DNA of 64,000 bases from assembly GCA_022072165.1 (NCBI GenBank), contig JAJVIF010000003.1, positions 124,001 to 188,000 on the forward strand, read 5' to 3'. The notes under the pieces are model-generated. The model did no database searches. It was not told the DNA's origin and was given only the letters and a program-made list of their open reading frames with translations. Position 1 is the first letter of the stretch. The number at the start of each line of letters is the position of its first letter. Positions 1-64,000 of the stretch are shown one piece after another. The position numbers and the translations under genes are program-made. The stretch comes from a bacterium (GTDB lineage Bacteria; JAJVIF01).

Positions 1-836
1 CGCCACGCTCCACACTGGTGCTCGACAATCTCATTCATGGATTCTGGGTGCCCCGACATCCCGGAGCTCTTGAATATGAGTACGAACGGCTCTATGCCGC
101 ACTGACGGAAGCCTTTGTTGATCGCGTGGGGACCCCACCCGCTGCTGCACTTTTCATCGGTGGTGGGGCATACACATTCCCCCGGTGGGTTGAGCAAAGG
201 TGGCCCTCGACACGCAACGTGGTCTCGGAAATCGATCCGGCAGTCGTGGAAGCCAATCATGTCGCGCTGGGCTTAGCCCGGGACACTGCCATCGAGAGCC
301 GGGTCGGCGATGCGCGACAGGGGCTGGCGAAAGAGCCGCCCGGTACGTACACCATCATCTACGGCGATGCCTTCCACGACTTCATGGTCCCCTGGCATCT
401 GACGACGGTCGAATTCACGGAGCATCTGCATCAGATGCTGGCCGACGACGGGCTGTATCTGATGAACATCATCGATCTGTACGACCCCTCCGATTTGCGG
501 GTCGCCCGGTTCGCAGGTTCGCTCTATCGCACCTGCGCCGAGGTCTTCGGCGACGATGCGGTCAGTCTCTGGGTCTGCCTGGGGGTTGTGGATGCCGGAC
601 CAGGCTCCCCTCGTCGAACCACCTACGTTCTTGCTGCCGCCAAAGGCGATGCTGCGAAAAGTCTGCTGACCCTGGAGCCGCCGAAGGACTCCGGCGGCGA
701 AGCCGGCTCACCCTTCTGGGCCAAACGGATCCCCGATGCAGCCGCCAAAGCGCTGGCGGCGCAAAGCCCGCTCCTCACCGATGATTTCGCGCCGGTGGAG
801 CAGTTCCTGGCGCGTGTCGCCGCGAGTCGCGGATGA
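1..836 (+). CDS. Spermidine-synthase-like protein, 5' end outside window
   Basis: C-terminal part of a SAM/decarboxy-SAM-binding fold of the spermidine synthase (SpeE) superfamily. The reading frame is open to the left edge, and the residues before the first GTG (position 18) still align with the next gene (RSTLVLDNLIHGFW against RTLQLVLDHLVHGYI), so position 18 is probably not the true start. Visible motifs are the glycine-rich loop FIGGGAYTFPRW, the nucleotide-binding acidic residue in SEIDP, and YGDAFHDF, equivalent to the catalytic-Asp segment. It ends in ATGA, overlapping the next start by 4 bases, so the two are translationally coupled. Since the neighbour carries an N-terminal membrane domain, this gene may also have one beyond the edge. 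A real aminopropyltransferase activity is not shown; many such fused proteins have unknown substrates. Confidence 0.75.
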   Translation, partial: PRSTLVLDNLIHGFWVPRHPGALEYEYERLYAALTEAFVDRVGTPPAAALFIGGGAYTFPRWVEQRWPSTRNVVSEIDPAVVEANHVALGLARDTAIESRVGDARQGLAKEPPGTYTIIYGDAFHDFMVPWHLTTVEFTEHLHQMLADDGLYLMNIIDLYDPSDLRVARFAGSLYRTCAEVFGDDAVSLWVCLGVVDAGPGSPRRTTYVLAAAKGDAAKSLLTLEPPKDSGGEAGSPFWAKRIPDAAAKALAAQSPLLTDDFAPVEQFLARVAASRG

Positions 837-2524
837 CAGCCCCCGCTCCGTCCCGTCCATCGCTGCTGGTGCCCTATCTCCTCGCGTTCATGGCGGGCTT
901 CCAGATTCTGGTGGTCGAGATGGTGGCGGGGCGCTACATCAATCTCTATCTGGGGTCATCGCTCTATGGCTGGACCACGCTCATCGGGGTGGTCCTGGGT
1001 GGGGTGAGCTTCGGCAACATCATTGGTGGCTGGCTCGCGACCAAACCGGATGTCCGCTACCACCTGGGACTCGCCTGCCTGATGAGCGCGTTGCTGATCC
1101 TGGTGATCCTGCGGATCAATCCGATCCTGAGCTACGCCGTCACGGACATGGAAGGCATCGACTGGGCGGTGCGGGTGGTACTGGTCGTAGGCGCACTGCT
1201 GTTTGTCCCGTCTGTCGCCATGGGGCTGATTAGTCCGATGGCGGCTCGCTGGGCGCTCTCGCTGGCTCCGGAACGTCCTGGAGAATTGCTTGGGACCATG
1301 AGCGCCCTTGGGACCTGGGGCGCGATCATGGGTGCGTTCCTCCCCGGCTTCTTTCTCATCGCCTGGATGGGGACTGCGAGCCTCCTGCTGACTTTGATGT
1401 GCCTGATGGGGCTCCTGGGACTCTGGCTCCTGGGGGCACCGACCCTGCGTCTTGGCCCGCTGCCCACCGGCTGGCTGGCGATGGGGCTGGTGGTTTGCGG
1501 GATGCTCTGGGTCTGGCCGCTACCAGGGCGTGAAGCGACCCTCCGGGCCGCCCAACTCCGCTGGTTCAATCCGGCCGATGCACCGGCAGATGTGATCTAT
1601 GTCGAGGAAAGTGATTACTTCACCATCAAAGTGGTCGCCGACCAGCCGGATGCAGAGCATCGGACATTGCAACTGGTACTCGATCACCTCGTTCATGGCT
1701 ACATTGTCGAAGGGGAGCCGACGCAGCTGGAGTACTCCTATGAGCACATCTACAGTTGGGTGACCCGTCGCTGGGCCCATCGCGAAGCCTCGCGTCATCC
1801 CGACAAGCCGGTCCCGATGCGAGCTCTCTACCTGGGAGGCGGGTCTTATACCTTCCCCCGGTGGGTTGAGATTCGGTTTCCGGGAGCGGAGCAGCTGGTG
1901 TCGGAAATTGATCCCCGAGTGACTGAAACGGTCTACAGCCAGATGGGCCTGCCCCGGGACACCTCGATCCGGAGCCGGACTGAGGATGCCCGGCGCGTGG
2001 TCGAGACCGAGATCCCCGGGAGCTGGGATCTGATCTTCGGCGACGCGTTCAATGGCTTTTCGGTGCCGTATCACCTGACAACGCTGGAATTCACTCATTC
2101 GGTCCGCAACCTGTTGGCCCCCGGCGGGGTCTATCAGCTCAATGTGATCGATCTCTATGATCCCCTGCGACCAGAGCGGGGCCGCTTCGTCGCGAGCATG
2201 GTCCGGACTTTGGCGGCGGTCTTTGGTGCGGAGCATCTCGCGGTCTGGGTCGATGCGGAGATCCCGCTTACCAGCAGCGGCGCGGGGCGGACGACCTATG
2301 TCATTGTGGCGACCACAGATGCGTTGTCTTTGGACAATTTGGGGGATCCCAAATGGGATGTCCCGCCATCGCCAGGGCAGGCCATGCGCCCGATGATCCG
2401 GCTGCCGGAGTCAGCCCTGGGCACCTGGCTGGAGGTCGGGACACTCCTGACGGACGATTTCTGTCCGGTGGACCAGCTCCTGGCTCCGGTGGCTGCCACC
2501 CGGGCGGAAATCAAAGAGGAGTAA
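833..2524 (+). CDS. Membrane-fused spermidine-synthase-like protein
   Basis: 563 residues. The first ~230 form a polytopic membrane domain of hydrophobic segments (for example PYLLAFMAGFQILVVEMVAG and VLVVGALLFVPSVAMGLISP), like the transporter-type domain of fused spermidine-synthase proteins. Residues ~255-555 form the SpeE-like Rossmann domain with YLGGGSYTFPRW, VSEIDPRV, and FGDAFNGFSVPYHLTTLEF at the position of the family's catalytic Asp loop. The start ATG overlaps the stop of the preceding paralogue (ATGA). Tandem fused copies suggest duplication. The substrate and the role of the membrane part are unknown; polyamine synthesis is possible but not proven. Confidence 0.8.
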   Translation: MTAPAPSRPSLLVPYLLAFMAGFQILVVEMVAGRYINLYLGSSLYGWTTLIGVVLGGVSFGNIIGGWLATKPDVRYHLGLACLMSALLILVILRINPILSYAVTDMEGIDWAVRVVLVVGALLFVPSVAMGLISPMAARWALSLAPERPGELLGTMSALGTWGAIMGAFLPGFFLIAWMGTASLLLTLMCLMGLLGLWLLGAPTLRLGPLPTGWLAMGLVVCGMLWVWPLPGREATLRAAQLRWFNPADAPADVIYVEESDYFTIKVVADQPDAEHRTLQLVLDHLVHGYIVEGEPTQLEYSYEHIYSWVTRRWAHREASRHPDKPVPMRALYLGGGSYTFPRWVEIRFPGAEQLVSEIDPRVTETVYSQMGLPRDTSIRSRTEDARRVVETEIPGSWDLIFGDAFNGFSVPYHLTTLEFTHSVRNLLAPGGVYQLNVIDLYDPLRPERGRFVASMVRTLAAVFGAEHLAVWVDAEIPLTSSGAGRTTYVIVATTDALSLDNLGDPKWDVPPSPGQAMRPMIRLPESALGTWLEVGTLLTDDFCPVDQLLAPVAATRAEIKEE

Positions 2525-2548
2525 CAGGCACGAGGCTGTCACATTCCG

Positions 2549-2554
2549 TATAAT
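2549..2554 (+). promoter_or_regulatory. Candidate -10 box TATAAT upstream of first large lipoprotein
   Basis: A perfect TATAAT lies in the 207-base gap between the spermidine-synthase-like gene and the lipoprotein start at 2732. I see no good TTGACA-like partner 16-18 bases upstream, so the assignment rests on the -10 alone. It would give a leader of about 170 bases. Confidence 0.4.
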
Positions 2555-2731
2555 CCTGCATGCGATCCGAGTTCGCGTGGTACAGGCACCCTGGGACTTC
2601 CGGATCAATCTCCGTCGCTGGGCACTTACTGCAGGAATCACTCCCGGCACTCATTGCGGGTTGGTGCGCCCAACGACTCCGCTCCCGTTAGCGGGGGCTA
2701 CATCGAGCATAGTCGAGGAGGCATCACACTC

Positions 2732-5602
2732 ATGGCACGGATGTGCTTGTGGGGGCTGACCGCAGTGGTCGCCTTCACCCTCGCCGCAGGTTGTAGCGGC
2801 TCTGATCGAACCACGGCTCCCCCCTCTGCCGGGCAGGGCACCGGGGCGAACCTGACCACCGGCAACAGTCAGGAAGTGCCGGACCTGGTGGCCCGTCACG
2901 AAGCTTTCACCTGGGACCGTACCCCTCATTTCATTGGCCAGGGTGTGCCGTGGATTGCCTCCACGCAGATGCCGGAGTTGGGTGTTCCGGAACTGACCGG
3001 CGCTGTGGCCATGAGTGAGGAAGGCCGCACGCAGGGGAGCCTCGGGGTCTTCACACTGAAGATCGACGAAGACCTGAATGCGTATGTCGAGACTCCCCGC
3101 GAGTCGCAGGCGCAGGGCGATCACTATCTGCTGGGCGTCCGGCAGTTCTTCCAGTCGCGGCATATCCGCGTCCGGCAGATCGTCCGCAACGGATCACTGC
3201 TGGATGTGACTCTGCGGTTCACGCATCCGATTCCGTTGCCGGCGAACCTGACTCCGCCGCCGACGGCCCAGAAGCGTCTGGACCTCCACATCTTCAATCT
3301 CTGGGCCGGGATCGTCGTCCCCAATACCCAGACTTTCTTTGCCGGCGCGAACCCAGTCACGACGAATACCACCGTTCTCCGGAATCCCGACACCTACCGC
3401 CCCATCGGCGGCCTGGCGACCCTGCCTCCTGGCAGTGGGTCGGTCCTTCCCGGACGCTGGATTGTCGATTCCTTCGGTGGGCAGAACTTCACCGCCGGGA
3501 CCTATAACGGGACCAACAACGGCTGGAGCACCACCCCCGATCAGCTCGCCCCGCGCGGCTTTGGTGTCGTCCCACAGGGCAGCTCGGTGGATGTCACCTA
3601 CTCCCTCGATCCGGGCGCAATCGCGGGTGGCCTGAGCCTTAACTTCGTGATGCTGGCGGACTACTGCGACCCCCGTGGTGGTGTGACATCCGGTGAGAAG
3701 TTCGCCAACCGCCTCCCGAACCCGCTGGATCCCACTGGCCTGCGCTATGTCCTCCCCTTCGGGGCGGGCGACCTGCAGGATGTGGAAATCCCGAACGTCA
3801 GCTCCCTCGGGCTGGACGGTAGCGTGACCCGCACGGTGTCCGTGCGCGTCACCGACTTCGACGCGGACTTCCCGGCGACGGGGACCTTCCCGAACCCTTC
3901 CAATCTGTCGTTGCTGCCTCGCGCATCCGGCATTCAGAGCGTGTCTGCTTCGTTCCCGAGTCTGGTCTCCAGCGTGATCAACGCAACCGAGGCGACCGGG
4001 TCAGGCTCCGGTTTCCCGGCCGCTCCCAAGATCTATGAGTTCCCGCTCAGCAATCAGCTGGAAGCGGCCGCTGGAACGTACTGGGGCCTCGTCCGGGTCG
4101 TGGACCAGGAAAGCGGACTCACTTCTGGTGCACCGTATTACCAGGTCGACCCGAACCTCGTCCCACTGACCCAGCAGGTCCCAATTGAGGTCTACCAGTC
4201 GCGGTTGGTGACCGTCGCTGGTACTGGTCCCACCGGTCCCAAGACCATCGTGCTGGAAGGCGATGCCGATGATCCCAGCTTCGTCTTCTCCGATGGTGCG
4301 GGAGGCTTTGCACCCTGGGTCGATGACCCGGTGGCCCAGCAGGTGGGTGGTCTGAGCGTCGATGACATCATCGGTGCCCCCATCGTGACCATTCAGGGGC
4401 TGGGCATCTTTGCGGACCCGACCGTCTATGGCCGGGCAGTCCTGAGTGTCTTCTTCGAAGATCCGTCCGCCTCACCGCCGGGGGGCTTCAACATTCCTGG
4501 CTATGGCTTCGGGAACGGGGCCGGCACACTCAGTGCGCCGCGCAGTCAGCGCTTGCTGAACTACATCTCTTCCCGGGCGTTCGCTGGCTCGCTGAGCCCG
4601 AACCCCAACGCCCGCGGCGTCTGGGGCTTCGCAGACCTCGTCACGGATGGCATCAGCACCAACAACGCGTTATGGGGTCGCGGCATCTTCGTGCAATACG
4701 ACGACTATGACCTCTACTACAACGACCGCGCGACCTGGCTGAGCGGCGCGTTCGACGTCGACCGCCTCCTGGTGAGCGAAGTCCACAACGTGGCTCCGGA
4801 AGTCAATCCGGATCATGCCGGTGGCGTGGACCAGACCCTGATGGTCGCTATGGCCACCTCTGATTACGATCGTGGACCGGCCACTCCCCGGGAGATGTAT
4901 GCCAACGACCTGGTCGTGGTCCAGGGTCTGCGCGGCCCCTACAACCCTGCTCAGGAAGCAACTCCGACCATCACCCAGGTGTATGACACGCTGGATTACG
5001 ACGACCCCGCAACCACCGATCCGGAAGCCTGGGGTATCTATCGCTGGGCTGGTCCGACCGCGAACTCCCAGAATCGACCGGACATGGCCGGGGCGGGCGC
5101 CGGCAAGATCAACCCCAAGACCACCCGGGGCGCGGATTTCGCCATCGATGCCGACCGCCTCTTCATCGCTGATGACGCCGACGATTCTGTCGAGGTCTAT
5201 CAGGCGCTCCCCGACGGCCTCCCGCAGCTCCAGACCGACTCCATGAACATGGAGTGGCAGTATCTGGGCGCGACCAGCCAGGCTGGGGCGATCAACAACC
5301 CGCTGGATCTCACCGTGGTCGGCGATGGCAACGGTGCCAGCATCGTCATCGTCCTCGACCTCGGTGGGGCCGATGACTTCTATCGCCTCGTGGCCATGGA
5401 CCCCATGACCCTGGCGGTCATCGGGACCCGCGATCTGGTCACGGACATCACCACCGGCGCGATCTCGATCGGGGCAGACCGCTCCCTGGCGAACGGGCTC
5501 GATGAGACCGCCTTCGCCCTGCTGTGGGATGACCCGGCTGGGGTCAACGCAAACGTTGGTCCGGTCGGTGGCATCTTCTGGTACACCGTCCAGGACAGCT
5601 AG
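2732..5602 (+). CDS. Large secreted lipoprotein, paralogue A
   Basis: 956 residues. The ATG at 2732 is preceded by GAGGAGG (2714-2721) and begins a lipoprotein signal ending LAAGC, so it was chosen over an upstream in-frame codon at 2654. It has no recognised catalytic domain. The body contains a beta-sandwich-like segment (VTLRFTHPIPL followed by RLDLHIFNLWAGIVVP), a Gly/Pro-rich central part, and a C-terminal part with propeller-like strands (RLFIADDADDSVEVYQ, IVIVLDLGGADDFYRLVAMDP). It aligns along most of its length with the next gene, down to the C-terminal LLWDDP and WYT motifs, and more distantly with the gene starting at 61557. It is probably anchored on the cell surface or in the periplasm; function unknown. 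Confidence 0.85.
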   Translation: MARMCLWGLTAVVAFTLAAGCSGSDRTTAPPSAGQGTGANLTTGNSQEVPDLVARHEAFTWDRTPHFIGQGVPWIASTQMPELGVPELTGAVAMSEEGRTQGSLGVFTLKIDEDLNAYVETPRESQAQGDHYLLGVRQFFQSRHIRVRQIVRNGSLLDVTLRFTHPIPLPANLTPPPTAQKRLDLHIFNLWAGIVVPNTQTFFAGANPVTTNTTVLRNPDTYRPIGGLATLPPGSGSVLPGRWIVDSFGGQNFTAGTYNGTNNGWSTTPDQLAPRGFGVVPQGSSVDVTYSLDPGAIAGGLSLNFVMLADYCDPRGGVTSGEKFANRLPNPLDPTGLRYVLPFGAGDLQDVEIPNVSSLGLDGSVTRTVSVRVTDFDADFPATGTFPNPSNLSLLPRASGIQSVSASFPSLVSSVINATEATGSGSGFPAAPKIYEFPLSNQLEAAAGTYWGLVRVVDQESGLTSGAPYYQVDPNLVPLTQQVPIEVYQSRLVTVAGTGPTGPKTIVLEGDADDPSFVFSDGAGGFAPWVDDPVAQQVGGLSVDDIIGAPIVTIQGLGIFADPTVYGRAVLSVFFEDPSASPPGGFNIPGYGFGNGAGTLSAPRSQRLLNYISSRAFAGSLSPNPNARGVWGFADLVTDGISTNNALWGRGIFVQYDDYDLYYNDRATWLSGAFDVDRLLVSEVHNVAPEVNPDHAGGVDQTLMVAMATSDYDRGPATPREMYANDLVVVQGLRGPYNPAQEATPTITQVYDTLDYDDPATTDPEAWGIYRWAGPTANSQNRPDMAGAGAGKINPKTTRGADFAIDADRLFIADDADDSVEVYQALPDGLPQLQTDSMNMEWQYLGATSQAGAINNPLDLTVVGDGNGASIVIVLDLGGADDFYRLVAMDPMTLAVIGTRDLVTDITTGAISIGADRSLANGLDETAFALLWDDPAGVNANVGPVGGIFWYTVQDS

Positions 5603-5625
5603 GAATAGTGCGTCATACTTCGTCA

Positions 5626-5660
5626 ATGCGCTCCGGGAGCAGTCCCGGAGCGCATTTTTG
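5626..5660 (+). terminator. Intrinsic terminator
   Basis: A 13-base perfect stem (ATGCGCTCCGGGA pairing with TCCCGGAGCGCAT) with a 4-base loop, followed by TTTTG, 23 bases after the lipoprotein stop. Confidence 0.9.
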
Positions 5661-5672
5661 TTGGGTCGACAG

Positions 5673-5702
5673 TTGAGGAAACCCTCCGCACACCTGTAGA
5701 AT
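5673..5702 (+). promoter_or_regulatory. Candidate sigma70-type promoter for second lipoprotein
   Basis: TTGAGG (5673-5678), 18 bases, then TAGAAT (5697-5702), just after the terminator of the preceding gene. It would give a leader of about 165 bases before the start at 5874. Confidence 0.45.
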
Positions 5703-5873
5703 CAGAGGGCCAAGCGACTGCTTCACAGGCGAAGCACCCGCTCGCGTCACCGTCCGATTTCCGTCTCGCCTCCCGGCTTACCCCGCGCATTCTCAGGGGT
5801 GGGTGTACCTGTACCAAACTGGTCGCAGGCACGCTGTCAGCGCAGCCATAGGGAGGATTGTCCAGGAGGAATC

Positions 5874-8786
5874 ATGTCCCAGAGTACCCGCTGGGGGGTT
5901 GCGGCATCCGTTGCTGCGCTCCTCTTCGCAGGCTGTTCGGGCGCGGAGAAAAATCCCGTGCAGGATGGCCAGTCCCTGACCAGTCAGGTCATCAAGCGTC
6001 AGTCGAAGTTCGATGCCGTGGTCATGCCCACTGTGGACACTACGGCACCGGTGCAGATTTCCCGCTTCGATCGCAAAGCGCAGGCCGCGCTTCAGGCGAC
6101 CGAGCCGGTGGAAGTCACAGGCGAGGTCGTCTCGCAGCGCCCCGGTCAGGTCATCGGTTCCCTCGGCACCTTCAGCCTGGAAATCGATGAACACCTGAAT
6201 GCCAACGTGGTCTTCCCCCGCACTGCCCAGACTCAGGGCGACAAGTACCTGCTGGGGATTGATCAGTTCTTCCGCCCTGGCAATGTCAAAGTCAAGGGCG
6301 TGGTCCGGAATGGTGACAACCTGAACGTCACCCTGAATTTCAAGCATCCCTTCCCGCGTCCCCTCGACCTGCTGCCGCCTGCGACGGCGACCAAGCGGCT
6401 GGACCTTCATGTCTTTAATGTCTGGGCCGGGCTCATGATTCAGGGGACCGAGGGCTACTTCGGCGGGACCGTCACCACCAACACGTCGGTGCTGATGAAT
6501 GCCGATTCCTATCGTCAGGTCGGCGGTCTGGTGACCCTCCCCGGCGGTGTGACCGCCAATGTCTTCCCCGGCAAGTGGATCGCCGACAACACGCCGCAGA
6601 ACACCGACCCCGCGCAGGACAACTACGATCCGGCGAACAATGGCTGGGTCGGCACGAACCTGCAGGATCCCCGCGGCTTTGGTGTCTTCCATCAGGGAGA
6701 TTCCGAGGACGTCACGTTTGTTCTGAGCACGTCGGGCAGCCCACTGAATCTCAACTTCGCAGTCCTCGCGGACTATCAGGACCCCCGCGCGACTCCGACC
6801 CCGAAGAACAACCGGCTTCCGGATCCCACGGACCCAACCAAGCTCCGGTACATCCTGCCCTATGGCGCCGGTGACCTGCAGGCCGTCACCACCTCGATCA
6901 ACAACCCGCTGTCCGGGGCGAATCTCGAGACCGTCACGGTGAACATCGTCGACCTCGATGCCGACGCGGGTGTCGCCGGGACCTTCCCGAACAACGCAAA
7001 CCTGAGCGAGATGCCGTTCCCGTCCGGGATTAGCGCCATCGACACCTCGTTCCCGACCGGGATCACCGCCTCCACCCCCAACGAAGCCTCCGGCTCCGGG
7101 AGTGGTATTCCCTCGTCGCCAAAGGTCTGGGAGTTCCAGATCAACAACTCCGGCGCGATCGCCGATGGCACCTACACCGGGCTCATCCGGGTCGTCGACC
7201 AGGAGAATGACAACCTGGCGAGCGAGAACTATGTGCAGCTCGATCCCAACCTGACCCCGCTGGGCACCACCCTGCCGATTCAGGTCTATCAGACGGTCCG
7301 CTTCAATGTCGGCGCGACCTCGGGCGGCTCTGTGACCGTCAACTTCCAGAACTTCCCCTGCGACACCCCTCCGGGTCCGTCCTATGCGTTCAGCCCCGGC
7401 TGGACTGGCCCCTTTGCCACCCAGACTCCCTTCGCGTCTGACCGCGTGATGGGCGTCGCGGTCGATCAGGTGGATGGTCGGGCGTTCCTGACCGCCCACG
7501 GCGCGATGAATCAATTCGGCGGCAACACACAGTGGCGCAACGGCGTCGTCCTGACCACACTGACGGTCAGCCCTGGCCCCCCCTGTTCATCCACGCTGAA
7601 CCGGAGCCTGGTCTCGTTCGGCAACACGGCTGGGGATTTCACTCCCCGCCCGAACAACAACCGCCCCTGGATCATCGGTGATGCCCAGCTGGACCCTGCC
7701 GCTTCCTCCGCCTCAGCCGATGCCTCGCCCTGGGCGCCCTATCCGGCTCCCGTGCCTGCCAGCATCCGCAAGCAGGGTTTCATGGGCTTTGCCGATCTCG
7801 ATACCCCCTGGTGGCTGGCTGAAGCAGCAACCAACGAGTTCCGCCCGCTGATGGCGTACATCTATGACTCCAGCTACTTCATCCAGAATGTAGGTGGCTG
7901 GATCGCCGACTACGCGACCCCCATGGGTGGCGTGCCGCTGCTGTACGCCGACTTCTACGGCACTTCTGGCGCTGACCCGGAGCCCTTCCCGGCTCACAAC
8001 GCTGCGACCAATCAGGCGTACCACGTCGACTCCGCGGTCTATCGTGGCAACCGGCCCCCGAACGGCACCCGGGACCTCAGCGACAACGATCTGGCGCAGC
8101 TGGTCGCCATCCGTGGCACCCAGGTCGGCGCACCGTGGGATTCGCTTCCTTCCAACGCCGATGCCTGGCAGTTCTGGACGCAGGTCGACTACAACGATCC
8201 GCTGACCCCCGCCTTCACCGAGCCCTGGGGTGACTTCGTGGTCCTCCCGACTCTGAACTCGGAAGAAATCGGTGGCACATCCTTCGGTACGGGCCCGGGT
8301 TCTGTGAATCCCGCCACCACCGTCGGTATGGACTTCGGCCGCGTCGGCAACACCCTCTACATCGCGGACTCGACCGATGACTCTGTCGAGCTCTACACCG
8401 ACATGCTGCTGGAAGGCGATGCCGATACCAGCATCTCCTGGACCTACAGCGGTGTGTCGACCCAGCCGGGCGACCTCGTGAACCCCATCGACATCTGCGT
8501 CACCCGCAACAACTACGTTGTGGTGCTCGATCGCGGTGGCGCTGGTGGTACCGACCGCATCGTGATCCTGGACCCCAACACCCTGGCGGTCCTCGGCACT
8601 CGCGATATCGCCAACACCATCGATGGTGAAGTCCCCGCGGGCTCCATCGCGGTGGTTGCTGACGATTCCCTCCTCAATGTCCCGGGCGACGACTCTGCGT
8701 TCGTGGTCCTTTGGGATGACCCGACCGACCTCAGCGGCTTCGGTTCCCTGGGTGGCCTCTACTGGTACACCATCAGCACGAACTAG
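5874..8786 (+). CDS. Large secreted lipoprotein, paralogue B
   Basis: 970 residues. The ATG at 5874 follows CAGGAGGA with good spacing and opens a lipoprotein signal with the lipobox LFAGC; an in-frame start at 5799 lacks these. It is a paralogue of the preceding gene, sharing QGDKYLLGIDQFF, LNVTLNFKHPFPRPLDLLPP, KRLDLHVFNVWAGL, ESGLTSG/ENDNLASENY-type segments, RFVDQE-like strands and the C-terminal LWDDPTDLSGFGSLGGLYWYT. It has its own promoter and terminator, so it is monocistronic. Possible roles are a surface adhesin or a carbohydrate-related envelope protein; neither is shown by the sequence. Confidence 0.85.
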   Translation: MSQSTRWGVAASVAALLFAGCSGAEKNPVQDGQSLTSQVIKRQSKFDAVVMPTVDTTAPVQISRFDRKAQAALQATEPVEVTGEVVSQRPGQVIGSLGTFSLEIDEHLNANVVFPRTAQTQGDKYLLGIDQFFRPGNVKVKGVVRNGDNLNVTLNFKHPFPRPLDLLPPATATKRLDLHVFNVWAGLMIQGTEGYFGGTVTTNTSVLMNADSYRQVGGLVTLPGGVTANVFPGKWIADNTPQNTDPAQDNYDPANNGWVGTNLQDPRGFGVFHQGDSEDVTFVLSTSGSPLNLNFAVLADYQDPRATPTPKNNRLPDPTDPTKLRYILPYGAGDLQAVTTSINNPLSGANLETVTVNIVDLDADAGVAGTFPNNANLSEMPFPSGISAIDTSFPTGITASTPNEASGSGSGIPSSPKVWEFQINNSGAIADGTYTGLIRVVDQENDNLASENYVQLDPNLTPLGTTLPIQVYQTVRFNVGATSGGSVTVNFQNFPCDTPPGPSYAFSPGWTGPFATQTPFASDRVMGVAVDQVDGRAFLTAHGAMNQFGGNTQWRNGVVLTTLTVSPGPPCSSTLNRSLVSFGNTAGDFTPRPNNNRPWIIGDAQLDPAASSASADASPWAPYPAPVPASIRKQGFMGFADLDTPWWLAEAATNEFRPLMAYIYDSSYFIQNVGGWIADYATPMGGVPLLYADFYGTSGADPEPFPAHNAATNQAYHVDSAVYRGNRPPNGTRDLSDNDLAQLVAIRGTQVGAPWDSLPSNADAWQFWTQVDYNDPLTPAFTEPWGDFVVLPTLNSEEIGGTSFGTGPGSVNPATTVGMDFGRVGNTLYIADSTDDSVELYTDMLLEGDADTSISWTYSGVSTQPGDLVNPIDICVTRNNYVVVLDRGGAGGTDRIVILDPNTLAVLGTRDIANTIDGEVPAGSIAVVADDSLLNVPGDDSAFVVLWDDPTDLSGFGSLGGLYWYTISTN

Positions 8787-8818
8787 GCTGACTCTGGTCC
8801 TCGGATCTCTGCAAACCA

Positions 8819-8856
8819 CAGCGGGCAGGACGCAAGTCCTGCCCGCTGCTGTTTTT
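8819..8856 (+). terminator. Intrinsic terminator
   Basis: A 13-base stem CAGCGGGCAGGAC / GTCCTGCCCGCTG closed by a GCAA (GNRA-type) tetraloop and followed by a T-run at 8852-8856. It sits between convergent genes and could also slow minus-strand transcripts. Confidence 0.9.
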
Positions 8857-8874
8857 CGATTCTGGGAAGAGCGA

Positions 8875-9990
8875 TCAGGAGGTCACTTCTGCCTGATCCT
8901 GCACGGATTCCTCACCACCGGGCAGTGTCGCCAGCGACCGTGGAAGGGTGAGTGTGGTCAGCGTCAGGGCGTCGGTGCTGTCAAGGCTCGTCGGGTCCCG
9001 GAAGACCAACAACGGCGAGCGGCGATCTCCCGGCGCGTCCGGATCGATCGCCAGCGCCTGGACCCCGCCGATCGACAGGCCGGGTCGCGTGAACAATTGC
9101 ACTTCCCACACAAAGGCTTTCTCACGTGGCAGGAAGCGGAACTGAATCCTGGCCGCCGGATCTGTTGTCCCCTCACCAGTCTGCAGCGCTTTGAACTGCG
9201 CCGTGGTCGCCCAGTTGCCGGTCAGCAGATCGTCGAAGTTCGCTGGCAGACGTCCCTGCGTATTGGTAAAGCGATCGGGCAGCAGATCCAGCGTGTCATA
9301 GAGATGAATCGCGAGGAGTTCCACCGGATCGTTGCTGCGTCGACGCAGGATCTCCAGCCGCTGCGATGGAGGCGTCGACTGCGCCAGCAGCGCTGCCTCC
9401 CAGTCCGCCGGAAGCGGTGACTGCTCTTCATGGGCCAGCTGACGGGGCGAGAGACCGGGAGTGACCCCATAGCGACGCATGGGGAGTTGTCCGGTGGGGT
9501 TGTCCAGAGTCTGACCCTCCGGCAGGTGGAAGCAGCCAAACTCGGCGTATTCCTCAAGAAACAGAAAGTTCAGCTGCTCCCACAATGGGTCGCTATCAGT
9601 CCCCAGATTCTCGATCATGGTGTACCTGGCGGGTGGGGTCGCCACCGGGAGGAGCCAGAGATAGCCGCTGGCGATGAACTCCGCCAGATCCGCCGGGAAG
9701 CGACCGTGTCCCCGCTCATAGGAGCGGAGCGCGTTCTCGAACAGGCTCGCAAATGCGGCCATCCGGAGGTTGTGCTGCAGCGCCGGATCATCCACCACCG
9801 CCGCTACCGGCGGCAGTGCTTCCGGTTCGGACACCGTGCCCGCTTCCGCCGCCCGAATCTTCTCCTCCGTGGTGATCGGCTTGGCTTTGGGCCGCGAGCA
9901 GCTGCACTGCAGGAGGGTGCCGGTGAGCACGACTATCAGGGAAGCCCGGACCCAGTACACACAGGTGGCAAGCTGTCGCGGAGACGTCAT
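8875..9990 (-). CDS. Lipoprotein with two pseudopilin-like segments
   Basis: 371 residues. I place the start at the ATG at 9990 because it opens a signal sequence (VRASLIVVLTGTLLQCSC) and lies 7 bases after TACAAT; a longer frame to 10374 would run through the divergent neighbour. The protein holds two loosely similar segments, ALRSYERGHGRFPADLAEFI and LLPDRFTNTQGRLPANFDDLL, of the kind seen at the soluble end of pseudopilins (long helix, then G-R-(F/L)-P-x-(D/N)-(L/F)), here with no N-terminal pilin helix. Function unknown. It is convergent with the large lipoprotein and divergent from the zinc-ribbon protein. Confidence 0.75.
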   Translation of the reverse strand: MTSPRQLATCVYWVRASLIVVLTGTLLQCSCSRPKAKPITTEEKIRAAEAGTVSEPEALPPVAAVVDDPALQHNLRMAAFASLFENALRSYERGHGRFPADLAEFIASGYLWLLPVATPPARYTMIENLGTDSDPLWEQLNFLFLEEYAEFGCFHLPEGQTLDNPTGQLPMRRYGVTPGLSPRQLAHEEQSPLPADWEAALLAQSTPPSQRLEILRRRSNDPVELLAIHLYDTLDLLPDRFTNTQGRLPANFDDLLTGNWATTAQFKALQTGEGTTDPAARIQFRFLPREKAFVWEVQLFTRPGLSIGGVQALAIDPDAPGDRRSPLLVFRDPTSLDSTDALTLTTLTLPRSLATLPGGEESVQDQAEVTS

Positions 9991-9996
9991 GGGGAG

Positions 9997-10003
9997 TATT
10001 GTA
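9997..10003. promoter_or_regulatory. Overlapping divergent -10 boxes
   Basis: On the plus strand TATTGT (9997-10002) lies 9 bases before the ATG at 10012. On the minus strand TACAAT (10003-9998) lies 7 bases before the ATG at 9990. Five of six bases are shared, so both polymerases should compete for the same DNA. Confidence 0.55.
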
Positions 10004-10011
10004 GAGACTGT

Positions 10012-10983
10012 ATGTCCGGTCCGGAGCTTCAGTTTTGCGAGGAGTGTGGCGCCCCCTGGGAGGGCGATGCCGCCCTCTGTGCTGCCTGTCAGTCGCCCCG
10101 ACGCATCACTCGTTCCCTGACTCCAGTCACCACGTCCGCAGAGCCGGTAAAGCGTCCCGACTGGATGCTCCTGGTCGGACTCGCCGCTATTCTCCTCGGC
10201 ATCGGACTGACCCTCCTGCAGCGGCAGTACTACCTGCAACAGGCGAAAGTGCTGGACCGTCGCTTTACCGTCCCGCAAAAGGCACCCCCGCCGATTCCCA
10301 TGCCGACTCCACCAGCGACCGGGGCACCTGAAACGCCCGTGGCTTCTGCCGATGAGGAAGATGCTCACGACCACGAAGTCGTGGATCTCCCAACGCTCTT
10401 CACCACGAACCTCCCATCAGCCGCGGACATTCAGCAGGCGGGCGGCACCAGCGACATCCCGGAAGCCCGACGTCGCGCACTTTACAAAGATCTGACACGT
10501 ATCCGATGGCAGACCCGCAACGTTGCCCTGGAGGAGACCTTCGCGCCGCTCCTCACCTGGCAACGCGGCACCTCCCGGGAGTTGGTCGGCCCCCTGATGT
10601 TCCCCGAGGGCAAGGATGCCTACGGGCAGACCAGTCACACCGTGCTCTTTCCTGGGGCGATGGTCACGCTGGAGGAGCGACGATCCAACATCACCGGCTA
10701 CCGCTGTCGCATCGGAGTCACTGGCTATGAAGCCGCCTGGGTCGATGGCTGGAATCTGCTCGATGCCCTGCAGGGGCACAGCCCGACTCCCCGGATGCTG
10801 GAGTTCAGCGGACGGCAGCAGGTGCTGGAAAGCGCTGAGTGGGATCGGCTCTCTCAGAAAACCGGGCTCCCGGCGAAAGCCTTCACCGCGATCCTCGAGG
10901 AAGGCCTGGAAGCGCATTGGGAAATGGATGGCTCGGTGGATCTGGTGATGCCCAATCCGAAGCCCTGTCCGCATTGCCCCTGA
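10012..10983 (+). CDS. Zinc-ribbon, single-pass membrane protein
   Basis: 323 residues. An N-terminal zinc ribbon (FCEECG...LCAAC, residues ~8-26) is followed by one membrane segment (MLLVGLAAILLGIGLTLL, ~55-72), a Pro-rich linker and an approximately 230-residue domain of unknown fold. The last residues are another CxxC pair (PCPHCP). The ATG at 10012 was chosen because the reading frame upstream (from 9430) is antisense to the divergent lipoprotein. There is no SD; a TATTGT box sits 9 bases upstream. Topology and role are inferred only: cytoplasmic zinc ribbon, outside domain. Confidence 0.7.
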   Translation: MSGPELQFCEECGAPWEGDAALCAACQSPRRITRSLTPVTTSAEPVKRPDWMLLVGLAAILLGIGLTLLQRQYYLQQAKVLDRRFTVPQKAPPPIPMPTPPATGAPETPVASADEEDAHDHEVVDLPTLFTTNLPSAADIQQAGGTSDIPEARRRALYKDLTRIRWQTRNVALEETFAPLLTWQRGTSRELVGPLMFPEGKDAYGQTSHTVLFPGAMVTLEERRSNITGYRCRIGVTGYEAAWVDGWNLLDALQGHSPTPRMLEFSGRQQVLESAEWDRLSQKTGLPAKAFTAILEEGLEAHWEMDGSVDLVMPNPKPCPHCP

Positions 10984-11026
10984 ACTGGTCGCACGTTCGC
11001 ACGTTGGCGACCCATCACGAGAAAGC

Positions 11027-11060
11027 AAAGCGCCTCCTGCGATCAGCAGGAAGCGCTTCC
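11027..11060. terminator. Possible bidirectional terminator hairpin
   Basis: AAGCGC-CT-CCTGC pairs with GCAGG-AA-GCGCTT around a GATCA loop, with an internal CT/AA mismatch and no strong T-run. It lies between the zinc-ribbon gene and the 3' end of the tRNA gene on the other strand. Confidence 0.35.
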
Positions 11061-11070
11061 TGAAGTGAAC

Positions 11071-11143
11071 TAGCGAGGGTGGGATTTGAACCCACGACCT
11101 AGCGGGTATGAACCGCTCGCTCTAACCACTGAGCCACCTCGCC
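11071..11143 (-). tRNA. tRNA with CAU anticodon (elongator Met or Ile2)
   Basis: A 73-base cloverleaf can be folded by eye on the minus strand: acceptor GGCGAGG with CCTCGCT (first pair G-U), D-stem GCTC/GAGC, anticodon stem AGCGG/CCGCT with loop TTCATAC, and T-stem GTGGG/CCCAC with loop TTCAAAT. The anticodon is CAU. The three G-C pairs in the anticodon stem and the 1-72 mismatch typical of initiator tRNA are absent, so elongator Met or lysidine-modified Ile is likely. CCA is not encoded. Confidence 0.92.
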
Positions 11144-11335
11144 ATGTCTGGGCGCAACCTGTGAGTCAGGCAGCAAGTGTGAAGTCTAACAAACTCTGAC
11201 GGTATCTGAAGCTGTTTTGCCCCTGACAAAGCCACGGTCCCGGACTAATAGCCCGGGACCGTCCCCACAAACCACTGTAAAAATACACGTTTCCGCCGGT
11301 GGCAAGGGGGGTCAGTCAACTATTTTCCCGGACTT
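11144..11335. other. Gap upstream of the tRNA, one hairpin
   Basis: No gene seen. CGGTCCCGG (11235-11243) pairs with CCGGGACCG (11253-11261), a 9-base stem with a 9-base loop and no T-run. It may be processing structure or a weak terminator for the hydrolase gene that ends at 11336 on the minus strand. Confidence 0.4.
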
Positions 11336-12319
11336 TCAGGCTTCTTTTGCGCTGGTAGCCCCGGCTAACCACTGCTCCAGGACCTCCGCCAGCGGTCGCG
11401 ACTCCAAATAGCCCTCCGCCCGGTGGAACGACTCCAGCCAGGTCCAGCGCCCAAGCGGATTCGTGAAGCTGAAGTCTTCGATCGCGACCCCTGTCTCAGG
11501 GCAGGGCGCGATCAGCGGGCCGAGCTGCGGCGGCACCGCGACCAGGTCATGCGCTGCGGAGATGTTTACCCACCGGCGGATTCCCGGTGGTATCTGTACC
11601 GGCTGCGGCAGGCGCTCGTAGATCGCGGGAAAGCCCACCGGATTTCCCATCGTCACGACCAGATCCAGCTGCAACGGCGCTCCGGCCTGTGCCTGCATTT
11701 CCAGCAGGTCCATGACAATCAGTGCGCCCAGGGAATGACCCACGAGTGCAGCAGGACGGCCTGACTGCAATTGCGGCTCAAGCTGCCGCCAGACTTCCTC
11801 CCGAATCGCGACACGCTGTTCGGGGTTGTAGAGATACGCATGCAGTTCATCGAGGACCAGCCGGGAAAGCCGGCGAATCCCACGACTGGTCAGAGCCCAA
11901 AAGCCCCGGGGCTGCGGGACTCCCGGCATCGGCAAGAGGCCGTCCTCGATCCCCTCCTGCACTGCGGCACGTCCGCGACGTACTAACTCCAGCGTCATCG
12001 CTTTGAGATAGCGGCGCTCAGCCTCTTCCCCCTCCCCGTGTCTGGCGAGGACGGCTTCTGTGTGCGCTTCGGAGTCCTGCTCGCTCTGCTTCATCAGCAT
12101 GATGAACTGCGCGAGATCATCCCCCAGCGCTCTGATCAGACCCGGCAGGGGATGACCCGAAAAGGTGTTTGCGGTCCCGACCCAATAAAGCAAATCAATG
12201 TCTGCGGCTTTGAGTACTGCCGGACAACCCCGTCGCAAGTGCCGTCGCCAAATGGCGAATAGCGACTCTTCGCTGTTCGTGATCCGGATCCCATGCACCA
12301 GGGCAAGAAAAGGTCGCAT
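11336..12319 (-). CDS. Alpha/beta-hydrolase-fold protein
   Basis: 327 residues. The features of a serine hydrolase are visible: an N-terminal ALVHGI that would form the oxyanion-hole strand, the nucleophile elbow VGHSLG (about residue 200), a later acidic residue in AAHDLVA, and a candidate catalytic His in SFHRAEGYL near the C terminus. A ~100-residue helical insertion rich in Glu and Arg separates the first strand from the elbow. The substrate cannot be told. The start at 12319 was chosen over an upstream in-frame codon because that extension runs into the xseA promoter. TATCAT lies 11 bases upstream. It is divergent from xseA. Confidence 0.75.
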   Translation of the reverse strand: MRPFLALVHGIRITNSEESLFAIWRRHLRRGCPAVLKAADIDLLYWVGTANTFSGHPLPGLIRALGDDLAQFIMLMKQSEQDSEAHTEAVLARHGEGEEAERRYLKAMTLELVRRGRAAVQEGIEDGLLPMPGVPQPRGFWALTSRGIRRLSRLVLDELHAYLYNPEQRVAIREEVWRQLEPQLQSGRPAALVGHSLGALIVMDLLEMQAQAGAPLQLDLVVTMGNPVGFPAIYERLPQPVQIPPGIRRWVNISAAHDLVAVPPQLGPLIAPCPETGVAIEDFSFTNPLGRWTWLESFHRAEGYLESRPLAEVLEQWLAGATSAKEA

Positions 12320-12330
12320 CGCTGCCTCAG

Positions 12331-12376
12331 ATGATAGTGGAGTGACCCGGACGTCGGCGTGAGAGCCCTCTACAAT
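12331..12376. promoter_or_regulatory. Divergent -10 boxes, hydrolase and xseA
   Basis: Minus strand TATCAT (12336-12331) serves the hydrolase; plus strand TACAAT (12371-12376) lies 6 bases before the xseA ATG. The second would give a leaderless xseA mRNA. Confidence 0.5.
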
Positions 12377-12382
12377 GCCCGT

Positions 12383-13846
12383 ATGGAACGCGAAGGGGAG
12401 CACGAACGATTATTGCCCTCCGTGGTGCCGGTGAGTCCGGCGGCGGGCCGACGACAAACACGTCCACCCACGCTGCTGGAACCCGCACGGGTCTTGTCGG
12501 TGGCGGATCTCACGACCCAGATTCGCCAGTTGCTGGAAGGCGCGCCACAGTTGCAGCAGGTGCGGGTGCAGGGCGAAGTCGCGGACTATCGCGGACCCGC
12601 CAGCTCCGGCCATCACTACTTCGCGCTGAAAGATGCCGACGCCCAAATCAGCTGCGTCATCTGGGCCGGCACCGCCCGTAATCTCCGCCTCGGGACCTTC
12701 AGCACGGGCGACCAGGTCATCCTCACCGGCGACCTGCGCCTCTATGCCCCGCGTGGGACCTACCAGCTCAGCGTGACGGACTTCGAGCGGGCGGGACAGG
12801 GCGCGGCCTGGATCCAGTTTCTGGAACTCAAAGCCCAACTGGAAGCCGAGGGACTCTTCGCTCCTGAGCGGAAGCTGTCCCTGCCGCTCTATCCCCGGTG
12901 CATTGGCATCGTCACCAGCACCGAAGCGGCAGCGTTGCGTGACATCCTGAAAATCCTGCGACGGCGTGCGCCGCATATTCCGGTCCGGATCGCCCCGGCC
13001 CTGGTGCAGGGCCCCCTCGCTGCCCCGGCCTTGCAGAAGGCACTCTACGCGCTGGCGCAGGAGCCCACGGTGGATGTCATCATCCTGGCCCGGGGCGGCG
13101 GCAGCTATGAAGACCTGGCCTGCTTCAACGATGAAGCCCTGGTCCGGGCCCTGGCACAGACGTCCACACCTGTGGTCACGGGTGTCGGACACGAAACCGA
13201 TTTCACGCTGGTCGACTTCGTGTCGGACCTGCGAGCCCCAACGCCCACCGCTGCCGCTGCGCTGGTCTCGCCCGATGTCATGACACTGACGTCGGATCTG
13301 CACGAGCAGATGGCGTCCGCACGACAGACGCTGGAGCGTCGCCTGCGACAGGCCGGGCAGCATCTGTCCGCACTGATGGCGCGACCAGTGATGGCGCGTC
13401 CTGCCCGGGAGCTGGAAGACCGCCGCCAGCAGGTCGATGAGTTGCTGGAGCGCGCCGGACGTCAGCTGTCGCGGCGACTCGCCTGGCATCAGCAAGAGTT
13501 GGAACATCTCGGACGGCTCCGGGCGGTCCGTACACCAGCCAGGCGACTGGCCTACTTCCGACAACGACTCGATCAGACCGCGCTCACCCGACTGGCACAT
13601 CTGCGGTCGCAATTCACCCGACGCCAGGAACGTCTGGAGGCCCTGGTCCGGCTTCTGGCAGAAACCCATCCTTCCCGTTTGCTGCAGCGGGGGTATGCCC
13701 TGGTGCGGAATGAGGCCGGGCAGATTGTTTCGCGCGTGCAACAGGTGCAGCCGGATCAGACCCTTATCATGCAACTCACGGATGGGTCCGTGCCGGTGCG
13801 AGTCGCCGGACCGCCTATCCCCACCCAGGAGCCAACTCAGCCATGA
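12383..13846 (+). CDS. xseA: Exodeoxyribonuclease VII large subunit
   Basis: 487 residues, slightly longer than the usual ~450 because of a ~35-residue N-terminal extension. It has the OB-fold nucleic-acid-binding domain (VRVQGEVADYR...GHHYFALKD, residues ~60-85), then the catalytic domain with RCIGIVTSTEAAALRDI, ILARGGGSYEDLACFND and TGVGHETDFTLVDFVSDLRAPTPTAAA, then a long Arg/Gln-rich coiled-coil region and a C-terminal RGYALVRN segment typical of XseA. The enzyme forms a complex with many copies of XseB and degrades single-stranded DNA to oligonucleotides. The ATG at 12383 has no SD but follows TACAAT by 6 bases. The stop overlaps xseB by 4 bases. Confidence 0.97.
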   Translation: MEREGEHERLLPSVVPVSPAAGRRQTRPPTLLEPARVLSVADLTTQIRQLLEGAPQLQQVRVQGEVADYRGPASSGHHYFALKDADAQISCVIWAGTARNLRLGTFSTGDQVILTGDLRLYAPRGTYQLSVTDFERAGQGAAWIQFLELKAQLEAEGLFAPERKLSLPLYPRCIGIVTSTEAAALRDILKILRRRAPHIPVRIAPALVQGPLAAPALQKALYALAQEPTVDVIILARGGGSYEDLACFNDEALVRALAQTSTPVVTGVGHETDFTLVDFVSDLRAPTPTAAAALVSPDVMTLTSDLHEQMASARQTLERRLRQAGQHLSALMARPVMARPARELEDRRQQVDELLERAGRQLSRRLAWHQQELEHLGRLRAVRTPARRLAYFRQRLDQTALTRLAHLRSQFTRRQERLEALVRLLAETHPSRLLQRGYALVRNEAGQIVSRVQQVQPDQTLIMQLTDGSVPVRVAGPPIPTQEPTQP

Positions 13847-14091
13847 GCGACCCCACACCATTGCCGCCCGACATCGCAGCACTCTCGTTTGAGGACGCCT
13901 TTGAGCAGCTCCAGGAGCTCACCCAGGACCTGGAGTCAGACAGCCTCCCGCTCGAAGAGGCGCTGCAGGCGTTCGAGACCGCCAGCCTGTTGCATCGGCG
14001 CTGCCAGCATTTGCTCCAGGCAGCCGAAGAGCGAATCCAGGTGCTGCAGAACGGTGCCTGGGAGGCTTATGACGATCCGGCAGATTCCTGA
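13843..14091 (+). CDS. xseB: Exodeoxyribonuclease VII small subunit
   Basis: 82 residues, the normal size. It has the family pattern SFEDAFEQLQELTQDLESDSLPLEEALQ followed by ETASLLHRRCQHLLQAAEERIQVL, two helices that bind the XseA coiled coil. The start overlaps the xseA stop (ATGA), so synthesis of the two subunits is coupled. Confidence 0.96.
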   Translation: MSDPTPLPPDIAALSFEDAFEQLQELTQDLESDSLPLEEALQAFETASLLHRRCQHLLQAAEERIQVLQNGAWEAYDDPADS

Positions 14092-14163
14092 CGCCTCGCT
14101 GGTCAGGATGTGGTATCACTCTCTGAACTTCCACCTTCGCACTGAGGCGGCTGCCCCCATCGC

Positions 14164-14628
14164 ATGATCGACGCGCTGCTCCAAAACACGGTCCTGATCG
14201 GCGGGCTGGTCTCGTGGTCCATCGCGATCCTGGCGAAGACGATGACACTGCTCTGGCGCAACAAGACTGTGGCGGTGGCCGACATTTTTGGGCCGGGCGG
14301 GATGCCCTCGACCCATACCTGTCCTGTCCTGACCGCGACAGTCCTCATCGGCTTCAAGGAAGGGTGGGAGACATCCCTGTTCGCCCTCGCCTGCGTGGTG
14401 TCGTCGGTGGTGATGTACGACGCCTCCGGCATTCGTCGGGCCGCCGGCCAGCATGCACAGGCGATCAATATGATTTTTCGGGGTCTCTTCGAGCAGGGGC
14501 ATTTCCAGAACACCCAGCTCACGGCGCTGCGCGAGATCCTGGGGCATCAGCCCGCCGAGGTCATGGCCGGCGCGGCTCTCGGCATCATTGTCGCCGTGGC
14601 AGTGAATAATCTCACCCTCGTCGGATGA
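14164..14628 (+). CDS. Divergent PAP2 family (DUF212) membrane protein
   Basis: 154 residues. It shows the family signature FGPGGMPSTHTCPV (phosphatase-like GGMPS(S/T)H), then a hydrophobic helix, YDASGIRRAAGQHAQAIN, and a C-terminal LGHQPAEVMAGAALGIIVA helix. Members are small integral membrane proteins related to acid phosphatases/haloperoxidases; bacterial substrates are not established. It lies 72 bases after xseB and overlaps the next start by 4 bases, so it is probably in the xseAB operon. Confidence 0.9.
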   Translation: MIDALLQNTVLIGGLVSWSIAILAKTMTLLWRNKTVAVADIFGPGGMPSTHTCPVLTATVLIGFKEGWETSLFALACVVSSVVMYDASGIRRAAGQHAQAINMIFRGLFEQGHFQNTQLTALREILGHQPAEVMAGAALGIIVAVAVNNLTLVG

Positions 14629-15431
14629 CCCCCGCCATCACCAAAGTCCGGCTGGACCAGCTCCTCACCGATCGGGGACTGGCCCCTTCCCGTAGCCGGG
14701 CGCAGGCGCTCATCTTGGCAGGCCAGGTGATGGTCAATGGGCAACGGGTCGTGAAGGCCGGCACCCCCATTCCGGTCGATGCCGTGATTGACCTCATTAC
14801 CCCTGACCATCCCTGGGTCTCCCGGGGCGGACTGAAACTCGATCACGGGCTCGCCCACTGGCCCATTGATGTGGCAGGCAAGCGCTGCCTCGATGTCGGG
14901 GCCTCCACCGGCGGCTTCACCGATGTCTTGCTGAGCCGGGGAGCCGCTGCGGTCGTGGCGGTCGATGCCGGGATCAATCAGCTCGCCTGGAAGCTCCGGT
15001 CGGATGCGCGGGTGACGGTTCTGGAGCAGACCAACGCCCGGACCCTGACGCTCGCTGACATCGGGGGGCCGGTGAATTGCATCGTCATGGATGTTTCGTT
15101 CATCAGTCAGAAGCTGATCCTGCCACAGTTCCCGGCACTCCTGACGCCGCCCGGTGATGTCATTGCCCTGATCAAGCCGCAGTTCGAAGTCGGGAGGGGG
15201 GAAGTCGGCTCCGGTGGTGTCGTACGGGAGCCTTCTCTTTGGGCACGGACAATCCGCGAAGTGACCGCAGCCTATGAGGCGCAGGGCTTTGCTCTGCGGG
15301 GGCTCCTCTGTAGCGAGCCTCCCGGTCCGGAGGGGAATCGCGAGTTTTTGTTGTGGGTGAGTCAGGCAGGCGACTCCGCCTCGCTGGAGCCATTGCTGGA
15401 GGCTGCACTGGAGCGCGCACAGCAGCTCTAG
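14625..15431 (+). CDS. tlyA: TlyA-family rRNA 2'-O-methyltransferase
   Basis: 268 residues, normal for the family. An N-terminal S4 RNA-binding domain (VRLDQLLTDRGLAPSRSRAQ, residues ~6-65) is followed by WVSRGGLKL, a FtsJ-like SAM-binding loop CLDVGASTGGFTDVLL and a catalytic-type segment IVMDVSFIS, with a Lys in IKPQFEVG. TlyA proteins methylate the 2'-OH of cytidines in 16S and 23S rRNA; they were formerly called haemolysin A. The start overlaps the preceding stop (ATGA). Confidence 0.93.
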   Translation: MTPAITKVRLDQLLTDRGLAPSRSRAQALILAGQVMVNGQRVVKAGTPIPVDAVIDLITPDHPWVSRGGLKLDHGLAHWPIDVAGKRCLDVGASTGGFTDVLLSRGAAAVVAVDAGINQLAWKLRSDARVTVLEQTNARTLTLADIGGPVNCIVMDVSFISQKLILPQFPALLTPPGDVIALIKPQFEVGRGEVGSGGVVREPSLWARTIREVTAAYEAQGFALRGLLCSEPPGPEGNREFLLWVSQAGDSASLEPLLEAALERAQQL

Positions 15432-15495
15432 CAATGCACGACGATGGGTGTTACTGACGCTGGTCAGGTCGCGCTCGACACCTGGCGGTTCTCGC

Positions 15496-15501
15496 TATCA
15501 T
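15496..15501 (+). promoter_or_regulatory. -10-like box TATCAT, leaderless start
   Basis: TATCAT ends 6 bases before the GTG at 15508, with no SD between. It lies about 65 bases after tlyA, so the membrane-protein gene can be transcribed separately. Confidence 0.5.
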
Positions 15502-15507
15502 GCCTGT

Positions 15508-17148
15508 GTGCCCGCCCCGATTTCCCCGCCCGTAACCACGACCGCGCGGCCTAAATGGTTCTCGCTGCTCTGTGGGCTCATGGTGCTGGGATTGATGGGC
15601 TGGATCTTCACCGGACGCCTCCTCCCCGCCGGGCTGACGTTCCTGCTGGCACTGGCGAGTCTGGATCCTGGGCTCCGCATCGAAGCGCTGGGGCTTCCGA
15701 ATGTCACGCTGCTACAGCGGGTGGGCTTTGGTACACGCCTGCTGGATCAGCTGGTCGTCGCACTCGGCATCGGTGGGGTGCTGGCGTTCCTGACAATTCC
15801 TCTGGGAAGTCAGTTGCGGATCGCACCAAAGGCGCTGCGTGCAGCGGTCCTCTTTCTCGCCTTCAGCGGACTCTTTGCCTCCGAACTGCTGTTGCTTCCT
15901 GTGATCAGCTGGGCGGGGGACCGGATGGCCCTGGCGCTGCCGGTCACGCAGTTCATGGGAAATGGTGCCGAATATGTGCGGTCCGGCGCGACTTTGGTCT
16001 ATCTCGCATGGAAGGCGGTCGCGTGGCTCTGCGCCATCGCACTGATCTGGCCGTTCCGTGGTGAGCTCCGACTCCCTGCGGCAGCCCGCTGGCTGACTCT
16101 CGGTGGCTGGTGGGTCACCTGCTGGCAGACTGGGCAACTGATGCCCGCCTGGACTATGCAGGCACCCCCTTCGGAGCTGCGTCCCTGGGGCGTTGCGCAT
16201 CTCGCGTCGGCATTGGCCGACTTTTCCCTGATGGGAACGATGGCACTCCTCACCGGACTCCTGACGCTTCCCGGCATCCTGCTGATCCTCCGCACTGGAC
16301 AACCACTACTGACACGCCTTTGGTACCCGGAAGAACAACCCGCCGTGCCGCACCGCCCATTTTCCTGGGCAGGAGTCGCACTGCTGCTGGTCTGTGGGTG
16401 GATCCTGCTGGAGCCCTGGCTCTGGGTGATCCGGGCGGGACTGTCATCGGTGGCGTATCCCGACCTGGCGTACCTGCGCTACGCCCCGCAATACCTGAAA
16501 TGGGGCAACTACGCTGCACTCTTCTCGACCTCCTGGCCCGACAGCGGACGCCTCCTGCCATTTCAGATGACCCTCGGACGCGCGCTCATTGAAGTCGCGC
16601 TGGCGTGGGGACTCGCCATCACCCTGGCGCGATGGCATGGACTTGCCCGTGGTGTCCCGGCCTTTTTGCTCCTCATCGCGATGTGTGTCGGCAGCATTGC
16701 GCCATCTGCGGGCCTCGCCTACGCTGCGACTCTGCAGCAATGGCCTGCCTGGCCCTGGCCTCCGGGGATGGGCGCGCTGCCGTGGATCACCTGGGCCTTC
16801 CTGGTGCTGCTCAACGCCTGGCCGGATCGCCTCAAGGCCGCGCCGGTTACACCGGGAGGCTGGTCCTGGCACAGCCCGCAGTACTACTGGCGCGTGGCGT
16901 TTCCGCTGGCCTTTGTCGCGCTTTATCTCGCGCAGGAACCATTGCTCCTCGCTCCTTTCCCCGAGGAGCCGATTCTCTGGCCGACCATTACGGTGAGCCG
17001 GGTCATGCTCGCCGTCGATGCGGACTTTCCGCGACGGGTCGTCTGGCTCATCGGCTGGCATTTGCCCCTGTGCGCTGCGGCCTGTTGGCTGACTGATCAC
17101 TTCATTCGCTGGCCCGGGACAGTGCAGCAGGGAGTCGCCGGTGACTAA
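15508..17148 (+). CDS. Polytopic membrane protein of unknown function
   Basis: 546 residues with roughly a dozen hydrophobic segments spread over the whole length and only short loops (for example LMVLGLMGWIFTGRLLPAG, VALLLVCGWILLEPWLWVI, LAFVALYLAQEPLLLAPF). No transporter, glycosyltransferase or sensor motif was recognised. The GTG at 15508 was preferred to an in-frame codon at 15448 because of the -10-like box and because the longer N terminus is charged and not conserved-looking. The stop overlaps the next gene by 8 bases, suggesting co-expression with the amidohydrolase. Confidence 0.75.
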   Translation: MPAPISPPVTTTARPKWFSLLCGLMVLGLMGWIFTGRLLPAGLTFLLALASLDPGLRIEALGLPNVTLLQRVGFGTRLLDQLVVALGIGGVLAFLTIPLGSQLRIAPKALRAAVLFLAFSGLFASELLLLPVISWAGDRMALALPVTQFMGNGAEYVRSGATLVYLAWKAVAWLCAIALIWPFRGELRLPAAARWLTLGGWWVTCWQTGQLMPAWTMQAPPSELRPWGVAHLASALADFSLMGTMALLTGLLTLPGILLILRTGQPLLTRLWYPEEQPAVPHRPFSWAGVALLLVCGWILLEPWLWVIRAGLSSVAYPDLAYLRYAPQYLKWGNYAALFSTSWPDSGRLLPFQMTLGRALIEVALAWGLAITLARWHGLARGVPAFLLLIAMCVGSIAPSAGLAYAATLQQWPAWPWPPGMGALPWITWAFLVLLNAWPDRLKAAPVTPGGWSWHSPQYYWRVAFPLAFVALYLAQEPLLLAPFPEEPILWPTITVSRVMLAVDADFPRRVVWLIGWHLPLCAAACWLTDHFIRWPGTVQQGVAGD

Positions 17149-18421
17149 CGTGCAACTGTTGCGGGCAGCCTGGGTCGTGCCGGTCGAGGGTCCTTCCATC
17201 GCAGATGGCGTGGTTGCGATAGAGGGCGGACGCATCGCCTGGGTGGGTGCATGGAGCAAGCGTCCGCGGCAATTTCGCGACCTCCCCGAATCGCAGCAGC
17301 AGCACTACGACAATGCCGCGCTTCTGCCCGGGTTCGTCAATGCCCACAGTCATGTCGTCTTTCACTATCAGCGCGGCCTGAAAGATGGCACGCCGATGGT
17401 TGACTGGCTGCAGCAGGGGGTGGTACGCCTCGACTGGAGCGATTCCGCCCGTAACTACGCCGCCTGTGTCGCCGGCTTCCGGGAGGGGCTCAGGGCGGGC
17501 TTCACCACCTGGGGCGACAATCACTTTCTCCTCGCCCCGATGCAGGCCGCCCATGAGACCGGCATCCGCGCCACCTGCTTTCTCGAAATCTTCGGCGTCA
17601 TGGGAGAGCTGGAGCGCGAAGCCGCGAGCCTGCAACGTCGCCTGGACGAGGCGGCCAGCATGAGTACCGACAAAGTCCGGGCCGCCATTAGTCCGCACGC
17701 GGTCTATACGGTCCCGCCAGCACTGCTGGATCGTTGTGCGCGATTTTCACGCGAACAGGGCTACCTGCTGTCGATGCACCTGGCGGAATCCCCGGAGGAG
17801 CGTCAGTTTCTGAACTCCACGAAGGGGAAACTTCGGCAGTTCATCGGACGTGAAGGGTCCCGTCGCATTCCCCCAGTTCCTGGCTCCTTTACCGACTATC
17901 TGCGACAGCATGGGCTCCTGCACGAGCGGACGCTGTTGATTCATGGAGTCCAGCTGGAGCCAGCCGAACTGGCACAGATCGCGAAGCACCGTGCGACTCT
18001 GGTGCATTGTCCGGTCTCCAACGCCCGACTCCGGTGCGGCATCGCCCCCATCGAGGCCGCCCTGAAAGTGAAGGTCCCCCTGGCGCTCGGCACTGATGGC
18101 ATCGCTTCCGGCGAGCGGCATGATCCGTTCGAAACCATGCGACTGGCACTGCTGCTTCAGGAAGCGCTGCATCCGGATGGTCGATGCACTACCGCGGCTT
18201 CAGTGTTTCAGGCGGCGACTCTTGGCGGTGCCCGGGCCCTGCACCGGGATCAGGACATCGGGTCGCTTGTTGCTGGGAAGGAGGCTGATATGGTCCTCCT
18301 GGAGCTGCCACAGACCCCCATGCACCCCAGCAGGTCTATCGAGGAAGAGATTGTCTATGGTGGGGAGCGCAGTCGCGTACGGGGTGTCTGGATCGCTGGC
18401 GAACGGGTAGTTACGTCGTAA
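17141..18421 (+). CDS. Amidohydrolase, cytosine/S-adenosylhomocysteine deaminase-like
   Basis: 426 residues. It has the metal-dependent hydrolase pattern: N-terminal small beta domain, PGFVNAHSHVVFH (HxH, residues 69-71), a Lys/His-bearing strand SPHAVYTVPP, the metal His in MHLAES, a further His in LVHCPVSNARL, and GTDGIASG with the catalytic Asp. The spacing of HCPxSNxxL and GTDG resembles the MtaD/SsnA/TrzN branch that deaminates purines and related rings; the exact substrate is not determinable. The GTG start lies inside the end of the preceding gene. The 3' end overlaps the convergent DUF58 gene by 11 bases. Confidence 0.88.
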   Translation: MTNVQLLRAAWVVPVEGPSIADGVVAIEGGRIAWVGAWSKRPRQFRDLPESQQQHYDNAALLPGFVNAHSHVVFHYQRGLKDGTPMVDWLQQGVVRLDWSDSARNYAACVAGFREGLRAGFTTWGDNHFLLAPMQAAHETGIRATCFLEIFGVMGELEREAASLQRRLDEAASMSTDKVRAAISPHAVYTVPPALLDRCARFSREQGYLLSMHLAESPEERQFLNSTKGKLRQFIGREGSRRIPPVPGSFTDYLRQHGLLHERTLLIHGVQLEPAELAQIAKHRATLVHCPVSNARLRCGIAPIEAALKVKVPLALGTDGIASGERHDPFETMRLALLLQEALHPDGRCTTAASVFQAATLGGARALHRDQDIGSLVAGKEADMVLLELPQTPMHPSRSIEEEIVYGGERSRVRGVWIAGERVVTS

Positions 18422-19964
18422 GGACTGCTGTCCCGGCCCAGTCGGGCAGTTCCTGATAGCCGCTCTCAAAGACTGCTGACAGCACCTCGTCGGGAGTGAC
18501 GCGGTAGATGCGACAGCCCTGGCTCTCCGCCTCCTGCAGCAGGGCAGCGACACGCTCCGGATTCAGTTGCCGTCGACTCCCCGCATTCAGCAGGAAGCGT
18601 TCCTGCTCAGAAAGAGCAGTCGCCTGGAGGGAGTGATCGAACACCACCGCTGCCGGGGTCGGCTGGATTTCTTTCAACGTGCTGAGAGCTGCGAGGAGAT
18701 CATCCTCGGCCCGGGTGGTCAGGATCAGCCAGGGCCGGTCCGGGAAGGCCTGCCGCGCTTCCTGCAGGGCCAGGTCCAGTGCGCTGCGACGATCAAAGCG
18801 GACCGCTGCAAGTAAGCGCAACACCGCGGTGTGGTCGAGGCCCGCTGTAGCAGGCTCCAGCCAGAGCGGATGCTGCATCGCCAACCCGAGGGCGTACGGG
18901 CGCTCCGAGGCGGAGAGGGTCCCCGCCAGACTGGCCGCCAGCGAGATCAGGCGCTCCTGATCAGACTTCGCGCCCAGTCCCAGTTCGACTCCTTCGTGCA
19001 AGTCCAGCAGGAGTCCCCAGGCTTCCCCCACCAGATGCTGATACTGCCGCACCATCAGCTGCTGATGACGAGCGGTCAAACCCCAGTGAATCGACTTGAG
19101 GGAATCTCCCGGGCGGTACTCCCGGATCGAGCGAAACTCGGTCGAGAGTCCTTCCCGTTCATCAGTCGTTTCTTCCTCCATCCGCTGCAGCGACAGCATC
19201 TCCCGGGGCAGCGACTCCAGGACCTGCCAGGCGGGCAGCACCTGCACCTCGTCGGGGACCCGGAGATCGGTCTGGAGCGTATGCAGGCCCAGGGGGTCCC
19301 GCATCCAGACCTGCACCGGTCCCAAGTGATAGAGCCCCCGGGCAGTGAAGAGGACCGGCTGCTCAAGTTCCAGTGATTCGCCAGGTCGCAGGAAGCAGCG
19401 CAGATGGGGGAACTGCGGCACTGGTCGCTGATTGGGGTGCGCGTCAGGCTCGAACCCGGCATCCTCGTTCTCGGTGAAGAAGTTAAAGAGCCATGTGGCA
19501 AGTGTCGGACGATGCCCCGGTTTTTGCTCGATCCGTCCGCCATACGACCTCTGCTCGGCAAACTGCGAGGGGAGTGGCAGGATGCCGCGCAGCGCCTGAT
19601 CCTGCAGCACCAGTCCCGCCATCCAGAAGCGCGAGCGGTTGGTGAGGCGATAGACGATGGTGGTCGGTTGCTGCGCCTGGACCTCTGACGGGATGTGACG
19701 CTCCACCCGCAGGGCATCGCGTTGCTGCCAGAGCCAGAGGCCGCAGACCACCACCAGGAGTCCGAGACAGACTCCCGTCAGTAAGAGCAGGTTGATGCCG
19801 ACCCGGAAGTAAAACGTGGTCGCGAGGGCCGCAAAGCAGATCAGCCAGATCCCTTCCAGCGAAATCTGCCAGACACGGCGGACCGCCATCTGCACCAGGA
19901 ACAGCACGAGCATGAACAGGAGGAAGTAGAAGACTTCCAGACCGGGCAACAGGCCACGAGACAT
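18411..19964 (-). CDS. DUF58 domain membrane protein
   Basis: 517 residues. Two N-terminal membrane segments (VFYFLLFMLVLFLVQMAV; LLLTGVCLGLLVVVCGLWLW) are followed by a beta-rich domain and the DUF58 signature STEFRSIREYRPGDSLKSIHWGLTARHQQLMVRQYQ near residue 285. A degenerate von Willebrand A-like stretch (WGLLLDLHEGVELG) follows. DUF58 proteins usually sit with MoxR ATPases and BatA-type proteins; none is adjacent here. The ATG at 19964 has TATGCT 8 bases upstream and no SD. Confidence 0.88.
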   Translation of the reverse strand: MSRGLLPGLEVFYFLLFMLVLFLVQMAVRRVWQISLEGIWLICFAALATTFYFRVGINLLLLTGVCLGLLVVVCGLWLWQQRDALRVERHIPSEVQAQQPTTIVYRLTNRSRFWMAGLVLQDQALRGILPLPSQFAEQRSYGGRIEQKPGHRPTLATWLFNFFTENEDAGFEPDAHPNQRPVPQFPHLRCFLRPGESLELEQPVLFTARGLYHLGPVQVWMRDPLGLHTLQTDLRVPDEVQVLPAWQVLESLPREMLSLQRMEEETTDEREGLSTEFRSIREYRPGDSLKSIHWGLTARHQQLMVRQYQHLVGEAWGLLLDLHEGVELGLGAKSDQERLISLAASLAGTLSASERPYALGLAMQHPLWLEPATAGLDHTAVLRLLAAVRFDRRSALDLALQEARQAFPDRPWLILTTRAEDDLLAALSTLKEIQPTPAAVVFDHSLQATALSEQERFLLNAGSRRQLNPERVAALLQEAESQGCRIYRVTPDEVLSAVFESGYQELPDWAGTAVLTT

Positions 19965-19972
19965 GCAGCTTC

Positions 19973-19978
19973 AGCATA
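19973..19978 (-). promoter_or_regulatory. -10-like box TATGCT for the DUF58 gene
   Basis: TATGCT on the minus strand ends 8 bases before the ATG at 19964; no SD is present. Confidence 0.45.
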
Positions 19979-20026
19979 GCAGGGGTGAGGAGGGACTGGC
20001 GACCGTCCTGGGAAGGGCCCGCCAAC

Positions 20027-20054
20027 GAAAAACCCCCGGCACGAGGCCGGGGGC
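20027..20054 (-). terminator. Intrinsic terminator after the barrel gene
   Basis: On the minus strand CCCCCGGC pairs with GCCGGGGG around a 5-base loop, followed by TTTTTC. It ends the transcript of the beta-barrel-like gene before the DUF58 promoter. Confidence 0.9.
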
Positions 20055-20078
20055 GACACTGTTCTTCAGCGCCTACGA

Positions 20079-20810
20079 TTAGTAGGTGATGAAGTCTTCG
20101 TGGTCTTCGGGATCCGTCGTCAGATCACGCAGGTCACCATTCAGGGCGAACTCCACCGTGAACACGGTGTCGTCAGACCCAGAATCGTTGGTGAGCCACG
20201 CGCTCAGATCGATGTGCTTGGTCCAGTCGTAGCGGAACCCGCCGGAGATGAGGGCTTCTTCGTTGTCGTTGTAGCCCACATACTCGGCGCGGAACTGCCA
20301 CTTGTCGTTGGACCGCCAGTTCAGCCCACCGTACAGGTTGTTGTCGTCCCCATCAAAGTGGTAGTACCCCAGATACAGCGTGAGGTGGTTCCCAAAATCA
20401 CGGGAGGCGACGATGTACGGCTGCGCATCGGTATGCGCCGGACCGGTAATCCCGGTGTTGTTGTTGATACCCACGGCCAGACTGATAAAGTCGTTATCCC
20501 GCTGGTTATCGAGAATCTGGTACTTCGCACCCCAGGCCAGAGGGCCAAGAGGGCGCTGCAGGTTCCAGTGCGCACCGAGTTCCAGGTTGCGGAACGGGGC
20601 GACGACCAGCGAAGTGTCGTAGAAACGACCCTTGCCGATGTCTTCCGAAAACGTTCCGCGAACGCTGTACTCCCAATACCCTTCCGGCATAGTTGTCGGA
20701 ATGGGCGCAATCAGGAGGTCGGTGGTCTGTGATTCGATCGCGAAGGCACCAGTGCTCGATACCAGGGCGAGGAACACGGCCATGGAAGCAGTAGTCAGAG
20801 CTCGCTTCAA
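20079..20810 (-). CDS. Outer-membrane beta-barrel-like protein
   Basis: 243 residues. The start is read as TTG at 20810 because AAGGAG lies 8 bases upstream and the product then begins with a signal peptide (LTTASMAVFLALVSSTGAFA, cleavage after AFA); a downstream ATG would lose the charged end. The mature part alternates polar and hydrophobic residues with aromatic girdles (GAHWNLQRPLGPLAWGAKYQI, HLTLYLGYYHF, WQFRAEYVGY, GGFRYDWTKHIDLSAWL), as in an 8-12 strand barrel. The C terminus (DFITY) does not end in the classical Phe. Probably outer membrane; function unknown. Confidence 0.75.
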   Translation of the reverse strand: MKRALTTASMAVFLALVSSTGAFAIESQTTDLLIAPIPTTMPEGYWEYSVRGTFSEDIGKGRFYDTSLVVAPFRNLELGAHWNLQRPLGPLAWGAKYQILDNQRDNDFISLAVGINNNTGITGPAHTDAQPYIVASRDFGNHLTLYLGYYHFDGDDNNLYGGLNWRSNDKWQFRAEYVGYNDNEEALISGGFRYDWTKHIDLSAWLTNDSGSDDTVFTVEFALNGDLRDLTTDPEDHEDFITY

Positions 20811-20946
20811 GGTGGCTTCTCCTTGGTATTGAGATGAGTCTCTCGAACAAGGCGTTCGCGACTGACTGTTCCCTGCCTGATCTCTCCTCAGGGCCGCTGC
20901 TACCCGGACTCCTGAGCGAGCCGCATCGCAGGGACGACGCGGATGC

Positions 20947-21002
20947 GGAAAGATTGGCGGTCTTTCCGGCCGCAGGAGTATAGCACTCCTGCCGCCGGAA
21001 AG
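20947..21002 (-). promoter_or_regulatory. Mutually exclusive hairpins upstream of the barrel gene
   Basis: Bases 20962-20979 pair with 20985-21002 (18-base stem with one mismatch and a 5-base loop). GGAAAGA (20947-20953) can instead pair with TCTTTCC (20961-20967), part of the same stem. Only one can form at a time. Neither is followed by a T-run. It could act as a terminator for the Ig-repeat gene ending at 21111 or as an attenuator-like leader. Confidence 0.4.
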
Positions 21003-21110
21003 GGTAGCCCCTTTAGTCTCCTGTCGGGGACCAGAAGCATGACTAGCACGGAGCGTGCCCATTCCTGCTTCCGGCCCCCAACAGGCCGTTATGTCACTTC
21101 AGGCCGGGAC

Positions 21111-24100
21111 CTAGGTCCCGATGCGCAGGGTAATCGTGAATGTCTCACGATCCACGATTGGACCGCTATCACAGCCCTCCCAGTCGATCACTTCCAGGGT
21201 AAAGGTGAACTGCTGATCCACCTGCGACTCGTTCGTCGGGAACCCGCTCAGGAACCAGGCCCCCTCCTTGTCATCGAACTCGACGAACATGCCATCCGGC
21301 AATGGATCGGAGCGGCGATACAACCGCCACTCATAGGTTCCACTCCCGCCGATGGCAAAGAGTCGCTCGCTGTAGTTCCCGAACAGGATGGCATCGGGGA
21401 ACCCGGTGTTGACGATCTGCACCGTGTCGCAGTCGGGATGGGCTTCCAGCTCCAGCGGCACGTTCTCAAAGACCACCCCGTTTTCGCAGGAATCCGTCAC
21501 CGCCAGATTCAGCAGATAGAGGTCCGGGATGTCAAAAGGTGTCCCGAAGATCTCCCCCGTCTGCTCATCCAGCTGCAATCCCTCTGGCAGCTGATCTCCG
21601 TCCTGATTAATGGACCAGAACAGCGGCGGCGTTCCGCTGGTCAATTCCGGAAACCAACTGTAGCTGAAGTCGTTGATGGCCGTGTCAGGCACGTTCGTCA
21701 GACTCCCCAAAGGCTCGCAGTCCACCAGTTCGACTTCAAAGTCCCCTGAGATCGTCTGCTGAATGTCACAGGCATCAGTGACCAGCACCCTGAAGGTATA
21801 GATCCCGTTACTGGCATCCGGGAAGCCAGAGATGCGCCCGGTGTTGGCATCGATATCGATCCCCGCCGGCAGACCTGTCCCAAACTTGTTGTCAATCTCC
21901 CAGAAGTAGGGCGGCACACCCGGGAAATCCAGCGTCGGCTGGAACTCGTACTCCTGGTTCTGCAGCATCACAGGTGGAGTCCCGCGCATCGGCCCCAGCG
22001 CCACGCAGCGGACATTCACCAGCTCAATGAACGTGTCGAGTTGCTGACCCGTGGGGCACTGATCGGTGACTTCCACTTCCAGCTGGAACTCCAGCGGCTC
22101 CGAACCATCCGGGACTACCCCAAAGAGTTCGCCCCCGGGACTGAAGCTGATGCCATCAGGCAGCGGGTCTGAGGCCTTGCCCAGGCGCCAGGTCAGCGGA
22201 CCGAACCCGCCACTGGCACTGAACTGGAAGAAGTAGTTCTGCCCAATGACGATATCCGGCAAACCGGTAGTGGTGATCTGCAGCGCGGGACAGGTGAAGT
22301 CCTCCAGCACCAGATCGAAGGTAAAGGTATCGATCTGCGGTCCATCCGGGCAGGAGTCTGTCACCAGGACGGTCACCTCGTAGGACCCGGCTTTGTCCTG
22401 CGGTGTGCCGCTGATCAGACCATCCGTGGAGAGGTCGAGGCCAAGCGGGAGCTGACCGTTCTCGATCGCCCAGAACAGCGGCGGCACCCCCGGGCTGCTC
22501 GTGTTCAACTGGTGGCTATAGGGCACGTCATTGGTTGCGTTCGGCGGGGTCGCCTGGTCGATCGCCAGCGGATCACAGGGCTGCCGGATGGTGATGGTGA
22601 ACTCACCCTCCGCCTGCTGCGCCCCGGCGGGGCAACTGTCGGTGAGCTGGACGGTGAACTGGAAGCTGCCGCTCGTCTCATCGACGAAGCCGCTGATGAG
22701 GCCATCCGAGGAGAGCGTCAGGTCGGCCGGCAACCCTCCCTCGATGATTTCCCAGGTGAGCAATCCCTCGCCGGTCCCCTCCAGCTGGAACTCGTACTGG
22801 TCTTCAAACACTGCTTCTGGCAGATCGGTCGTCAGGATGGCCACCGGCAGGCAGCTCACCGGATTCACCGTCAGAGAGACCTCTTCGATGTCTTCCTGCG
22901 ATCCGTTCACACAGCTGTCATTAACCGCCACCGTGAACTGATAGGTCCCCGGAGTCGCGGTGACCGTCCCACTGATGAGTCCGGCGGTGTCCATCGTCAG
23001 GCCGTCGGGGAGCGGCCCCGGATCGGCGATCGTTGCGAACGTCAGCGGCGGCACACCACCGGTCGCCGACGCCTGGAAGGAGTACGGCTCGCCGACGGTC
23101 GCCGGTGGCAGATTCAGGGGGCGATTGAGGCTCAGAGGCGCGCAGTTCGCCGGATCGATGGTGAGCGTGAAAACCCGGGTGATGGTCTGCGGTGACGGGA
23201 ACGTACAGTTGTCCCGGACCCGCACCTGGATGGAGAAGGTCCCAGACTCCGTTGGCGTTCCCGACAGCATGCCGTTCGCAGAGTTCAGTGTCAGCCCATC
23301 GGGGAGGCAGGAGCCCTCGCAATTCTGCTCTTCGGTCCAGATGAAAGGAGCAACGCCGCCACCAACCGTGAGCGTAGTGGAGTAGGCCTCACCCACACGT
23401 CCGGAGGGAAGGCCCGGATTCACGTTCCAGAAGAGCGAGGGGCAACTGTCGGGCGGGAGGACCTGGATCAGGATGTTCCGGACTTCCTGCAGGGGATCGC
23501 CCGGACAGGCATCCAGCGCACAGAAGGTGGATTCGTAGCTGTCAAACCCGACACCACCCTGCCCCTGACGAAGCTCTTCAATGGGCGGATCTTCCACCAC
23601 ACCAAAGATCCGGACAGTCGCAGACTGCCCGCCTGGAGCCGGCATCACATCAGCTGTGGTGCCCGGGGGAAGATTCCCATCGCACTGCTCCAGCGAACCG
23701 AAGCTGCCGGGGAAGTCGACCGAGAAGCTGAAGTCGTAGAACTCCCCGATCACAGCCTGTGGGATCTCAGATGGCAGATTAAAGACCGGCGGCGCATCCT
23801 GGCAGATGACGCTGATGTTCAGCGTCTCCGTGTCCGTCCGGGCCGGAACACAGCTGTCGGTCACCTGGACGGTGATGTCGCCGGAGAAGTACGAATCGAC
23901 GGTCCCGGTGATCCGACCGTCGCTGGTCAGGAGGAGGTCGGACGGCAACTCGCCGCCCACCAGCGCCCAGGTCAGCGCTCCGGTGCCCCCCGCGGCTTCC
24001 AGCTGGCGATCCACCTGGCTGCCAAACTCGACTTCCAGGCTCTGGCTCTGAATCTGCGGTCCTGCACCAGGACACTCGGTGGTGGCCACGGGGATGACGA

Positions 24101-24956
24101 AGGTGCCCAGATCAAAGCGCTCGAAACTCCCAACAATCTGCTGGGAGGCGCGCTGGACTTCGTTGTTGGTGTCATCGCCGCAGACATCCGACACCTGCAC
24201 AACAAACTCAATCGGACCATTCCCCGGCCCTGTGAACGTGCCGGTGACCGCCCCGGTGAACTGATTGAGAAAGAGCCCTGGCGCAATTTCATTGCTGGTA
24301 GCTGGTGCGCCAGCCACCGGATCCCAGAGCCGATAGGAAATCGGCGCATCGCCATCTTCCGCCGTGATTTGCTGACTGTAGGGCTCGCCCGGTGTCAGCA
24401 ATTCCAGTGTCGCGCCTTCGATGGAGGGCGGACGATTGGAGCAGATGACCCCTTCATCGAGGATCACCTGCACCACGGGCTGGAAGTCGCAGACCGCCTC
24501 TCGCGGATCATCGGCGTTGGTCCGGAGGAAGCCCGCACGAATCACCACGGTCTCTTCATGGGCATCAGCGCCTAAATCCGCCGCCGCATCCCAGAAGAGC
24601 GTAAAGGTTGCACCATCCGGAGGCACCAGAAACACCTGGGAAGCCCGGTTGAAGTCCGGAGTCCCGGGAGCGGCCGTCATGTTGCTGATTTTTTCTGAGA
24701 GGCTCAGTCGCTTTTTGTACCCCAGCCGAATCCAGACCGGGATGTCCTGGATCGCATTGGTGGACGAAAACTTGACGCGAATCGGCACAATGCGGGAGTT
24801 TTGCACCGCCGCCAGCCGCTCCAGGTCAATCTTCAGATCCCCTTCGAATCCATCCTGTGCAGTGTTGTTCACCGGGGAGCCCCCGCCCCCACAGGCCAAT
24901 GCGGCCAGCCACAGGCTACATAAGAGGCCAAGCAGGCCCAGACGCCAGGTCGTCAT
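21111..24956 (-). CDS. Giant lipoprotein with 11 Ig-like repeats
   Basis: 1281 residues. The ATG at 24956 follows GGAGGA and opens a lipoprotein signal (LLCSLWLAALACGGGG). An N-terminal ~145-residue domain (up to FQPVVQVILDEGVIC) is shared with the next giant gene. It is followed by 11 repeats of 85-105 residues with the pattern C-x2-L...G-x2-Y...GG-x-P-x-x-W...LP-x-G-L-x(5)-G-x-I-x-G...V-x-V-x-D-x-C, matching the putative-Ig (He_PIG, PF05345-like) repeat found in cadherin-like bacterial surface proteins. Each repeat carries one Cys at its first strand and one in the T-D-S-C turn. It is likely exposed on the outer surface. An adhesive role is inferred from family precedent only. Confidence 0.85.
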   Translation of the reverse strand: MTTWRLGLLGLLCSLWLAALACGGGGSPVNNTAQDGFEGDLKIDLERLAAVQNSRIVPIRVKFSSTNAIQDIPVWIRLGYKKRLSLSEKISNMTAAPGTPDFNRASQVFLVPPDGATFTLFWDAAADLGADAHEETVVIRAGFLRTNADDPREAVCDFQPVVQVILDEGVICSNRPPSIEGATLELLTPGEPYSQQITAEDGDAPISYRLWDPVAGAPATSNEIAPGLFLNQFTGAVTGTFTGPGNGPIEFVVQVSDVCGDDTNNEVQRASQQIVGSFERFDLGTFVIPVATTECPGAGPQIQSQSLEVEFGSQVDRQLEAAGGTGALTWALVGGELPSDLLLTSDGRITGTVDSYFSGDITVQVTDSCVPARTDTETLNISVICQDAPPVFNLPSEIPQAVIGEFYDFSFSVDFPGSFGSLEQCDGNLPPGTTADVMPAPGGQSATVRIFGVVEDPPIEELRQGQGGVGFDSYESTFCALDACPGDPLQEVRNILIQVLPPDSCPSLFWNVNPGLPSGRVGEAYSTTLTVGGGVAPFIWTEEQNCEGSCLPDGLTLNSANGMLSGTPTESGTFSIQVRVRDNCTFPSPQTITRVFTLTIDPANCAPLSLNRPLNLPPATVGEPYSFQASATGGVPPLTFATIADPGPLPDGLTMDTAGLISGTVTATPGTYQFTVAVNDSCVNGSQEDIEEVSLTVNPVSCLPVAILTTDLPEAVFEDQYEFQLEGTGEGLLTWEIIEGGLPADLTLSSDGLISGFVDETSGSFQFTVQLTDSCPAGAQQAEGEFTITIRQPCDPLAIDQATPPNATNDVPYSHQLNTSSPGVPPLFWAIENGQLPLGLDLSTDGLISGTPQDKAGSYEVTVLVTDSCPDGPQIDTFTFDLVLEDFTCPALQITTTGLPDIVIGQNYFFQFSASGGFGPLTWRLGKASDPLPDGISFSPGGELFGVVPDGSEPLEFQLEVEVTDQCPTGQQLDTFIELVNVRCVALGPMRGTPPVMLQNQEYEFQPTLDFPGVPPYFWEIDNKFGTGLPAGIDIDANTGRISGFPDASNGIYTFRVLVTDACDIQQTISGDFEVELVDCEPLGSLTNVPDTAINDFSYSWFPELTSGTPPLFWSINQDGDQLPEGLQLDEQTGEIFGTPFDIPDLYLLNLAVTDSCENGVVFENVPLELEAHPDCDTVQIVNTGFPDAILFGNYSERLFAIGGSGTYEWRLYRRSDPLPDGMFVEFDDKEGAWFLSGFPTNESQVDQQFTFTLEVIDWEGCDSGPIVDRETFTITLRIGT

Positions 24957-25079
24957 GCGAGTGTTCCTCCCGTTCTGGCAGGCAAGTAAGCAGCCAGAAG
25001 CGATGGTCTTCCTAAAGGGAAGCCGCTAAAAATCCTAACACACCTCTTAATAAGTGCTAATGCACCCCACCTCACACTT

Positions 25080-25111
25080 ACAGAAAGGGCGCGTCCAGAG
25101 TGGACGCGCCC
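25080..25111 (-). terminator. Intrinsic terminator of the 2341-residue gene
   Basis: On the minus strand GGGCGCGTCC pairs with GGACGCGCCC around ACTCT, followed by TTTCTG, 27 bases after the stop. Confidence 0.8.
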
Positions 25112-25138
25112 GGGGGGAGAAGCGTGTGAACCGGCGCG

Positions 25139-28100
25139 TTACGGCTGGAGCGTGAAGCGGAAGAGCTTCGGCGTGCCAGGCGTACCGCAGACATCCGTCG
25201 CCCGTACGATGAAGGCGAACAGGTCACCCCGCTGATCCGGATTGGTCGGTGTCCCCACCAGCCAGCCATCCTCTTTCAGCGTGAGACCTTCGGGGAGTGA
25301 GCCTTCGATCAGCTGCCAGGTGTAGGGCGGCCGGCCATTGATGGCCTCGAACTGATAGGCGTACTCCTGGCCGAAGACCGGGTCCTGAATGGTCTTGTTC
25401 GCGACTTCAGGCGCTTCACAGTCCGGCCCATTCAGGACGAACTGGAATTCCCGGACGATCTCTTGGGGCACCAGACAGCTGTCCAGAATCTGGATGGCGA
25501 AGGTGAAGCTGTCGCCAATCTGATCCGGGTTGGTCGGTGTTCCCTGCAGGACCCACTGGCCAGTGCTGGCGGCATAGTCCAGGCTCAGACCCGCCGGCAG
25601 CGTTCCGCCGAAGAGCTTCACGCTGTACGGCTGCACACCACCGGTGATGTCGAGGACCTCGCCGTACGGGTCGTAGTAGTACGGATCCGAGAACCGGAAG
25701 GTGCCGAAGGACAGTTCCGGACAGCTCACCGGACCATCGACATCCAGCGGTAACCGCTGCGTGTCGCTCCGCGGACCAGTCGGACAGCTATCCGTCACCT
25801 TCACTTCGGGGAACCACTCGGTGTTCGCGAGCCCCGGATCGGTGATGGTGCCACTGACCAGGCCACTCGGCGAGAGGCTCAGGCCAGGCGGCAATTCGCC
25901 AGCGTTGAGCGTGAAGGTCCGGTCACCGAAGCCGCCGGTCACGATCACGTTGACGCTGTAGGGCACGCCGACCGTCGCGTTCGGGAAGCGGTCGTTCGGC
26001 ATGGTGATGTTCGGTGCCGGGCCACAATTCGACCCGTTGAGGGTGATGAAGAGCCAGCCTTCCGAAGACCCCGGATTGAAGGGGCAGGAGTCCTGCACTT
26101 CCACCAAGAATTCCATGCCCCCGATCTGATTCGGGTTCGTCGGGGTCCCGGAGATCAACCCACTGGCATCGAGAGTCAGGCCATCCGGGAAGACCCCAAT
26201 ATCCTGGAGCGCCCAGTTATACGGCGGCTGGCCTCCTGATGCGGTGAGCTGATAGCTGTACGGGACTCCGATGGTGGCGTCAGGAAGCTCACTGTCCTGG
26301 ATCGTGATCTCGCCGCATGGGAGAGCTGGGTCCAGCCGAACCGTGAACTGCCGGGTCGTCGACTGGCTGCCAAGGCTGCACTCGTCCTCCACCTGCAGGG
26401 TAAAGGTGAAGCTTCCCATCACCTGCTGCGGATCGATCGGCGTCCCGACCAGCGCGCCATCCGGGTCAACACTGATGCCGGTTGGCAGGTTGCCAGCGAT
26501 CTGGCTCCAGGTGAGGTTCCCCTCGCCAGTGCCGAAGAGCGGCTGGTTGTACGGCTGTCCCAGTTGCGGGTTCGGGAAGCCAGTGTTGTTGATACCGATC
26601 GTGGCGCAGCTTGGTCCATCCACGTAGATGTAGAGCCAGGCGGTCGAGATCCCCGGATCGAAGGGGCAGCTGTCCTGCACTTCAACTTCGAACTCGAAGG
26701 ACTGACCAATCTGGAGCGGATCAGTCGGAGTGCCGGCGATGCGCCCGGCAGCATTCATGGTCATGCCCTCGGGCAACGCGCCGCTGCCGGTGAGCGCCCA
26801 GGAATACGGTGGCTGCCCGCCTGAAGCGGTCAACTGGTATGGACCATAGTCCTCACCAAAGAACGCGTCGGGCAGTTCGCTCTCCTCGATGGTCACTTCG
26901 CCGCAGGAGAGCGGCGGATTGAGGAAGACAAAGTAGTCGCGAGTGGTGGTCTGAGAACCGAGCTGGCACTCGTCGGAGACACGCAGGGTGAAGTCGAACC
27001 GCGAACCGACCTGCTGCGGATCGATCGGTGTACCAGTCAGCGCTCCGAGGGGGCTGACACTAATGCCCGTGGGCAGATTCCCGCCAGCCAGTTCCCAGGT
27101 GAGCGCTCCTTCGCCGCTGCCGAAGAGGGTCTGGTTGTACTGCTGACCCAGCTGCGGATTGGAGAAGCCCGTGTTACTGATGCCGATGGGCTCGCAGGTC
27201 GGCCCCTCGACAAAGATGGCGAACTGCCGGACATCCGAGGAGGACCCGAATGGGCAGTCATCGGTGACCTCCATGGAGAAGAAATAGGTGCTGCCGATGG
27301 CGCCGGGATCGGTCATGGTCCCAAAGATGTTGCCGGCGTCGTCGTAGTCGAGCCCTGGCGGTAGCTCACCATCAGTCAGCTGCCAGGTGTACGGCTGCAC
27401 GCCCCCTGTGGCTTCCAGTGCGGCCTCATACGGCTGCTCCCAGTACGCGTCTGGCAACTCTTCAGTAGTGATGCTGACCTCGCTGCAGGACGGCGCTGGC
27501 TCAAGAATGAACGAGTACTGACGGGTCGTGGACTGCGATCCCAGCAGGCATTCATCCGTGACACCCAGCGTGAAGCCGAAGAAATTGCCGACCTCTTCCG
27601 GGTCATCAGGAGTACCAGTCAGGAACCCATCCGGATCCACACTCAGACCACTGGGGAGCGGCCCCTGAACCAGTTCCCAGGTCAGCGCGCCTTCGCCAGA
27701 CCCGAAGAGTTCGATGTCATAGAAGACCCCGAGCTGCGGATTCTGGAACGGCGGGTTGTCAATGCTGATCTCCGTACATTCAGGTCCTTCGAGAGTGAAG
27801 CTTACCAGCCCGAAGGCGCTCCCCGGATTGAACGGGCAGCTGTCAGTGACCTGCACTTCCAGCACATACTCGTTGCCGACCTGGCTGCCGTTGGTCGGCA
27901 GACCAGAGATGGTCCCGCTCTCGTCGAAGCTCAGTCCATCCGGGAGTTCCCCTTCGATCAGGGTCCACTGGTAGGGGCCAATACCACCTTCGACTTCGAG
28001 CGTCGCCAGATACGACTGCTGGTACACCGGATTCTCCAGCTCGCTGCTGAGAATCGTCAGCTCACCGCAATCCGGCGCAGGCAGAAGGCGGAACTCGAAG

Positions 28101-31100
28101 GTCGCCGTCGCGGTTGCCGGCCCGAATTCGCAGTCATCCTCCACCAGGGCGGTAAAGGAGAAGAGATTGCCCGCTTCCGAGGGGTCATCCGGGGTCCCAG
28201 TCAGCGTGCCATCCTCGTTCAGGAAGAGACCAGTCGGCAGGCTGCCACCCACCTGACTCCAACGGTATGGCGTGCTGCCACCTTCGGCTTCCAGCAGTGC
28301 ACTGTATTCCTGGCCGACCACCGGATTCTCCAGGAACTCGGTAGTGATGGTGACTTCCGGGCAGGCCGGGTCATTGACGGTGAGATCGATGGTCGCGAAG
28401 TCGAACTGCGTGGGGGTGCAGTCATCGGAGACGGTGAACTCCAACTCATAGGTGACCGGATCGGTATCCGGGGTCCCCTCGATCAGGCCATCCGCCGTCA
28501 TCACCAGTCCGAAGGGCAGCCCCTCGACACTCCAGGAGAGCGGAGCTTTTCCACCGCTGGCAGTCATCTGGAAGGAGTACGGCTGACCATTGGTCGCCGG
28601 CGGCAGGAACGCGGTCGTGATCAGGAGCCGACCGCAATCTTCCGGCTGCAGGACGATGTTGTAGTTGCGGCTGAAGGTCTGCGCCCCCAGCGGGCAGGAA
28701 TCCGCGATTTCCACGCCGAAGGAGAACTCACTGTCGATCTCTTCCGGGTCGGTCGCGACACCACTCAGGCGTCCATCCGATGTAAGCTCGATACCGGCCG
28801 GCAGGTTGCTCTCGGGGAGCAGACTCCAGGTGTACGGTCCCACGCCACCGCTGACTTCGAACTCGATCTCATACGGCGCACCAAAGACCGGATCAGGCAG
28901 GATGTCGGGGTCGAAGCTGACACCATCGCAGGTGGGGCCACTCAGCCGAATCGCCAGATTCTTGTTCGCGATCTGCGGATCAAGGACACAACTGTCGATG
29001 ACTTCGACTTCAAAGGCGAAGAGTCGGCCAATTTCGGAAGCGTCCGTTGGCGTTCCACTTATGGTGCCGGCAGTATTGAGCGTGAGCCCAGTCGGCAGTC
29101 CGCCGTCCACCAGACTCCAGTTGAGAGGCGGCTCACCGGTGGCCGAGAGGCCGAAGTTGTACGGGATACTCCAGCCGGCATCCGGCAGAGGACCCGTCGT
29201 GATTTCCAGATCGTCACAGGTCACTTCTGGCTGCAGCACGAACGTGAATTCCTCGGTCGTGAACTGCGGCACCAGAGCGCAGCTGTCGAGCACACCAATC
29301 GTGAAGGTGAACTCGAGGTCGGCTTCCGACGGATCATTGGCGATGCCCTGCAGCAGGCCGGCCGGGCTGATGCTCAGACCCCGGGGCAAGGACCCGCCTT
29401 CCAGCGACCAGGTGAACGGCGGCTCGCCATCAGCGCTCAGCGCCTGCGAGTACGGCGCGTTCACGACCGGGTCCGGGAATCCGGTGTTCAGAATGGCGAT
29501 CGGATCGCACTCGATGGGGGAAGTCACCGTGATGTTGTAGGTCTGGGTATCGGTCTGCGGACCACCCAGGCAGCTGTCGGTCGCCTGGACCGTAAAGCCG
29601 AAGTTCTGACCTACATCTTTCGGATCGTTGGCGGTCCCGGAAAGGAGCCCGCCGTTGCTCAGAGACAACCCATTCGGCAAGGAGCCGCTGATGATGGCGA
29701 AGCTGATCGGTGCGACACCCTGCGCCTCGATCAGCGCGGAGTAAGGCACATTCAGTTCGGGGTTGTCCAGATCCAGTGTGGTGATGTCGAGGGTGGTGCA
29801 GCCCGCAGGCCGCACCGTCAGCGTCAGCTCCGCAGTAGCGGTCCCTGGGAGGCCCGGGCAGCTGTCGGTGAGCTGCACGATAGCCGTGAAGGGGACATTG
29901 ATCTCCTTCACGTCATCGGGGGTTCCGCTGACCAGCCCACCATTGTCGAGGGAGAGGCCGCTGGGAAGGCTGCCAAACACGATGGAGAAGCTGTAGGGCT
30001 GGATGCCGCCGCTGCCGGTCAGCTGCAGCGAATACGGCTGCTGGAAGACCGGATCATCCGCGTCGATGGGATCGATGGATGGCGTCGGACAGGCCGGATC
30101 GGAGAGGTCCAGCGTCAGTGCCCGGGTGACAGATTGCGCGCCGCTGGGGCAGTTATCCAGCACCTCGAACTCGAGGTTGTAGGTGCGAGCCTGGTCATCC
30201 GGTGTACCGGACAGTAGCCCGGAGGCATCCAGGATCAACCCGCTCGGCAGCCCTTCAGAGTTGCCCGACAGACCCCAGGTCCGACTGCCAAAGCCACCAG
30301 TGGCATCGAGCTGCGTGCTGTAGGGCTGCAGATTGGTGGCAGGCGGCAACGAGGTCGTGGTGATGTCGAGGCCGGGGCAGGAGGGCGTGACATCCAGCGT
30401 CAGGGTCCGGACATCGGTGCGGGCAGGAGTACAGCCGTCGGAGACATCGAAGGTGATGTCGTAGCTGCTCGGACCACTCGCCGGGAGCGTCCCCTGCAGG
30501 GTCCGGCCATTCCCCGCCATGCTGAAGCCAGCCGGGGCACCGGAGACGATGCGGATCGGACCCACCGGGGCGGTCCCGCCCGCGACTGACAGGGTCGCGG
30601 TGTAGGGCGAACCCGCGGTGCCCGGAGGCAGTGTCTGGTTACCGGTCGGCGACTGGATCACCGGCAGCGGCTCGGTGCACTGGGTCCCGGAGACTGGCAG
30701 GGTGAAGCCCTGGGTGGTGCTCAGCGCACCGGAGGGGCAGGTGTCGGTGGCTCGCAGGGTGAAGACAAAGTTCTTCCCGGCATCGGAGGCCACATTGGGG
30801 GTCCCGCGCAGCCGGACCGTGATCCGGCGATTGTCAGGATCCAGCACCGGCGTCAGGATGATCCCCTCCGGCAGGCTGCCGGACTCGAAGGTCACCTGAC
30901 CCGGACCGTTGGGCGTACTGACGGTGAAGCTGGTGTCATAGAGCGTCCCGATCGCGGCGGTCGGGAGCTGGCCCTGGCTGTTGAAGGACGGACCCGCGCC
31001 GCAGGGGACCACGAGCACCAGATTGGTCGAGGCGGTCTGGATGTTCTCGCAGCTGTCACTGACGATCGCCGTGATGTTGTAACTGCCGGGGGTCGTCGGC

Positions 31101-32164
31101 AGGCCAGTGATCAGACCGTTGGAGTCGACACTGAAGTCGGCAGTCGCCGGGTCGATGGTGACTTCCCAACCCAGGGCACCCTCGCCGCCGGTAGCGCCGA
31201 GCTGGAACTCATAGGGGGTGTCGATGGCGGCGTTGGGGAGCGATGCGGTGGTGATAGTCGGCGGGGCAGCGCAGACGATCGGCTCGCCACCTTCGATCGG
31301 CACGGTGATGCGGGCCTGGTCGAAGCGTCCGCCGGCGTCGACCGCCTGCGTGCCCTGGCGTCCCTGCGGTGTGTTCGCACCGCAGCTGTCGGTGACGCGG
31401 GCAAAGAAAGAAAGCTGTGACGGCGCACCGATGTCGGGTACGCCGCTGATTTCACCAGTTTGCTCATTCAGGAAGAGCCCGAATCCCAGGGCGGGTGACC
31501 CGGAAGGAGTACCACTGACCGGATCCAGAATCTGATAGCGCAGCGGCGGCTCGCCACCCGCTGCCTGGACCTGGAAGCTGTACGGCTGGCCAATGACCGC
31601 CGCGGGAGTCGTCAGATTTTCGAGAGATGGAACCGGCGTGCTGCACCCCAGCACCCCTGGGCCAAAACCCACACGAATGATCGGCTGGAAGTCGCAGACT
31701 GCCTGCCGCGGATCATTGGCATTAGACGCCAGGATGCCGGCACGGACGGTGATTTCCTCATCAAAATTCCAGTCTGGCCCCAAATCTGCCAGCGCATCCC
31801 AGAGGAACGTGATCTCTTTGCCCTCGACCGGAATCTCAACCACCGTATTGCGGCTGTTGAGGTCCAGGGAACCGGGGGCGGCGGTCATCAGCCGCTGCGG
31901 ATCAGTCGGCACCGCGGTGCGTCGCCACCCGACCCGGAGATAGACCGGGATCGGATCAACCGCGTTGGTGCGGGGCACCGACAGCGTGATCGGAATAATC
32001 GCGGAGTTCTGGTCCGCAGCGAGGGCACGGATCTCAATCCCGAGCGTGCCGATCAGCTGCTGCCCAGTGGGTGAAGTGGGGCCGCCACCGCCACCGCAGG
32101 CGCTGAGCAGGATTAATGACCACATCAGGGCCAGCAAACGGACCCCGGCGAAGGTGCGAGCCAT
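25139..32164 (-). CDS. Giant lipoprotein with 22 Ig-like repeats
   Basis: 2341 residues. The ATG at 32164 follows GAGGAG and begins a lipoprotein signal ending ILLSACGGGGG. The first ~170 residues match the N-terminal domain of the 1281-residue neighbour (FLWDALADLGPDW, AGILASNANDPRQAVCDFQPIIRV). I count 22 He_PIG-like repeats, again with one Cys at the repeat start and one in (T/Q/E)-D-(S/E/D)-C. Repeats 13-19 alternate between two subtypes, giving a dimeric higher-order repeat. There is no catalytic or anchoring domain besides the lipid anchor. It is probably a long surface filament or adhesin; its partner is unknown. Terminator and SD suggest it is transcribed alone. Confidence 0.87.
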   Translation of the reverse strand: MARTFAGVRLLALMWSLILLSACGGGGGPTSPTGQQLIGTLGIEIRALAADQNSAIIPITLSVPRTNAVDPIPVYLRVGWRRTAVPTDPQRLMTAAPGSLDLNSRNTVVEIPVEGKEITFLWDALADLGPDWNFDEEITVRAGILASNANDPRQAVCDFQPIIRVGFGPGVLGCSTPVPSLENLTTPAAVIGQPYSFQVQAAGGEPPLRYQILDPVSGTPSGSPALGFGLFLNEQTGEISGVPDIGAPSQLSFFARVTDSCGANTPQGRQGTQAVDAGGRFDQARITVPIEGGEPIVCAAPPTITTASLPNAAIDTPYEFQLGATGGEGALGWEVTIDPATADFSVDSNGLITGLPTTPGSYNITAIVSDSCENIQTASTNLVLVVPCGAGPSFNSQGQLPTAAIGTLYDTSFTVSTPNGPGQVTFESGSLPEGIILTPVLDPDNRRITVRLRGTPNVASDAGKNFVFTLRATDTCPSGALSTTQGFTLPVSGTQCTEPLPVIQSPTGNQTLPPGTAGSPYTATLSVAGGTAPVGPIRIVSGAPAGFSMAGNGRTLQGTLPASGPSSYDITFDVSDGCTPARTDVRTLTLDVTPSCPGLDITTTSLPPATNLQPYSTQLDATGGFGSRTWGLSGNSEGLPSGLILDASGLLSGTPDDQARTYNLEFEVLDNCPSGAQSVTRALTLDLSDPACPTPSIDPIDADDPVFQQPYSLQLTGSGGIQPYSFSIVFGSLPSGLSLDNGGLVSGTPDDVKEINVPFTAIVQLTDSCPGLPGTATAELTLTVRPAGCTTLDITTLDLDNPELNVPYSALIEAQGVAPISFAIISGSLPNGLSLSNGGLLSGTANDPKDVGQNFGFTVQATDSCLGGPQTDTQTYNITVTSPIECDPIAILNTGFPDPVVNAPYSQALSADGEPPFTWSLEGGSLPRGLSISPAGLLQGIANDPSEADLEFTFTIGVLDSCALVPQFTTEEFTFVLQPEVTCDDLEITTGPLPDAGWSIPYNFGLSATGEPPLNWSLVDGGLPTGLTLNTAGTISGTPTDASEIGRLFAFEVEVIDSCVLDPQIANKNLAIRLSGPTCDGVSFDPDILPDPVFGAPYEIEFEVSGGVGPYTWSLLPESNLPAGIELTSDGRLSGVATDPEEIDSEFSFGVEIADSCPLGAQTFSRNYNIVLQPEDCGRLLITTAFLPPATNGQPYSFQMTASGGKAPLSWSVEGLPFGLVMTADGLIEGTPDTDPVTYELEFTVSDDCTPTQFDFATIDLTVNDPACPEVTITTEFLENPVVGQEYSALLEAEGGSTPYRWSQVGGSLPTGLFLNEDGTLTGTPDDPSEAGNLFSFTALVEDDCEFGPATATATFEFRLLPAPDCGELTILSSELENPVYQQSYLATLEVEGGIGPYQWTLIEGELPDGLSFDESGTISGLPTNGSQVGNEYVLEVQVTDSCPFNPGSAFGLVSFTLEGPECTEISIDNPPFQNPQLGVFYDIELFGSGEGALTWELVQGPLPSGLSVDPDGFLTGTPDDPEEVGNFFGFTLGVTDECLLGSQSTTRQYSFILEPAPSCSEVSITTEELPDAYWEQPYEAALEATGGVQPYTWQLTDGELPPGLDYDDAGNIFGTMTDPGAIGSTYFFSMEVTDDCPFGSSSDVRQFAIFVEGPTCEPIGISNTGFSNPQLGQQYNQTLFGSGEGALTWELAGGNLPTGISVSPLGALTGTPIDPQQVGSRFDFTLRVSDECQLGSQTTTRDYFVFLNPPLSCGEVTIEESELPDAFFGEDYGPYQLTASGGQPPYSWALTGSGALPEGMTMNAAGRIAGTPTDPLQIGQSFEFEVEVQDSCPFDPGISTAWLYIYVDGPSCATIGINNTGFPNPQLGQPYNQPLFGTGEGNLTWSQIAGNLPTGISVDPDGALVGTPIDPQQVMGSFTFTLQVEDECSLGSQSTTRQFTVRLDPALPCGEITIQDSELPDATIGVPYSYQLTASGGQPPYNWALQDIGVFPDGLTLDASGLISGTPTNPNQIGGMEFLVEVQDSCPFNPGSSEGWLFITLNGSNCGPAPNITMPNDRFPNATVGVPYSVNVIVTGGFGDRTFTLNAGELPPGLSLSPSGLVSGTITDPGLANTEWFPEVKVTDSCPTGPRSDTQRLPLDVDGPVSCPELSFGTFRFSDPYYYDPYGEVLDITGGVQPYSVKLFGGTLPAGLSLDYAASTGQWVLQGTPTNPDQIGDSFTFAIQILDSCLVPQEIVREFQFVLNGPDCEAPEVANKTIQDPVFGQEYAYQFEAINGRPPYTWQLIEGSLPEGLTLKEDGWLVGTPTNPDQRGDLFAFIVRATDVCGTPGTPKLFRFTLQP
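26030..27790 (-). repeat. Three tandem ~580-base dimeric repeat units inside the giant gene
   Basis: The segments starting near 27775, 27195 and 26610 each encode a pair of Ig-like repeats: a subtype with NPQLG...LFG(S/T)GEG-x-LTW...GTPIDPQQV...(D)EC-x-LGSQ-x-TTR, followed by one with SELPDA...ASGG-x-PPY-x-W...DSCPF. The spacing of about 580-585 bases and the high protein similarity suggest recent unit-wise duplication. Confidence 0.7.
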
Positions 32165-32370
32165 CGCGTGTGCTCCTCTGTTCCGACAAAGACGTCAATG
32201 ACAACGGGCGAAGGGAGTGAATGCCCCTCGCGCAGCATCTGGTGCGTGTGAGTGGCCTGTAGGGTAGCACCGCTTCTGCGGAAAAATCCTTAATGAGACA
32301 TAGTCGCTGGACAGATTTTCAGCCCGAGTGCACTAAACGTGGATTATGGACAACCCGATGCCCCCGGCAC

Positions 32371-35300
32371 TTACCAGGTCGCCAGAAAGTCCACCAGCTG
32401 CACATCCCCCACCTCCAGCGTCTCACCGACCGCGTCAAGAGCCGGCTTCTGCACATACTGTTTGGGCTGCACGATCTTGCCGACCCGGTCAGTCGCCACG
32501 AAGCCATCCACTTCACGATTAATCGCCGGCAGCTCCGGCAGCCCCCACTTGAAGGGGAGGCGGCTCGCCCGGAGCGCTTTGTGGAGATTGAAGCAGTTGA
32601 AGACCAGGATCTCGGCTTTTCGCAGACGCGGACCATCCTGGAAGAACTGGTAGGCCGCCTCGATCGTCATGAATTCCTTCGGATACCGCTCCGGGTTGTA
32701 GGTGCGGATGAGCCGGAAGTACGACTTTTCGGCATCCTGGACTGTCGCGCCTTTGGTCAGGCCCAGGGTCCAGTAATGCGAATTCACCTGCTCGATGTCG
32801 TCGATCAGGATTTCCTTCTTCACGGCCGCCTTAAACTCTTCCTCTTCCTGGAAGGTGTTCAGAAGGTTCACGATCCGGCGGGTCTCGTTGAGCTGGATGA
32901 CATCGTTTTCATCCGGCGCGACTTTGACCTTCTTCTCCATGAACTCGAAGAAGGTCTTCCAGTACCGCAGTGCCTGATCCGGATGCGCCTTGATCATCTC
33001 GACCAGGCCGAGATTCTGATATGCCGCGAGATTCGGCGCATGCTTTAGCGCGTCTTTCCAGAAATTGATGGCGTGGTGATACGCCTGCTCTTTGGCGGCG
33101 AGATACCCCTTGTGCAGCGCCAGGTAGCTGCGGGCGATGGCGAGATCCTGGCCCTCGGGGTCCATTTGCTCCAGCTTCTGTAACACGCCGGTCGCTTCTT
33201 CCACCATGGAGTCGGCGAGGTACCGATAGAGGAGGCTGTAGTAGAGCTCCACCATCTTGACTTTCGGGATCCCTCGCTCTTCACCCATCCGCAGGATGTC
33301 CTGCACGGAGAGATCGAGCAGCCGCTGCCAGTGGTAGAGCGCGAGTTTGCGCTGGTCCGCTTTGATGTACAGGAGTCCGAGGATGAAGAGCCCTTCGAAG
33401 GGAAAGGACTTCTCGGCGAGGTCCTTCTGGACCACTTTCTCCAGCAGTGCCGCACCTTCCCTGGCGGTCCCTGCCTGGTAGTGCAGCACCCCCATAAACG
33501 CCGGATGCAGCAGCCCGGCTTCGTAGATTTCCATCATGGCGTTCCCCTGCAGCACCGCCGGGAGCCGTTCCTCATCCTCATTCAGGTAGTAACTGATGGC
33601 GCGTCCCAACAGAGCATAGGGACGGAACTTCCCCTCCAGGGCCCCTTCCAGGATGTCATTGGCCAGGTCGTAATGCTTCTTGTGGAGTTCGAGCTTGCCA
33701 TACAGGAGCGCGACTTCAGGCCGCAGGGCGGGATAGCGATCCAGCACCCGCTCGTAGCAGGCCTTCGCTTTGATGATCTTGCCCGAGGCGTGACAGGCGG
33801 CCCCTTCGAAAAGGGCGGCCGCTCCATGCTCGGGGTCCACATCGGCCGCTTTGCGGAAATGCGCTTCCGCCTGGGTGTACTCCTCCCGGCTGAAGGCTTC
33901 GACTCCGAGGCGGAAAATCGCCTCGCTCAGACAGGGCGCGATGGGATTCGGGCTCTGCTGACTGGTCAGTTCCAGGGCCTGCTCCCAGGCCCGGGCTGCC
34001 GCCCGGTAGTTGTTCCGCTCGAACTCCGCGCGACCAGTCCTGAACTGCGCGGCAGCCAGCAGCGACTGTGCCTGCGACCCAAAAATCTTGTCCTCGGTGA
34101 TGGCCGAAATGGAAGCGGTATCGACCAGCGTGCCGTTGGTGGAATGCAGGAGCGCCAGCTTGAGGGTCCCGTACGGTGCATAGGAGCTCTTCGAGGCGGC
34201 CAGCGCTTTGTAGAGCGTCTCCGCCTCCTTCTGCTGACCGGTCGCTTCCGCCAGTTGTCCCTGGCGCGCAATCAGCAACGGATGGTCCGGATGGGCCTTA
34301 GCCAGTTCCGCAAAGACCTGTGCGGCCTCCTTGTGCTTGCCATCGAGCATCGCGACATGCCCCAGACGGTATTGCACGAGGGGCGAAGGATTGGCTTTGG
34401 CCAGATGCTGGAGGATCGGGTACGCCAGGTTCGCCTGCCCCTGCGCGGCCATCGAGACCGCCAGGAGGTAGTCGATCTCGGCATCATTGGTATTGATCTG
34501 ACGGGCTGCTTCCAGCACCACCTGCGCCTGGCGATAGCGCCGACGCTCCAGCAGTGTTTTCGCCATCGTCAGCAGCGTCGCCCGACCCTTAGGGCCTTCC
34601 AGTCGCTGCAGCACCGGCTTCGGATTCCGCTCCAGCGCACCAATAATGATGGGGTAGTACTGCGGGTCCGGGTCCTGCTTATCCAGGATCCGGGGCGTCA
34701 CTGCCTCAACAATCGCTTCGTTCGTGGGATCCTCGCGCAGCACCCGGAGGTAATGCGCCAGGGCCTCCCCATCCATCCGCTTGTCGGCAAGATACGACTG
34801 CGCCAGGGCGACCCCGATGGCGGGGTCGTAGCGATTCTCCAGCGCCTTCTTCAGCAGCGGCGCTTCCTTGAGCCCCTCGCCCGCAGCGACCAGGCTGCTG
34901 GCGAGCAACTGCACCCCGAGGGCCGACAACTGCTCCGGCGTGTTCTGCCAGAGATAGCGATAGAGCTGGATCGCCAGGTCATCGGTCCGCTGCCGGGGAA
35001 TGAAATGCTCGGCGAGGACTTCGGCGGCTTTCAGACGGGTTTCTTTGGGAGTCGCGGGGAGCTTGAATGCCCGCTCCAGCACCATCAGGTCCCGATCGTC
35101 CAGGACCTTCTTGGCGAGTGCAATCTCGCAAAGCACGAGCAGGACCTGGTGATCCTGGGGCTTCTCCGCCAGTGCCCGGAAGTAGATTTCCCGCGCCTTG
35201 GCATCTTTGCGGCCCGCACTCAGATACCCCCGGGCCAGGCTGTGGATGATCGCCGCCGCGGAAGCCCCATCGACTCCCTGCAGCGCGAGTTCATACACGC

Positions 35301-36375
35301 CGACTGCCCGCTCATCGTTCCGGCCTTCCTGGGCGTACATCTTCGCCAGGATCTGGGTGTTCGCCAGGGCACCGGGATTCAGATCGTAGAGCGCTTCATA
35401 GACTTCCCGGGCGGTCCCATCGTTCCGCTGGGAATGCAGGTAGTGCTCTGAGAGCAGATGCAGAATCTGTTCTTTACGCTCGTGGTTCTGCCAGAACTGC
35501 TCGTAGATTTCGACCGCGAATTCGCTGGTGTCTTTCGCGCGCAGGAGGTACGGCAGGAGCCGACGCCCGATGGCAGTACTGGGCGTCAGGTTGTACGCGT
35601 CCAGCAGGTGCTCGTAGATCGACTCCAGCATCTCGTCGGACTGGAGATAGATCCGGGTCAGCCCATCGAAAAAGAGGCGATCCTCGGGGCGGAGCTTCCG
35701 TGCCCACTGCAGCACCGTGTAGGCGTCCTTCGGCGGATTCGTCAGGTGGGAATAGCACCGCGCGACATTGAGTCGGTGCTCCTCATTCTGGGGATCGAGC
35801 TTCAGGAGCTGCCGGTAGACTTCGAGGGCTTCCTGATCGTACTTCGCGAGTTGGGCGTAACAGGCCCCGAGTCCCTGGACCGCAGAGATGAGGTCCTTAT
35901 GCGCCCGCCAGGCCCGCTCGAAGACTTTTTGTGTTTCCGGGGTGAACTCCTGCGCTTCCCAGGCCCCTGAGGCATAACCCAGCAGGATCCGTTCATTCCC
36001 CGGAGCCAGGGCATAGCCCTTCTTATAGACGCGGTAGGCACCTGGTCCGACCGGCTCTTTGTTCGAAGTCGAATAGGTATTACCCAGTGTTTCCAGCAGC
36101 TGCGACTTGTCGCCCTCAAACTCCAGTGCCCGGTCCAGGTACTGAAAGACCGACTCACGACGTCCCTGTCCATCCAGCGCTCGCGCCAGCCCGACCAGCA
36201 CCCGGATGCCCAGGGCATCCACATCCTTGGTCCCCTTGTGCTTTTCCAGCAGCTCTTTCGCCTGCTCGAAAAGGGTCCCTGCCTGCGTGAAGTCACGCTT
36301 TTGCAGGGCCGCTTCGCCATTGCGAATCAGCCCCTCGAGTTTTTTGGCCGGACTGAACAGTCCCCCCAAAACCAT
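32371..36375 (-). CDS. Very large TPR protein with a degenerate J-like C terminus
   Basis: 1334 residues. The ATG at 36375 follows GGAGGATC and was preferred to an upstream frame that reads through repeat DNA. Nearly the whole length is tetratricopeptide-type helical hairpins, for example GEAALQKRDFTQAGTLFEQAKELL, ALEVYRQLLKLDPQNEEHRLNVARCY and AEAHFRKAADVDPEHGAAALFEGAACH. There is no signal peptide, so it is probably cytoplasmic. Near residue ~1235 the segment YWTLGLTKGATVQDAEKSYF continues as RLIRTYNPERYPKEFMTIEAAYQFF, the outline of a DnaJ J-domain whose catalytic HPD is replaced (NPE). It is likely a scaffold; partners are unknown. The low-hydrophobicity ends give no anchoring. Confidence 0.85.
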   Translation of the reverse strand: MVLGGLFSPAKKLEGLIRNGEAALQKRDFTQAGTLFEQAKELLEKHKGTKDVDALGIRVLVGLARALDGQGRRESVFQYLDRALEFEGDKSQLLETLGNTYSTSNKEPVGPGAYRVYKKGYALAPGNERILLGYASGAWEAQEFTPETQKVFERAWRAHKDLISAVQGLGACYAQLAKYDQEALEVYRQLLKLDPQNEEHRLNVARCYSHLTNPPKDAYTVLQWARKLRPEDRLFFDGLTRIYLQSDEMLESIYEHLLDAYNLTPSTAIGRRLLPYLLRAKDTSEFAVEIYEQFWQNHERKEQILHLLSEHYLHSQRNDGTAREVYEALYDLNPGALANTQILAKMYAQEGRNDERAVGVYELALQGVDGASAAAIIHSLARGYLSAGRKDAKAREIYFRALAEKPQDHQVLLVLCEIALAKKVLDDRDLMVLERAFKLPATPKETRLKAAEVLAEHFIPRQRTDDLAIQLYRYLWQNTPEQLSALGVQLLASSLVAAGEGLKEAPLLKKALENRYDPAIGVALAQSYLADKRMDGEALAHYLRVLREDPTNEAIVEAVTPRILDKQDPDPQYYPIIIGALERNPKPVLQRLEGPKGRATLLTMAKTLLERRRYRQAQVVLEAARQINTNDAEIDYLLAVSMAAQGQANLAYPILQHLAKANPSPLVQYRLGHVAMLDGKHKEAAQVFAELAKAHPDHPLLIARQGQLAEATGQQKEAETLYKALAASKSSYAPYGTLKLALLHSTNGTLVDTASISAITEDKIFGSQAQSLLAAAQFRTGRAEFERNNYRAAARAWEQALELTSQQSPNPIAPCLSEAIFRLGVEAFSREEYTQAEAHFRKAADVDPEHGAAALFEGAACHASGKIIKAKACYERVLDRYPALRPEVALLYGKLELHKKHYDLANDILEGALEGKFRPYALLGRAISYYLNEDEERLPAVLQGNAMMEIYEAGLLHPAFMGVLHYQAGTAREGAALLEKVVQKDLAEKSFPFEGLFILGLLYIKADQRKLALYHWQRLLDLSVQDILRMGEERGIPKVKMVELYYSLLYRYLADSMVEEATGVLQKLEQMDPEGQDLAIARSYLALHKGYLAAKEQAYHHAINFWKDALKHAPNLAAYQNLGLVEMIKAHPDQALRYWKTFFEFMEKKVKVAPDENDVIQLNETRRIVNLLNTFQEEEEFKAAVKKEILIDDIEQVNSHYWTLGLTKGATVQDAEKSYFRLIRTYNPERYPKEFMTIEAAYQFFQDGPRLRKAEILVFNCFNLHKALRASRLPFKWGLPELPAINREVDGFVATDRVGKIVQPKQYVQKPALDAVGETLEVGDVQLVDFLATW

Positions 36376-36581
36376 GCGCTGCGATCCTCCCCGGATGGAC
36401 CCTCCCTGGCGGACCGCTCCGGTGTTCTGCCATGTATGCACCCGTGCACAGCACAGACCAGACCGCCCCTGGCCGGACTCCACACAGAAAGGCTCCCCGG
36501 CACGGCGGGGAGACGGAGCAGTATACATTCGCCGGGGGCTCAGGAAAATCAGGAATCGCTTATGTTGCCTGCGGATCAGGG

Positions 36582-36746
36582 CGGCGGCGCAGCAAGCCAC
36601 GCCGCTGCTTCCACCCCGCCGGGACGAGGCGTCCCGGCACCCACCGACGCGGGCGTCGGAATGCCGGGCGACCGGGGGTCGCCCCTCCGGTAAAACGGCT
36701 GGTAGGTCGACCTCCAGGTCGATGGGCGTGGGGACTTCAGTCCCCC
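36582..36746. repeat. Hairpin-word mosaic, locus A
   Basis: A non-coding stretch between divergent genes. It holds GGGACGAGGCGTCCC (36621-36635), CCGACGCGGGCGTCGG (36644-36659), GGGCGACCGGGGGTCGCCC (36666-36684), TCGACCTCCAGGTCGA (36707-36722) and GGGGACTTCAGTCCCC (36730-36745), each a near-perfect stem with a 2-4 base centre. The same words recur at about 47.1 and 57.8 kb. Confidence 0.8.
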
Positions 36747-36767
36747 ACCCAAGACAGCCGCGGCAAG

Positions 36768-36773
36768 TACCAT
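36768..36773 (+). promoter_or_regulatory. -10-like box TACCAT, leaderless start
   Basis: TACCAT ends 6 bases before the ATG at 36780; no SD is present. The repeat mosaic lies directly upstream, in the -35 region. Confidence 0.5.
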
Positions 36774-36779
36774 CACCTC

Positions 36780-37208
36780 ATGGACCCCTACCTCGAACAT
36801 GCCAACATCACGGTCCCTGACATGGACGCCGCCCTGGACTTCCTGCGTGTCGCCTGCCCCACCTGGCAGATTCGTCACGACGCGATCCACCCGGTCAGCA
36901 AGCTCCGCTGGGTCCACGTCGGCACGCCGGAATCCTATCTGGCCCTGCAGGAGCCGCATCCGGGACGCACGCCCGAGGATCATCGCCGTCCCTACGACGA
37001 CATCGGCATCAATCACCTCGGCATCGTGGTCCCGGACTTCGATGCCCTCGCGGCCCGGATCGACGCAGCGGGGTATCGTCGCGGTATGGAGGTCGACCCG
37101 CATCCAGCCCGAAAGCGTGCGTACTGGTTCGACCACGCTGGCTTCGAATGGGAGTTCATCGAGTACCTGACCAGCGATCCGGTGGACCGCCACGACTACA
37201 CCCGCTGA
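36780..37208 (+). CDS. Glyoxalase/VOC-fold protein
   Basis: 142 residues, one vicinal-oxygen-chelate module pair. First half: LEHANITVPDMDAALDFL, with a His at residue 7 as candidate metal ligand. Second half: INHLGIVVPDFDALAARIDAAGY, and a C-terminal Glu in FEWEFIEYL. The arrangement fits the glyoxalase I / ring-cleavage dioxygenase superfamily; the substrate is unknown. It ends directly against the convergent dehydratase gene (adjacent stops at 37208 and 37209). Confidence 0.85.
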   Translation: MDPYLEHANITVPDMDAALDFLRVACPTWQIRHDAIHPVSKLRWVHVGTPESYLALQEPHPGRTPEDHRRPYDDIGINHLGIVVPDFDALAARIDAAGYRRGMEVDPHPARKRAYWFDHAGFEWEFIEYLTSDPVDRHDYTR

Positions 37209-37514
37209 TCAGTCGGTAATGGCGCTAATCCGCCGGGCCAGCTCCACATCGAGGGACGTCACGACCCGTCCGGCATCGTGGGTACACAACCGTATCGCCA
37301 CGCGATTCCAGGAGTTGGACCAGTCGGGATGATGGTCCAGTCGCTCCGCGAGAAGCGCGACCTGCGTCATGAACGCAAAGGCGGCGCGGAAGTGCGGAAA
37401 GGTCCACTCCCGCACCAGAGCGTCATCCTCATGCCGCCATCCTGGGAGGGTACCCAGCGCTGCGGCGATTTCAGTAGAGTTCAAAGGTGACCGGGAAGGT
37501 GCCGATGCTGACAT
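37209..37514 (-). CDS. Pterin-4a-carbinolamine dehydratase
   Basis: 101 residues, the usual size. It carries the family signature: LPGWRHEDDALVREWTFPHFRAAFAFMTQVA, then LAERLDHHPDWSNSWNRVAIRL (active-site His pair followed by Pro) and THDAGRVVTSLDVELARRI. The enzyme dehydrates 4a-hydroxytetrahydropterin in pterin recycling for aromatic amino acid hydroxylases; in bacteria lacking those it may have a different role. No hydroxylase is visible in the window. TAGACT lies 6 bases before the ATG at 37514, so the start is probably leaderless. Confidence 0.95.
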   Translation of the reverse strand: MSASAPSRSPLNSTEIAAALGTLPGWRHEDDALVREWTFPHFRAAFAFMTQVALLAERLDHHPDWSNSWNRVAIRLCTHDAGRVVTSLDVELARRISAITD

Positions 37515-37617
37515 ACCTCTAGTCTAAATCGCGCTGATGTGACCCGGCAGTTATCGGAGCCTGTAACTGGCGAGACAATGCGGTGCAACCTGCCTGTCTG
37601 CCCACACTTCCGGCACC

Positions 37618-38955
37618 TTAAATCACGCCGCCAGCTACGGGCTTCCAGTACTCGCAGAGCTCGTAGAGGAGTAAAGGAGCCAGCAGATGTTCGCCACTGA
37701 CGATCGGATCCATCAACACGGTCTCCAGGGGCTGTTGATTGATCGTGCCACTGACTCGTAAGGTTTCGCGCAGCCCGTCTTCATCCGTGTCCTCGACCCA
37801 GACTGACAAGTCCATCAACGGTGGCTGATTCTGCCAGGTATTGAGCAGGGGTTCGGCGTACGGTGGCCGGTCAAATGCAGCCCCCGGATGGTTTCCGGCA
37901 TCGGCAAAGATGCGGGCTTGAAACACCATTGAACCAACTTCTGGATCCTCGATAATTTGCGCCTGCCCATGGGTATGACGAAGAAACGCGCGCTTCCACA
38001 GATAAAGATCTGGAGCCAGATCTCCAGACCCGGCTGAGGAGGAGCCAAAAAACCACTGGAAAGAGGAAGCAAACTCAAAGTCACGCCGGATGCGACGGCC
38101 ATACTCCTGGCCTGTTTCCGTGACCCCTTTGCGAAACGCCAGCTCCTGCGGCGATACGCTCCCCCCCAGGGACTCCAGGTCTGACAGCCGGGTTACCAGA
38201 GAATCAGCCACTTCGTTCCAGTGCCTCATATCGGCTCTGACTATTAGCAGTTCGGTAAACGTTTCCTCCAGGACGCGGCCGACCTCCAGGTCATAGGTCA
38301 GGTTCTCCAACAGGACAGGATCGAGCTGCCCAGATTCCTCGAGGTTGATGAGAAACTGCCGGTACTTGGAAAGCAGCGGGAGCAGCCGCACACCATACAG
38401 ACGTCGCGCCTGAACCATGCTCTCCCGACTGATCTCCTGGTAGCGAGGAGGTACATTCAGTGAACCTTCCCATGTGACGATCTCCCCTCGGGAATCCTTA
38501 AACTCTACGACTACCTTCTTGTAACCTTCCGAAGCAATTCGATAATCATGCTGTGCATCAAGCACAAAACTGCCGCCTTCCAGCGGAATCAGCGTATTCG
38601 GAAACAACGGAGTCGTCGTACCAGGCAGCATATCGTTGGTCGAAGTCATCACGACCCGCTCAGTTCGAAAACCTGTCAGCAGATCGGTCACCTTGACCAC
38701 GCAGGGTTCTTCCGCATCGAGGCCTTCCTGTGTCTCGATTATCCCTGCCAGCCGGAATCGCCCTCCAGGAATCAGCTCCCAGTCACCCGGCGCTTCAGTT
38801 ACCGTCAGCGTCAGACTCTGCTGCCCTCGGCGATCATCTCGCGTGGCCACGTTTTCTGCCTGGCGACAGCTTACGCTGCAAATCACGACGATAAGACCCA
38901 GGAGCAGCCGGGGAGTAACCCCGGACACATGTGCCAAGTGAGCGTGACGCTGCAT
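37618..38955 (-). CDS. Lipoprotein of duplicated CxxCxxxWC module, copy 1
   Basis: 445 residues. The ATG at 38955 has AGGAGAG upstream and opens a lipoprotein signal with LIVVICSVSC. Homologous to the lipoprotein at 48236-49501: both have an early beta-rich domain (SLTLTVTEAPGDWELIPGGRFRLAGI here), the helix QARRLYGVRLLPLLSKYRQF, LWKRAFLRHTHG, and an acidic loop VEDTDEDGLRETL that resembles a calcium-binding repeat. It has no enzymatic signature. It starts 25 bases after a small Cys-rich gene; the same pairing occurs at the other locus, so the two products probably act together outside the cytoplasm. Confidence 0.8.
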   Translation of the reverse strand: MQRHAHLAHVSGVTPRLLLGLIVVICSVSCRQAENVATRDDRRGQQSLTLTVTEAPGDWELIPGGRFRLAGIIETQEGLDAEEPCVVKVTDLLTGFRTERVVMTSTNDMLPGTTTPLFPNTLIPLEGGSFVLDAQHDYRIASEGYKKVVVEFKDSRGEIVTWEGSLNVPPRYQEISRESMVQARRLYGVRLLPLLSKYRQFLINLEESGQLDPVLLENLTYDLEVGRVLEETFTELLIVRADMRHWNEVADSLVTRLSDLESLGGSVSPQELAFRKGVTETGQEYGRRIRRDFEFASSFQWFFGSSSAGSGDLAPDLYLWKRAFLRHTHGQAQIIEDPEVGSMVFQARIFADAGNHPGAAFDRPPYAEPLLNTWQNQPPLMDLSVWVEDTDEDGLRETLRVSGTINQQPLETVLMDPIVSGEHLLAPLLLYELCEYWKPVAGGVI

Positions 38956-38980
38956 GATTCGCTCTCCTGTCTTTCCGAGT

Positions 38981-39487
38981 TTAGCAGGATAAAGCATCGA
39001 CTGCCTGCCTCTGATCGAGTTCCAGTGTTGTGTAGAGGTCTTCCGTCTGTTCACAAAGCCTGTCCAGATTCTCTCTGGTCTTCTTCCGGGTTGTCTCCGT
39101 CTGACCTGACAGGCCACTCAGATCGCTGTCATCGATTTCCTGCTTGCTGCTTCTGAACTGGCCTCCGACACAGATGATAAAACTGAACTGACAGTCACAC
39201 TCGAAGCCGATGATTGCGTCGCAGGTGTAGGTCCCCTGCAGTCCTGCTGCGCCGCACCAGTTCTTAAAGCAGCCGAGGCAGGCTAACTCGTTCGAATGGA
39301 GCCGATGCCTGGGAAAGCGACCGTCTGCTCCAAAACCAATGCATTGGGCAGCGCTTTCGACTCCCGCTCTATAACCATCGGCTTCAGAGTTGGGGTCGGA
39401 CTCACTGCAATGAATGTGATGAAGGCTCCCAAACAGTGCCATTCCCAGCAGGAGCAACTTCAATCTTGGGTGGAGTGTCGTTAGCAA
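38981..39487 (-). CDS. Small exported CxxCxxxWC protein, copy 1
   Basis: 168 residues with the TTG at 39487 as start, which lacks a clear SD; an internal TTG a few codons later is possible. A hydrophobic N terminus (LKLLLLGMALFGSLHHIHC) could be a signal peptide or lipobox. The core ACLGCFKNWC, then TCDAIIGFECDCQF and a late LDRLCEQ, match the small gene at 49486-49974 (ECWACLNSWC, SCETILALFC, LDDLCAE). The C-terminal half is charged and helical. Function unknown. A dinucleotide repeat lies about 43 bases upstream of the start. Confidence 0.65.
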   Translation of the reverse strand: MLTTLHPRLKLLLLGMALFGSLHHIHCSESDPNSEADGYRAGVESAAQCIGFGADGRFPRHRLHSNELACLGCFKNWCGAAGLQGTYTCDAIIGFECDCQFSFIICVGGQFRSSKQEIDDSDLSGLSGQTETTRKKTRENLDRLCEQTEDLYTTLELDQRQAVDALSC

Positions 39488-39529
39488 GGCTCAGCACCTG
39501 TAGGCTGACTTGGTGGTAACGTTGGATAT

Positions 39530-39548
39530 TCTCTCTCTCTCTCTCTCT
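39530..39548. repeat. Dinucleotide microsatellite (TC)9
   Basis: A perfect T(CT)9 run, read as GA repeats on the minus strand, 43 bases upstream of the TTG of the small Cys-rich gene. In this GC-rich window such a tract is unusual; length changes could alter promoter spacing. Confidence 0.85.
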
Positions 39549-39570
39549 TGTCAAGCCATACTTCAGAATT

Positions 39571-42210
39571 TTATACAGCCGCCTGAGCGACTCTTCTCTC
39601 CCGACGCCTAAGCACCAGCTTGTGCAACTCGCTGGCCAGCAGGACGCTCATTGCCAGCCCCAGCAACTCCAGCCACATCTCGCCCGAGACCGGGTGGATG
39701 CTCAGCACCTGCTGCATGACCGGCCAGTGCATCGCTCCGGCATGGACCAGCGTCGCGGTCAGGGTCCCCCACAACAGCAACGGACTGCGCAGGGGATTCA
39801 TCGTGAATGCCGACCGCAACTCCGACCGGCAGACACCGACCTGCACGTTTTCGAAGAGAATCAGCAGCAGCAACGTGTGATTGCGCGCATCGGTCAGGGC
39901 CATCCCTGCCTGCAACAGCAGGGTGAAGAGCCCCCAGCAGACGCCTCCCATGACCAGCCCGGAGAGGATCACCCGCTCGATCATCACCCGGTTAAACAGG
40001 GGCTCCTGCAGCGGACGCGGTGGGTGCTCCGCTTCATCCCCTTCCGCCGACTCGAACGCCAGCGCCACATCCTGGATCCCGTTCGTCACCAGATTGAGCC
40101 AGAGGAGCTGCACCGCATTCAGCGGGACCGGCGAGCCCACCACCATGGCGGTCATCACCAGCAGCACCTCTGCAACACTGGTCGAGACCAGCAGATGCAC
40201 CACCTTGCGGATGTTGTTGTACGCCACCCGTCCTTCTTCAACCCCATTCACCAGCGACGCAAAGTTGTCATCCGTCAGGATCAGCTCCGCCGACTCCCGG
40301 GCGATGTCGGTCCCCAGCTGTCCCATAGCGACCCCAACATGCGCCGCCTTCAGGGCCGGGGCATCATTCGCCCCATCCCCGGTCACCGCCACCGCTTCCC
40401 CGGACCGCATCAGGGTCTCGACAATCTGGAGCTTTTGCGCCGGATCGACCCGTGCAAAAATCCGCGCCCGCTGCACCAGCGCCGGCCACGTCGCCGGATC
40501 ACTCTCCCGCCAGGTCTGCCCCGTCACGACCTCGCTCTCGCTGGAGGCCAGCCCCAGCTCCCGCCCGATGGTCAGCGCGGTCTGTGGATGGTCGCCGGTA
40601 ATCATGGCGACATCGATGCCGGCGGTCTTGCAGCGCGCGATCGCCTCCGGGACTTCCGGGCGAATGGGGTCCTGCAGGGCGATGAGTCCCGCGCACTGCA
40701 ATCCCTGTGGCAGCGCTTCCGGACGGTCCGGCGCGCTGTCCACCACCCCGCTACTCAGCGCGAGGACCTTGTACCCCTGCGCCGCCAGTTCCTCGACCCG
40801 CTCCCGCAGCGATGCCGTCACGTCCTCCGGATCGCTGCAGGCTGTCAGGATCACTTCCGGTGCGCCCTTGGCATATGCACGCACGGTGGCTCCATCACGG
40901 ACCCAGACCGCCGCACCCGCCCGCTCTGATTCATAGGGCAGCCGCTCCTGGATCTCCGGCAACGACTCTCCTGTCACCCCTGCCTGCTCCGCGAGGCGGA
41001 GTCCGGCCAGATCCACTGCATCACCATGTTCGACCCAGGTGTCATCTTCCCGGGTGCGAATCGCTTCATTTACCAGCGCGCCCGCCAGGACCAGCCGTTG
41101 CATGGCGGGATCCTCCAGCAGATGCTCCGGACGATCGAGTCGTCCATCAGGGAGCACAATCCGCCGGATCGCCAGCTGATTCTCTGTGAGGGTGCCGGTC
41201 TTGTCGGAGGCGATGAATGTACAGGAGCCCAGCGACTCCACGGCCACCAGTCGCCGGACAATCACCCGTCGCCGGCTCAGCCGGTGGACCGCCACCGCCA
41301 GCGCGATGGTGATTGCCACCGGGAGTCCTTCGGGAATCGCCGAGACCCCCAGCGCGATGGCGAAGATGACGACTTCATAGAAGCTCTGTCCCTGCCAGAG
41401 CCCCAAGGCAATGACCACCACCGCCGCCATCCCGACCAGCAGCGACACCTGATGCGCGAAACGTTCCATCCGCTGCACGAGTGGCGGCTTCTCACTGGTG
41501 CCGCGTCCGAGACTTGCCGCCAGTTGCCCCAGCACGGTATGGGTCCCGGTGGCGATAACAACGCCGCGGCAACGACCTGCGGTGAGCAATGTCCCGGAAT
41601 AGAGCATCTGCTGCTGATCACCGAGCCCGCCGTCAGCCGTCCCGGCCTCCATCGCGACTTTGCTGACCGCCATCGACTCACCCGTAAGCAGCGACTCATC
41701 GACCCGCAAGTCATCCGCCTGCAGCAGTCGCAGGTCCGCCGGGACCCGGTTCCCCGACTCCAGCACCACGACATCGCCCGGGACCAGCAGCGCGGCGAGG
41801 GTGTCGCGGATCTTCCCCGCCCGCAGCACTGTCGCGTGAGGCTCTGTCAGCTGGCGCAGCGCCTGGGCGCTCCGCTCCGCGCTGAATTCCTGAATCACAC
41901 CCACGACCACATTCAGCAAAATCACCAGGGCGATGAAGCCGGCTTCCATGTGCTCGCCTGCGATCATCGCGAGCAAAAAGGCGACACCGATGACATAGGT
42001 GATGGGGTTTTGCAATTGACGCCAGGCCAGCTGCCACCACGCCAGCGGAGGGGGCTCCGGCAGTTCGTTGCGACCATAGCGCTCCAGGCGCGCAGTCGCT
42101 TCCGCGTCGGTCAGGCCGACAGGCGTGGCCTCCAGGACCGCCAGGAGGTCCGTGAGGGGCACCTGCTGCAGGTTGGGCGTTACGACCGCATCGACGTCAC
42201 TGCTGGGCAT
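39571..42210 (-). CDS. Cation-transporting P-type ATPase (P2-type)
   Basis: 879 residues. All hallmarks are present: N-terminal cation-ATPase domain (LEATPVGLTDAEATARLERYGRNELPE), LTGES, PEGLP in the fourth membrane helix, phosphorylation motif DKTGTLT near residue 335, KGAPE for nucleotide binding, TGDHPQTA and TGDGANDAPALK. The C terminus has the usual six-helix bundle. The sixth helix reads NLVTNGIQDVALAFE rather than the NxxTD of calcium pumps, so the ion is uncertain (Ca, Na, K or Mg are possible). CATAAT lies 6 bases before the ATG at 42210. Confidence 0.93.
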   Translation of the reverse strand: MPSSDVDAVVTPNLQQVPLTDLLAVLEATPVGLTDAEATARLERYGRNELPEPPPLAWWQLAWRQLQNPITYVIGVAFLLAMIAGEHMEAGFIALVILLNVVVGVIQEFSAERSAQALRQLTEPHATVLRAGKIRDTLAALLVPGDVVVLESGNRVPADLRLLQADDLRVDESLLTGESMAVSKVAMEAGTADGGLGDQQQMLYSGTLLTAGRCRGVVIATGTHTVLGQLAASLGRGTSEKPPLVQRMERFAHQVSLLVGMAAVVVIALGLWQGQSFYEVVIFAIALGVSAIPEGLPVAITIALAVAVHRLSRRRVIVRRLVAVESLGSCTFIASDKTGTLTENQLAIRRIVLPDGRLDRPEHLLEDPAMQRLVLAGALVNEAIRTREDDTWVEHGDAVDLAGLRLAEQAGVTGESLPEIQERLPYESERAGAAVWVRDGATVRAYAKGAPEVILTACSDPEDVTASLRERVEELAAQGYKVLALSSGVVDSAPDRPEALPQGLQCAGLIALQDPIRPEVPEAIARCKTAGIDVAMITGDHPQTALTIGRELGLASSESEVVTGQTWRESDPATWPALVQRARIFARVDPAQKLQIVETLMRSGEAVAVTGDGANDAPALKAAHVGVAMGQLGTDIARESAELILTDDNFASLVNGVEEGRVAYNNIRKVVHLLVSTSVAEVLLVMTAMVVGSPVPLNAVQLLWLNLVTNGIQDVALAFESAEGDEAEHPPRPLQEPLFNRVMIERVILSGLVMGGVCWGLFTLLLQAGMALTDARNHTLLLLILFENVQVGVCRSELRSAFTMNPLRSPLLLWGTLTATLVHAGAMHWPVMQQVLSIHPVSGEMWLELLGLAMSVLLASELHKLVLRRRERRVAQAAV

Positions 42211-42270
42211 CTCTTCATTATGCGCACTGGCCTACGAGCAGTCTGCGCCAGCTGTCACACCGCACCGCGG

Positions 42271-43416
42271 TCAGCCCCGGATGCCAGCCGCCCACTGCTC
42301 CTGCGTGGCGCGTCCCTTTTGCGCAGACTGCAATGCGGTCAGACTGATTATTGCGTGCGGACTTAAGGACCGCACCTGGAAGATCACCACCGCCAGCGCC
42401 TGCGTCAGGTCGCGGCGGAGTCGCGCGTTGTACGGCAGCTTCAGGACCTGACGCGGTCCCCGCAGGATGATGCGATGGCGCCAGTAGGGAGCGGTGGCAT
42501 CCCCCGCGAAGGCGGGGAGGGCCATGATGATCTGACGTGGATACAGCCCGAACCACGCCCGCGGGTCGAACCATTGCAGGAGCACCGTGTAGAGCCACTG
42601 CATCCAGCGACCATAACGCTCCCCCAGATAAAGGGCGTAGCCAAGGCCGTTCAGCCGACGGTCATCGGTGATCTCGGTGATGTTCTGGAAGTGCAGCACA
42701 CGCCGTCCTCCCCACCCCATCAGCATCACTTTGTCCCGTCCGACATGTACATAGGTCTGGACATAAGGACGCACCAGCAGCAACACCAATGTTCCCAGCG
42801 CACCACCGATGGCCACCAGTCGCCACCACCAGAGCCCCGGTGCCCAACTCAGCAGCATCCCCGCAAGACCGTACATCGCGACACCGATCATCCCCAGCAA
42901 GCCCAGCAGAATGCCGAGGTTCGCCAGGTTCACCGGGATACGCCGCATCTGGCGCATGTGCGGTCCCAGGTCCAGGAACCAGCGGGGGAGATCGAGGGTC
43001 CGGATCAGCGTGTCTATGCCCAGATGAAAGCCGGGCATCCCAGGCGCGACGAATTTCGCCCCGAGGTCCTCGCCAATCTTGATGACTTCTGCCGCCCGGA
43101 CCTCCTCCAGCGGCCCCCCACATTGCGGACAGTTCCGCTCGGCCAGCGCCGGTAATGAGATGGTCCGCTTACAGGCGTCACACCGAAAGACCAGCTCCCG
43201 GGTCTGCGAGAAGACCGGAAACTCCCGCAGCAGGTCGCTCATCACGGTCTCGCGACGCTGTGCTTCTGCCACCCGCTGCTTCGGCAGTTCCACCATCAGG
43301 CCATCGCGACGCCATTCCATAAGAACCGCGGCGATTTCATCCGGACGAGGCGCACCGGCGTTCGCCGCTTCCTGATTCGCGGTCAGTGGGCCAAAGATGA
43401 ACGAAAAATCAGCCAT
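42271..43416 (-). CDS. Zinc-ribbon membrane protein
   Basis: 381 residues. A helical N terminus is followed by a zinc ribbon (RCDAC...NCPQC, residues ~78-98), then two or three membrane helices (LGILLGLLGMIGVAMYGLAGMLL; LVAIGGALGTLVLLLV) and a C-terminal soluble domain that may have a PH-like beta fold (RDKVMLMGWGGRRVLHFQNITEITDD). No enzymatic motif was seen. The start lies 14 bases after the stop of the upstream CsgG-like gene with a GGAG, so the two form an operon. Role unknown; a membrane-linked sensor or adaptor is possible. Confidence 0.75.
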   Translation of the reverse strand: MADFSFIFGPLTANQEAANAGAPRPDEIAAVLMEWRRDGLMVELPKQRVAEAQRRETVMSDLLREFPVFSQTRELVFRCDACKRTISLPALAERNCPQCGGPLEEVRAAEVIKIGEDLGAKFVAPGMPGFHLGIDTLIRTLDLPRWFLDLGPHMRQMRRIPVNLANLGILLGLLGMIGVAMYGLAGMLLSWAPGLWWWRLVAIGGALGTLVLLLVRPYVQTYVHVGRDKVMLMGWGGRRVLHFQNITEITDDRRLNGLGYALYLGERYGRWMQWLYTVLLQWFDPRAWFGLYPRQIIMALPAFAGDATAPYWRHRIILRGPRQVLKLPYNARLRRDLTQALAVVIFQVRSLSPHAIISLTALQSAQKGRATQEQWAAGIRG

Positions 43417-43430
43417 GCCAGGCTCCGCTG

Positions 43431-44720
43431 CTACAGCTCTGCGGTGTCAGTCGGCTCGTCGATCGGGACCGCCAAAAGGCCGACCCGGACCAGCTGGCCC
43501 TCTTCCAGGGACTCGACCACAGCGACACTGAATCGCTCATACACCTTGATCAGCCGGATACGTCCTGCCCGGGCCTGATGCTCGCCGAGCAGTGTCCCTT
43601 CCAGATCATAGACCGGCTCCCGTTGCTCCAGTTGCAGCAGATCCCCGACCGTCCAGCCTTCCTGCGCTCCGGCATCGAGAAACACTTCCCCGCCATCAAT
43701 CCGCACGACCCGGGGAAAGAAGTCCCCCGGCGGCACCAGGTCCGGTACCGCCCGTTCTGGTTGCGGGACTGGTGGCACCACCAGCGCCGGGGCGAGCCCC
43801 CGGACCTGTCGCAGTTCGGCGAGCTGCTTGCGCAGGTCGTGACCTCCCTGCACCGGTTGCGCCAACCCCGTTTCGAGTGCCGCCTCGGCTTCGGTCAGCC
43901 GGCCCAGGGCTTCATACACCATCGCCAGATTGCCATGGAGGTCCGCCGCTCCACGGGGATTGTTGGTGAGGGCCTCGGTGAAGAGTTGCAGCGCCCGTTC
44001 CAGGTCGCCAGCTTCGGCGGCTTCAATGCCCGCTCTGGTGGTGGCGTCGGCGTTCCGCTCCGGACGGAAACTCCGCTTCATCTGCAGGGATTGCGGCGCG
44101 AAGCGGGCCGCTCCCTTTGCCACCACCTTGGGCACGATCTTGTCCAGCAAACTCTCGGCCCCGGTGCTGTTGCGCCAGCCATAGTCCTCCTGCCAGTAGT
44201 TCGAGGTGCTTTCCGCCACCCGGGCAGAGCCCAGCACCTGACGGGTACTCACATGCACTGCCCGCAGATCCAGCTCGATGCGGGCGCGCTGCGACTCTGT
44301 CCGGATATAGACCGTCCGGTATTCCCGCTCCTGCACCTGACGATAGCGGCCGTCATCATCCCGACGCTCCCGCCAGACCCAGTACTCCCGCTGCACCGGC
44401 GTGGTGCCGTAATCCGTACTGACCTCGACCCGGGCGGTCCCGGTGATCTCCACCACAATGCCCGACGCCTTTTCAGCCTCGCTCAACAGCCGCGCATCGA
44501 CCAGTCCAGTGCTCCCCAGGGCTCCCGCCAGGTCTCCCGCGAGTGTGGTCCCATCCAGCACCCGGCTCCCCTCGATGCGTAGCGGGCTGACACCGATCGG
44601 GCCGGCAAGTCCGACATCGAATTCCGGAGCCTGAATGCGGGTCCAGGTGAAAGCGGTCGCGGTGGCAGGGAAGATTCCAACCACCAGCAGGACCAGCCCG
44701 GTCATCAGCCAGGTTCGCAT
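43431..44720 (-). CDS. CsgG/FlgT-like exported TPR protein, copy 1
   Basis: 429 residues. I start it at 44720 because this gives a signal peptide (LMTGLVLLVVGIFPATATAF) and CATAGT lies 6 bases upstream; the frame extends further but into unrelated sequence. The first ~200 residues resemble the CsgG/curli-assembly type fold (RIELDLRAVHVSTRQVLGSARV, DKIVPKVVAKGAARFAP). A TPR follows (AAEAGDLERALQLFTEALTNNP; GNLAMVYEALGRLTEAEAALE), then a beta-barrel-like C terminus (VDGG/VFLDAGAQEGWTVGDLLQLEQREPVYD, IRLIKVYERFSVAVV) like the FlgT C-terminal domain. Probably periplasmic. Function is inferred only. Confidence 0.7.
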   Translation of the reverse strand: MRTWLMTGLVLLVVGIFPATATAFTWTRIQAPEFDVGLAGPIGVSPLRIEGSRVLDGTTLAGDLAGALGSTGLVDARLLSEAEKASGIVVEITGTARVEVSTDYGTTPVQREYWVWRERRDDDGRYRQVQEREYRTVYIRTESQRARIELDLRAVHVSTRQVLGSARVAESTSNYWQEDYGWRNSTGAESLLDKIVPKVVAKGAARFAPQSLQMKRSFRPERNADATTRAGIEAAEAGDLERALQLFTEALTNNPRGAADLHGNLAMVYEALGRLTEAEAALETGLAQPVQGGHDLRKQLAELRQVRGLAPALVVPPVPQPERAVPDLVPPGDFFPRVVRIDGGEVFLDAGAQEGWTVGDLLQLEQREPVYDLEGTLLGEHQARAGRIRLIKVYERFSVAVVESLEEGQLVRVGLLAVPIDEPTDTAEL

Positions 44721-44770
44721 GGAGCAACTATGCCATGAGTGCGGGGTCGTGCGAGACCCCAGGCGACTGG

Positions 44771-45295
44771 CTACTCGCCCTGAATCAGGGTCTGGACCCG
44801 TTCCAGCGGCTCCCAGCCAAGGAGCGCGAGGCTGTTGCCCTGCTGCAGCGCGAGGTCCGCGATCCGCCAGGCCATCGCCTGCCGGACCTGGCGGTCCTGC
44901 ACATCGGCGATGTCGATGAGATACCGCTCCAGGGTCCGCAGATGCTCCCCGATGGCGTAGCGCATCACCTCGTCGGTGGCCATCTCGCTGATGGGAGGCA
45001 GTGGGATGCTGGTGGCGATGGGGTCCGCTTCCAGGGCTTCGGCTCCGGGCAGATGCTGCCACTCGGAGAGGCGCACGACCGAGGCACCGCGCCAGGTGTC
45101 GAGCAGGTCGACATACTCGAAGGGGGCGTCGGTGCGGAACGTGGGGTCTTCGACAATGTCGTGCAGCGTCTCACTCAGGATGGTCTCCTGGGTGATGAGG
45201 CGGGTGAGGCAGTCGGCCTCCGAATGTGCCGCGAAGGCAGCTGCGGGAGCCAGGGTGAGCAGGATGCAGGTCGTGGATGTGATGACTGAGCGCAC
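44771..45295 (-). CDS. Small exported protein of unknown function
   Basis: 174 residues. The start is placed at GTG 45295, which follows a perfect TATAAT by 7 bases and begins a signal peptide (SVITSTTCILLTLAPAAAFA); the frame could be opened at 45388 but that adds a non-signal extension. The mature part is helical and acidic, with LEADPIATSIPLPPISEMATDEVMRYAIGEHLRTLERYLI. Not recognised. It lies between two CsgG/FlgT-like paralogues and may serve the same envelope process. Confidence 0.7.
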   Translation of the reverse strand: MRSVITSTTCILLTLAPAAAFAAHSEADCLTRLITQETILSETLHDIVEDPTFRTDAPFEYVDLLDTWRGASVVRLSEWQHLPGAEALEADPIATSIPLPPISEMATDEVMRYAIGEHLRTLERYLIDIADVQDRQVRQAMAWRIADLALQQGNSLALLGWEPLERVQTLIQGE

Positions 45296-45302
45296 GGGGT
45301 CG

Positions 45303-45308
45303 ATTATA
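45303..45308 (-). promoter_or_regulatory. Perfect -10 box TATAAT, leaderless GTG start
   Basis: TATAAT on the minus strand ends 7 bases before the GTG at 45295, in a 49-base gap. No convincing -35 is seen. Confidence 0.6.
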
Positions 45309-45344
45309 TCTGACGCTCCACCACGTATCGATGACACCAGCTCG

Positions 45345-46643
45345 CTACCCCGACGTATCTGCGAGCTTAGCCACCAGTCCCAATCCAAGCTCCTGCCCTT
45401 CCCTGATCTCCAATACCTGCCCGACAGAGAACTTATCCTCGACTGTAATCAGTTTGACACGCGCGATTTCTGACTCCCGGTGCCCCAGCACTTCACCGCT
45501 CAGCCCCTGCACAGGAACTTGTTTCACAATTCTGACAATTGCGCCGACTTGCCAGCCCCGATTTTGTCCACCATCAAAGGTGACTTCCGCTGAAGTGAAA
45601 TCCACTACCCGCACGGTCTGATCTGTCTCAGGCTTGGCGCTATGACTGTCCTTTCGGACTTTGCCCCGATACGCCCGCAACAGTTGTGACTCATGATCTT
45701 TGAGTTCCGCCTTCAGTTCAGAGGTGCGTAGTCCTTCACGAATTGCGACCAGGGCCTCGTCGTACTCTCCCATTGCGTCATAGACGATGGCGAGATTACC
45801 CCATTCGAAGGCTCGCCCCACAGGGTCAACCTCGATAGAGGCTTTGAACAACCGCACCGCCTGGTCGTAGTTTCCCGCCTCAGCAGCATCCGCAGCCCGC
45901 TGCGTCACTTCATCCCGCGCGCGACGGGGACGCCACAAGTGTTCCGCCTCAATGCGATAGGGAGAGAAACTGACGACTGCCATGTCCAGCACTTTTGGCA
46001 GCAGGGTCTCCACCATGCCGGACTGCGGCGTGCCTGGATCGTCGCCCTCTTCCCATTCAGTTTCATGCGTCGCAGTGCAGTGATGCAATCCCAGTTCGTT
46101 GCCTGTCGACAATTCGATCGCCCGAAGCTCCAGTGTGAGTTCCATCTTCCGAGACTCCGTGCGGATCGGCACCTGCACTGTCTCAACATACGGCACTTGC
46201 TTTGCCCGACCATAGATGTCGTACTCCGTACGGTAAATCGTTCGCCGTTCAGACTTGTTCCGCTGACCGAACTTCACACTGTAACTCGGCGTGACTCGTC
46301 CCAGAATGATGACCTGCGCATCCTGCAACCCGGGCATGGAGCGCAGCGCCCGTACATCGGACTGATACGGCACTACTATGCTTTGGACCCCGGGCAGCAG
46401 TTCCAGAAACCCTTCAGCTTCCAGTTCCCGACGATACCGATCCGCGATGCGGTACCCATCCGCCCAGCCCGGCTGTCCAGACTCAAAAGCAACGATGCTA
46501 ACTCGCCCCACAACTGAGATGTCAGTCTCTGGCGCCATTGTCCGCTCGAAGCGTAGTGCCCACGCAGGTGTAACCAGGACAAGCAGCCAGCAACAAAGGG
46601 CCAGTGCTCGTAATCCGCAATAGAGATGAGTGCATCCGGGCAT
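45345..46643 (-). CDS. CsgG/FlgT-like exported TPR protein, copy 2
   Basis: 432 residues. The ATG at 46643 has GAGGA upstream and gives a signal peptide (LRALALCCWLLVLVTPAWA). Paralogue of the gene at 43431-44720: both have a tyrosine/arginine-rich strand segment (TIYRTEYDIYGRAKQVPYVETVQVPIRTESRKMELTLELRAIEL), LPKVLDMAVVSFSPYRIEAEHLWRP, a TPR (AAEAGNYDQAVRLFKASIEVDP; IVYDAMGEYDEALVAIREGL) and the C-terminal beta domain (RGWQVGAIVRIVKQVPV, RVKLITVEDKFSVGQVLEI). The first strand block, SVVGRVSIVAFESGQPGW, fits the CsgG fold start. Probably periplasmic; partner unknown. Confidence 0.7.
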   Translation of the reverse strand: MPGCTHLYCGLRALALCCWLLVLVTPAWALRFERTMAPETDISVVGRVSIVAFESGQPGWADGYRIADRYRRELEAEGFLELLPGVQSIVVPYQSDVRALRSMPGLQDAQVIILGRVTPSYSVKFGQRNKSERRTIYRTEYDIYGRAKQVPYVETVQVPIRTESRKMELTLELRAIELSTGNELGLHHCTATHETEWEEGDDPGTPQSGMVETLLPKVLDMAVVSFSPYRIEAEHLWRPRRARDEVTQRAADAAEAGNYDQAVRLFKASIEVDPVGRAFEWGNLAIVYDAMGEYDEALVAIREGLRTSELKAELKDHESQLLRAYRGKVRKDSHSAKPETDQTVRVVDFTSAEVTFDGGQNRGWQVGAIVRIVKQVPVQGLSGEVLGHRESEIARVKLITVEDKFSVGQVLEIREGQELGLGLVAKLADTSG

Positions 46644-46837
46644 GTCCGTGTCCTCGCGACTCCCTGAAAGGTGGTGCCTTGAGTACAGGATAGCCTCAAG
46701 CTGAGTCCTGATCCACAGCCAGGAGGCCAAGAGGGACCCGGCTACAAACTTCTTTGCTCCCTGATATCCCCTCTATCTCGCACGCTGCTGTGTCACCGCA
46801 CGCCGCCCAGTGAGCTGACTACTCCCCTGCTCTTCCT

Positions 46838-47420
46838 TTGAGTCTGTTTGTCGCAGAAGGGGCGACCTCCTCGTCTAAGCGAGGACCAGGCTTAGGACCA
46901 TACTCGGGGAGCTTGAGCGGCGCAACAATCCATGCCCTCACGTTGGACGGCAGCGCCTTGAAAGAAAGCGCACTTCTGCCGGAGACCGGGTCTTCAGACC
47001 CGGGACGTGATGTGTGGTCCAGACGGATCTATGCGCTGGCGTGTCGGGGACTGAAGTCCCCGGACCCATCGACCATGAGGTCGACCCACCAGTCTCATGG
47101 TCCCCCCCCGCTTGCGGGGGTGGTCGCGCAGCGACCGGGGGCTTTCGGAGTGCCAGGCCGCAGTCCATACCAGAGAAAATTCGCAATGCACTCAACTCGG
47201 AGGGGCGACCCCCGGTCGCCCGGTGCCCCGACGCCCGCGTCGGTGGGGGCCGCGACGCCACGTCGCGACGGGCAAGACGCAGAAACTATGAGCGGGGTGG
47301 CAAGCCACGCCGCTACGGTCGCTTCATGAGTTTCCGGATCGACATCACCAGCCATCGACCGCTGCACATTGGACCGTCGCAAACGCACTGATCTGCACCA
47401 GCGGTAGCGGCGTGGCTTGC
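46838..47420. repeat. Hairpin-word mosaic, locus B
   Basis: The 801-base gap between genes has no credible coding frame. It holds CCGGGTCTTCAGACCCGG (46986-47003), GGGGACTGAAGTCCCC (47046-47061), TCGACCATGAGGTCGA (47069-47084), CCCCCGCTTGCGGGGG (47105-47120), GGTCGCGCAGCGACC (47122-47136), GGGCGACCCCCGGTCGCCC (47203-47221), CCGACGCCCGCGTCGG (47228-47243) and CGCGACGCCACGTCGCG (47251-47267). The last three are in the reverse order and orientation relative to loci A and C, and the 47 bases before them match locus C reversed. Confidence 0.8.
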
Positions 47421-47444
47421 TGCGCTGCAGTCCGACAAACCCAG

Positions 47445-48167
47445 CTACAGCTCCCGGATGATGCCCCGCTGCCAGCAGTCGACCCGCTTGCGGAAGTACC
47501 AGAGAAAGCACCAGAAGTTCCACGCCGTCCGGAAAAACTTCAGTGATGACGCCCCCGCTTCCCGCTTGCTGTGCGTCACTTCCACCTCGACATACCGTAC
47601 GCCCTGCAGATGGAGCCGCAGCATGGTTTCAGTCGGATTCGAGTAGCCATTCGACTCCACCGACAGCCCCCGCAGCAGGTCGCCCTTCACCAGCTTGTAC
47701 GCGCAATTGCAGTCCCGGACTCGCACACCAAACAGCAGCCGGACAATGAGATTCAGCGCACGGTCCGCCACCACCCGGGGCAGGGCATCCTGCTTGCGAT
47801 GCCGGTACCCCAGCACAAGATTCACGCCATGTGTTGCCTGTGCCTGGACCAGACGCTCCAGTTCTTCGGGAGCGAACTGCAGATCGGAATCAATCGTAGC
47901 GATCCAGTCGGCATCGGTGGCGCGGATGGCATCCCGCAACGCAGCGCCATATCCCTGGTTCTGCCCCTCATGCGTGATGACCCGCAGCTCGGGATACTCC
48001 GCCTGTAAGCCCGCGAGGATCTCCCCGGTCCGGTCCCGCGAGCAGTCGTTGCACACCACCACCTCCCCCTGCAGACCCGCGGCCCGCAATGCAGCCACGC
48101 ACCGCCGTACGGTCTCGGCGATGATGGCCTCTTCGTTGTACGCCGGCATGCAGAAGGCGACACGCAT
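47445..48167 (-). CDS. Family 2 glycosyltransferase
   Basis: 240 residues, GT-A fold of the dolichol/undecaprenyl-phosphate sugar transferase type: MRVAFCMPAYNEEAIIAETV at the N terminus, VVCNDCSRDRTGEIL, GYGAALRDAI, the metal-binding IDSDLQF near residue 95, and a C-terminal hydrophobic helix region (FFRTAWNFWCFLWYF). It probably transfers a sugar to a lipid phosphate at the inner membrane. I start at 48167 rather than the ATG at 48179 because TATGCT ends 7 bases upstream of it. Confidence 0.9.
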   Translation of the reverse strand: MRVAFCMPAYNEEAIIAETVRRCVAALRAAGLQGEVVVCNDCSRDRTGEILAGLQAEYPELRVITHEGQNQGYGAALRDAIRATDADWIATIDSDLQFAPEELERLVQAQATHGVNLVLGYRHRKQDALPRVVADRALNLIVRLLFGVRVRDCNCAYKLVKGDLLRGLSVESNGYSNPTETMLRLHLQGVRYVEVEVTHSKREAGASSLKFFRTAWNFWCFLWYFRKRVDCWQRGIIREL

Positions 48168-48186
48168 CGGGGAGAGCATAACGAAC

Positions 48187-48215
48187 CCGCCCCCGGAGGG
48201 AACCTCCGGGGGCGG
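48187..48215 (-). terminator. Intrinsic terminator-type hairpin, repeated copy 1
   Basis: A 13-base perfect stem (CCGCCCCCGGAGG with CCTCCGGGGGCGG, 3-base loop) 20 bases after the stop of the minus-strand lipoprotein gene. No strong T-run. A 35-base identical copy, including this hairpin, is at 50042-50076. Confidence 0.65.
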
Positions 48216-48235
48216 ATTGGGTGGCTGAGATCCTG

Positions 48236-49501
48236 TCAGCGGGAAAAATAGTCTGAGTACTGAAGCGCTTCCAGGGGAGTGACCAGATGACCATGACTGG
48301 AGAGAAATTCCGCCGGAATCGCATTGGCGAACGGGGCACCCTCGATCGAGCCATCAAAGGTCAGTTGATCCAGGAGGCCATCTTCATTCGTGTCGAGCAG
48401 TGTTACGACCAGTTCAAAGACGGGTGGATTCCCGCTGGCCGTACCGGCGACTGGCTCGACAAAGGGCGGAACTTCCGGACAGCAGTTGCTTGCCATCGTG
48501 CCGGTGTCCGTGCGAATCTCAGCGCGGTACTCTAACCCACCTTCGACCGCTGACCACTCCGCCCGGGGAAATGTGTGCCGGTAGAACGCCAGTTTCCACT
48601 TTTGCATGTCAGGGGCTTCCGTTCCGGGTCCACCACACCAGCTGCAAATCTGGTCGGATCGCCGCGCTGAGTAGCCAATCGCCAGGATCGTGTGCTCAGT
48701 CGCTCCTCCCAGATCGATGTGCTTTCGGAAGTGCTGCTCGGCGACTGGCAACGAAGCAAGGTCCCCGTTGAGTTCTGTGACACGTTGTTCCAGCGCTTCA
48801 CCAATAGCCTTCCACTGGCCCTTGTCAGCATGCCGGATCATCGCATCCAGATAGAAGTGCTCCAGGTCTCGTAACAGTGCCAGGTCATAGTCCAGATGGG
48901 CGAAGGCCGTCTCATCGATGCCGCGTTCAACGGCCACCTGGGCAAACTCGCGGTACACCGCGAACAACGGGACCATCCGGACACCGTACACCCGACGTGC
49001 CTGCGCTTCTTCCGCCCATGACCAACCATTGAAACTGGGCGAGGAGACCACGTGTCTGATCCACTGTTCCTCGTTGCCCTGGGCATCCTGGGCTATCAGA
49101 GTCAGTCGCTGGAACCCTTCCCCGATACGCCATGCCCCGGTGAAGTCCAGGCGAAACTGACCAGTGCTTGGGTCGAGGGATAGGGGGCCTGATAGTGGCG
49201 AGCTGATCGTGATCGGCAGTTCCTGAGAAAAGCCCGCCACAACTTCTTCGACTCGCAGCCGCAGCGAATTGGGGTTCTGCGGATTTATTCCCTGGCTCGC
49301 CGTAACCACACCTTCGAGAAGAAACGCGCCACGCTCTGCAGTGGACCATTCCGCCGGGGCTTGGGAGATGGTGAAGGTGATCTCTCCCGCCGCAGACTGA
49401 CGGGGAGTTGACGGAGGATTCTCAGTACGGTTCCCGCGACCACATCCTGTCACCAGGAGCCCGATACCAAGGACAAGTAGAAAGGTTATGGGGCGATACA
49501 A
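48236..49501 (-). CDS. Lipoprotein of duplicated CxxCxxxWC module, copy 2
   Basis: 421 residues. TTG start at 49501, 6 bases after GGAGGT; the product opens with a lipoprotein signal (ITFLLVLGIGLLVTGCGRG). Homologous to 37618-38955: EEAQARRVYGVRMVPLFAVYREF, AEQHFRKHIDLGGATE, KWKLAFYRHTFPRAEWS, and the acidic loop LDTNEDGLLDQLTF. This copy has additional Cys pairs (ICSWC, SNCC). The start overlaps the end of the small Cys-rich gene by 16 bases, so translation is coupled to it. Confidence 0.82.
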   Translation of the reverse strand: MYRPITFLLVLGIGLLVTGCGRGNRTENPPSTPRQSAAGEITFTISQAPAEWSTAERGAFLLEGVVTASQGINPQNPNSLRLRVEEVVAGFSQELPITISSPLSGPLSLDPSTGQFRLDFTGAWRIGEGFQRLTLIAQDAQGNEEQWIRHVVSSPSFNGWSWAEEAQARRVYGVRMVPLFAVYREFAQVAVERGIDETAFAHLDYDLALLRDLEHFYLDAMIRHADKGQWKAIGEALEQRVTELNGDLASLPVAEQHFRKHIDLGGATEHTILAIGYSARRSDQICSWCGGPGTEAPDMQKWKLAFYRHTFPRAEWSAVEGGLEYRAEIRTDTGTMASNCCPEVPPFVEPVAGTASGNPPVFELVVTLLDTNEDGLLDQLTFDGSIEGAPFANAIPAEFLSSHGHLVTPLEALQYSDYFSR

Positions 49502-49974
49502 TTCGGTACCTCCGTCGTTTGGTGGACTTGCATGTAGTTATTGATCTGTCTGTTGGCTTCAGCGCACAGATCATCCAGCGCTTGCGTCAGTCGGGGGGGA
49601 ACCTGGCCAGACCACGGATCCTTGAAGAATGTCTCGGCATTCTCACGATTGCCAAAGCCGTTGGCAACGGGATCGAGCCCAGGGCACATGACATATTGCA
49701 GAGTGTCGCTGCAAAACAGCGCCAGGATAGTTTCACAACTGAGAAAGAATGCCGGGTCCGTGCACCAGCTGTTGAGACAGGCCCAGCACTCAATTCCGCT
49801 ACCAGGTGCAGTATTCAGGGCGTTCCGCAGACCAGCGATGTAGTCTCTCGGATTCCGCGTGATCACACCACAACCCGACTGCAACATCGTACTGGCGAGG
49901 GCAAGAGTTAGCAGAAAGCCAATCGCAAGCCTGTGGCCTGTGGCAGAAACAGGCTGCAATCTGTGTTGCTTCAT
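49486..49974 (-). CDS. Small exported CxxCxxxWC protein, copy 2
   Basis: 162 residues. ATG at 49974 after AGGAGGT with 4-base spacing. The N terminus is a signal (LAIGFLLTLALASTMLQSGC, with a lipobox-like LQSGC). The core is ECWACLNSWC followed by SCETILALFCSD and MCPGLDPVANG, then a charged helix LTQALDDLCAEANRQINNYM. Same Cys spacing as 38981-39487. The eight or nine cysteines could form disulfides or bind metal; no enzyme fold was recognised. Confidence 0.78.
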   Translation of the reverse strand: MKQHRLQPVSATGHRLAIGFLLTLALASTMLQSGCGVITRNPRDYIAGLRNALNTAPGSGIECWACLNSWCTDPAFFLSCETILALFCSDTLQYVMCPGLDPVANGFGNRENAETFFKDPWSGQVPPRLTQALDDLCAEANRQINNYMQVHQTTEVPNCIAP

Positions 49975-50046
49975 GTCAACCTCCTGTATAAGGGAAGGTG
50001 CAGCAGAAAGTTAAATCCTACCATGTCACTGAAGTAAATGCGAACC

Positions 50047-50075
50047 CGCCCCCGGAGGGAACCTCCGGGGGCGGA
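50047..50075 (-). terminator. Intrinsic terminator-type hairpin, repeated copy 2
   Basis: Same 13-base stem as at 48187-48215, 30 bases after the stop of the 493-residue lipoprotein gene on the minus strand. Confidence 0.65.
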
Positions 50076-50105
50076 ACCAGGACTTTTGCGCCGGTCAGAG
50101 GACCC

Positions 50106-51587
50106 TTACTGCAGGGTCATCCAGGCGACACCAAACGCGGTGTCGATGGTCTTCAGGAACTGGAAGCTCGCCATCGCCGCTTCCCCGAAGGTGGCGTTGC
50201 GACCGACATAGGCTTCCGAGAAGACGTCGTGATAGATGCCGGTGAGACACGGCTCGTTCTTGAAGGCGATCACGCCAGCGACCGGGAGGTCCAGCCACGC
50301 CCCCAGTCCACCCTTGTTGCCCACCCGCTCCAGGGAGTAGCCCGTGAAGGACTCCATGGCGGCGACAACAGAACGCGGGGCGAACTGCAGGTTGGTGTAG
50401 ATGCCAGGACCAGTCCAGGCGGGGCCGAAGCGACCATCGCCATTGCTGTGGCGCTCGAAGCAGACCAGGTAGCCCACGGGGAACGTAGAGCTGGTCTGAT
50501 ACTGATAGGCGGCACTCGGCATCTCGCTCGCATCGTCATCGCAATTGTTGTTCGTGTCGCCGGAGTAGCCTGCCATGTCGTTCTTTACCGGGAAGCCATA
50601 CTTGGTCCCCTTGCTGGCCACGTTGAAGAGGCCATCGGTTTCCCACATATGCTCCCAGTAGGTGTCGAGGTTGCAGGTGCCGCCGTTGTAGTTGTTGGCC
50701 GGACCGGCCTTGCCGGGGCCATCGATTACTACGCCGGGACGGGCGCTCGACTTGGGCGCGTGCGCCAGATCGATCTTCGCCATCACCTGGGCCTTGGTCC
50801 GTCCTTCCAGACGGGTCACGATGTAGTCCATCCGCCAGTTGGCGTTGCCATACCAGGGGAGGTAGTTGGACTGATAGGGGGAGAAGGGAGCGCTGGGCCA
50901 CGGATTAAAGCTGGGCGGCGAGTCCGCCAGCGTATTGCTGTCGGCACCGCACATCAGGATGCTCTCCGGGCTCCAGAGCGACTCCGTCGGAATACAGAGC
51001 TGTGCATGGGGCGGCCAGCTCACATGATGCGGGAACTGGTGCAGCAGCTGGATCATCTGGAAGCGACCGGCGGTCGCCTGCGCCGCGGTCAGCGCGGAGC
51101 CGACCTTGCTCACAAACTCGCTGATGGAGATGGAGCTGGAACCGGTCCCCGTGTTCGGGGTCACCGCGACCGGCACGATGGTGATCGTCACGTTCGGGTA
51201 GGTGACCGCGGACTTCGCTTTAAGGTAATTCGCGACTTCCACCTCTTCGGGGGAACAGGTCAGAATCGCGGCATTCCAGGGGCGCTGGGCCAGCAATGGA
51301 CTGGTGGTCTGCTTGCGGCGGGCCGCCCCTTCACGATCCACATCCTCCGGCACCAGGCCACGGGCCGGGGGATCATTGGGCCAGAGGCCCTTCCCCAGTT
51401 CGTCGTAGGGGTTGTACGAGGGATCCGGCGCGAAGGCATCGTCCGCGGGCACGCCCGGGGCGGGATTGTCGGCCGGAGGAGTGTTGGTCTGCGGCGAAGT
51501 GCCGCACCCCATCACCAGCGCGGTCAGCAGGCCAGCACAAAGCCAGCGCCAGCTTCCGCGAGTCGTATGTAGAACCGTAGGTCGCAT
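50106..51587 (-). CDS. Large lipoprotein, possibly TIGR03790-like
   Basis: 493 residues. ATG at 51587 follows GGAGAG and begins a lipoprotein signal (LCAGLLTALVMGCGTSP). The middle holds a WRMDYIVTRLEGRTKAQVMAKIDLA segment and DTYWEHMWETDGLF; the C-terminal GYSLERVGNKGGLGAWLDLPVAGVIA and EAYVGRNATFGEAAMASFQFLKTIDTAFGVAWM resemble the end of the TIGR03790-type secreted proteins and, more remotely, caspase/gingipain-like peptidases. I do not see a complete catalytic dyad, so activity is not claimed. Envelope localisation is likely. Confidence 0.75.
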   Translation of the reverse strand: MRPTVLHTTRGSWRWLCAGLLTALVMGCGTSPQTNTPPADNPAPGVPADDAFAPDPSYNPYDELGKGLWPNDPPARGLVPEDVDREGAARRKQTTSPLLAQRPWNAAILTCSPEEVEVANYLKAKSAVTYPNVTITIVPVAVTPNTGTGSSSISISEFVSKVGSALTAAQATAGRFQMIQLLHQFPHHVSWPPHAQLCIPTESLWSPESILMCGADSNTLADSPPSFNPWPSAPFSPYQSNYLPWYGNANWRMDYIVTRLEGRTKAQVMAKIDLAHAPKSSARPGVVIDGPGKAGPANNYNGGTCNLDTYWEHMWETDGLFNVASKGTKYGFPVKNDMAGYSGDTNNNCDDDASEMPSAAYQYQTSSTFPVGYLVCFERHSNGDGRFGPAWTGPGIYTNLQFAPRSVVAAMESFTGYSLERVGNKGGLGAWLDLPVAGVIAFKNEPCLTGIYHDVFSEAYVGRNATFGEAAMASFQFLKTIDTAFGVAWMTLQ

Positions 51588-52056
51588 GGTATGCGCTCTC
51601 CAGTATGGAAGGCTAGGTCAGATGACCAGCAGTCCTGCAGGCAGGTCCCTGGTCCGGGAGGTGCGCACGCCCGGCCCTGATCAGAAGCTCCGAGGTTCCG
51701 ACCGGGTGGCGCTGTCCCACACACGACCCCTCACACAGCACGAAACCGCTCCCGCGTGGGAAGCGGCGGCAGTCGGGGTCGGCATGGAACAGTCCTGGCG
51801 CATAGAAGCGTCTCCTGCAGACTAAGTCGGGGGGGACATCGCTACTTGTGCCAATAGAAATTGCCGCCAGAGCTTGTCAAATGCACTGACAGACCAGTAT
51901 CAAGACTGATCAAGACTCGCTCCGCCGCATCAGATGTGGGGTTTAGCTCCAAGGCTGTTAGTCGGGGTCAACACTGTCCAATGGGTCTTAGTGCGATGCA
52001 AGGCCAGAAATTGACAGAACTTTTTTTGTACCGGTCAGCCCAACCACGACCGATTC
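51588..52056. other. 469-base gap, weak minus-strand promoter only
   Basis: No credible gene. On the minus strand TTGACA (51880-51875) is followed after 18 bases by TATTGG (51856-51851), a weak promoter for the lipoprotein at 51587 with a leader of ~260 bases. A plus-strand T7 run near 52019 follows AATTGACAGAAC without a strong hairpin. Confidence 0.35.
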
Positions 52057-53343
52057 CTACCCAGAGAGCCGCAGACGCAGCAACCGGACCGCTTCCCGTC
52101 CCTTCGCCTTCCCCTGCGACCAGGTCCGCCGCAACCGACTCCCGGCCACTTCCGGCGGCGGCTCGACCACGCCTACCAGCTCCGCGCCGCCTTCGTAGAA
52201 GACCCGGTAAAGCCGTCCACCCCAGACCGTAAAGGGCCACAGCAGCCCCCAGATCCAGGCGGCTGCCAAAAGCAGGAGGCCCACTGGACGTCCGGCATAA
52301 CGCAGCCAGACATTCCGTGGGGCCGGACAAAACTCGTCAATGGCGACCATCCCCCACAAGACTTCCCAGACCAGCACCAGAGCGCTCAGGCTCGCCACCA
52401 GCGCCGCCGGCGTATGCCCGAAGGCGGCAGCCAGCCACCAGATGAGGAGGGGAAAGACGGAGTTGACCTTCAGGACATTCAGGTACTCATCCCAGTCCTG
52501 GGTCCGGTACATCAGCATCCAGCGATGGATATTGTAGAAAATCGCCGATACGCTCGGCTCTTTCCGAATGACGTGATACGGCTCGCCGCAGAGGTAGATG
52601 CTGTACCCATGATCGTGGAGACACTTCCCGAGGGCGGCATCATCGGAGATCTTGTCAGCGATGATCGTCGCGAGGCCCCCCATCCGCTCCAGCACCGGCT
52701 TGCGGAACGCCATCAGCCCGCCCACACACCAGCGCAGACCATTCACTTGCCGAATCGCGAGATTCGGCACCCAGGCAAACGTGTTGACGAACATCGACAT
52801 CAGCGCAGTCGGCAGATCGCGACGGAAGTCCTGATAGAAGCCTGTGGTGGACCCCCCGATTTCGGGATGGAGCAGCGGCGGGATCATCTCTTCCAGCAGC
52901 CCGGGCTCGATCCGGACATCCGCATCGGAAAAGACCACGATGTCGTGTGTGGCGGCTTCGTAGCCGGCGATCAGATTGGCGTGCTTCCCGAAGATCGAGG
53001 CACGCCCGTGACTCACCACCAGCCGGATCTGCTGGTCGGGGTACCGCGACTGCAACTCCAGGACCACGACCCCTGCTTCATCATCCGGGGTCTCGATCAC
53101 GCAGACCAGTTCCAACGGACCGGCATAACTGGTCCGAAACGTCCCTTCCAGATTGTTCAGCAGGTTGTGGGACGCCCCCCGAAGGGGCTTGACGATGCTG
53201 ATGGGCGGCGCAACCAGGTACGGCGGCTGGTAGCGATGCCGTCCGCGCAGATACCGATGCGCAAAAAAGACGGTCGCCGCAGGCGCCCCCAGTGTTGCCA
53301 CCAGCCAGCCCAGCAGAAACCAGTCGAGGTACTGCCAACTCAC
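52057..53343 (-). CDS. GT21 ceramide-glucosyltransferase-like enzyme, copy 1
   Basis: 428 residues. N-terminal membrane helix, GT2/GT21 domain with PISIVKPLRGASHNLLNNL, VFSDADVRIEPGLL (metal-binding acid), ISDDAALGKCLHDHGYSIYL, and IHRWMLMYR in the position of the (Q/R)xxRW motif; the C-terminal half carries three or four membrane helices. The family includes eukaryotic ceramide glucosyltransferase and bacterial HpnI, which adds N-acetylglucosamine to a hopanoid precursor. Lipid substrate unknown. GTG start at 53343. Paralogue of 53380-54579, separated by 36 bases. Confidence 0.88.
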   Translation of the reverse strand: MSWQYLDWFLLGWLVATLGAPAATVFFAHRYLRGRHRYQPPYLVAPPISIVKPLRGASHNLLNNLEGTFRTSYAGPLELVCVIETPDDEAGVVVLELQSRYPDQQIRLVVSHGRASIFGKHANLIAGYEAATHDIVVFSDADVRIEPGLLEEMIPPLLHPEIGGSTTGFYQDFRRDLPTALMSMFVNTFAWVPNLAIRQVNGLRWCVGGLMAFRKPVLERMGGLATIIADKISDDAALGKCLHDHGYSIYLCGEPYHVIRKEPSVSAIFYNIHRWMLMYRTQDWDEYLNVLKVNSVFPLLIWWLAAAFGHTPAALVASLSALVLVWEVLWGMVAIDEFCPAPRNVWLRYAGRPVGLLLLAAAWIWGLLWPFTVWGGRLYRVFYEGGAELVGVVEPPPEVAGSRLRRTWSQGKAKGREAVRLLRLRLSG

Positions 53344-53379
53344 GGGCTCCTATTGTGACCCAAAAGCTCCGACGGCATG

Positions 53380-54579
53380 TCAAATTTCCGACACTTTTCC
53401 CCGAACCCACCCCAAGAGCACCGCATTTCCCCCGATCGGGACGTGATAGCGCCGCCCACCCCAGGTAGTCACCGGAATCACTAACGCCGCCAGCCAGCTT
53501 GCCGTGTAGAGCGCCTGGGCTACCGGCCGAAAGAGGCCATAACCGCGGCCCGGCAATCCCGCAGGGAGTAGCAGCTGATCAGTCAGCCCCCCCCAGGCCA
53601 TTTCGGAGAGCACCATGACTCCCCAGGCACCGACGAGAGCGCTCCCGGTCATGGCACTGTGCCCCCCCAGCCAGGCCAGGGTCCAGCATCCCAGGGGAAA
53701 CCAGGGACTGACCAGCGGCATCTGGGCATAGGCCCGGGTTCCCTGGCCCTTGAACATCAGCATCCACCGATGGCAGTTCTGCAGCACTGCCAGTACCGAG
53801 GGCTCATCGCGCATCGACAAAAACGGCGTCCGGCAGAGATACAGCTCCCGCCCCGACCCCCAGACTGCATTCCCGAGGGCCCCGTCATCGCTGATGCGGT
53901 CACGGATGATCGCCGCGAATCCCCCCAGCGATTCCAGCACCTCCTTGCGATACGCCATCAGCCCTCCGATGGCGTTCGGGAGTTGTCGCACCTGCCGTGC
54001 TGCCAGATTCGGTGCATAGCCGTACGTCCCCACAAACGCCGCCATCAGCCACGAGGCTGGCGTGGTCGCGGATGGCTGGACAAAAACGGCCGTCGAGCCC
54101 CCCACCCGGGGATCCGTCAACGGCGGGATCAGTTCCAGCAGATTGCCTCGCTGCCAGGCGACGTCGGCATCGCTGCAAACGACCACCGGATACTGACTCG
54201 TCGCGTACCCCGCCATCAGATTCGCGTGCTTCCCAAAAATCGACCCCTCCCCGTGGCTGATGACCAGCCGGACCTGCTCCGGGTAGGCCGCTATCAGCGC
54301 TTCGACGACTGGCACGGCCGGGTCATCCGGGGTTTCCACGCAACAAAGCAGTTCCCGCGCCGCCGGATAGTCTGCCGTCAGGGAACTCTCGAGATTGCCG
54401 TACAGATAAGGCGATGCTCCGCGAATGGGCCGGAGAATCGAAATCGGTGGCCAGTCATCCAGGGTCTGGGGATACCGGCGTGTCGCCTGCTGCCAGCACC
54501 GGGCCAGCAGCAGGAACGTCGGCGCGACCAGCAGGCTCAGACCCAGCCAGATCGCCAGGCCGGTATCAACGGGATTCAC
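53380..54579 (-). CDS. GT21 ceramide-glucosyltransferase-like enzyme, copy 2
   Basis: 399 residues, same architecture as the neighbour: N-terminal membrane helix, PPISILRPIRGASPYLYGNL, CSDADVAWQRGNLLEL, RISDDGALGNAVWGSGRELYL, NCHRWMLMFK, then a membrane-rich C terminus. GTG start at 54579 overlaps the dapA stop (GTGA), so translation is coupled to it. Two similar enzymes in a row suggest either two sugar additions or two lipid acceptors. Confidence 0.88.
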   Translation of the reverse strand: MNPVDTGLAIWLGLSLLVAPTFLLLARCWQQATRRYPQTLDDWPPISILRPIRGASPYLYGNLESSLTADYPAARELLCCVETPDDPAVPVVEALIAAYPEQVRLVISHGEGSIFGKHANLMAGYATSQYPVVVCSDADVAWQRGNLLELIPPLTDPRVGGSTAVFVQPSATTPASWLMAAFVGTYGYAPNLAARQVRQLPNAIGGLMAYRKEVLESLGGFAAIIRDRISDDGALGNAVWGSGRELYLCRTPFLSMRDEPSVLAVLQNCHRWMLMFKGQGTRAYAQMPLVSPWFPLGCWTLAWLGGHSAMTGSALVGAWGVMVLSEMAWGGLTDQLLLPAGLPGRGYGLFRPVAQALYTASWLAALVIPVTTWGGRRYHVPIGGNAVLLGWVRGKVSEI

Positions 54580-55469
54580 GTCGCCAACGCCAGCGGCGCG
54601 AGGATCGCGGCGACCTCCGCCGGTGCCGGATCTATGAGCGGCAGCCGCACTGGTCCCACCGGGACGCCGAGAGCGTTGAGCATCAGCTTGATGCCGATGG
54701 GATTCGTGGTCCGGAACGCCGCCTGCACCAGCGGCTCCAGCTCCTGCTGCAGCCTGGCCGCTTCATCGTGTTCGCCCCGGAGCGCGGCGGCCATGATGCG
54801 CTGCAACTGGACTCCCGCCACCTGACTCACCACGCTCACGACTCCGACTCCGCCCCGACGCATGACCTCCGCCGTGATGCCGTCATCCCCGCTCCACAGA
54901 TGTACATCGCTGCGTCCACTGCTTGCGATCAGCCGTACCACTTCACTCATCTGCTCCAGATCACCGGAGGCTTCCTTGATGCCCACGACGGTCGGGCAGC
55001 GCCCGATGAGCATCGCGAACGTGGCCGGCAACAGATTGACCGCAGTCCGTCCGGGGATGTTGTAGATCATCACCGGCAGCGACGTGGCTCTGGCAACCGT
55101 CGCGAAGTGTTCCAGGAGTCCGGCCTGGGGTGGCTTGTTGTAGTACGGGCAAACCACCAGCAGGGCATCCGCACCACTCGCTTCGGCGGCTATCGCCCGG
55201 GCGACACTGGTCCGGGTGCAGTTGGTCCCGACATTCGCCATCACCATGACGCCATCCGGTGCATGGGCTTTGGCCGTACTGACCAACGTCAGAAACTCAC
55301 TCTGTTCGAGGGTCGGCCCCTCGCCGGTCGTCCCACCGACCAGCAGCCCGTCGGTGCCAGTCGCCAGGCAATGCGCGATGAGCTGCTCCAGTCGGGCGGG
55401 ATCAACCGCAGTCCCATCGTCAGTAAAGGGGGTCACCAGCGCGGTGATCAGACGACCGAGGGCGAGCAT
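54576..55469 (-). CDS. dapA: 4-hydroxy-tetrahydrodipicolinate synthase
   Basis: 297 residues, normal. Residues fit the active DapA: GTTGEGPTLEQSE (residues ~46-58), PYYNKPPQAG, IYNIPGRTAVNL with Y137 as proton relay, Schiff-base Lys165 in GIKEASGDLEQM, and LWSGDDG. It condenses pyruvate with aspartate semialdehyde in lysine and diaminopimelate synthesis. The ATG at 55469 has AAGGAG upstream and lies inside the end of the zinc-ribbon gene (22-base overlap). No lysine riboswitch is visible; the overlap leaves no room for one. Confidence 0.94.
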   Translation of the reverse strand: MLALGRLITALVTPFTDDGTAVDPARLEQLIAHCLATGTDGLLVGGTTGEGPTLEQSEFLTLVSTAKAHAPDGVMVMANVGTNCTRTSVARAIAAEASGADALLVVCPYYNKPPQAGLLEHFATVARATSLPVMIYNIPGRTAVNLLPATFAMLIGRCPTVVGIKEASGDLEQMSEVVRLIASSGRSDVHLWSGDDGITAEVMRRGGVGVVSVVSQVAGVQLQRIMAAALRGEHDEAARLQQELEPLVQAAFRTTNPIGIKLMLNALGVPVGPVRLPLIDPAPAEVAAILAPLALAT

Positions 55470-56431
55470 GATGCGACTCCTTCTGAGGCGGCCGACGCCC
55501 CGGCCATAACAGTACGCGGAATCGTCGGCAGCGACAGCCGTCGCCCCGCCAGAAGCCCGCCCGCCAGCACTACCAGCAGCACCAGGTGCAGCGCGAGACT
55601 CCAGCCGAAGGGGAGGCGGTTGAGTTCCGCCAGCAGAATCGCCTGGTACCCGACCAGCACCAACAACGTGAGAAGACTCGCCATCGCGCAGAGCAACGGC
55701 AGCAGGGCGTAGAGATAAACCGCCGGGATCGGCGCGAACGTAAAGTCTGGCGTGAGCCACCCCAGACGCAGCAGCAGGAGCTGGCTTAAGCGCATCAGGC
55801 AGACCCAGCCCGCTGCCAGGCAGAGTCCCGGCAACCAGAGGAACGCCAAGGCTCTGGTAGTCCGCTCCAGGGTCCCCAGCCCGCCCGCCAGACTCGCCAG
55901 TCCCTGCAGCACCGCTGCGTAGCCCAGAAAAATCCAGGGTCCCAGAATGAGCAGCACCGCCATCCAGGCCAGAATGCCCCCCGCGTCCGGCTGGGCGAAA
56001 CGGGTGTTACGCCAGGCGGGGAGCAGCATCGGCCAGAGGGTCACAAACCACGACCAGGGGAGCAGCAGCATGGTCGCGAGCAGCGGCGGCATCAGCCCGG
56101 AGAGATCCTGACGATAGGGGAGCCCTTCCGCAATCACACGTGGCGAGCGGAGGAGGTCGGGATATTGATGGGCGAGATACGTCAGCCAGGGATCCGTCAT
56201 CCCTTCCGGCAACGGTTGAAGCGCGGCGCAGGAGGGACACCGGGCGGCGTCGAACGTCCGCATCCCGCACCGGACACACCGCGTCGGCCCAGACTCCGCT
56301 TCCTCCGGGGCATCCGGGGACGTGACCGCAGGCGACAGGGTCGACCGCTCCTCGAGCATCGCGCCACACTCGCCGCAATACCCCGCCAGCGTGGAGTTCT
56401 CGGCACCGCACCGGCTGCAAAAGTGCGCCAT
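55448..56431 (-). CDS. Double zinc-ribbon polytopic membrane protein
   Basis: 327 residues. Two zinc ribbons (FCSRCG...YCGECG at 4-22; RCVRCG...RCPSCA at ~52-71) are followed by about five membrane helices (LLATMLLLPWSWFVTLWPMLL, MAVLLILGPWIFLGYAAVL, LAFLWLPGLCLAAGWVCLM, LYALLPLLCAMASLLTLLVLVGYQAILL, LALHLVLLVVLAGGLLAG), an arrangement like YIP1-type membrane proteins. GATAAT lies 6 bases before the ATG at 56431. It overlaps dapA, so it heads the operon. Confidence 0.78.
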   Translation of the reverse strand: MAHFCSRCGAENSTLAGYCGECGAMLEERSTLSPAVTSPDAPEEAESGPTRCVRCGMRTFDAARCPSCAALQPLPEGMTDPWLTYLAHQYPDLLRSPRVIAEGLPYRQDLSGLMPPLLATMLLLPWSWFVTLWPMLLPAWRNTRFAQPDAGGILAWMAVLLILGPWIFLGYAAVLQGLASLAGGLGTLERTTRALAFLWLPGLCLAAGWVCLMRLSQLLLLRLGWLTPDFTFAPIPAVYLYALLPLLCAMASLLTLLVLVGYQAILLAELNRLPFGWSLALHLVLLVVLAGGLLAGRRLSLPTIPRTVMAGASAASEGVASCSPSVV

Positions 56432-56437
56432 GCCGCG

Positions 56438-56443
56438 ATTATC
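56438..56443 (-). promoter_or_regulatory. -10-like box GATAAT, leaderless start
   Basis: GATAAT on the minus strand ends 6 bases before the ATG at 56431; it would drive the zinc-ribbon/dapA/GT21 operon. Confidence 0.5.
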
Positions 56444-56528
56444 GCCGGGTCTTCCGCTTTTCCCTATCAGTCCCTTAACGGTTGCTTAGTCCATCCGTGG
56501 GCCAACGCGCGACTTTGTAGATGCAGGA

Positions 56529-57458
56529 GTGTTACTTGCTACCCAGGAGGTCACGACCGGGCGCGTGCTTCGATTAGATGACTGGCTTCCCGACATCCAG
56601 GAGCTGCCGGCCCTCCCGGCAGCCGTGACCCGTTTGCTGGCAGCCCTCGATGCTCCCAACTCATCCGCGCGGGACATCGCCCGGATCATTGAATCCGATC
56701 AGGCGCTGGTCACGAAGGTCCTGCGACTGGCGAACTCGGCGGCCTACGGCACCACGGAGAAGGTCACGACCGTCCACCGCGCCACGGTCCGCCTGGGCAT
56801 GGGGACCCTAAAGGGGCTTGCGCTCTCCTATGGGCTTTATCTTTCATTGAGCGGTCCGAATCGCGACCTGCTGGATGCCCACTTCTGGGCGCATTCTGTG
56901 GCGGCGGGACTCGCGGCCCAGGAGATCGCGCGACGCACCCGGATGCCCGACGCCGAAGAGGCTTTCATCATTGGGCTGCTCCACGATGTCGGGCAGGTGC
57001 TCCTGGCCTATTGGTTCCAGTCAGATTATCGCGCGCTGGTCCGGGAGCAACGCCAGGGCTCGGTCCCGCTGGACATCCTGGAAACCCGCAGGCTGGGGGT
57101 CTCCCATGCGGCGGTCGGCGCGGCCTTCCTGAAGCACTGGGGATTGCCGGCGACACTCGTTCATGCCGTGGAGTTCCATCATGAGCTCTACCGAGTCCCG
57201 GCGACCATCAAGCGCTACCCCGCCCTCGCGGAACTCGCCGATACAGCGGCCCAGCGCGCGGGGTACTACGGCCTGGGGAGTACGAATCCCAATCGCGCCT
57301 ACTCCCTCGGTGCCCTGCGACTGCTCCGGACGACAGAAGCAGCGCTGAAGGACATCGAAGTCTTCCTGCAGGAAGAGGTCCCGCGTCAGGCAGGCCTCCT
57401 GCGGATCGCTCCACCGGCAGCCCACAGCGCCGGACTCCTCCCGAGCGAAGCGGCGTAA
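56529..57458 (+). CDS. HDOD-domain protein
   Basis: 309 residues. The HDOD domain covers ~20-220: IQELPALPAAVTRLLAALDAPNSSARDIARIIESDQALVTKVLRLANSAAY, then VHRATVRLGMGTLKGLALSY, AHFWAHSVAAGLAAQEIA and AFIIGLLHDVGQVLLAYWF with the HD pair, which in HDOD proteins is usually not catalytic. These proteins act in signalling and often contact cyclic-di-GMP enzymes. The start is uncertain: GTG 56529 (no SD) or GTG 56565, which has AGGAGG at 56545-56550 but too wide a spacing. Divergent from the zinc-ribbon gene. Confidence 0.85.
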   Translation: MLLATQEVTTGRVLRLDDWLPDIQELPALPAAVTRLLAALDAPNSSARDIARIIESDQALVTKVLRLANSAAYGTTEKVTTVHRATVRLGMGTLKGLALSYGLYLSLSGPNRDLLDAHFWAHSVAAGLAAQEIARRTRMPDAEEAFIIGLLHDVGQVLLAYWFQSDYRALVREQRQGSVPLDILETRRLGVSHAAVGAAFLKHWGLPATLVHAVEFHHELYRVPATIKRYPALAELADTAAQRAGYYGLGSTNPNRAYSLGALRLLRTTEAALKDIEVFLQEEVPRQAGLLRIAPPAAHSAGLLPSEAA

Positions 57459-57487
57459 TCTCCGATGGACTGCGGCGCTCGCGCCGC

Positions 57488-58067
57488 GGTCGGAGACCAG
57501 GTCTTTAGACCTGGGACGGGTCAGAGCGGCGTGGCTTGCTGCGCTGCTCTGAGTTTTCGGGTCTTGCCCGCCGCGACGAGGCGTCGCGGCACCCACCGAC
57601 GCGGGCGTCGGATCACCGGGCGACCGGGGGTCGCCCCTCCGAGTTGAGTGCATTGCGATTCTTCTCTGCTATGGGCTGCGGCGCTGGCGCTGCCTGGCGA
57701 AGACACCCTAAGAACCACGAGCGCCGCAGTCGGAGCCCAGGTCTTCAGACCTGGGACGAGGAAAGCTGTCGAGGCGCAACAATTTATCTGGGCTTCCGGT
57801 ACTTCAGCTTTCAAGACCACTGCGCGAACTTCCGTACGGCCAGTTCATCACGTCCCAGGTCTAAAGACCTGGTCTCCGGCGCAGGCGTCGGACCACCGGG
57901 CGACCGGGGGTCGCCCCTCCGAATCCTGTCCTCATCCAGCAATGCTTAGACAGCACTCCGTTGGCGTGTCGACCTCCGGGTCGATGAGTCGGGGAACTTC
58001 AGTCCCCAACACGCCAACGCATTCATACGTACGGACCCCACATCACGCCCCAGGTCTGAAGACCTGG
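57488..58067. repeat. Hairpin-word mosaic, locus C
   Basis: The 649-base gap has no credible gene. Words: CCAGGTCTTTAGACCTGG (57497-57514), CCGCGACGAGGCGTCGCGG (57571-57589), CCGACGCGGGCGTCGG (57596-57611), GGGCGACCGGGGGTCGCCC (57618-57636 and again 57898-57916), CCCAGGTCTTCAGACCTGGG (57736-57755), CCAGGTCTAAAGACCTGG (57855-57872), TCGACCTCCGGGTCGA (57969-57984) and CCAGGTCTGAAGACCTGG (58050-58067). The central dinucleotide varies (TT, TC, AA, GA) while the arms are kept. Confidence 0.8.
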
Positions 58068-58107
58068 TCTCCGGCTGCGGACTGGATACAAAGGGAGAGG
58101 TAAGCGA

Positions 58108-59091
58108 TTAGCTGCCGGACTTGCCGGCAATCGCCAGGATCGGATGCTGATCCCGGGTTGCCTGCGCGACCTCTTCAGCGGCACGGTCGACAATGCGCCC
58201 AAAGAGCTCCGCCACACGCGGGACCAGGGCACCGCCTGGGACCTCGCCCGTCTTCTGGTAGTGACGGAAATCCTCGACAGGGATCGTCAGTGCCCGGAAG
58301 ACGACATCAATGACTTCTTCCTTGTACTTGCGCCGTCCGAACACGTCGAGGCCATAGAGCTGCTTGATGAAGTCCTCGTAAAACCAGATCGTGTCGGTAG
58401 CGGGCATCCTGAAAGTTTTCAGGACCTCCGCCAGAGTAGCTGTCGTCTCCTCAAGGGCGAAGAAAAGATATGCGAAAGCCCCCTGCAGGAAGAAGGCGTA
58501 GTGACGGGTTTCATCGGCGGCGATTTGCCGGGCGACTTTCGTGACGACACTCCGCTGGGCATAGTTAGGATCTTCGCGACGCTCTGCCAGCTTGTGGAAG
58601 AACTCGCGATAAATGACATCCGTCGCTCGTTCCTGAATGACGGTGTACAGAATCATGCCGATGGGTGTGTCGTAGGGGAGCTGCCACTCCCGGTCCATCA
58701 GATCCGCGTTGAGTCGATCAAGCTCTGCATCAGTGCGGTAGTTGTTGAACTTCAGGACATTGCGCCAGGCTTCCGAGTGCTGGACTTCTTCAGCGGCCCA
58801 GATCATGTGAAAGTGCGAGCGCCCATACATGGTGCGCGTCAGGGCGGTCAGCTTCGCGCCATAGTCCGGCACGAAGGATTCCACGGCATAAAACCCCTCC
58901 ACGATCTGCAACTCGGCTTCATCGAGCTTGTCGATGTTGTGCCAGTCGAAGGAGAGGAGCGGATGCCAGGAGTTCCGTCGGGCACGACGAACGGTGTAGC
59001 TGCGGTAGAGCAGTCCGAATGCTTCCTCAACAGTTGATGGGAACAACGGTTGCTCGCCCTTTCTGTGCAGCAGTCTGCGTAAGAGCGTCAT
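58108..59091 (-). CDS. Acyl-ACP desaturase-type diiron enzyme
   Basis: 327 residues, normal for the family. Diiron motifs: AAEEVQHSEAW (E101/E102, H105) and AADETRHYAFF (E194, H197), with a further Glu in IQERATDVIY. The rest is the helical ferritin-like bundle. Soluble enzyme that introduces a double bond into acyl-ACP, using reduced ferredoxin and oxygen, so aerobic growth is likely. Start ATG at 59091, 40 bases after the rhomboid stop on the same strand, so possibly co-transcribed. Confidence 0.9.
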   Translation of the reverse strand: MTLLRRLLHRKGEQPLFPSTVEEAFGLLYRSYTVRRARRNSWHPLLSFDWHNIDKLDEAELQIVEGFYAVESFVPDYGAKLTALTRTMYGRSHFHMIWAAEEVQHSEAWRNVLKFNNYRTDAELDRLNADLMDREWQLPYDTPIGMILYTVIQERATDVIYREFFHKLAERREDPNYAQRSVVTKVARQIAADETRHYAFFLQGAFAYLFFALEETTATLAEVLKTFRMPATDTIWFYEDFIKQLYGLDVFGRRKYKEEVIDVVFRALTIPVEDFRHYQKTGEVPGGALVPRVAELFGRIVDRAAEEVAQATRDQHPILAIAGKSGS

Positions 59092-59130
59092 TCTAACACG
59101 CGCTCTTCGGGGCCACTGCCGGAAAGCTTT

Positions 59131-59808
59131 TTACGGCAAATTCGGCGCGTCTGGTTCCGGACCATCGGCTTCGGTTGGCGTCGGCAGCGGTATCGTGACC
59201 GGCACCGGCACCGGTCGCAGCGCACCAGGCGGGACCAGCAGCGCCAGCGCACTCCCTGCCACCATCCCCGCCAGATGCGCCAGATTTCCGATGTTCATCA
59301 GCCCCAGCCAGGTGATCGCGCTGCCCAGGAATAGCCATACGATAAAGACCCGCTCCAGCTGTGGTTCTCGCAGGATCGCCAGACGGGGGTCGCGACGCGT
59401 GATCACCATCCACCATCCCATGTACCCGTAGACCGCCCCCGACAGGCCAACTCCAATCGCACCGAACGCTGCCTCCGCGAGATTGCCAGCCAGCGCGGAA
59501 ACTCCCCACAGCAACAGCAGCCAGCCGGAACCCCAAAGACGCTCAATGTAGCTGCCGAGCATCCAGATCCAGAGCAGATTCAGCAGCAGGTGGACCAGCC
59601 CCAGATGGAGCAGCGCAGGTGTGATGAGGGTCCAGGCGTGCTGCGAGAGCAACGCCGAATCCCGCAGATAGGAGGGCTCCAGCAGCCACGTCTCAAAGCC
59701 CGCAAGGCGTCCGCGACTCAATCCGTGGAGTCCAATCGCCACACTGGTCATCAGGCAGGTCACCGGCCACTGTGTCAGCGCTTTACGGGAGGGGAGCTCG
59801 GCGATCAT
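59131..59808 (-). CDS. Rhomboid-family intramembrane serine protease
   Basis: 225 residues. Catalytic Ser123 in GVGLSGAVYGYMGW, His178 in NIGNLAHLAG, and an Asn in HLLLN (helix 2). Six or so membrane helices, then a Pro-rich tail. Cleaves membrane proteins within the bilayer; its substrate is unknown. CAGAAT lies 6 bases upstream of the ATG at 59808, with no SD. Confidence 0.92.
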   Translation of the reverse strand: MIAELPSRKALTQWPVTCLMTSVAIGLHGLSRGRLAGFETWLLEPSYLRDSALLSQHAWTLITPALLHLGLVHLLLNLLWIWMLGSYIERLWGSGWLLLLWGVSALAGNLAEAAFGAIGVGLSGAVYGYMGWWMVITRRDPRLAILREPQLERVFIVWLFLGSAITWLGLMNIGNLAHLAGMVAGSALALLVPPGALRPVPVPVTIPLPTPTEADGPEPDAPNLP

Positions 59809-59892
59809 GGCCCTATTCTGCGGTAAGTGACCCGATGAACCGAGATGAGCACGCAGGTCCGGGAGATTTCACCATGAAGAATCGTGGCCCTG

Positions 59893-59929
59893 TTGACACT
59901 TTTGGTACTGGTAAAGTAATCTCTACCAG
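59893..59929 (+). promoter_or_regulatory. Promoter with operator palindrome
   Basis: TTGACA (59893-59898), 18 bases, then TAATCT (59917-59922). CTGGTA-N10-TACCAG (59908-59929) spans the -10, a likely repressor site. The first gene downstream is beyond a terminator. Confidence 0.6.
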
Positions 59930-60031
59930 CCAGCTGCCACATGCCGCTTTGAACGTCGGTAGATGAATCTTCAGCTTCAACGCTCTCTTGGTCTCCGCCC
60001 CGCCCCCCCGCAAGGGGGGGCGGTTACTTTG
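59929..60031 (+). ncRNA. Candidate small RNA (~100 bases)
   Basis: Transcript predicted between the promoter at 59893-59922 and a terminator at 60000-60030. The segment has no ORF with an SD; the only ATG-initiated frames are 3 and 30 codons. The neighbouring gene on the left is on the minus strand, so the plus-strand promoter and terminator are unexplained otherwise. Confidence 0.5.
60000..60030 (+). terminator. Intrinsic terminator
   Basis: CCG+C7 (60000-60009) pairs with G7+CGG (60014-60023) around a GCAA tetraloop, followed by TTACTTT. Confidence 0.75.
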
Positions 60032-60079
60032 TCCTCCTCATTAGTTTGTTCCTGAGTAGCATCTGGCGAGCGGCTTCGC

Positions 60080-60085
60080 CATACT
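60080..60085 (+). promoter_or_regulatory. -10-like box CATACT, leaderless GTG start
   Basis: CATACT ends 7 bases before the GTG at 60093; no SD between. Confidence 0.45.
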
Positions 60086-60092
60086 GAGCGCC

Positions 60093-60878
60093 GTGGTGCC
60101 CCCCCCTGTCGACCGTCGCGATGAACTGCTGGCAGTAGCAAGCCAGCTCATGGCGACCTTGCCATTAGAAGAAGTCACCCTGGCCCGAATCGCCGAGGCG
60201 GCGGGTGTCAGTTGGGGGACTGTGCGGCGCCACCTGGGGACCCGGGAGGAGATCCTCACGCTACTGGCTGGCGATGTCCCCCCTGCGGCGGAGTCCGGCA
60301 CCCGCAAGAAGCTCATGGCAGCGGCGAGTCGCACCTTCGCGCGGCTGGGCTATGACCGGGCCTCGATGGATGAAATCGCGGCGGAAGCCGGACTCACCAA
60401 GGGGGCCCTCTACTGGCATTTCAACAGCAAGATTGAACTGTTCAAGGCCATCATGATGGAAGAACGCGCCCGGGAACTGCGCGAGCTCCCGGACATGCCC
60501 CGCATCTTCGAAGAGGCGGAGTCGCTGGAAGAAGCCTGGTCGACGCTGATCACTGAGCTCCTCGACGATTTGCAGCGCAACTCGGACTGGGTCTGGCTCC
60601 TCTTTGAGTTCCTCACCTCGAGCCGGGATCCCGCCATACGCGAACTGATGATCGAGGGCTCAAAGGGGATCAATGTGGAGTTACGCGAGCAACTGGCGAC
60701 CTTGCGGGAGCAGGGACATCTGCCGGCGGACACCTCGGTGGAGCACACCGCCGCGTTCTGGGGCATGTTGGTGAATGGCCTGGCGGTGGTCTTTTTGGTC
60801 CGTCCGGAGCTGGCCGAGAAAGCCGATCTTTTGGCGCGTCCCCTGGCCCGGCTGGTCCTGCGCGGCCTGCATCCCTAG
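60093..60878 (+). CDS. TetR-type regulator with two DNA-binding domains
   Basis: 261 residues. Unlike a standard TetR of ~200, it has two TetR_N helix-turn-helix units in tandem: residues ~8-58 (LLAVASQLMATLPLEEVTLA, then RIAEAAGVSWGTVRRHLGTREEIL) and ~70-120 (LMAAASRTFARLGYDRASMD, then EIAAEAGLTKGALYWHFNSKIELF). The second is the canonical form with YWHF; the first ends in RRHL. The rest is the helical ligand-binding and dimerisation domain (TSSRDPAIRELMIEG). It probably represses its downstream neighbour; ligand unknown. GTG start at 60093. Confidence 0.88.
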   Translation: MVPPPVDRRDELLAVASQLMATLPLEEVTLARIAEAAGVSWGTVRRHLGTREEILTLLAGDVPPAAESGTRKKLMAAASRTFARLGYDRASMDEIAAEAGLTKGALYWHFNSKIELFKAIMMEERARELRELPDMPRIFEEAESLEEAWSTLITELLDDLQRNSDWVWLLFEFLTSSRDPAIRELMIEGSKGINVELREQLATLREQGHLPADTSVEHTAAFWGMLVNGLAVVFLVRPELAEKADLLARPLARLVLRGLHP

Positions 60879-60945
60879 CTCCGTCGCCACCTCTTTCCCT
60901 TCGATTCTCCTTCCACAACGGTCGCAAGTATTCCCGGCTGCCCCC

Positions 60946-60996
60946 TTGACAGCCACCATACTTGCGGGTATGTTGTTTCGCATACCAGCCGGTATG
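60946..60996 (+). promoter_or_regulatory. Consensus promoter with two TetR-type operators
   Basis: TTGACA (60946-60951), 17 bases, TATGTT (60969-60974). Operator 1 is CATACTTGCGGGTATG (60957-60972), operator 2 is CATACCAGCCGGTATG (60981-60996), both CATAC-N6-GTATG and 24 bases centre to centre. The first overlaps the spacer and -10, the second covers the start site, so binding should block transcription. Confidence 0.8.
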
Positions 60997-61013
60997 TCTA
61001 CCGGCGGACCACG

Positions 61014-61071
61014 TCGCCGTGGCTCACAGCTACTTTTCGACGGCGGCCAGCCAGCTGCTGAGCCACGGCGA
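61014..61071 (+). promoter_or_regulatory. Structured leader hairpin before the 73-residue gene
   Basis: TCGCCGTGGCTCA (61014-61026) pairs perfectly with TGAGCCACGGCGA (61059-61071); CAGCT (61027-61031) can extend with AGCTG (61053-61057). It ends 16 bases before the AGGAGG, so it could affect translation or stability. Confidence 0.55.
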
Positions 61072-61097
61072 GCGCCGGTCCAGGAGAGGAGGTCGAG

Positions 61098-61319
61098 ATG
61101 TCCCACTTGTTACAGCGTCTGGCCCAGCGACTCGCGCAGTCCCTGTGGCGGGAGCGACGCTTTGCTTTCACCCGGGTAAGCGACCAGGGCCCCCAGCTAC
61201 CGGTGAGCGATGCCGCCTGGGCGGGTCCGCTGGCGGGACTTGATGACTGGATGCGCCTGGAGACGGGGGGTGGCGCCGGTCGCTGCCTGGACCAGCTCAT
61301 CACCCACGAGGATCAGTGA
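61098..61319 (+). CDS. Small protein controlled by the TetR operators
   Basis: 73 residues. ATG at 61098, 5 bases after AGGAGG (61087-61092). An amphipathic N-terminal helix (LLQRLAQRLAQSLWRERRF) is followed by a polar part (GPLAGLDDWMRLETGG). No homologue recognised, no membrane segment, no zinc motif. The promoter carries two CATAC-N6-GTATG operators and the gene ends at a terminator, so it is transcribed alone and is probably regulated by the upstream TetR-type protein. Possible roles include a membrane-associated peptide or adaptor; none can be shown. Confidence 0.7.
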   Translation: MSHLLQRLAQRLAQSLWRERRFAFTRVSDQGPQLPVSDAAWAGPLAGLDDWMRLETGGGAGRCLDQLITHEDQ

Positions 61320-61368
61320 GACGCACTCTGGAGGCATCCCGACAGTACCCCGTCGGTTGTCCTTCGGC

Positions 61369-61398
61369 CGCCCCTGCTCAAGCGGGGGCGTGCTTTTT
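61369..61398 (+). terminator. Intrinsic terminator
   Basis: CGCCCCTGC pairs with GCGGGGGCG around TCAA (one G-T wobble), followed by TGCTTTTTG. Confidence 0.88.
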
Positions 61399-61556
61399 GC
61401 TTCGGCGCTCCTTCACGATCACTGGCAGCAATGCAGGAGCGTTACATCGATGTTGCGGGGCTGTGATGGGCTGGCAATGCGGACTGGATAGCGTGGCAGG
61501 GTCTGGGTGAGCCCAGGCGCTTCGCTCATCCCTTCTGCGACAGAGGACTCCTCCCT

Positions 61557-64000
61557 ATGTCTGCCTCCTTCGCGACCCCGCTGTGCCCTGCTCCGGCGAT
61601 CGGGTTGACCGCTGTCCTGCTCCTTGCGGCTTCCGGCTGCCAGGGAGCCTCCAGCCCGGCTACGGCCCCCACGTCATCCGCCAGCATGGATCAGCCGCTG
61701 CTGGTAGCCCCGAATGTCGACCTCATGACCAGCGGCGACCTCCATGCCGGCCTCGCCACCCTTGGTCTCTACGATTTCACTTACGACGCCGCGTCTGGTG
61801 AGTTCGATCTGACACCTGCCCGGGCTGCGGCAGCCCTGGGGGATGCCTTTACGCTGGACCTCACCGATGCCTTTACGACACGAACGTTCGGCTGCGCCTC
61901 CTGCCTGAGTGTCACCGGCATCAGCCGTATTCCTGGTCCGGAGCCGCTCCTCGCGGTGAACTTCACAGCGAAGCATCCTTTCGGCGACACCCTGAGCGCG
62001 GGACGTGCGGACCTCCATATCAACAACGTGCGCCTCGTGTTTCTGGAAGATGGCGCGACGAGCTTCTACGGCGACCCCAACAATGCCGCAGTCGCCGGGA
62101 ACATTGATCTCCTCGCCAATGCCAACGGGTACACGGCCCTCCCCGCCACCTTTGTCGCACCGCCATCGGGCGTCAGCGCGTCGCTCTTTCCCTTCAAAGT
62201 TTTTGAGACCGGGGATCCCCTGGCGCAGCCGACCGGCAACTTCAGCGCCGTGACCGGCTGGACCGGCGTCCTCAATGACCCCACCGGCTACAACGTCTTC
62301 AGGATGGGAGGCAGCGCTTCCACCGAAGCGCAGTTCCGCCTGTCCGGGTCCTCCCTGCTGCAGGGGCGCATCGCGCTCCTTGGAAACTACATCGTCTCGG
62401 CGGCCAACAAGAATCAGCGTCCGACCCCTGACTACTACATGCCCGAAGGGGCGATGCCGGAAGCCTGGAAAGTCATGGTGACCCCACCGGCGACCTTCAC
62501 TGCGGATCCGGTGGGACAGTTTGATGTGGTAACCGTCGAGGTGGCGGACTGGCAGCATGGTGGCGTGGTCGATGCCGGCTTCCCGGGCGCGGACCGCACC
62601 GGCCTGAAAGCCAGTGGCGATGTTGCCTCGGTGCAGGTCAGCATTCCTGCCTTCAGCGCCAATGCCTTCGGCCCGGTCACCACGCCGACCAGCGGCTCTG
62701 GCACCCTGGCCTCCCCGCTCTCTTATGAAGTTACGGTCTCGAAGCCGGACACCTACACCACGCCGGGCGACGTCCTGGGTCTTGTGAAAGTCACCGACAG
62801 CCGCACCAACTACCTGGCTATCGACAAGACACTGAGCGCCGGGACGGGGCTGAGCCAGCTGGCGGAAGTCGCGACCTACCAGGTCTTCCGCTTCACCCTC
62901 GATGCCCCCAACACGCCGCCCACCTGCGATGGCTATACGGTCAACGGGAATCTCCCCAGCCCCACACCGCTCGTCATCCCCTCCGGCTTCAATGCCAGCC
63001 TGTCGGTCGCGCTGGACTTTAGCTTTACCAACGACACCGATGGCACCATCACCGGTGTCGATGTTGACTGGAGCTATGACGGCAGCCTCTTCAATGTCGA
63101 GGCGACCCGCACAGATGCCGGGAGCCTGACCTCCCCCACCGGCTATACGGCCCCTGACACCATCGGCATTCGCTTCACCGATGACGATGGCGCGCAGACC
63201 ATCTGCACAGTGGCCATCGGCAATGTCTATACCCCCACGACCACCCTCAATCCGGCAACGATCTACCTATCGCAGTCGCAGACCACGAACAATGTCCCCA
63301 ACGGCAACGACATGAATCTCGGCCGCATTGAGAAGCAGTTTGACTCCTACGGCAACACGGTGTACGCCCTCCTGAAAGCCGACACCACCGCGACCACCGG
63401 CCTGGTCTACCTGGCCCGTTCCCTGGATGGTGGGACCACCTGGAACCTGGCGGACTCCGTCCAAATCGGATCGGGTCTGGCGGCCGGCACGGGCAACCGT
63501 TTCGCGACCGTGACCATGACGGTCAACGCGGATGGCAGCGCGATCTACATCGCCGGTATCGGTTCTCCGACCACCGGCTCGTCCGGCAACGTGGTCTTCA
63601 GCCGGGTCAACACGGCGAGCTGGACCCTGGATGCCAGCATCCGTGGTGTCCAGGTCGAAAACGCCACGACGGCCTTCGATCCGCTGTTTAACGGCTTCGA
63701 GACCGCCATCGCCGCGCACCCCACCAACCCGGAGATCGTTTACATCTGCTCAGATGACGAGACTCCGGCCCGCAAGCTGCGGGTGGTGCAGATCAGTAAC
63801 GCAAAGTCAGCGGCCTCCCCGGCGGGCCTGACGTTCAGCCGTGTCGGCGGTGGCGATGGAGTCGCCTATGCCACGGATGGCGCTCAGTACAATTCCATCT
63901 TCGACCCCCACCTCTTCATGGAGACCAACGGCACCGGCTCCCTCCACATCGTGGGGCAGGCAGGCGGCGGAACGGTCACGACGGGCGCGATCGCTTATCG
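61557..64000 (+). CDS. Large secreted lipoprotein, 3' end outside window
   Basis: At least 814 codons, open to the right edge in the frame starting at 61557, so it is partial. ATG after AGAGGA; lipoprotein signal (LTAVLLLAASGCQG). The first ~170 residues, with LLAVNFTAKHPFGDTLSAGRADLHINNVRLVFL, correspond to the HP(F/I)P...RLDLH segment of the lipoproteins at 2732 and 5874, so it belongs to the same broad family. Further on come a Ca-binding-like FTNDTDGTITGVDVDW and an Asp-box SLDGGTTWN, as in sialidase-type propellers, followed by repeated strands. No catalytic set was seen in the visible part. Confidence 0.82.
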   Translation, partial: MSASFATPLCPAPAIGLTAVLLLAASGCQGASSPATAPTSSASMDQPLLVAPNVDLMTSGDLHAGLATLGLYDFTYDAASGEFDLTPARAAAALGDAFTLDLTDAFTTRTFGCASCLSVTGISRIPGPEPLLAVNFTAKHPFGDTLSAGRADLHINNVRLVFLEDGATSFYGDPNNAAVAGNIDLLANANGYTALPATFVAPPSGVSASLFPFKVFETGDPLAQPTGNFSAVTGWTGVLNDPTGYNVFRMGGSASTEAQFRLSGSSLLQGRIALLGNYIVSAANKNQRPTPDYYMPEGAMPEAWKVMVTPPATFTADPVGQFDVVTVEVADWQHGGVVDAGFPGADRTGLKASGDVASVQVSIPAFSANAFGPVTTPTSGSGTLASPLSYEVTVSKPDTYTTPGDVLGLVKVTDSRTNYLAIDKTLSAGTGLSQLAEVATYQVFRFTLDAPNTPPTCDGYTVNGNLPSPTPLVIPSGFNASLSVALDFSFTNDTDGTITGVDVDWSYDGSLFNVEATRTDAGSLTSPTGYTAPDTIGIRFTDDDGAQTICTVAIGNVYTPTTTLNPATIYLSQSQTTNNVPNGNDMNLGRIEKQFDSYGNTVYALLKADTTATTGLVYLARSLDGGTTWNLADSVQIGSGLAAGTGNRFATVTMTVNADGSAIYIAGIGSPTTGSSGNVVFSRVNTASWTLDASIRGVQVENATTAFDPLFNGFETAIAAHPTNPEIVYICSDDETPARKLRVVQISNAKSAASPAGLTFSRVGGGDGVAYATDGAQYNSIFDPHLFMETNGTGSLHIVGQAGGGTVTTGAIAY

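Follow-up and report, generated by a model that had tools for sequence, protein, structure and literature searches.

The genome that contains the window (the whole 64-kb stretch of DNA analysed here) encodes six two-gene units in which a gene for a small exported protein is immediately followed by a gene for a larger lipoprotein, LP-A, and tandem-repeat arrays of kinds that are rare in this genome recur upstream of these units and of comparable units built on an unrelated lipoprotein family, LP-B. Analysis of the arrays suggests that the units probably form a repertoire of envelope protein pairs whose expression is phase-variable and depends on repeat length.

Paired genes and their products

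The window carries two of the six LP-A genes of its genome (3.26 Mb in four contigs, 99% complete; Table 1). The sequence-only reading had described a module in two copies, with a small-protein gene and a lipoprotein gene in the same order on the minus strand; the open reading frames, their order and strand, and the 16-base overlap of the genes in copy 2 are confirmed and both pairs are real, but the genome holds six pairs rather than two. In the upstream regions of all six genome copies a small exported gene lies immediately 5' of LP-A, at distances of 25, -16, -1, 17, 29 and -13 nt, and most starts in these units have a Shine-Dalgarno sequence. G003, a genome from another family of the same class, encodes the pair with an identical gene order and a stop-start overlap of 1 nt (TAATG, as in the C4 unit of the window's genome), and a small gene is thus directly upstream of the lipoprotein in seven of seven LP-A units; in four genomes of the class, the small-family profile found, at the sensitivity used, no small gene without an LP-A partner.

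Table 1. Locations of the paired genes and associated features. Positions are those of the window, except for the last four rows, which give positions elsewhere in the genome.
Feature	Location	Strand	Description
W1 (pair 1) repeat promoter	39524..39554	-	-35 TTGACA (39554-39549), (AG)9, candidate -10 GAGAAT (spacer 15) or GAATAT (spacer 17)
W1 (pair 1) small protein gene	38981..39487	-	168 aa, TTG start, CxxCxxxWC, atypical lipobox HIHC, 10 Cys after it
W1 (pair 1) lipoprotein LP-A gene	37618..38955	-	445 aa, ATG start at 38955, AGGAG Shine-Dalgarno sequence, 25 nt gap from small gene
Perfect hairpin GCCCCCGGAGG-TTC-CCTCCGGGGGC upstream of W2	50048..50072	-	core of a 35-nt direct repeat
W2 (pair 2) small lipoprotein gene	49486..49974	-	162 aa, lipobox QSGC, 8 Cys after it, AGGAGG Shine-Dalgarno sequence
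W2 (pair 2) lipoprotein LP-A gene	48236..49501	-	421 aa, TTG start at 49501, GGAGG Shine-Dalgarno sequence, 16 nt overlap with small gene
Identical hairpin downstream of W2	48189..48213	-	the two copies bracket pair 2
LP-A gene	C4:113158-114426		genome search
LP-A gene	C2:54566-55753		genome search
LP-A gene	C2:552546-553772		genome search
LP-A gene	C1:1389765-1390955		genome search

Profile searches of Pfam, NCBIfam, PHROGs, PADLOC and PDB sequences gave no convincing match for the LP-A pair proteins and none above a curated cut-off, in agreement with the earlier reading, in which no known family had been recognised; the window proteins gave nothing above noise against Pfam-A and NCBIfam, and the weak profile matches seen (FAM176, RepC, NUP214, Imm72 and Spindle defective 2) were dismissed as noise. 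The proposal of an undescribed two-gene envelope module is therefore supported, both by strict co-occurrence of the two genes and by the lack of a convincing known family. Among 385 sampled genomes, LP-A occurs in G000 and G003 only, with none in the 381 genomes outside the class; low-scoring matches in two further genomes, G001 and G002, look like other lipoproteins that are similar at the signal peptide only. Scans of genome contigs and of viral, plasmid and phage sequences (the latter two by tblastn) found no relatives. The databases and the part of the literature that were searched contained no prior description of the protein families, the two-gene plan or the genome-wide set of modules, so that, as far as searched, the LP-A modules have never been described; the switch principle itself is known.

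By pairwise alignment, the two window lipoproteins are clear paralogs (408 aa, 30% identity, E=1e-48), which share the QARR(L/V)YGVR and D(T)(D/N)EDG motifs that had been noted in them. An acidic D-x-D-x-D-G loop is present in all six genome copies of LP-A and absent from the G003 relative. The cysteine at the lipobox position (C20) is invariant, and no other conserved cysteine was found in the six genome copies and the G003 relative. AlphaFold models made from two-row alignments are poor (pLDDT 36 and 44), so that what is said here of fold and partnership is drawn from sequence; as an indication only, the layout may comprise strands (roughly residues 50-155), helices (roughly residues 160-310) and then strands with the D-T-D-E-D-G loop near the C-terminus.

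The small proteins of the window are weakly but really related, to judge from sequence comparison (pairwise E=2e-4), and a profile of the small family recovers all six genome copies (E=2e-50 to 4e-6). The cysteine motif reported as shared, CxxCxxxWC plus later cysteines, is indeed common to the window pair, but its core is not universal, being absent from the 88-aa C4 protein, in which a C-terminal DLCxEAxRQ...C is retained. The cysteine at the lipobox position (C35) is invariant in all copies and the lipobox, judged by eye, is canonical in 6/7; the small proteins are thus predicted to be lipoproteins themselves. The cysteines that follow the lipidated one number 10, 8, 2, 10, 10, 10 and 8, an even count in 7/7 LP-A partners that suggests closed internal disulfides; a VKOR-type oxidase gene is present in the genome. 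With regard to the metal content suggested earlier, the small family has no conserved histidine. The further suggestion that the two partners are linked covalently or by disulfides is not supported, because the LP-A proteins share no cysteine other than the lipidated one and the cysteines of the small proteins are even in number. Three Omp85 matches in the genome indicate that the envelope includes an outer membrane.

Repeat arrays upstream of the modules

The six LP-A units of the genome were picked by homology and not by their repeats, and five of them have an array. The (AG)9 of W1 (Table 1) is the only dinucleotide array of at least five units in the 64-kb window. Elsewhere in the genome, unit C2a is preceded by TTGACA-(AG)7-CGAGAG, unit C2b by TTGACA-(AG)8-TATTGT, unit C4 by (GT)10-TAAGAT with a poor -35, and unit C1 by TTGACA-N17-GATAAT followed by a perfect 10-mer array (x4.4) in the leader; four of the five arrays are therefore dinucleotide arrays in the promoter, three of them (W1, C2a and C2b) between TTGACA and the -10. 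The W2 and G003 units have no array upstream. The hairpin core that flanks W2 (Table 1) occurs genome-wide in just these two copies, with up to 2 mismatches allowed.

Arrays of (AG)>=6 occur at seven loci and arrays of (GT)>=6 at four, a total of 11 in 3.26 Mb, whereas a dinucleotide Markov model predicts fewer than about one locus of each kind. LP-A units account for four of the 11; the probability that so many would fall by chance in the roughly 110 bp preceding six genes is about 6e-13, a post hoc figure from a statistic devised after inspection of the data. Six of the seven others lie between TTGAC and a -10-like hexamer, upstream of operons that encode a small exported cysteine-bearing protein and a lipoprotein, and the seventh, a (CA)6 without TTGAC, lies where a further lipoprotein gene begins. 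Overall, 10/11 of these loci are at modules of a small cysteine-bearing protein plus a lipoprotein, TTGAC directly abuts 9/11, and the arrangement TTGAC(A/T/G)-array-(-10-like hexamer) is found at 3/6 LP-A units (W1, C2a, C2b) and at six LP-B operons. For the nine TTGAC-linked arrays, the spacers to the best -10-like hexamer, like the array lengths taken from a single assembly, are 15, 16, 17, 17, 17, 19, 19, 21 and 25 bp, with C2a, C2_315 and C1_1590 among those near 17, and several of the -10 boxes match at only 3-4 of 6 positions. This spread, rather than a fixed 17, is consistent with mixed states in which some promoters would have productive and others unproductive spacer lengths.

The LP-B operons encode a small exported protein with 15-18 cysteines and then a lipoprotein of about 310-390 aa, often in the order small-LP-small-LP. 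LP-A and LP-B show no homology beyond the signal peptide, and LP-B has no Pfam match, with one sub-threshold match to Imm72 (E=0.024). An even number of cysteines as a general rule was rejected, since only 9/16 LP-B partners have one, as against 7/7 LP-A partners; parity is accordingly not applied to the LP-B partners.

A sample independent of repeats consisted of 20 evenly spread 20-kb stretches (400 kb), in which modules were called by an open-reading-frame rule that was loosened once, after some sample modules had already been seen, and arrays had to be perfect (a dinucleotide x6 or more, or a 6-24-mer x4 or more). The sample contains four modules of a small cysteine-bearing protein plus a lipoprotein and only three perfect arrays, all at the starts of three of those modules. 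One of the three is a 17-mer (x4.1) with AAAGGAG and ATG inside each unit; because 17 cannot be divided by 3, a change in unit number would put the start into a different reading frame. Besides W2 and the G003 unit, three more modules (L116:3370, L119:9752 and L100:1579) have no array. Among modules found without reference to repeats, 8/10 have an array (5/6 LP-A units and 3/4 in the sample). Four modules per 400 kb would correspond to about 30 in the genome, an extrapolated estimate with a wide error.

A proposed repeat-length switch and its alternatives

The probable phase-variable repertoire would operate as follows: in each module, a small disulfide-type cysteine lipoprotein and a larger lipoprotein, presumably partners, would be co-translated and exported to the two-membrane envelope; in most copies, slipped-strand gain or loss of an array unit would alter the -35/-10 spacing by 2 bp; and the spacer would thereby shift through and beyond the productive range of 16-18 bp, turning the pair on or off. 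In the C1 type, the 10-mer array would act from the leader, which it fills, instead of from the spacer. The same switch would probably also drive the second set of modules, with the unrelated lipoprotein family LP-B, so that individual cells of a clone would present differing, randomly drawn selections from what is estimated at a few tens of pairs. A changing surface, with respect to phage receptors, grazers, neighbours or adhesion, would be the likely benefit, provided that the pairs are surface-exposed as we infer.

Promoter switches of this type have precedents. The Haemophilus influenzae hifA/hifB fimbrial promoter has (TA)9-11 between -35 and -10, which changes spacer length (PMC2651432, PMC3899988), and controls surface structures through this dinucleotide array in the spacer; the hif system is one divergent pilus promoter with a TA unit, whereas here many promoters bear AG, GT or CT arrays and precede pairs of a small cysteine-bearing protein and a lipoprotein without a known family. 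Promoter repeat-length changes switch the surface lipoproteins Vlp of Mycoplasma hyorhinis and Vmm of M. mycoides; for Vmm the promoter spacer changes in dinucleotide steps, and Vlp is a multigene family in which every gene has its own array (PMC10502178). The present modules resemble these in having lipoproteins under repeat-bearing promoters, with switching deduced here from sequence, but Vlp and Vmm are single genes of wall-less host parasites, whereas the present units have two genes, belong to a two-membrane bacterium and include at least two lipoprotein families with one and the same kind of proposed switch. The poly-G promoter spacer of Neisseria meningitidis porA (PMC3899988) exemplifies the spacer-length control of an envelope protein that is proposed here, but with a homopolymer array at one porin gene. 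The best reading is that the mechanism, which is established in hifA/hifB and Vmm, probably applies to these modules.

The pairs might instead be ordinary constitutive paralogs whose arrays are inert spacer duplicated along with the promoter. The flank TTGACA(AG)n common to C2a, C2b, W1 and C1_1545 is what duplication of one promoter would give, but the array unit differs among modules (AG, GT, CT, 10-mer, 12-mer, 17-mer), which implies that arrays arose repeatedly at the same position; moreover, spacers of up to 19-25 bp would not be expected to persist in a constitutive promoter, and arrays also accompany the unrelated lipoproteins of LP-B and turn up in a different family of the class. We consider this explanation unlikely. 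Slightly less likely again are effector-immunity or self-recognition pairs, in which the small cysteine-rich protein would act on neighbours, the lipoprotein would protect against it, and switching would change compatibility groups. The coupling of the two genes (the TAATG overlap in C4 and G003), the many divergent copies and the small cysteine-rich exported partner would suit such a role, as would the Imm72 match of one LP-B protein were it not sub-threshold and treated as noise; however, the LP-A small proteins are predicted to be lipid-anchored rather than diffusible, the searches gave neither a toxin domain nor a match to defence systems, and both genes would switch together, so that toxin and immunity would be lost at once.

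It is very improbable that the pairs are accessories of a type IV pilus-like machine that modify or anchor adjacent pilins: genes for pilin-like proteins adjoin 2/6 units (C2a and C1), but for 4/6 there is no such gene in the surrounding 8-10 kb or so, and with about 34 pilin-like sites in about 13 clusters in the genome, two pilin-adjacent units are only weakly unexpected.

Under the preferred reading of a repeat-switched repertoire, a sparsely sampled bacterial class appears to run a dedicated set of envelope pairs that match no curated family. Repeat-slippage phase variation is known chiefly from host-adapted pathogens and commensals, and the repertoire points to strong fluctuating surface selection beyond the usual setting of host immunity. 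A broader proposition, to which we give somewhat less than even weight, is that this is a previously undescribed lineage with a few tens of independently switching surface modules, comprising lipoproteins of two or more unrelated families, every family having a small disulfide-rich partner to itself, and several kinds of switch (promoter-spacer, leader and start-codon arrays) that evolved repeatedly at the same place; together these might form a combinatorial generator of surface identity in a bacterium that is not known to be pathogenic to a host. The combination of TTGAC, a dinucleotide array, a small cysteine-bearing gene and a lipoprotein gene provides a genomic signature for locating the system elsewhere. 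In G002, from another family of the class, a (TG)8 lies six bases before the TATAAT of a module with a small cysteine-bearing protein and LP-B, and the arrangement is thus not unique to the window's genome.

Repeats and duplicated genes around the pairs

Pair 2, a small Cys-bearing protein gene with its LP-A lipoprotein gene, is bracketed by identical 35-nt direct repeats with a hairpin, one on each side and 1.86 kb apart, the core of which has no further copy genome-wide; if these repeats recombined with each other, pair 2 would be lost. The DNA separating the two LP-A pairs encodes two exported TPR proteins side by side; they are paralogous, and one of them shows weak similarity to CsgG over part of its length. 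These adjacent genes are a further local duplication. An interspersed intergenic repeat (~75 bp core, 85-93% identity, extended at some sites) occurs in the window and on several contigs (L014, L110, L112, L114, L118, L121).

Coordinates of the features
Feature	Position
Hairpin cores of the 35-nt repeats	window 48189-48213, 50048-50072
TPR genes	window 43431-45062, 45345-46730
Intergenic repeat	window 36615-36689, 47198-47272, 57525-58075
Pilin-like proteins	L017:11162-17128, L015:10393-11562
17-mer array	L107:4373-4440 (G000:C1:1804372-1804439)
(CA)6	L121:5289-5300 (G000:C2:574788-574799)

Pilin-like neighbours

Two LP-A units adjoin pilin-like proteins (~375-450 aa) with the N-terminal signal FTLIELLVVITIIGILAAIALPNYxKAKDKAKEVQ; ~34 such signals occur genome-wide, in ~13 clusters.

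Arrays at other lipoprotein genes

Where a small Cys-rich gene begins, with a lipoprotein gene next in line, lies a perfect 17-mer array (4.1 copies); every unit includes AAAGGAG (Shine-Dalgarno-like) and ATG, and the array is likely a translational switch. In L118, L119 and L120, small Cys-rich exported genes alternate with genes for the unrelated LP-B lipoproteins (small-LP-small-LP), each operon preceded by one dinucleotide-array promoter. A (CA)6 array, lacking the -35-like TTGAC box, lies immediately 5' of a different lipoprotein gene's start.
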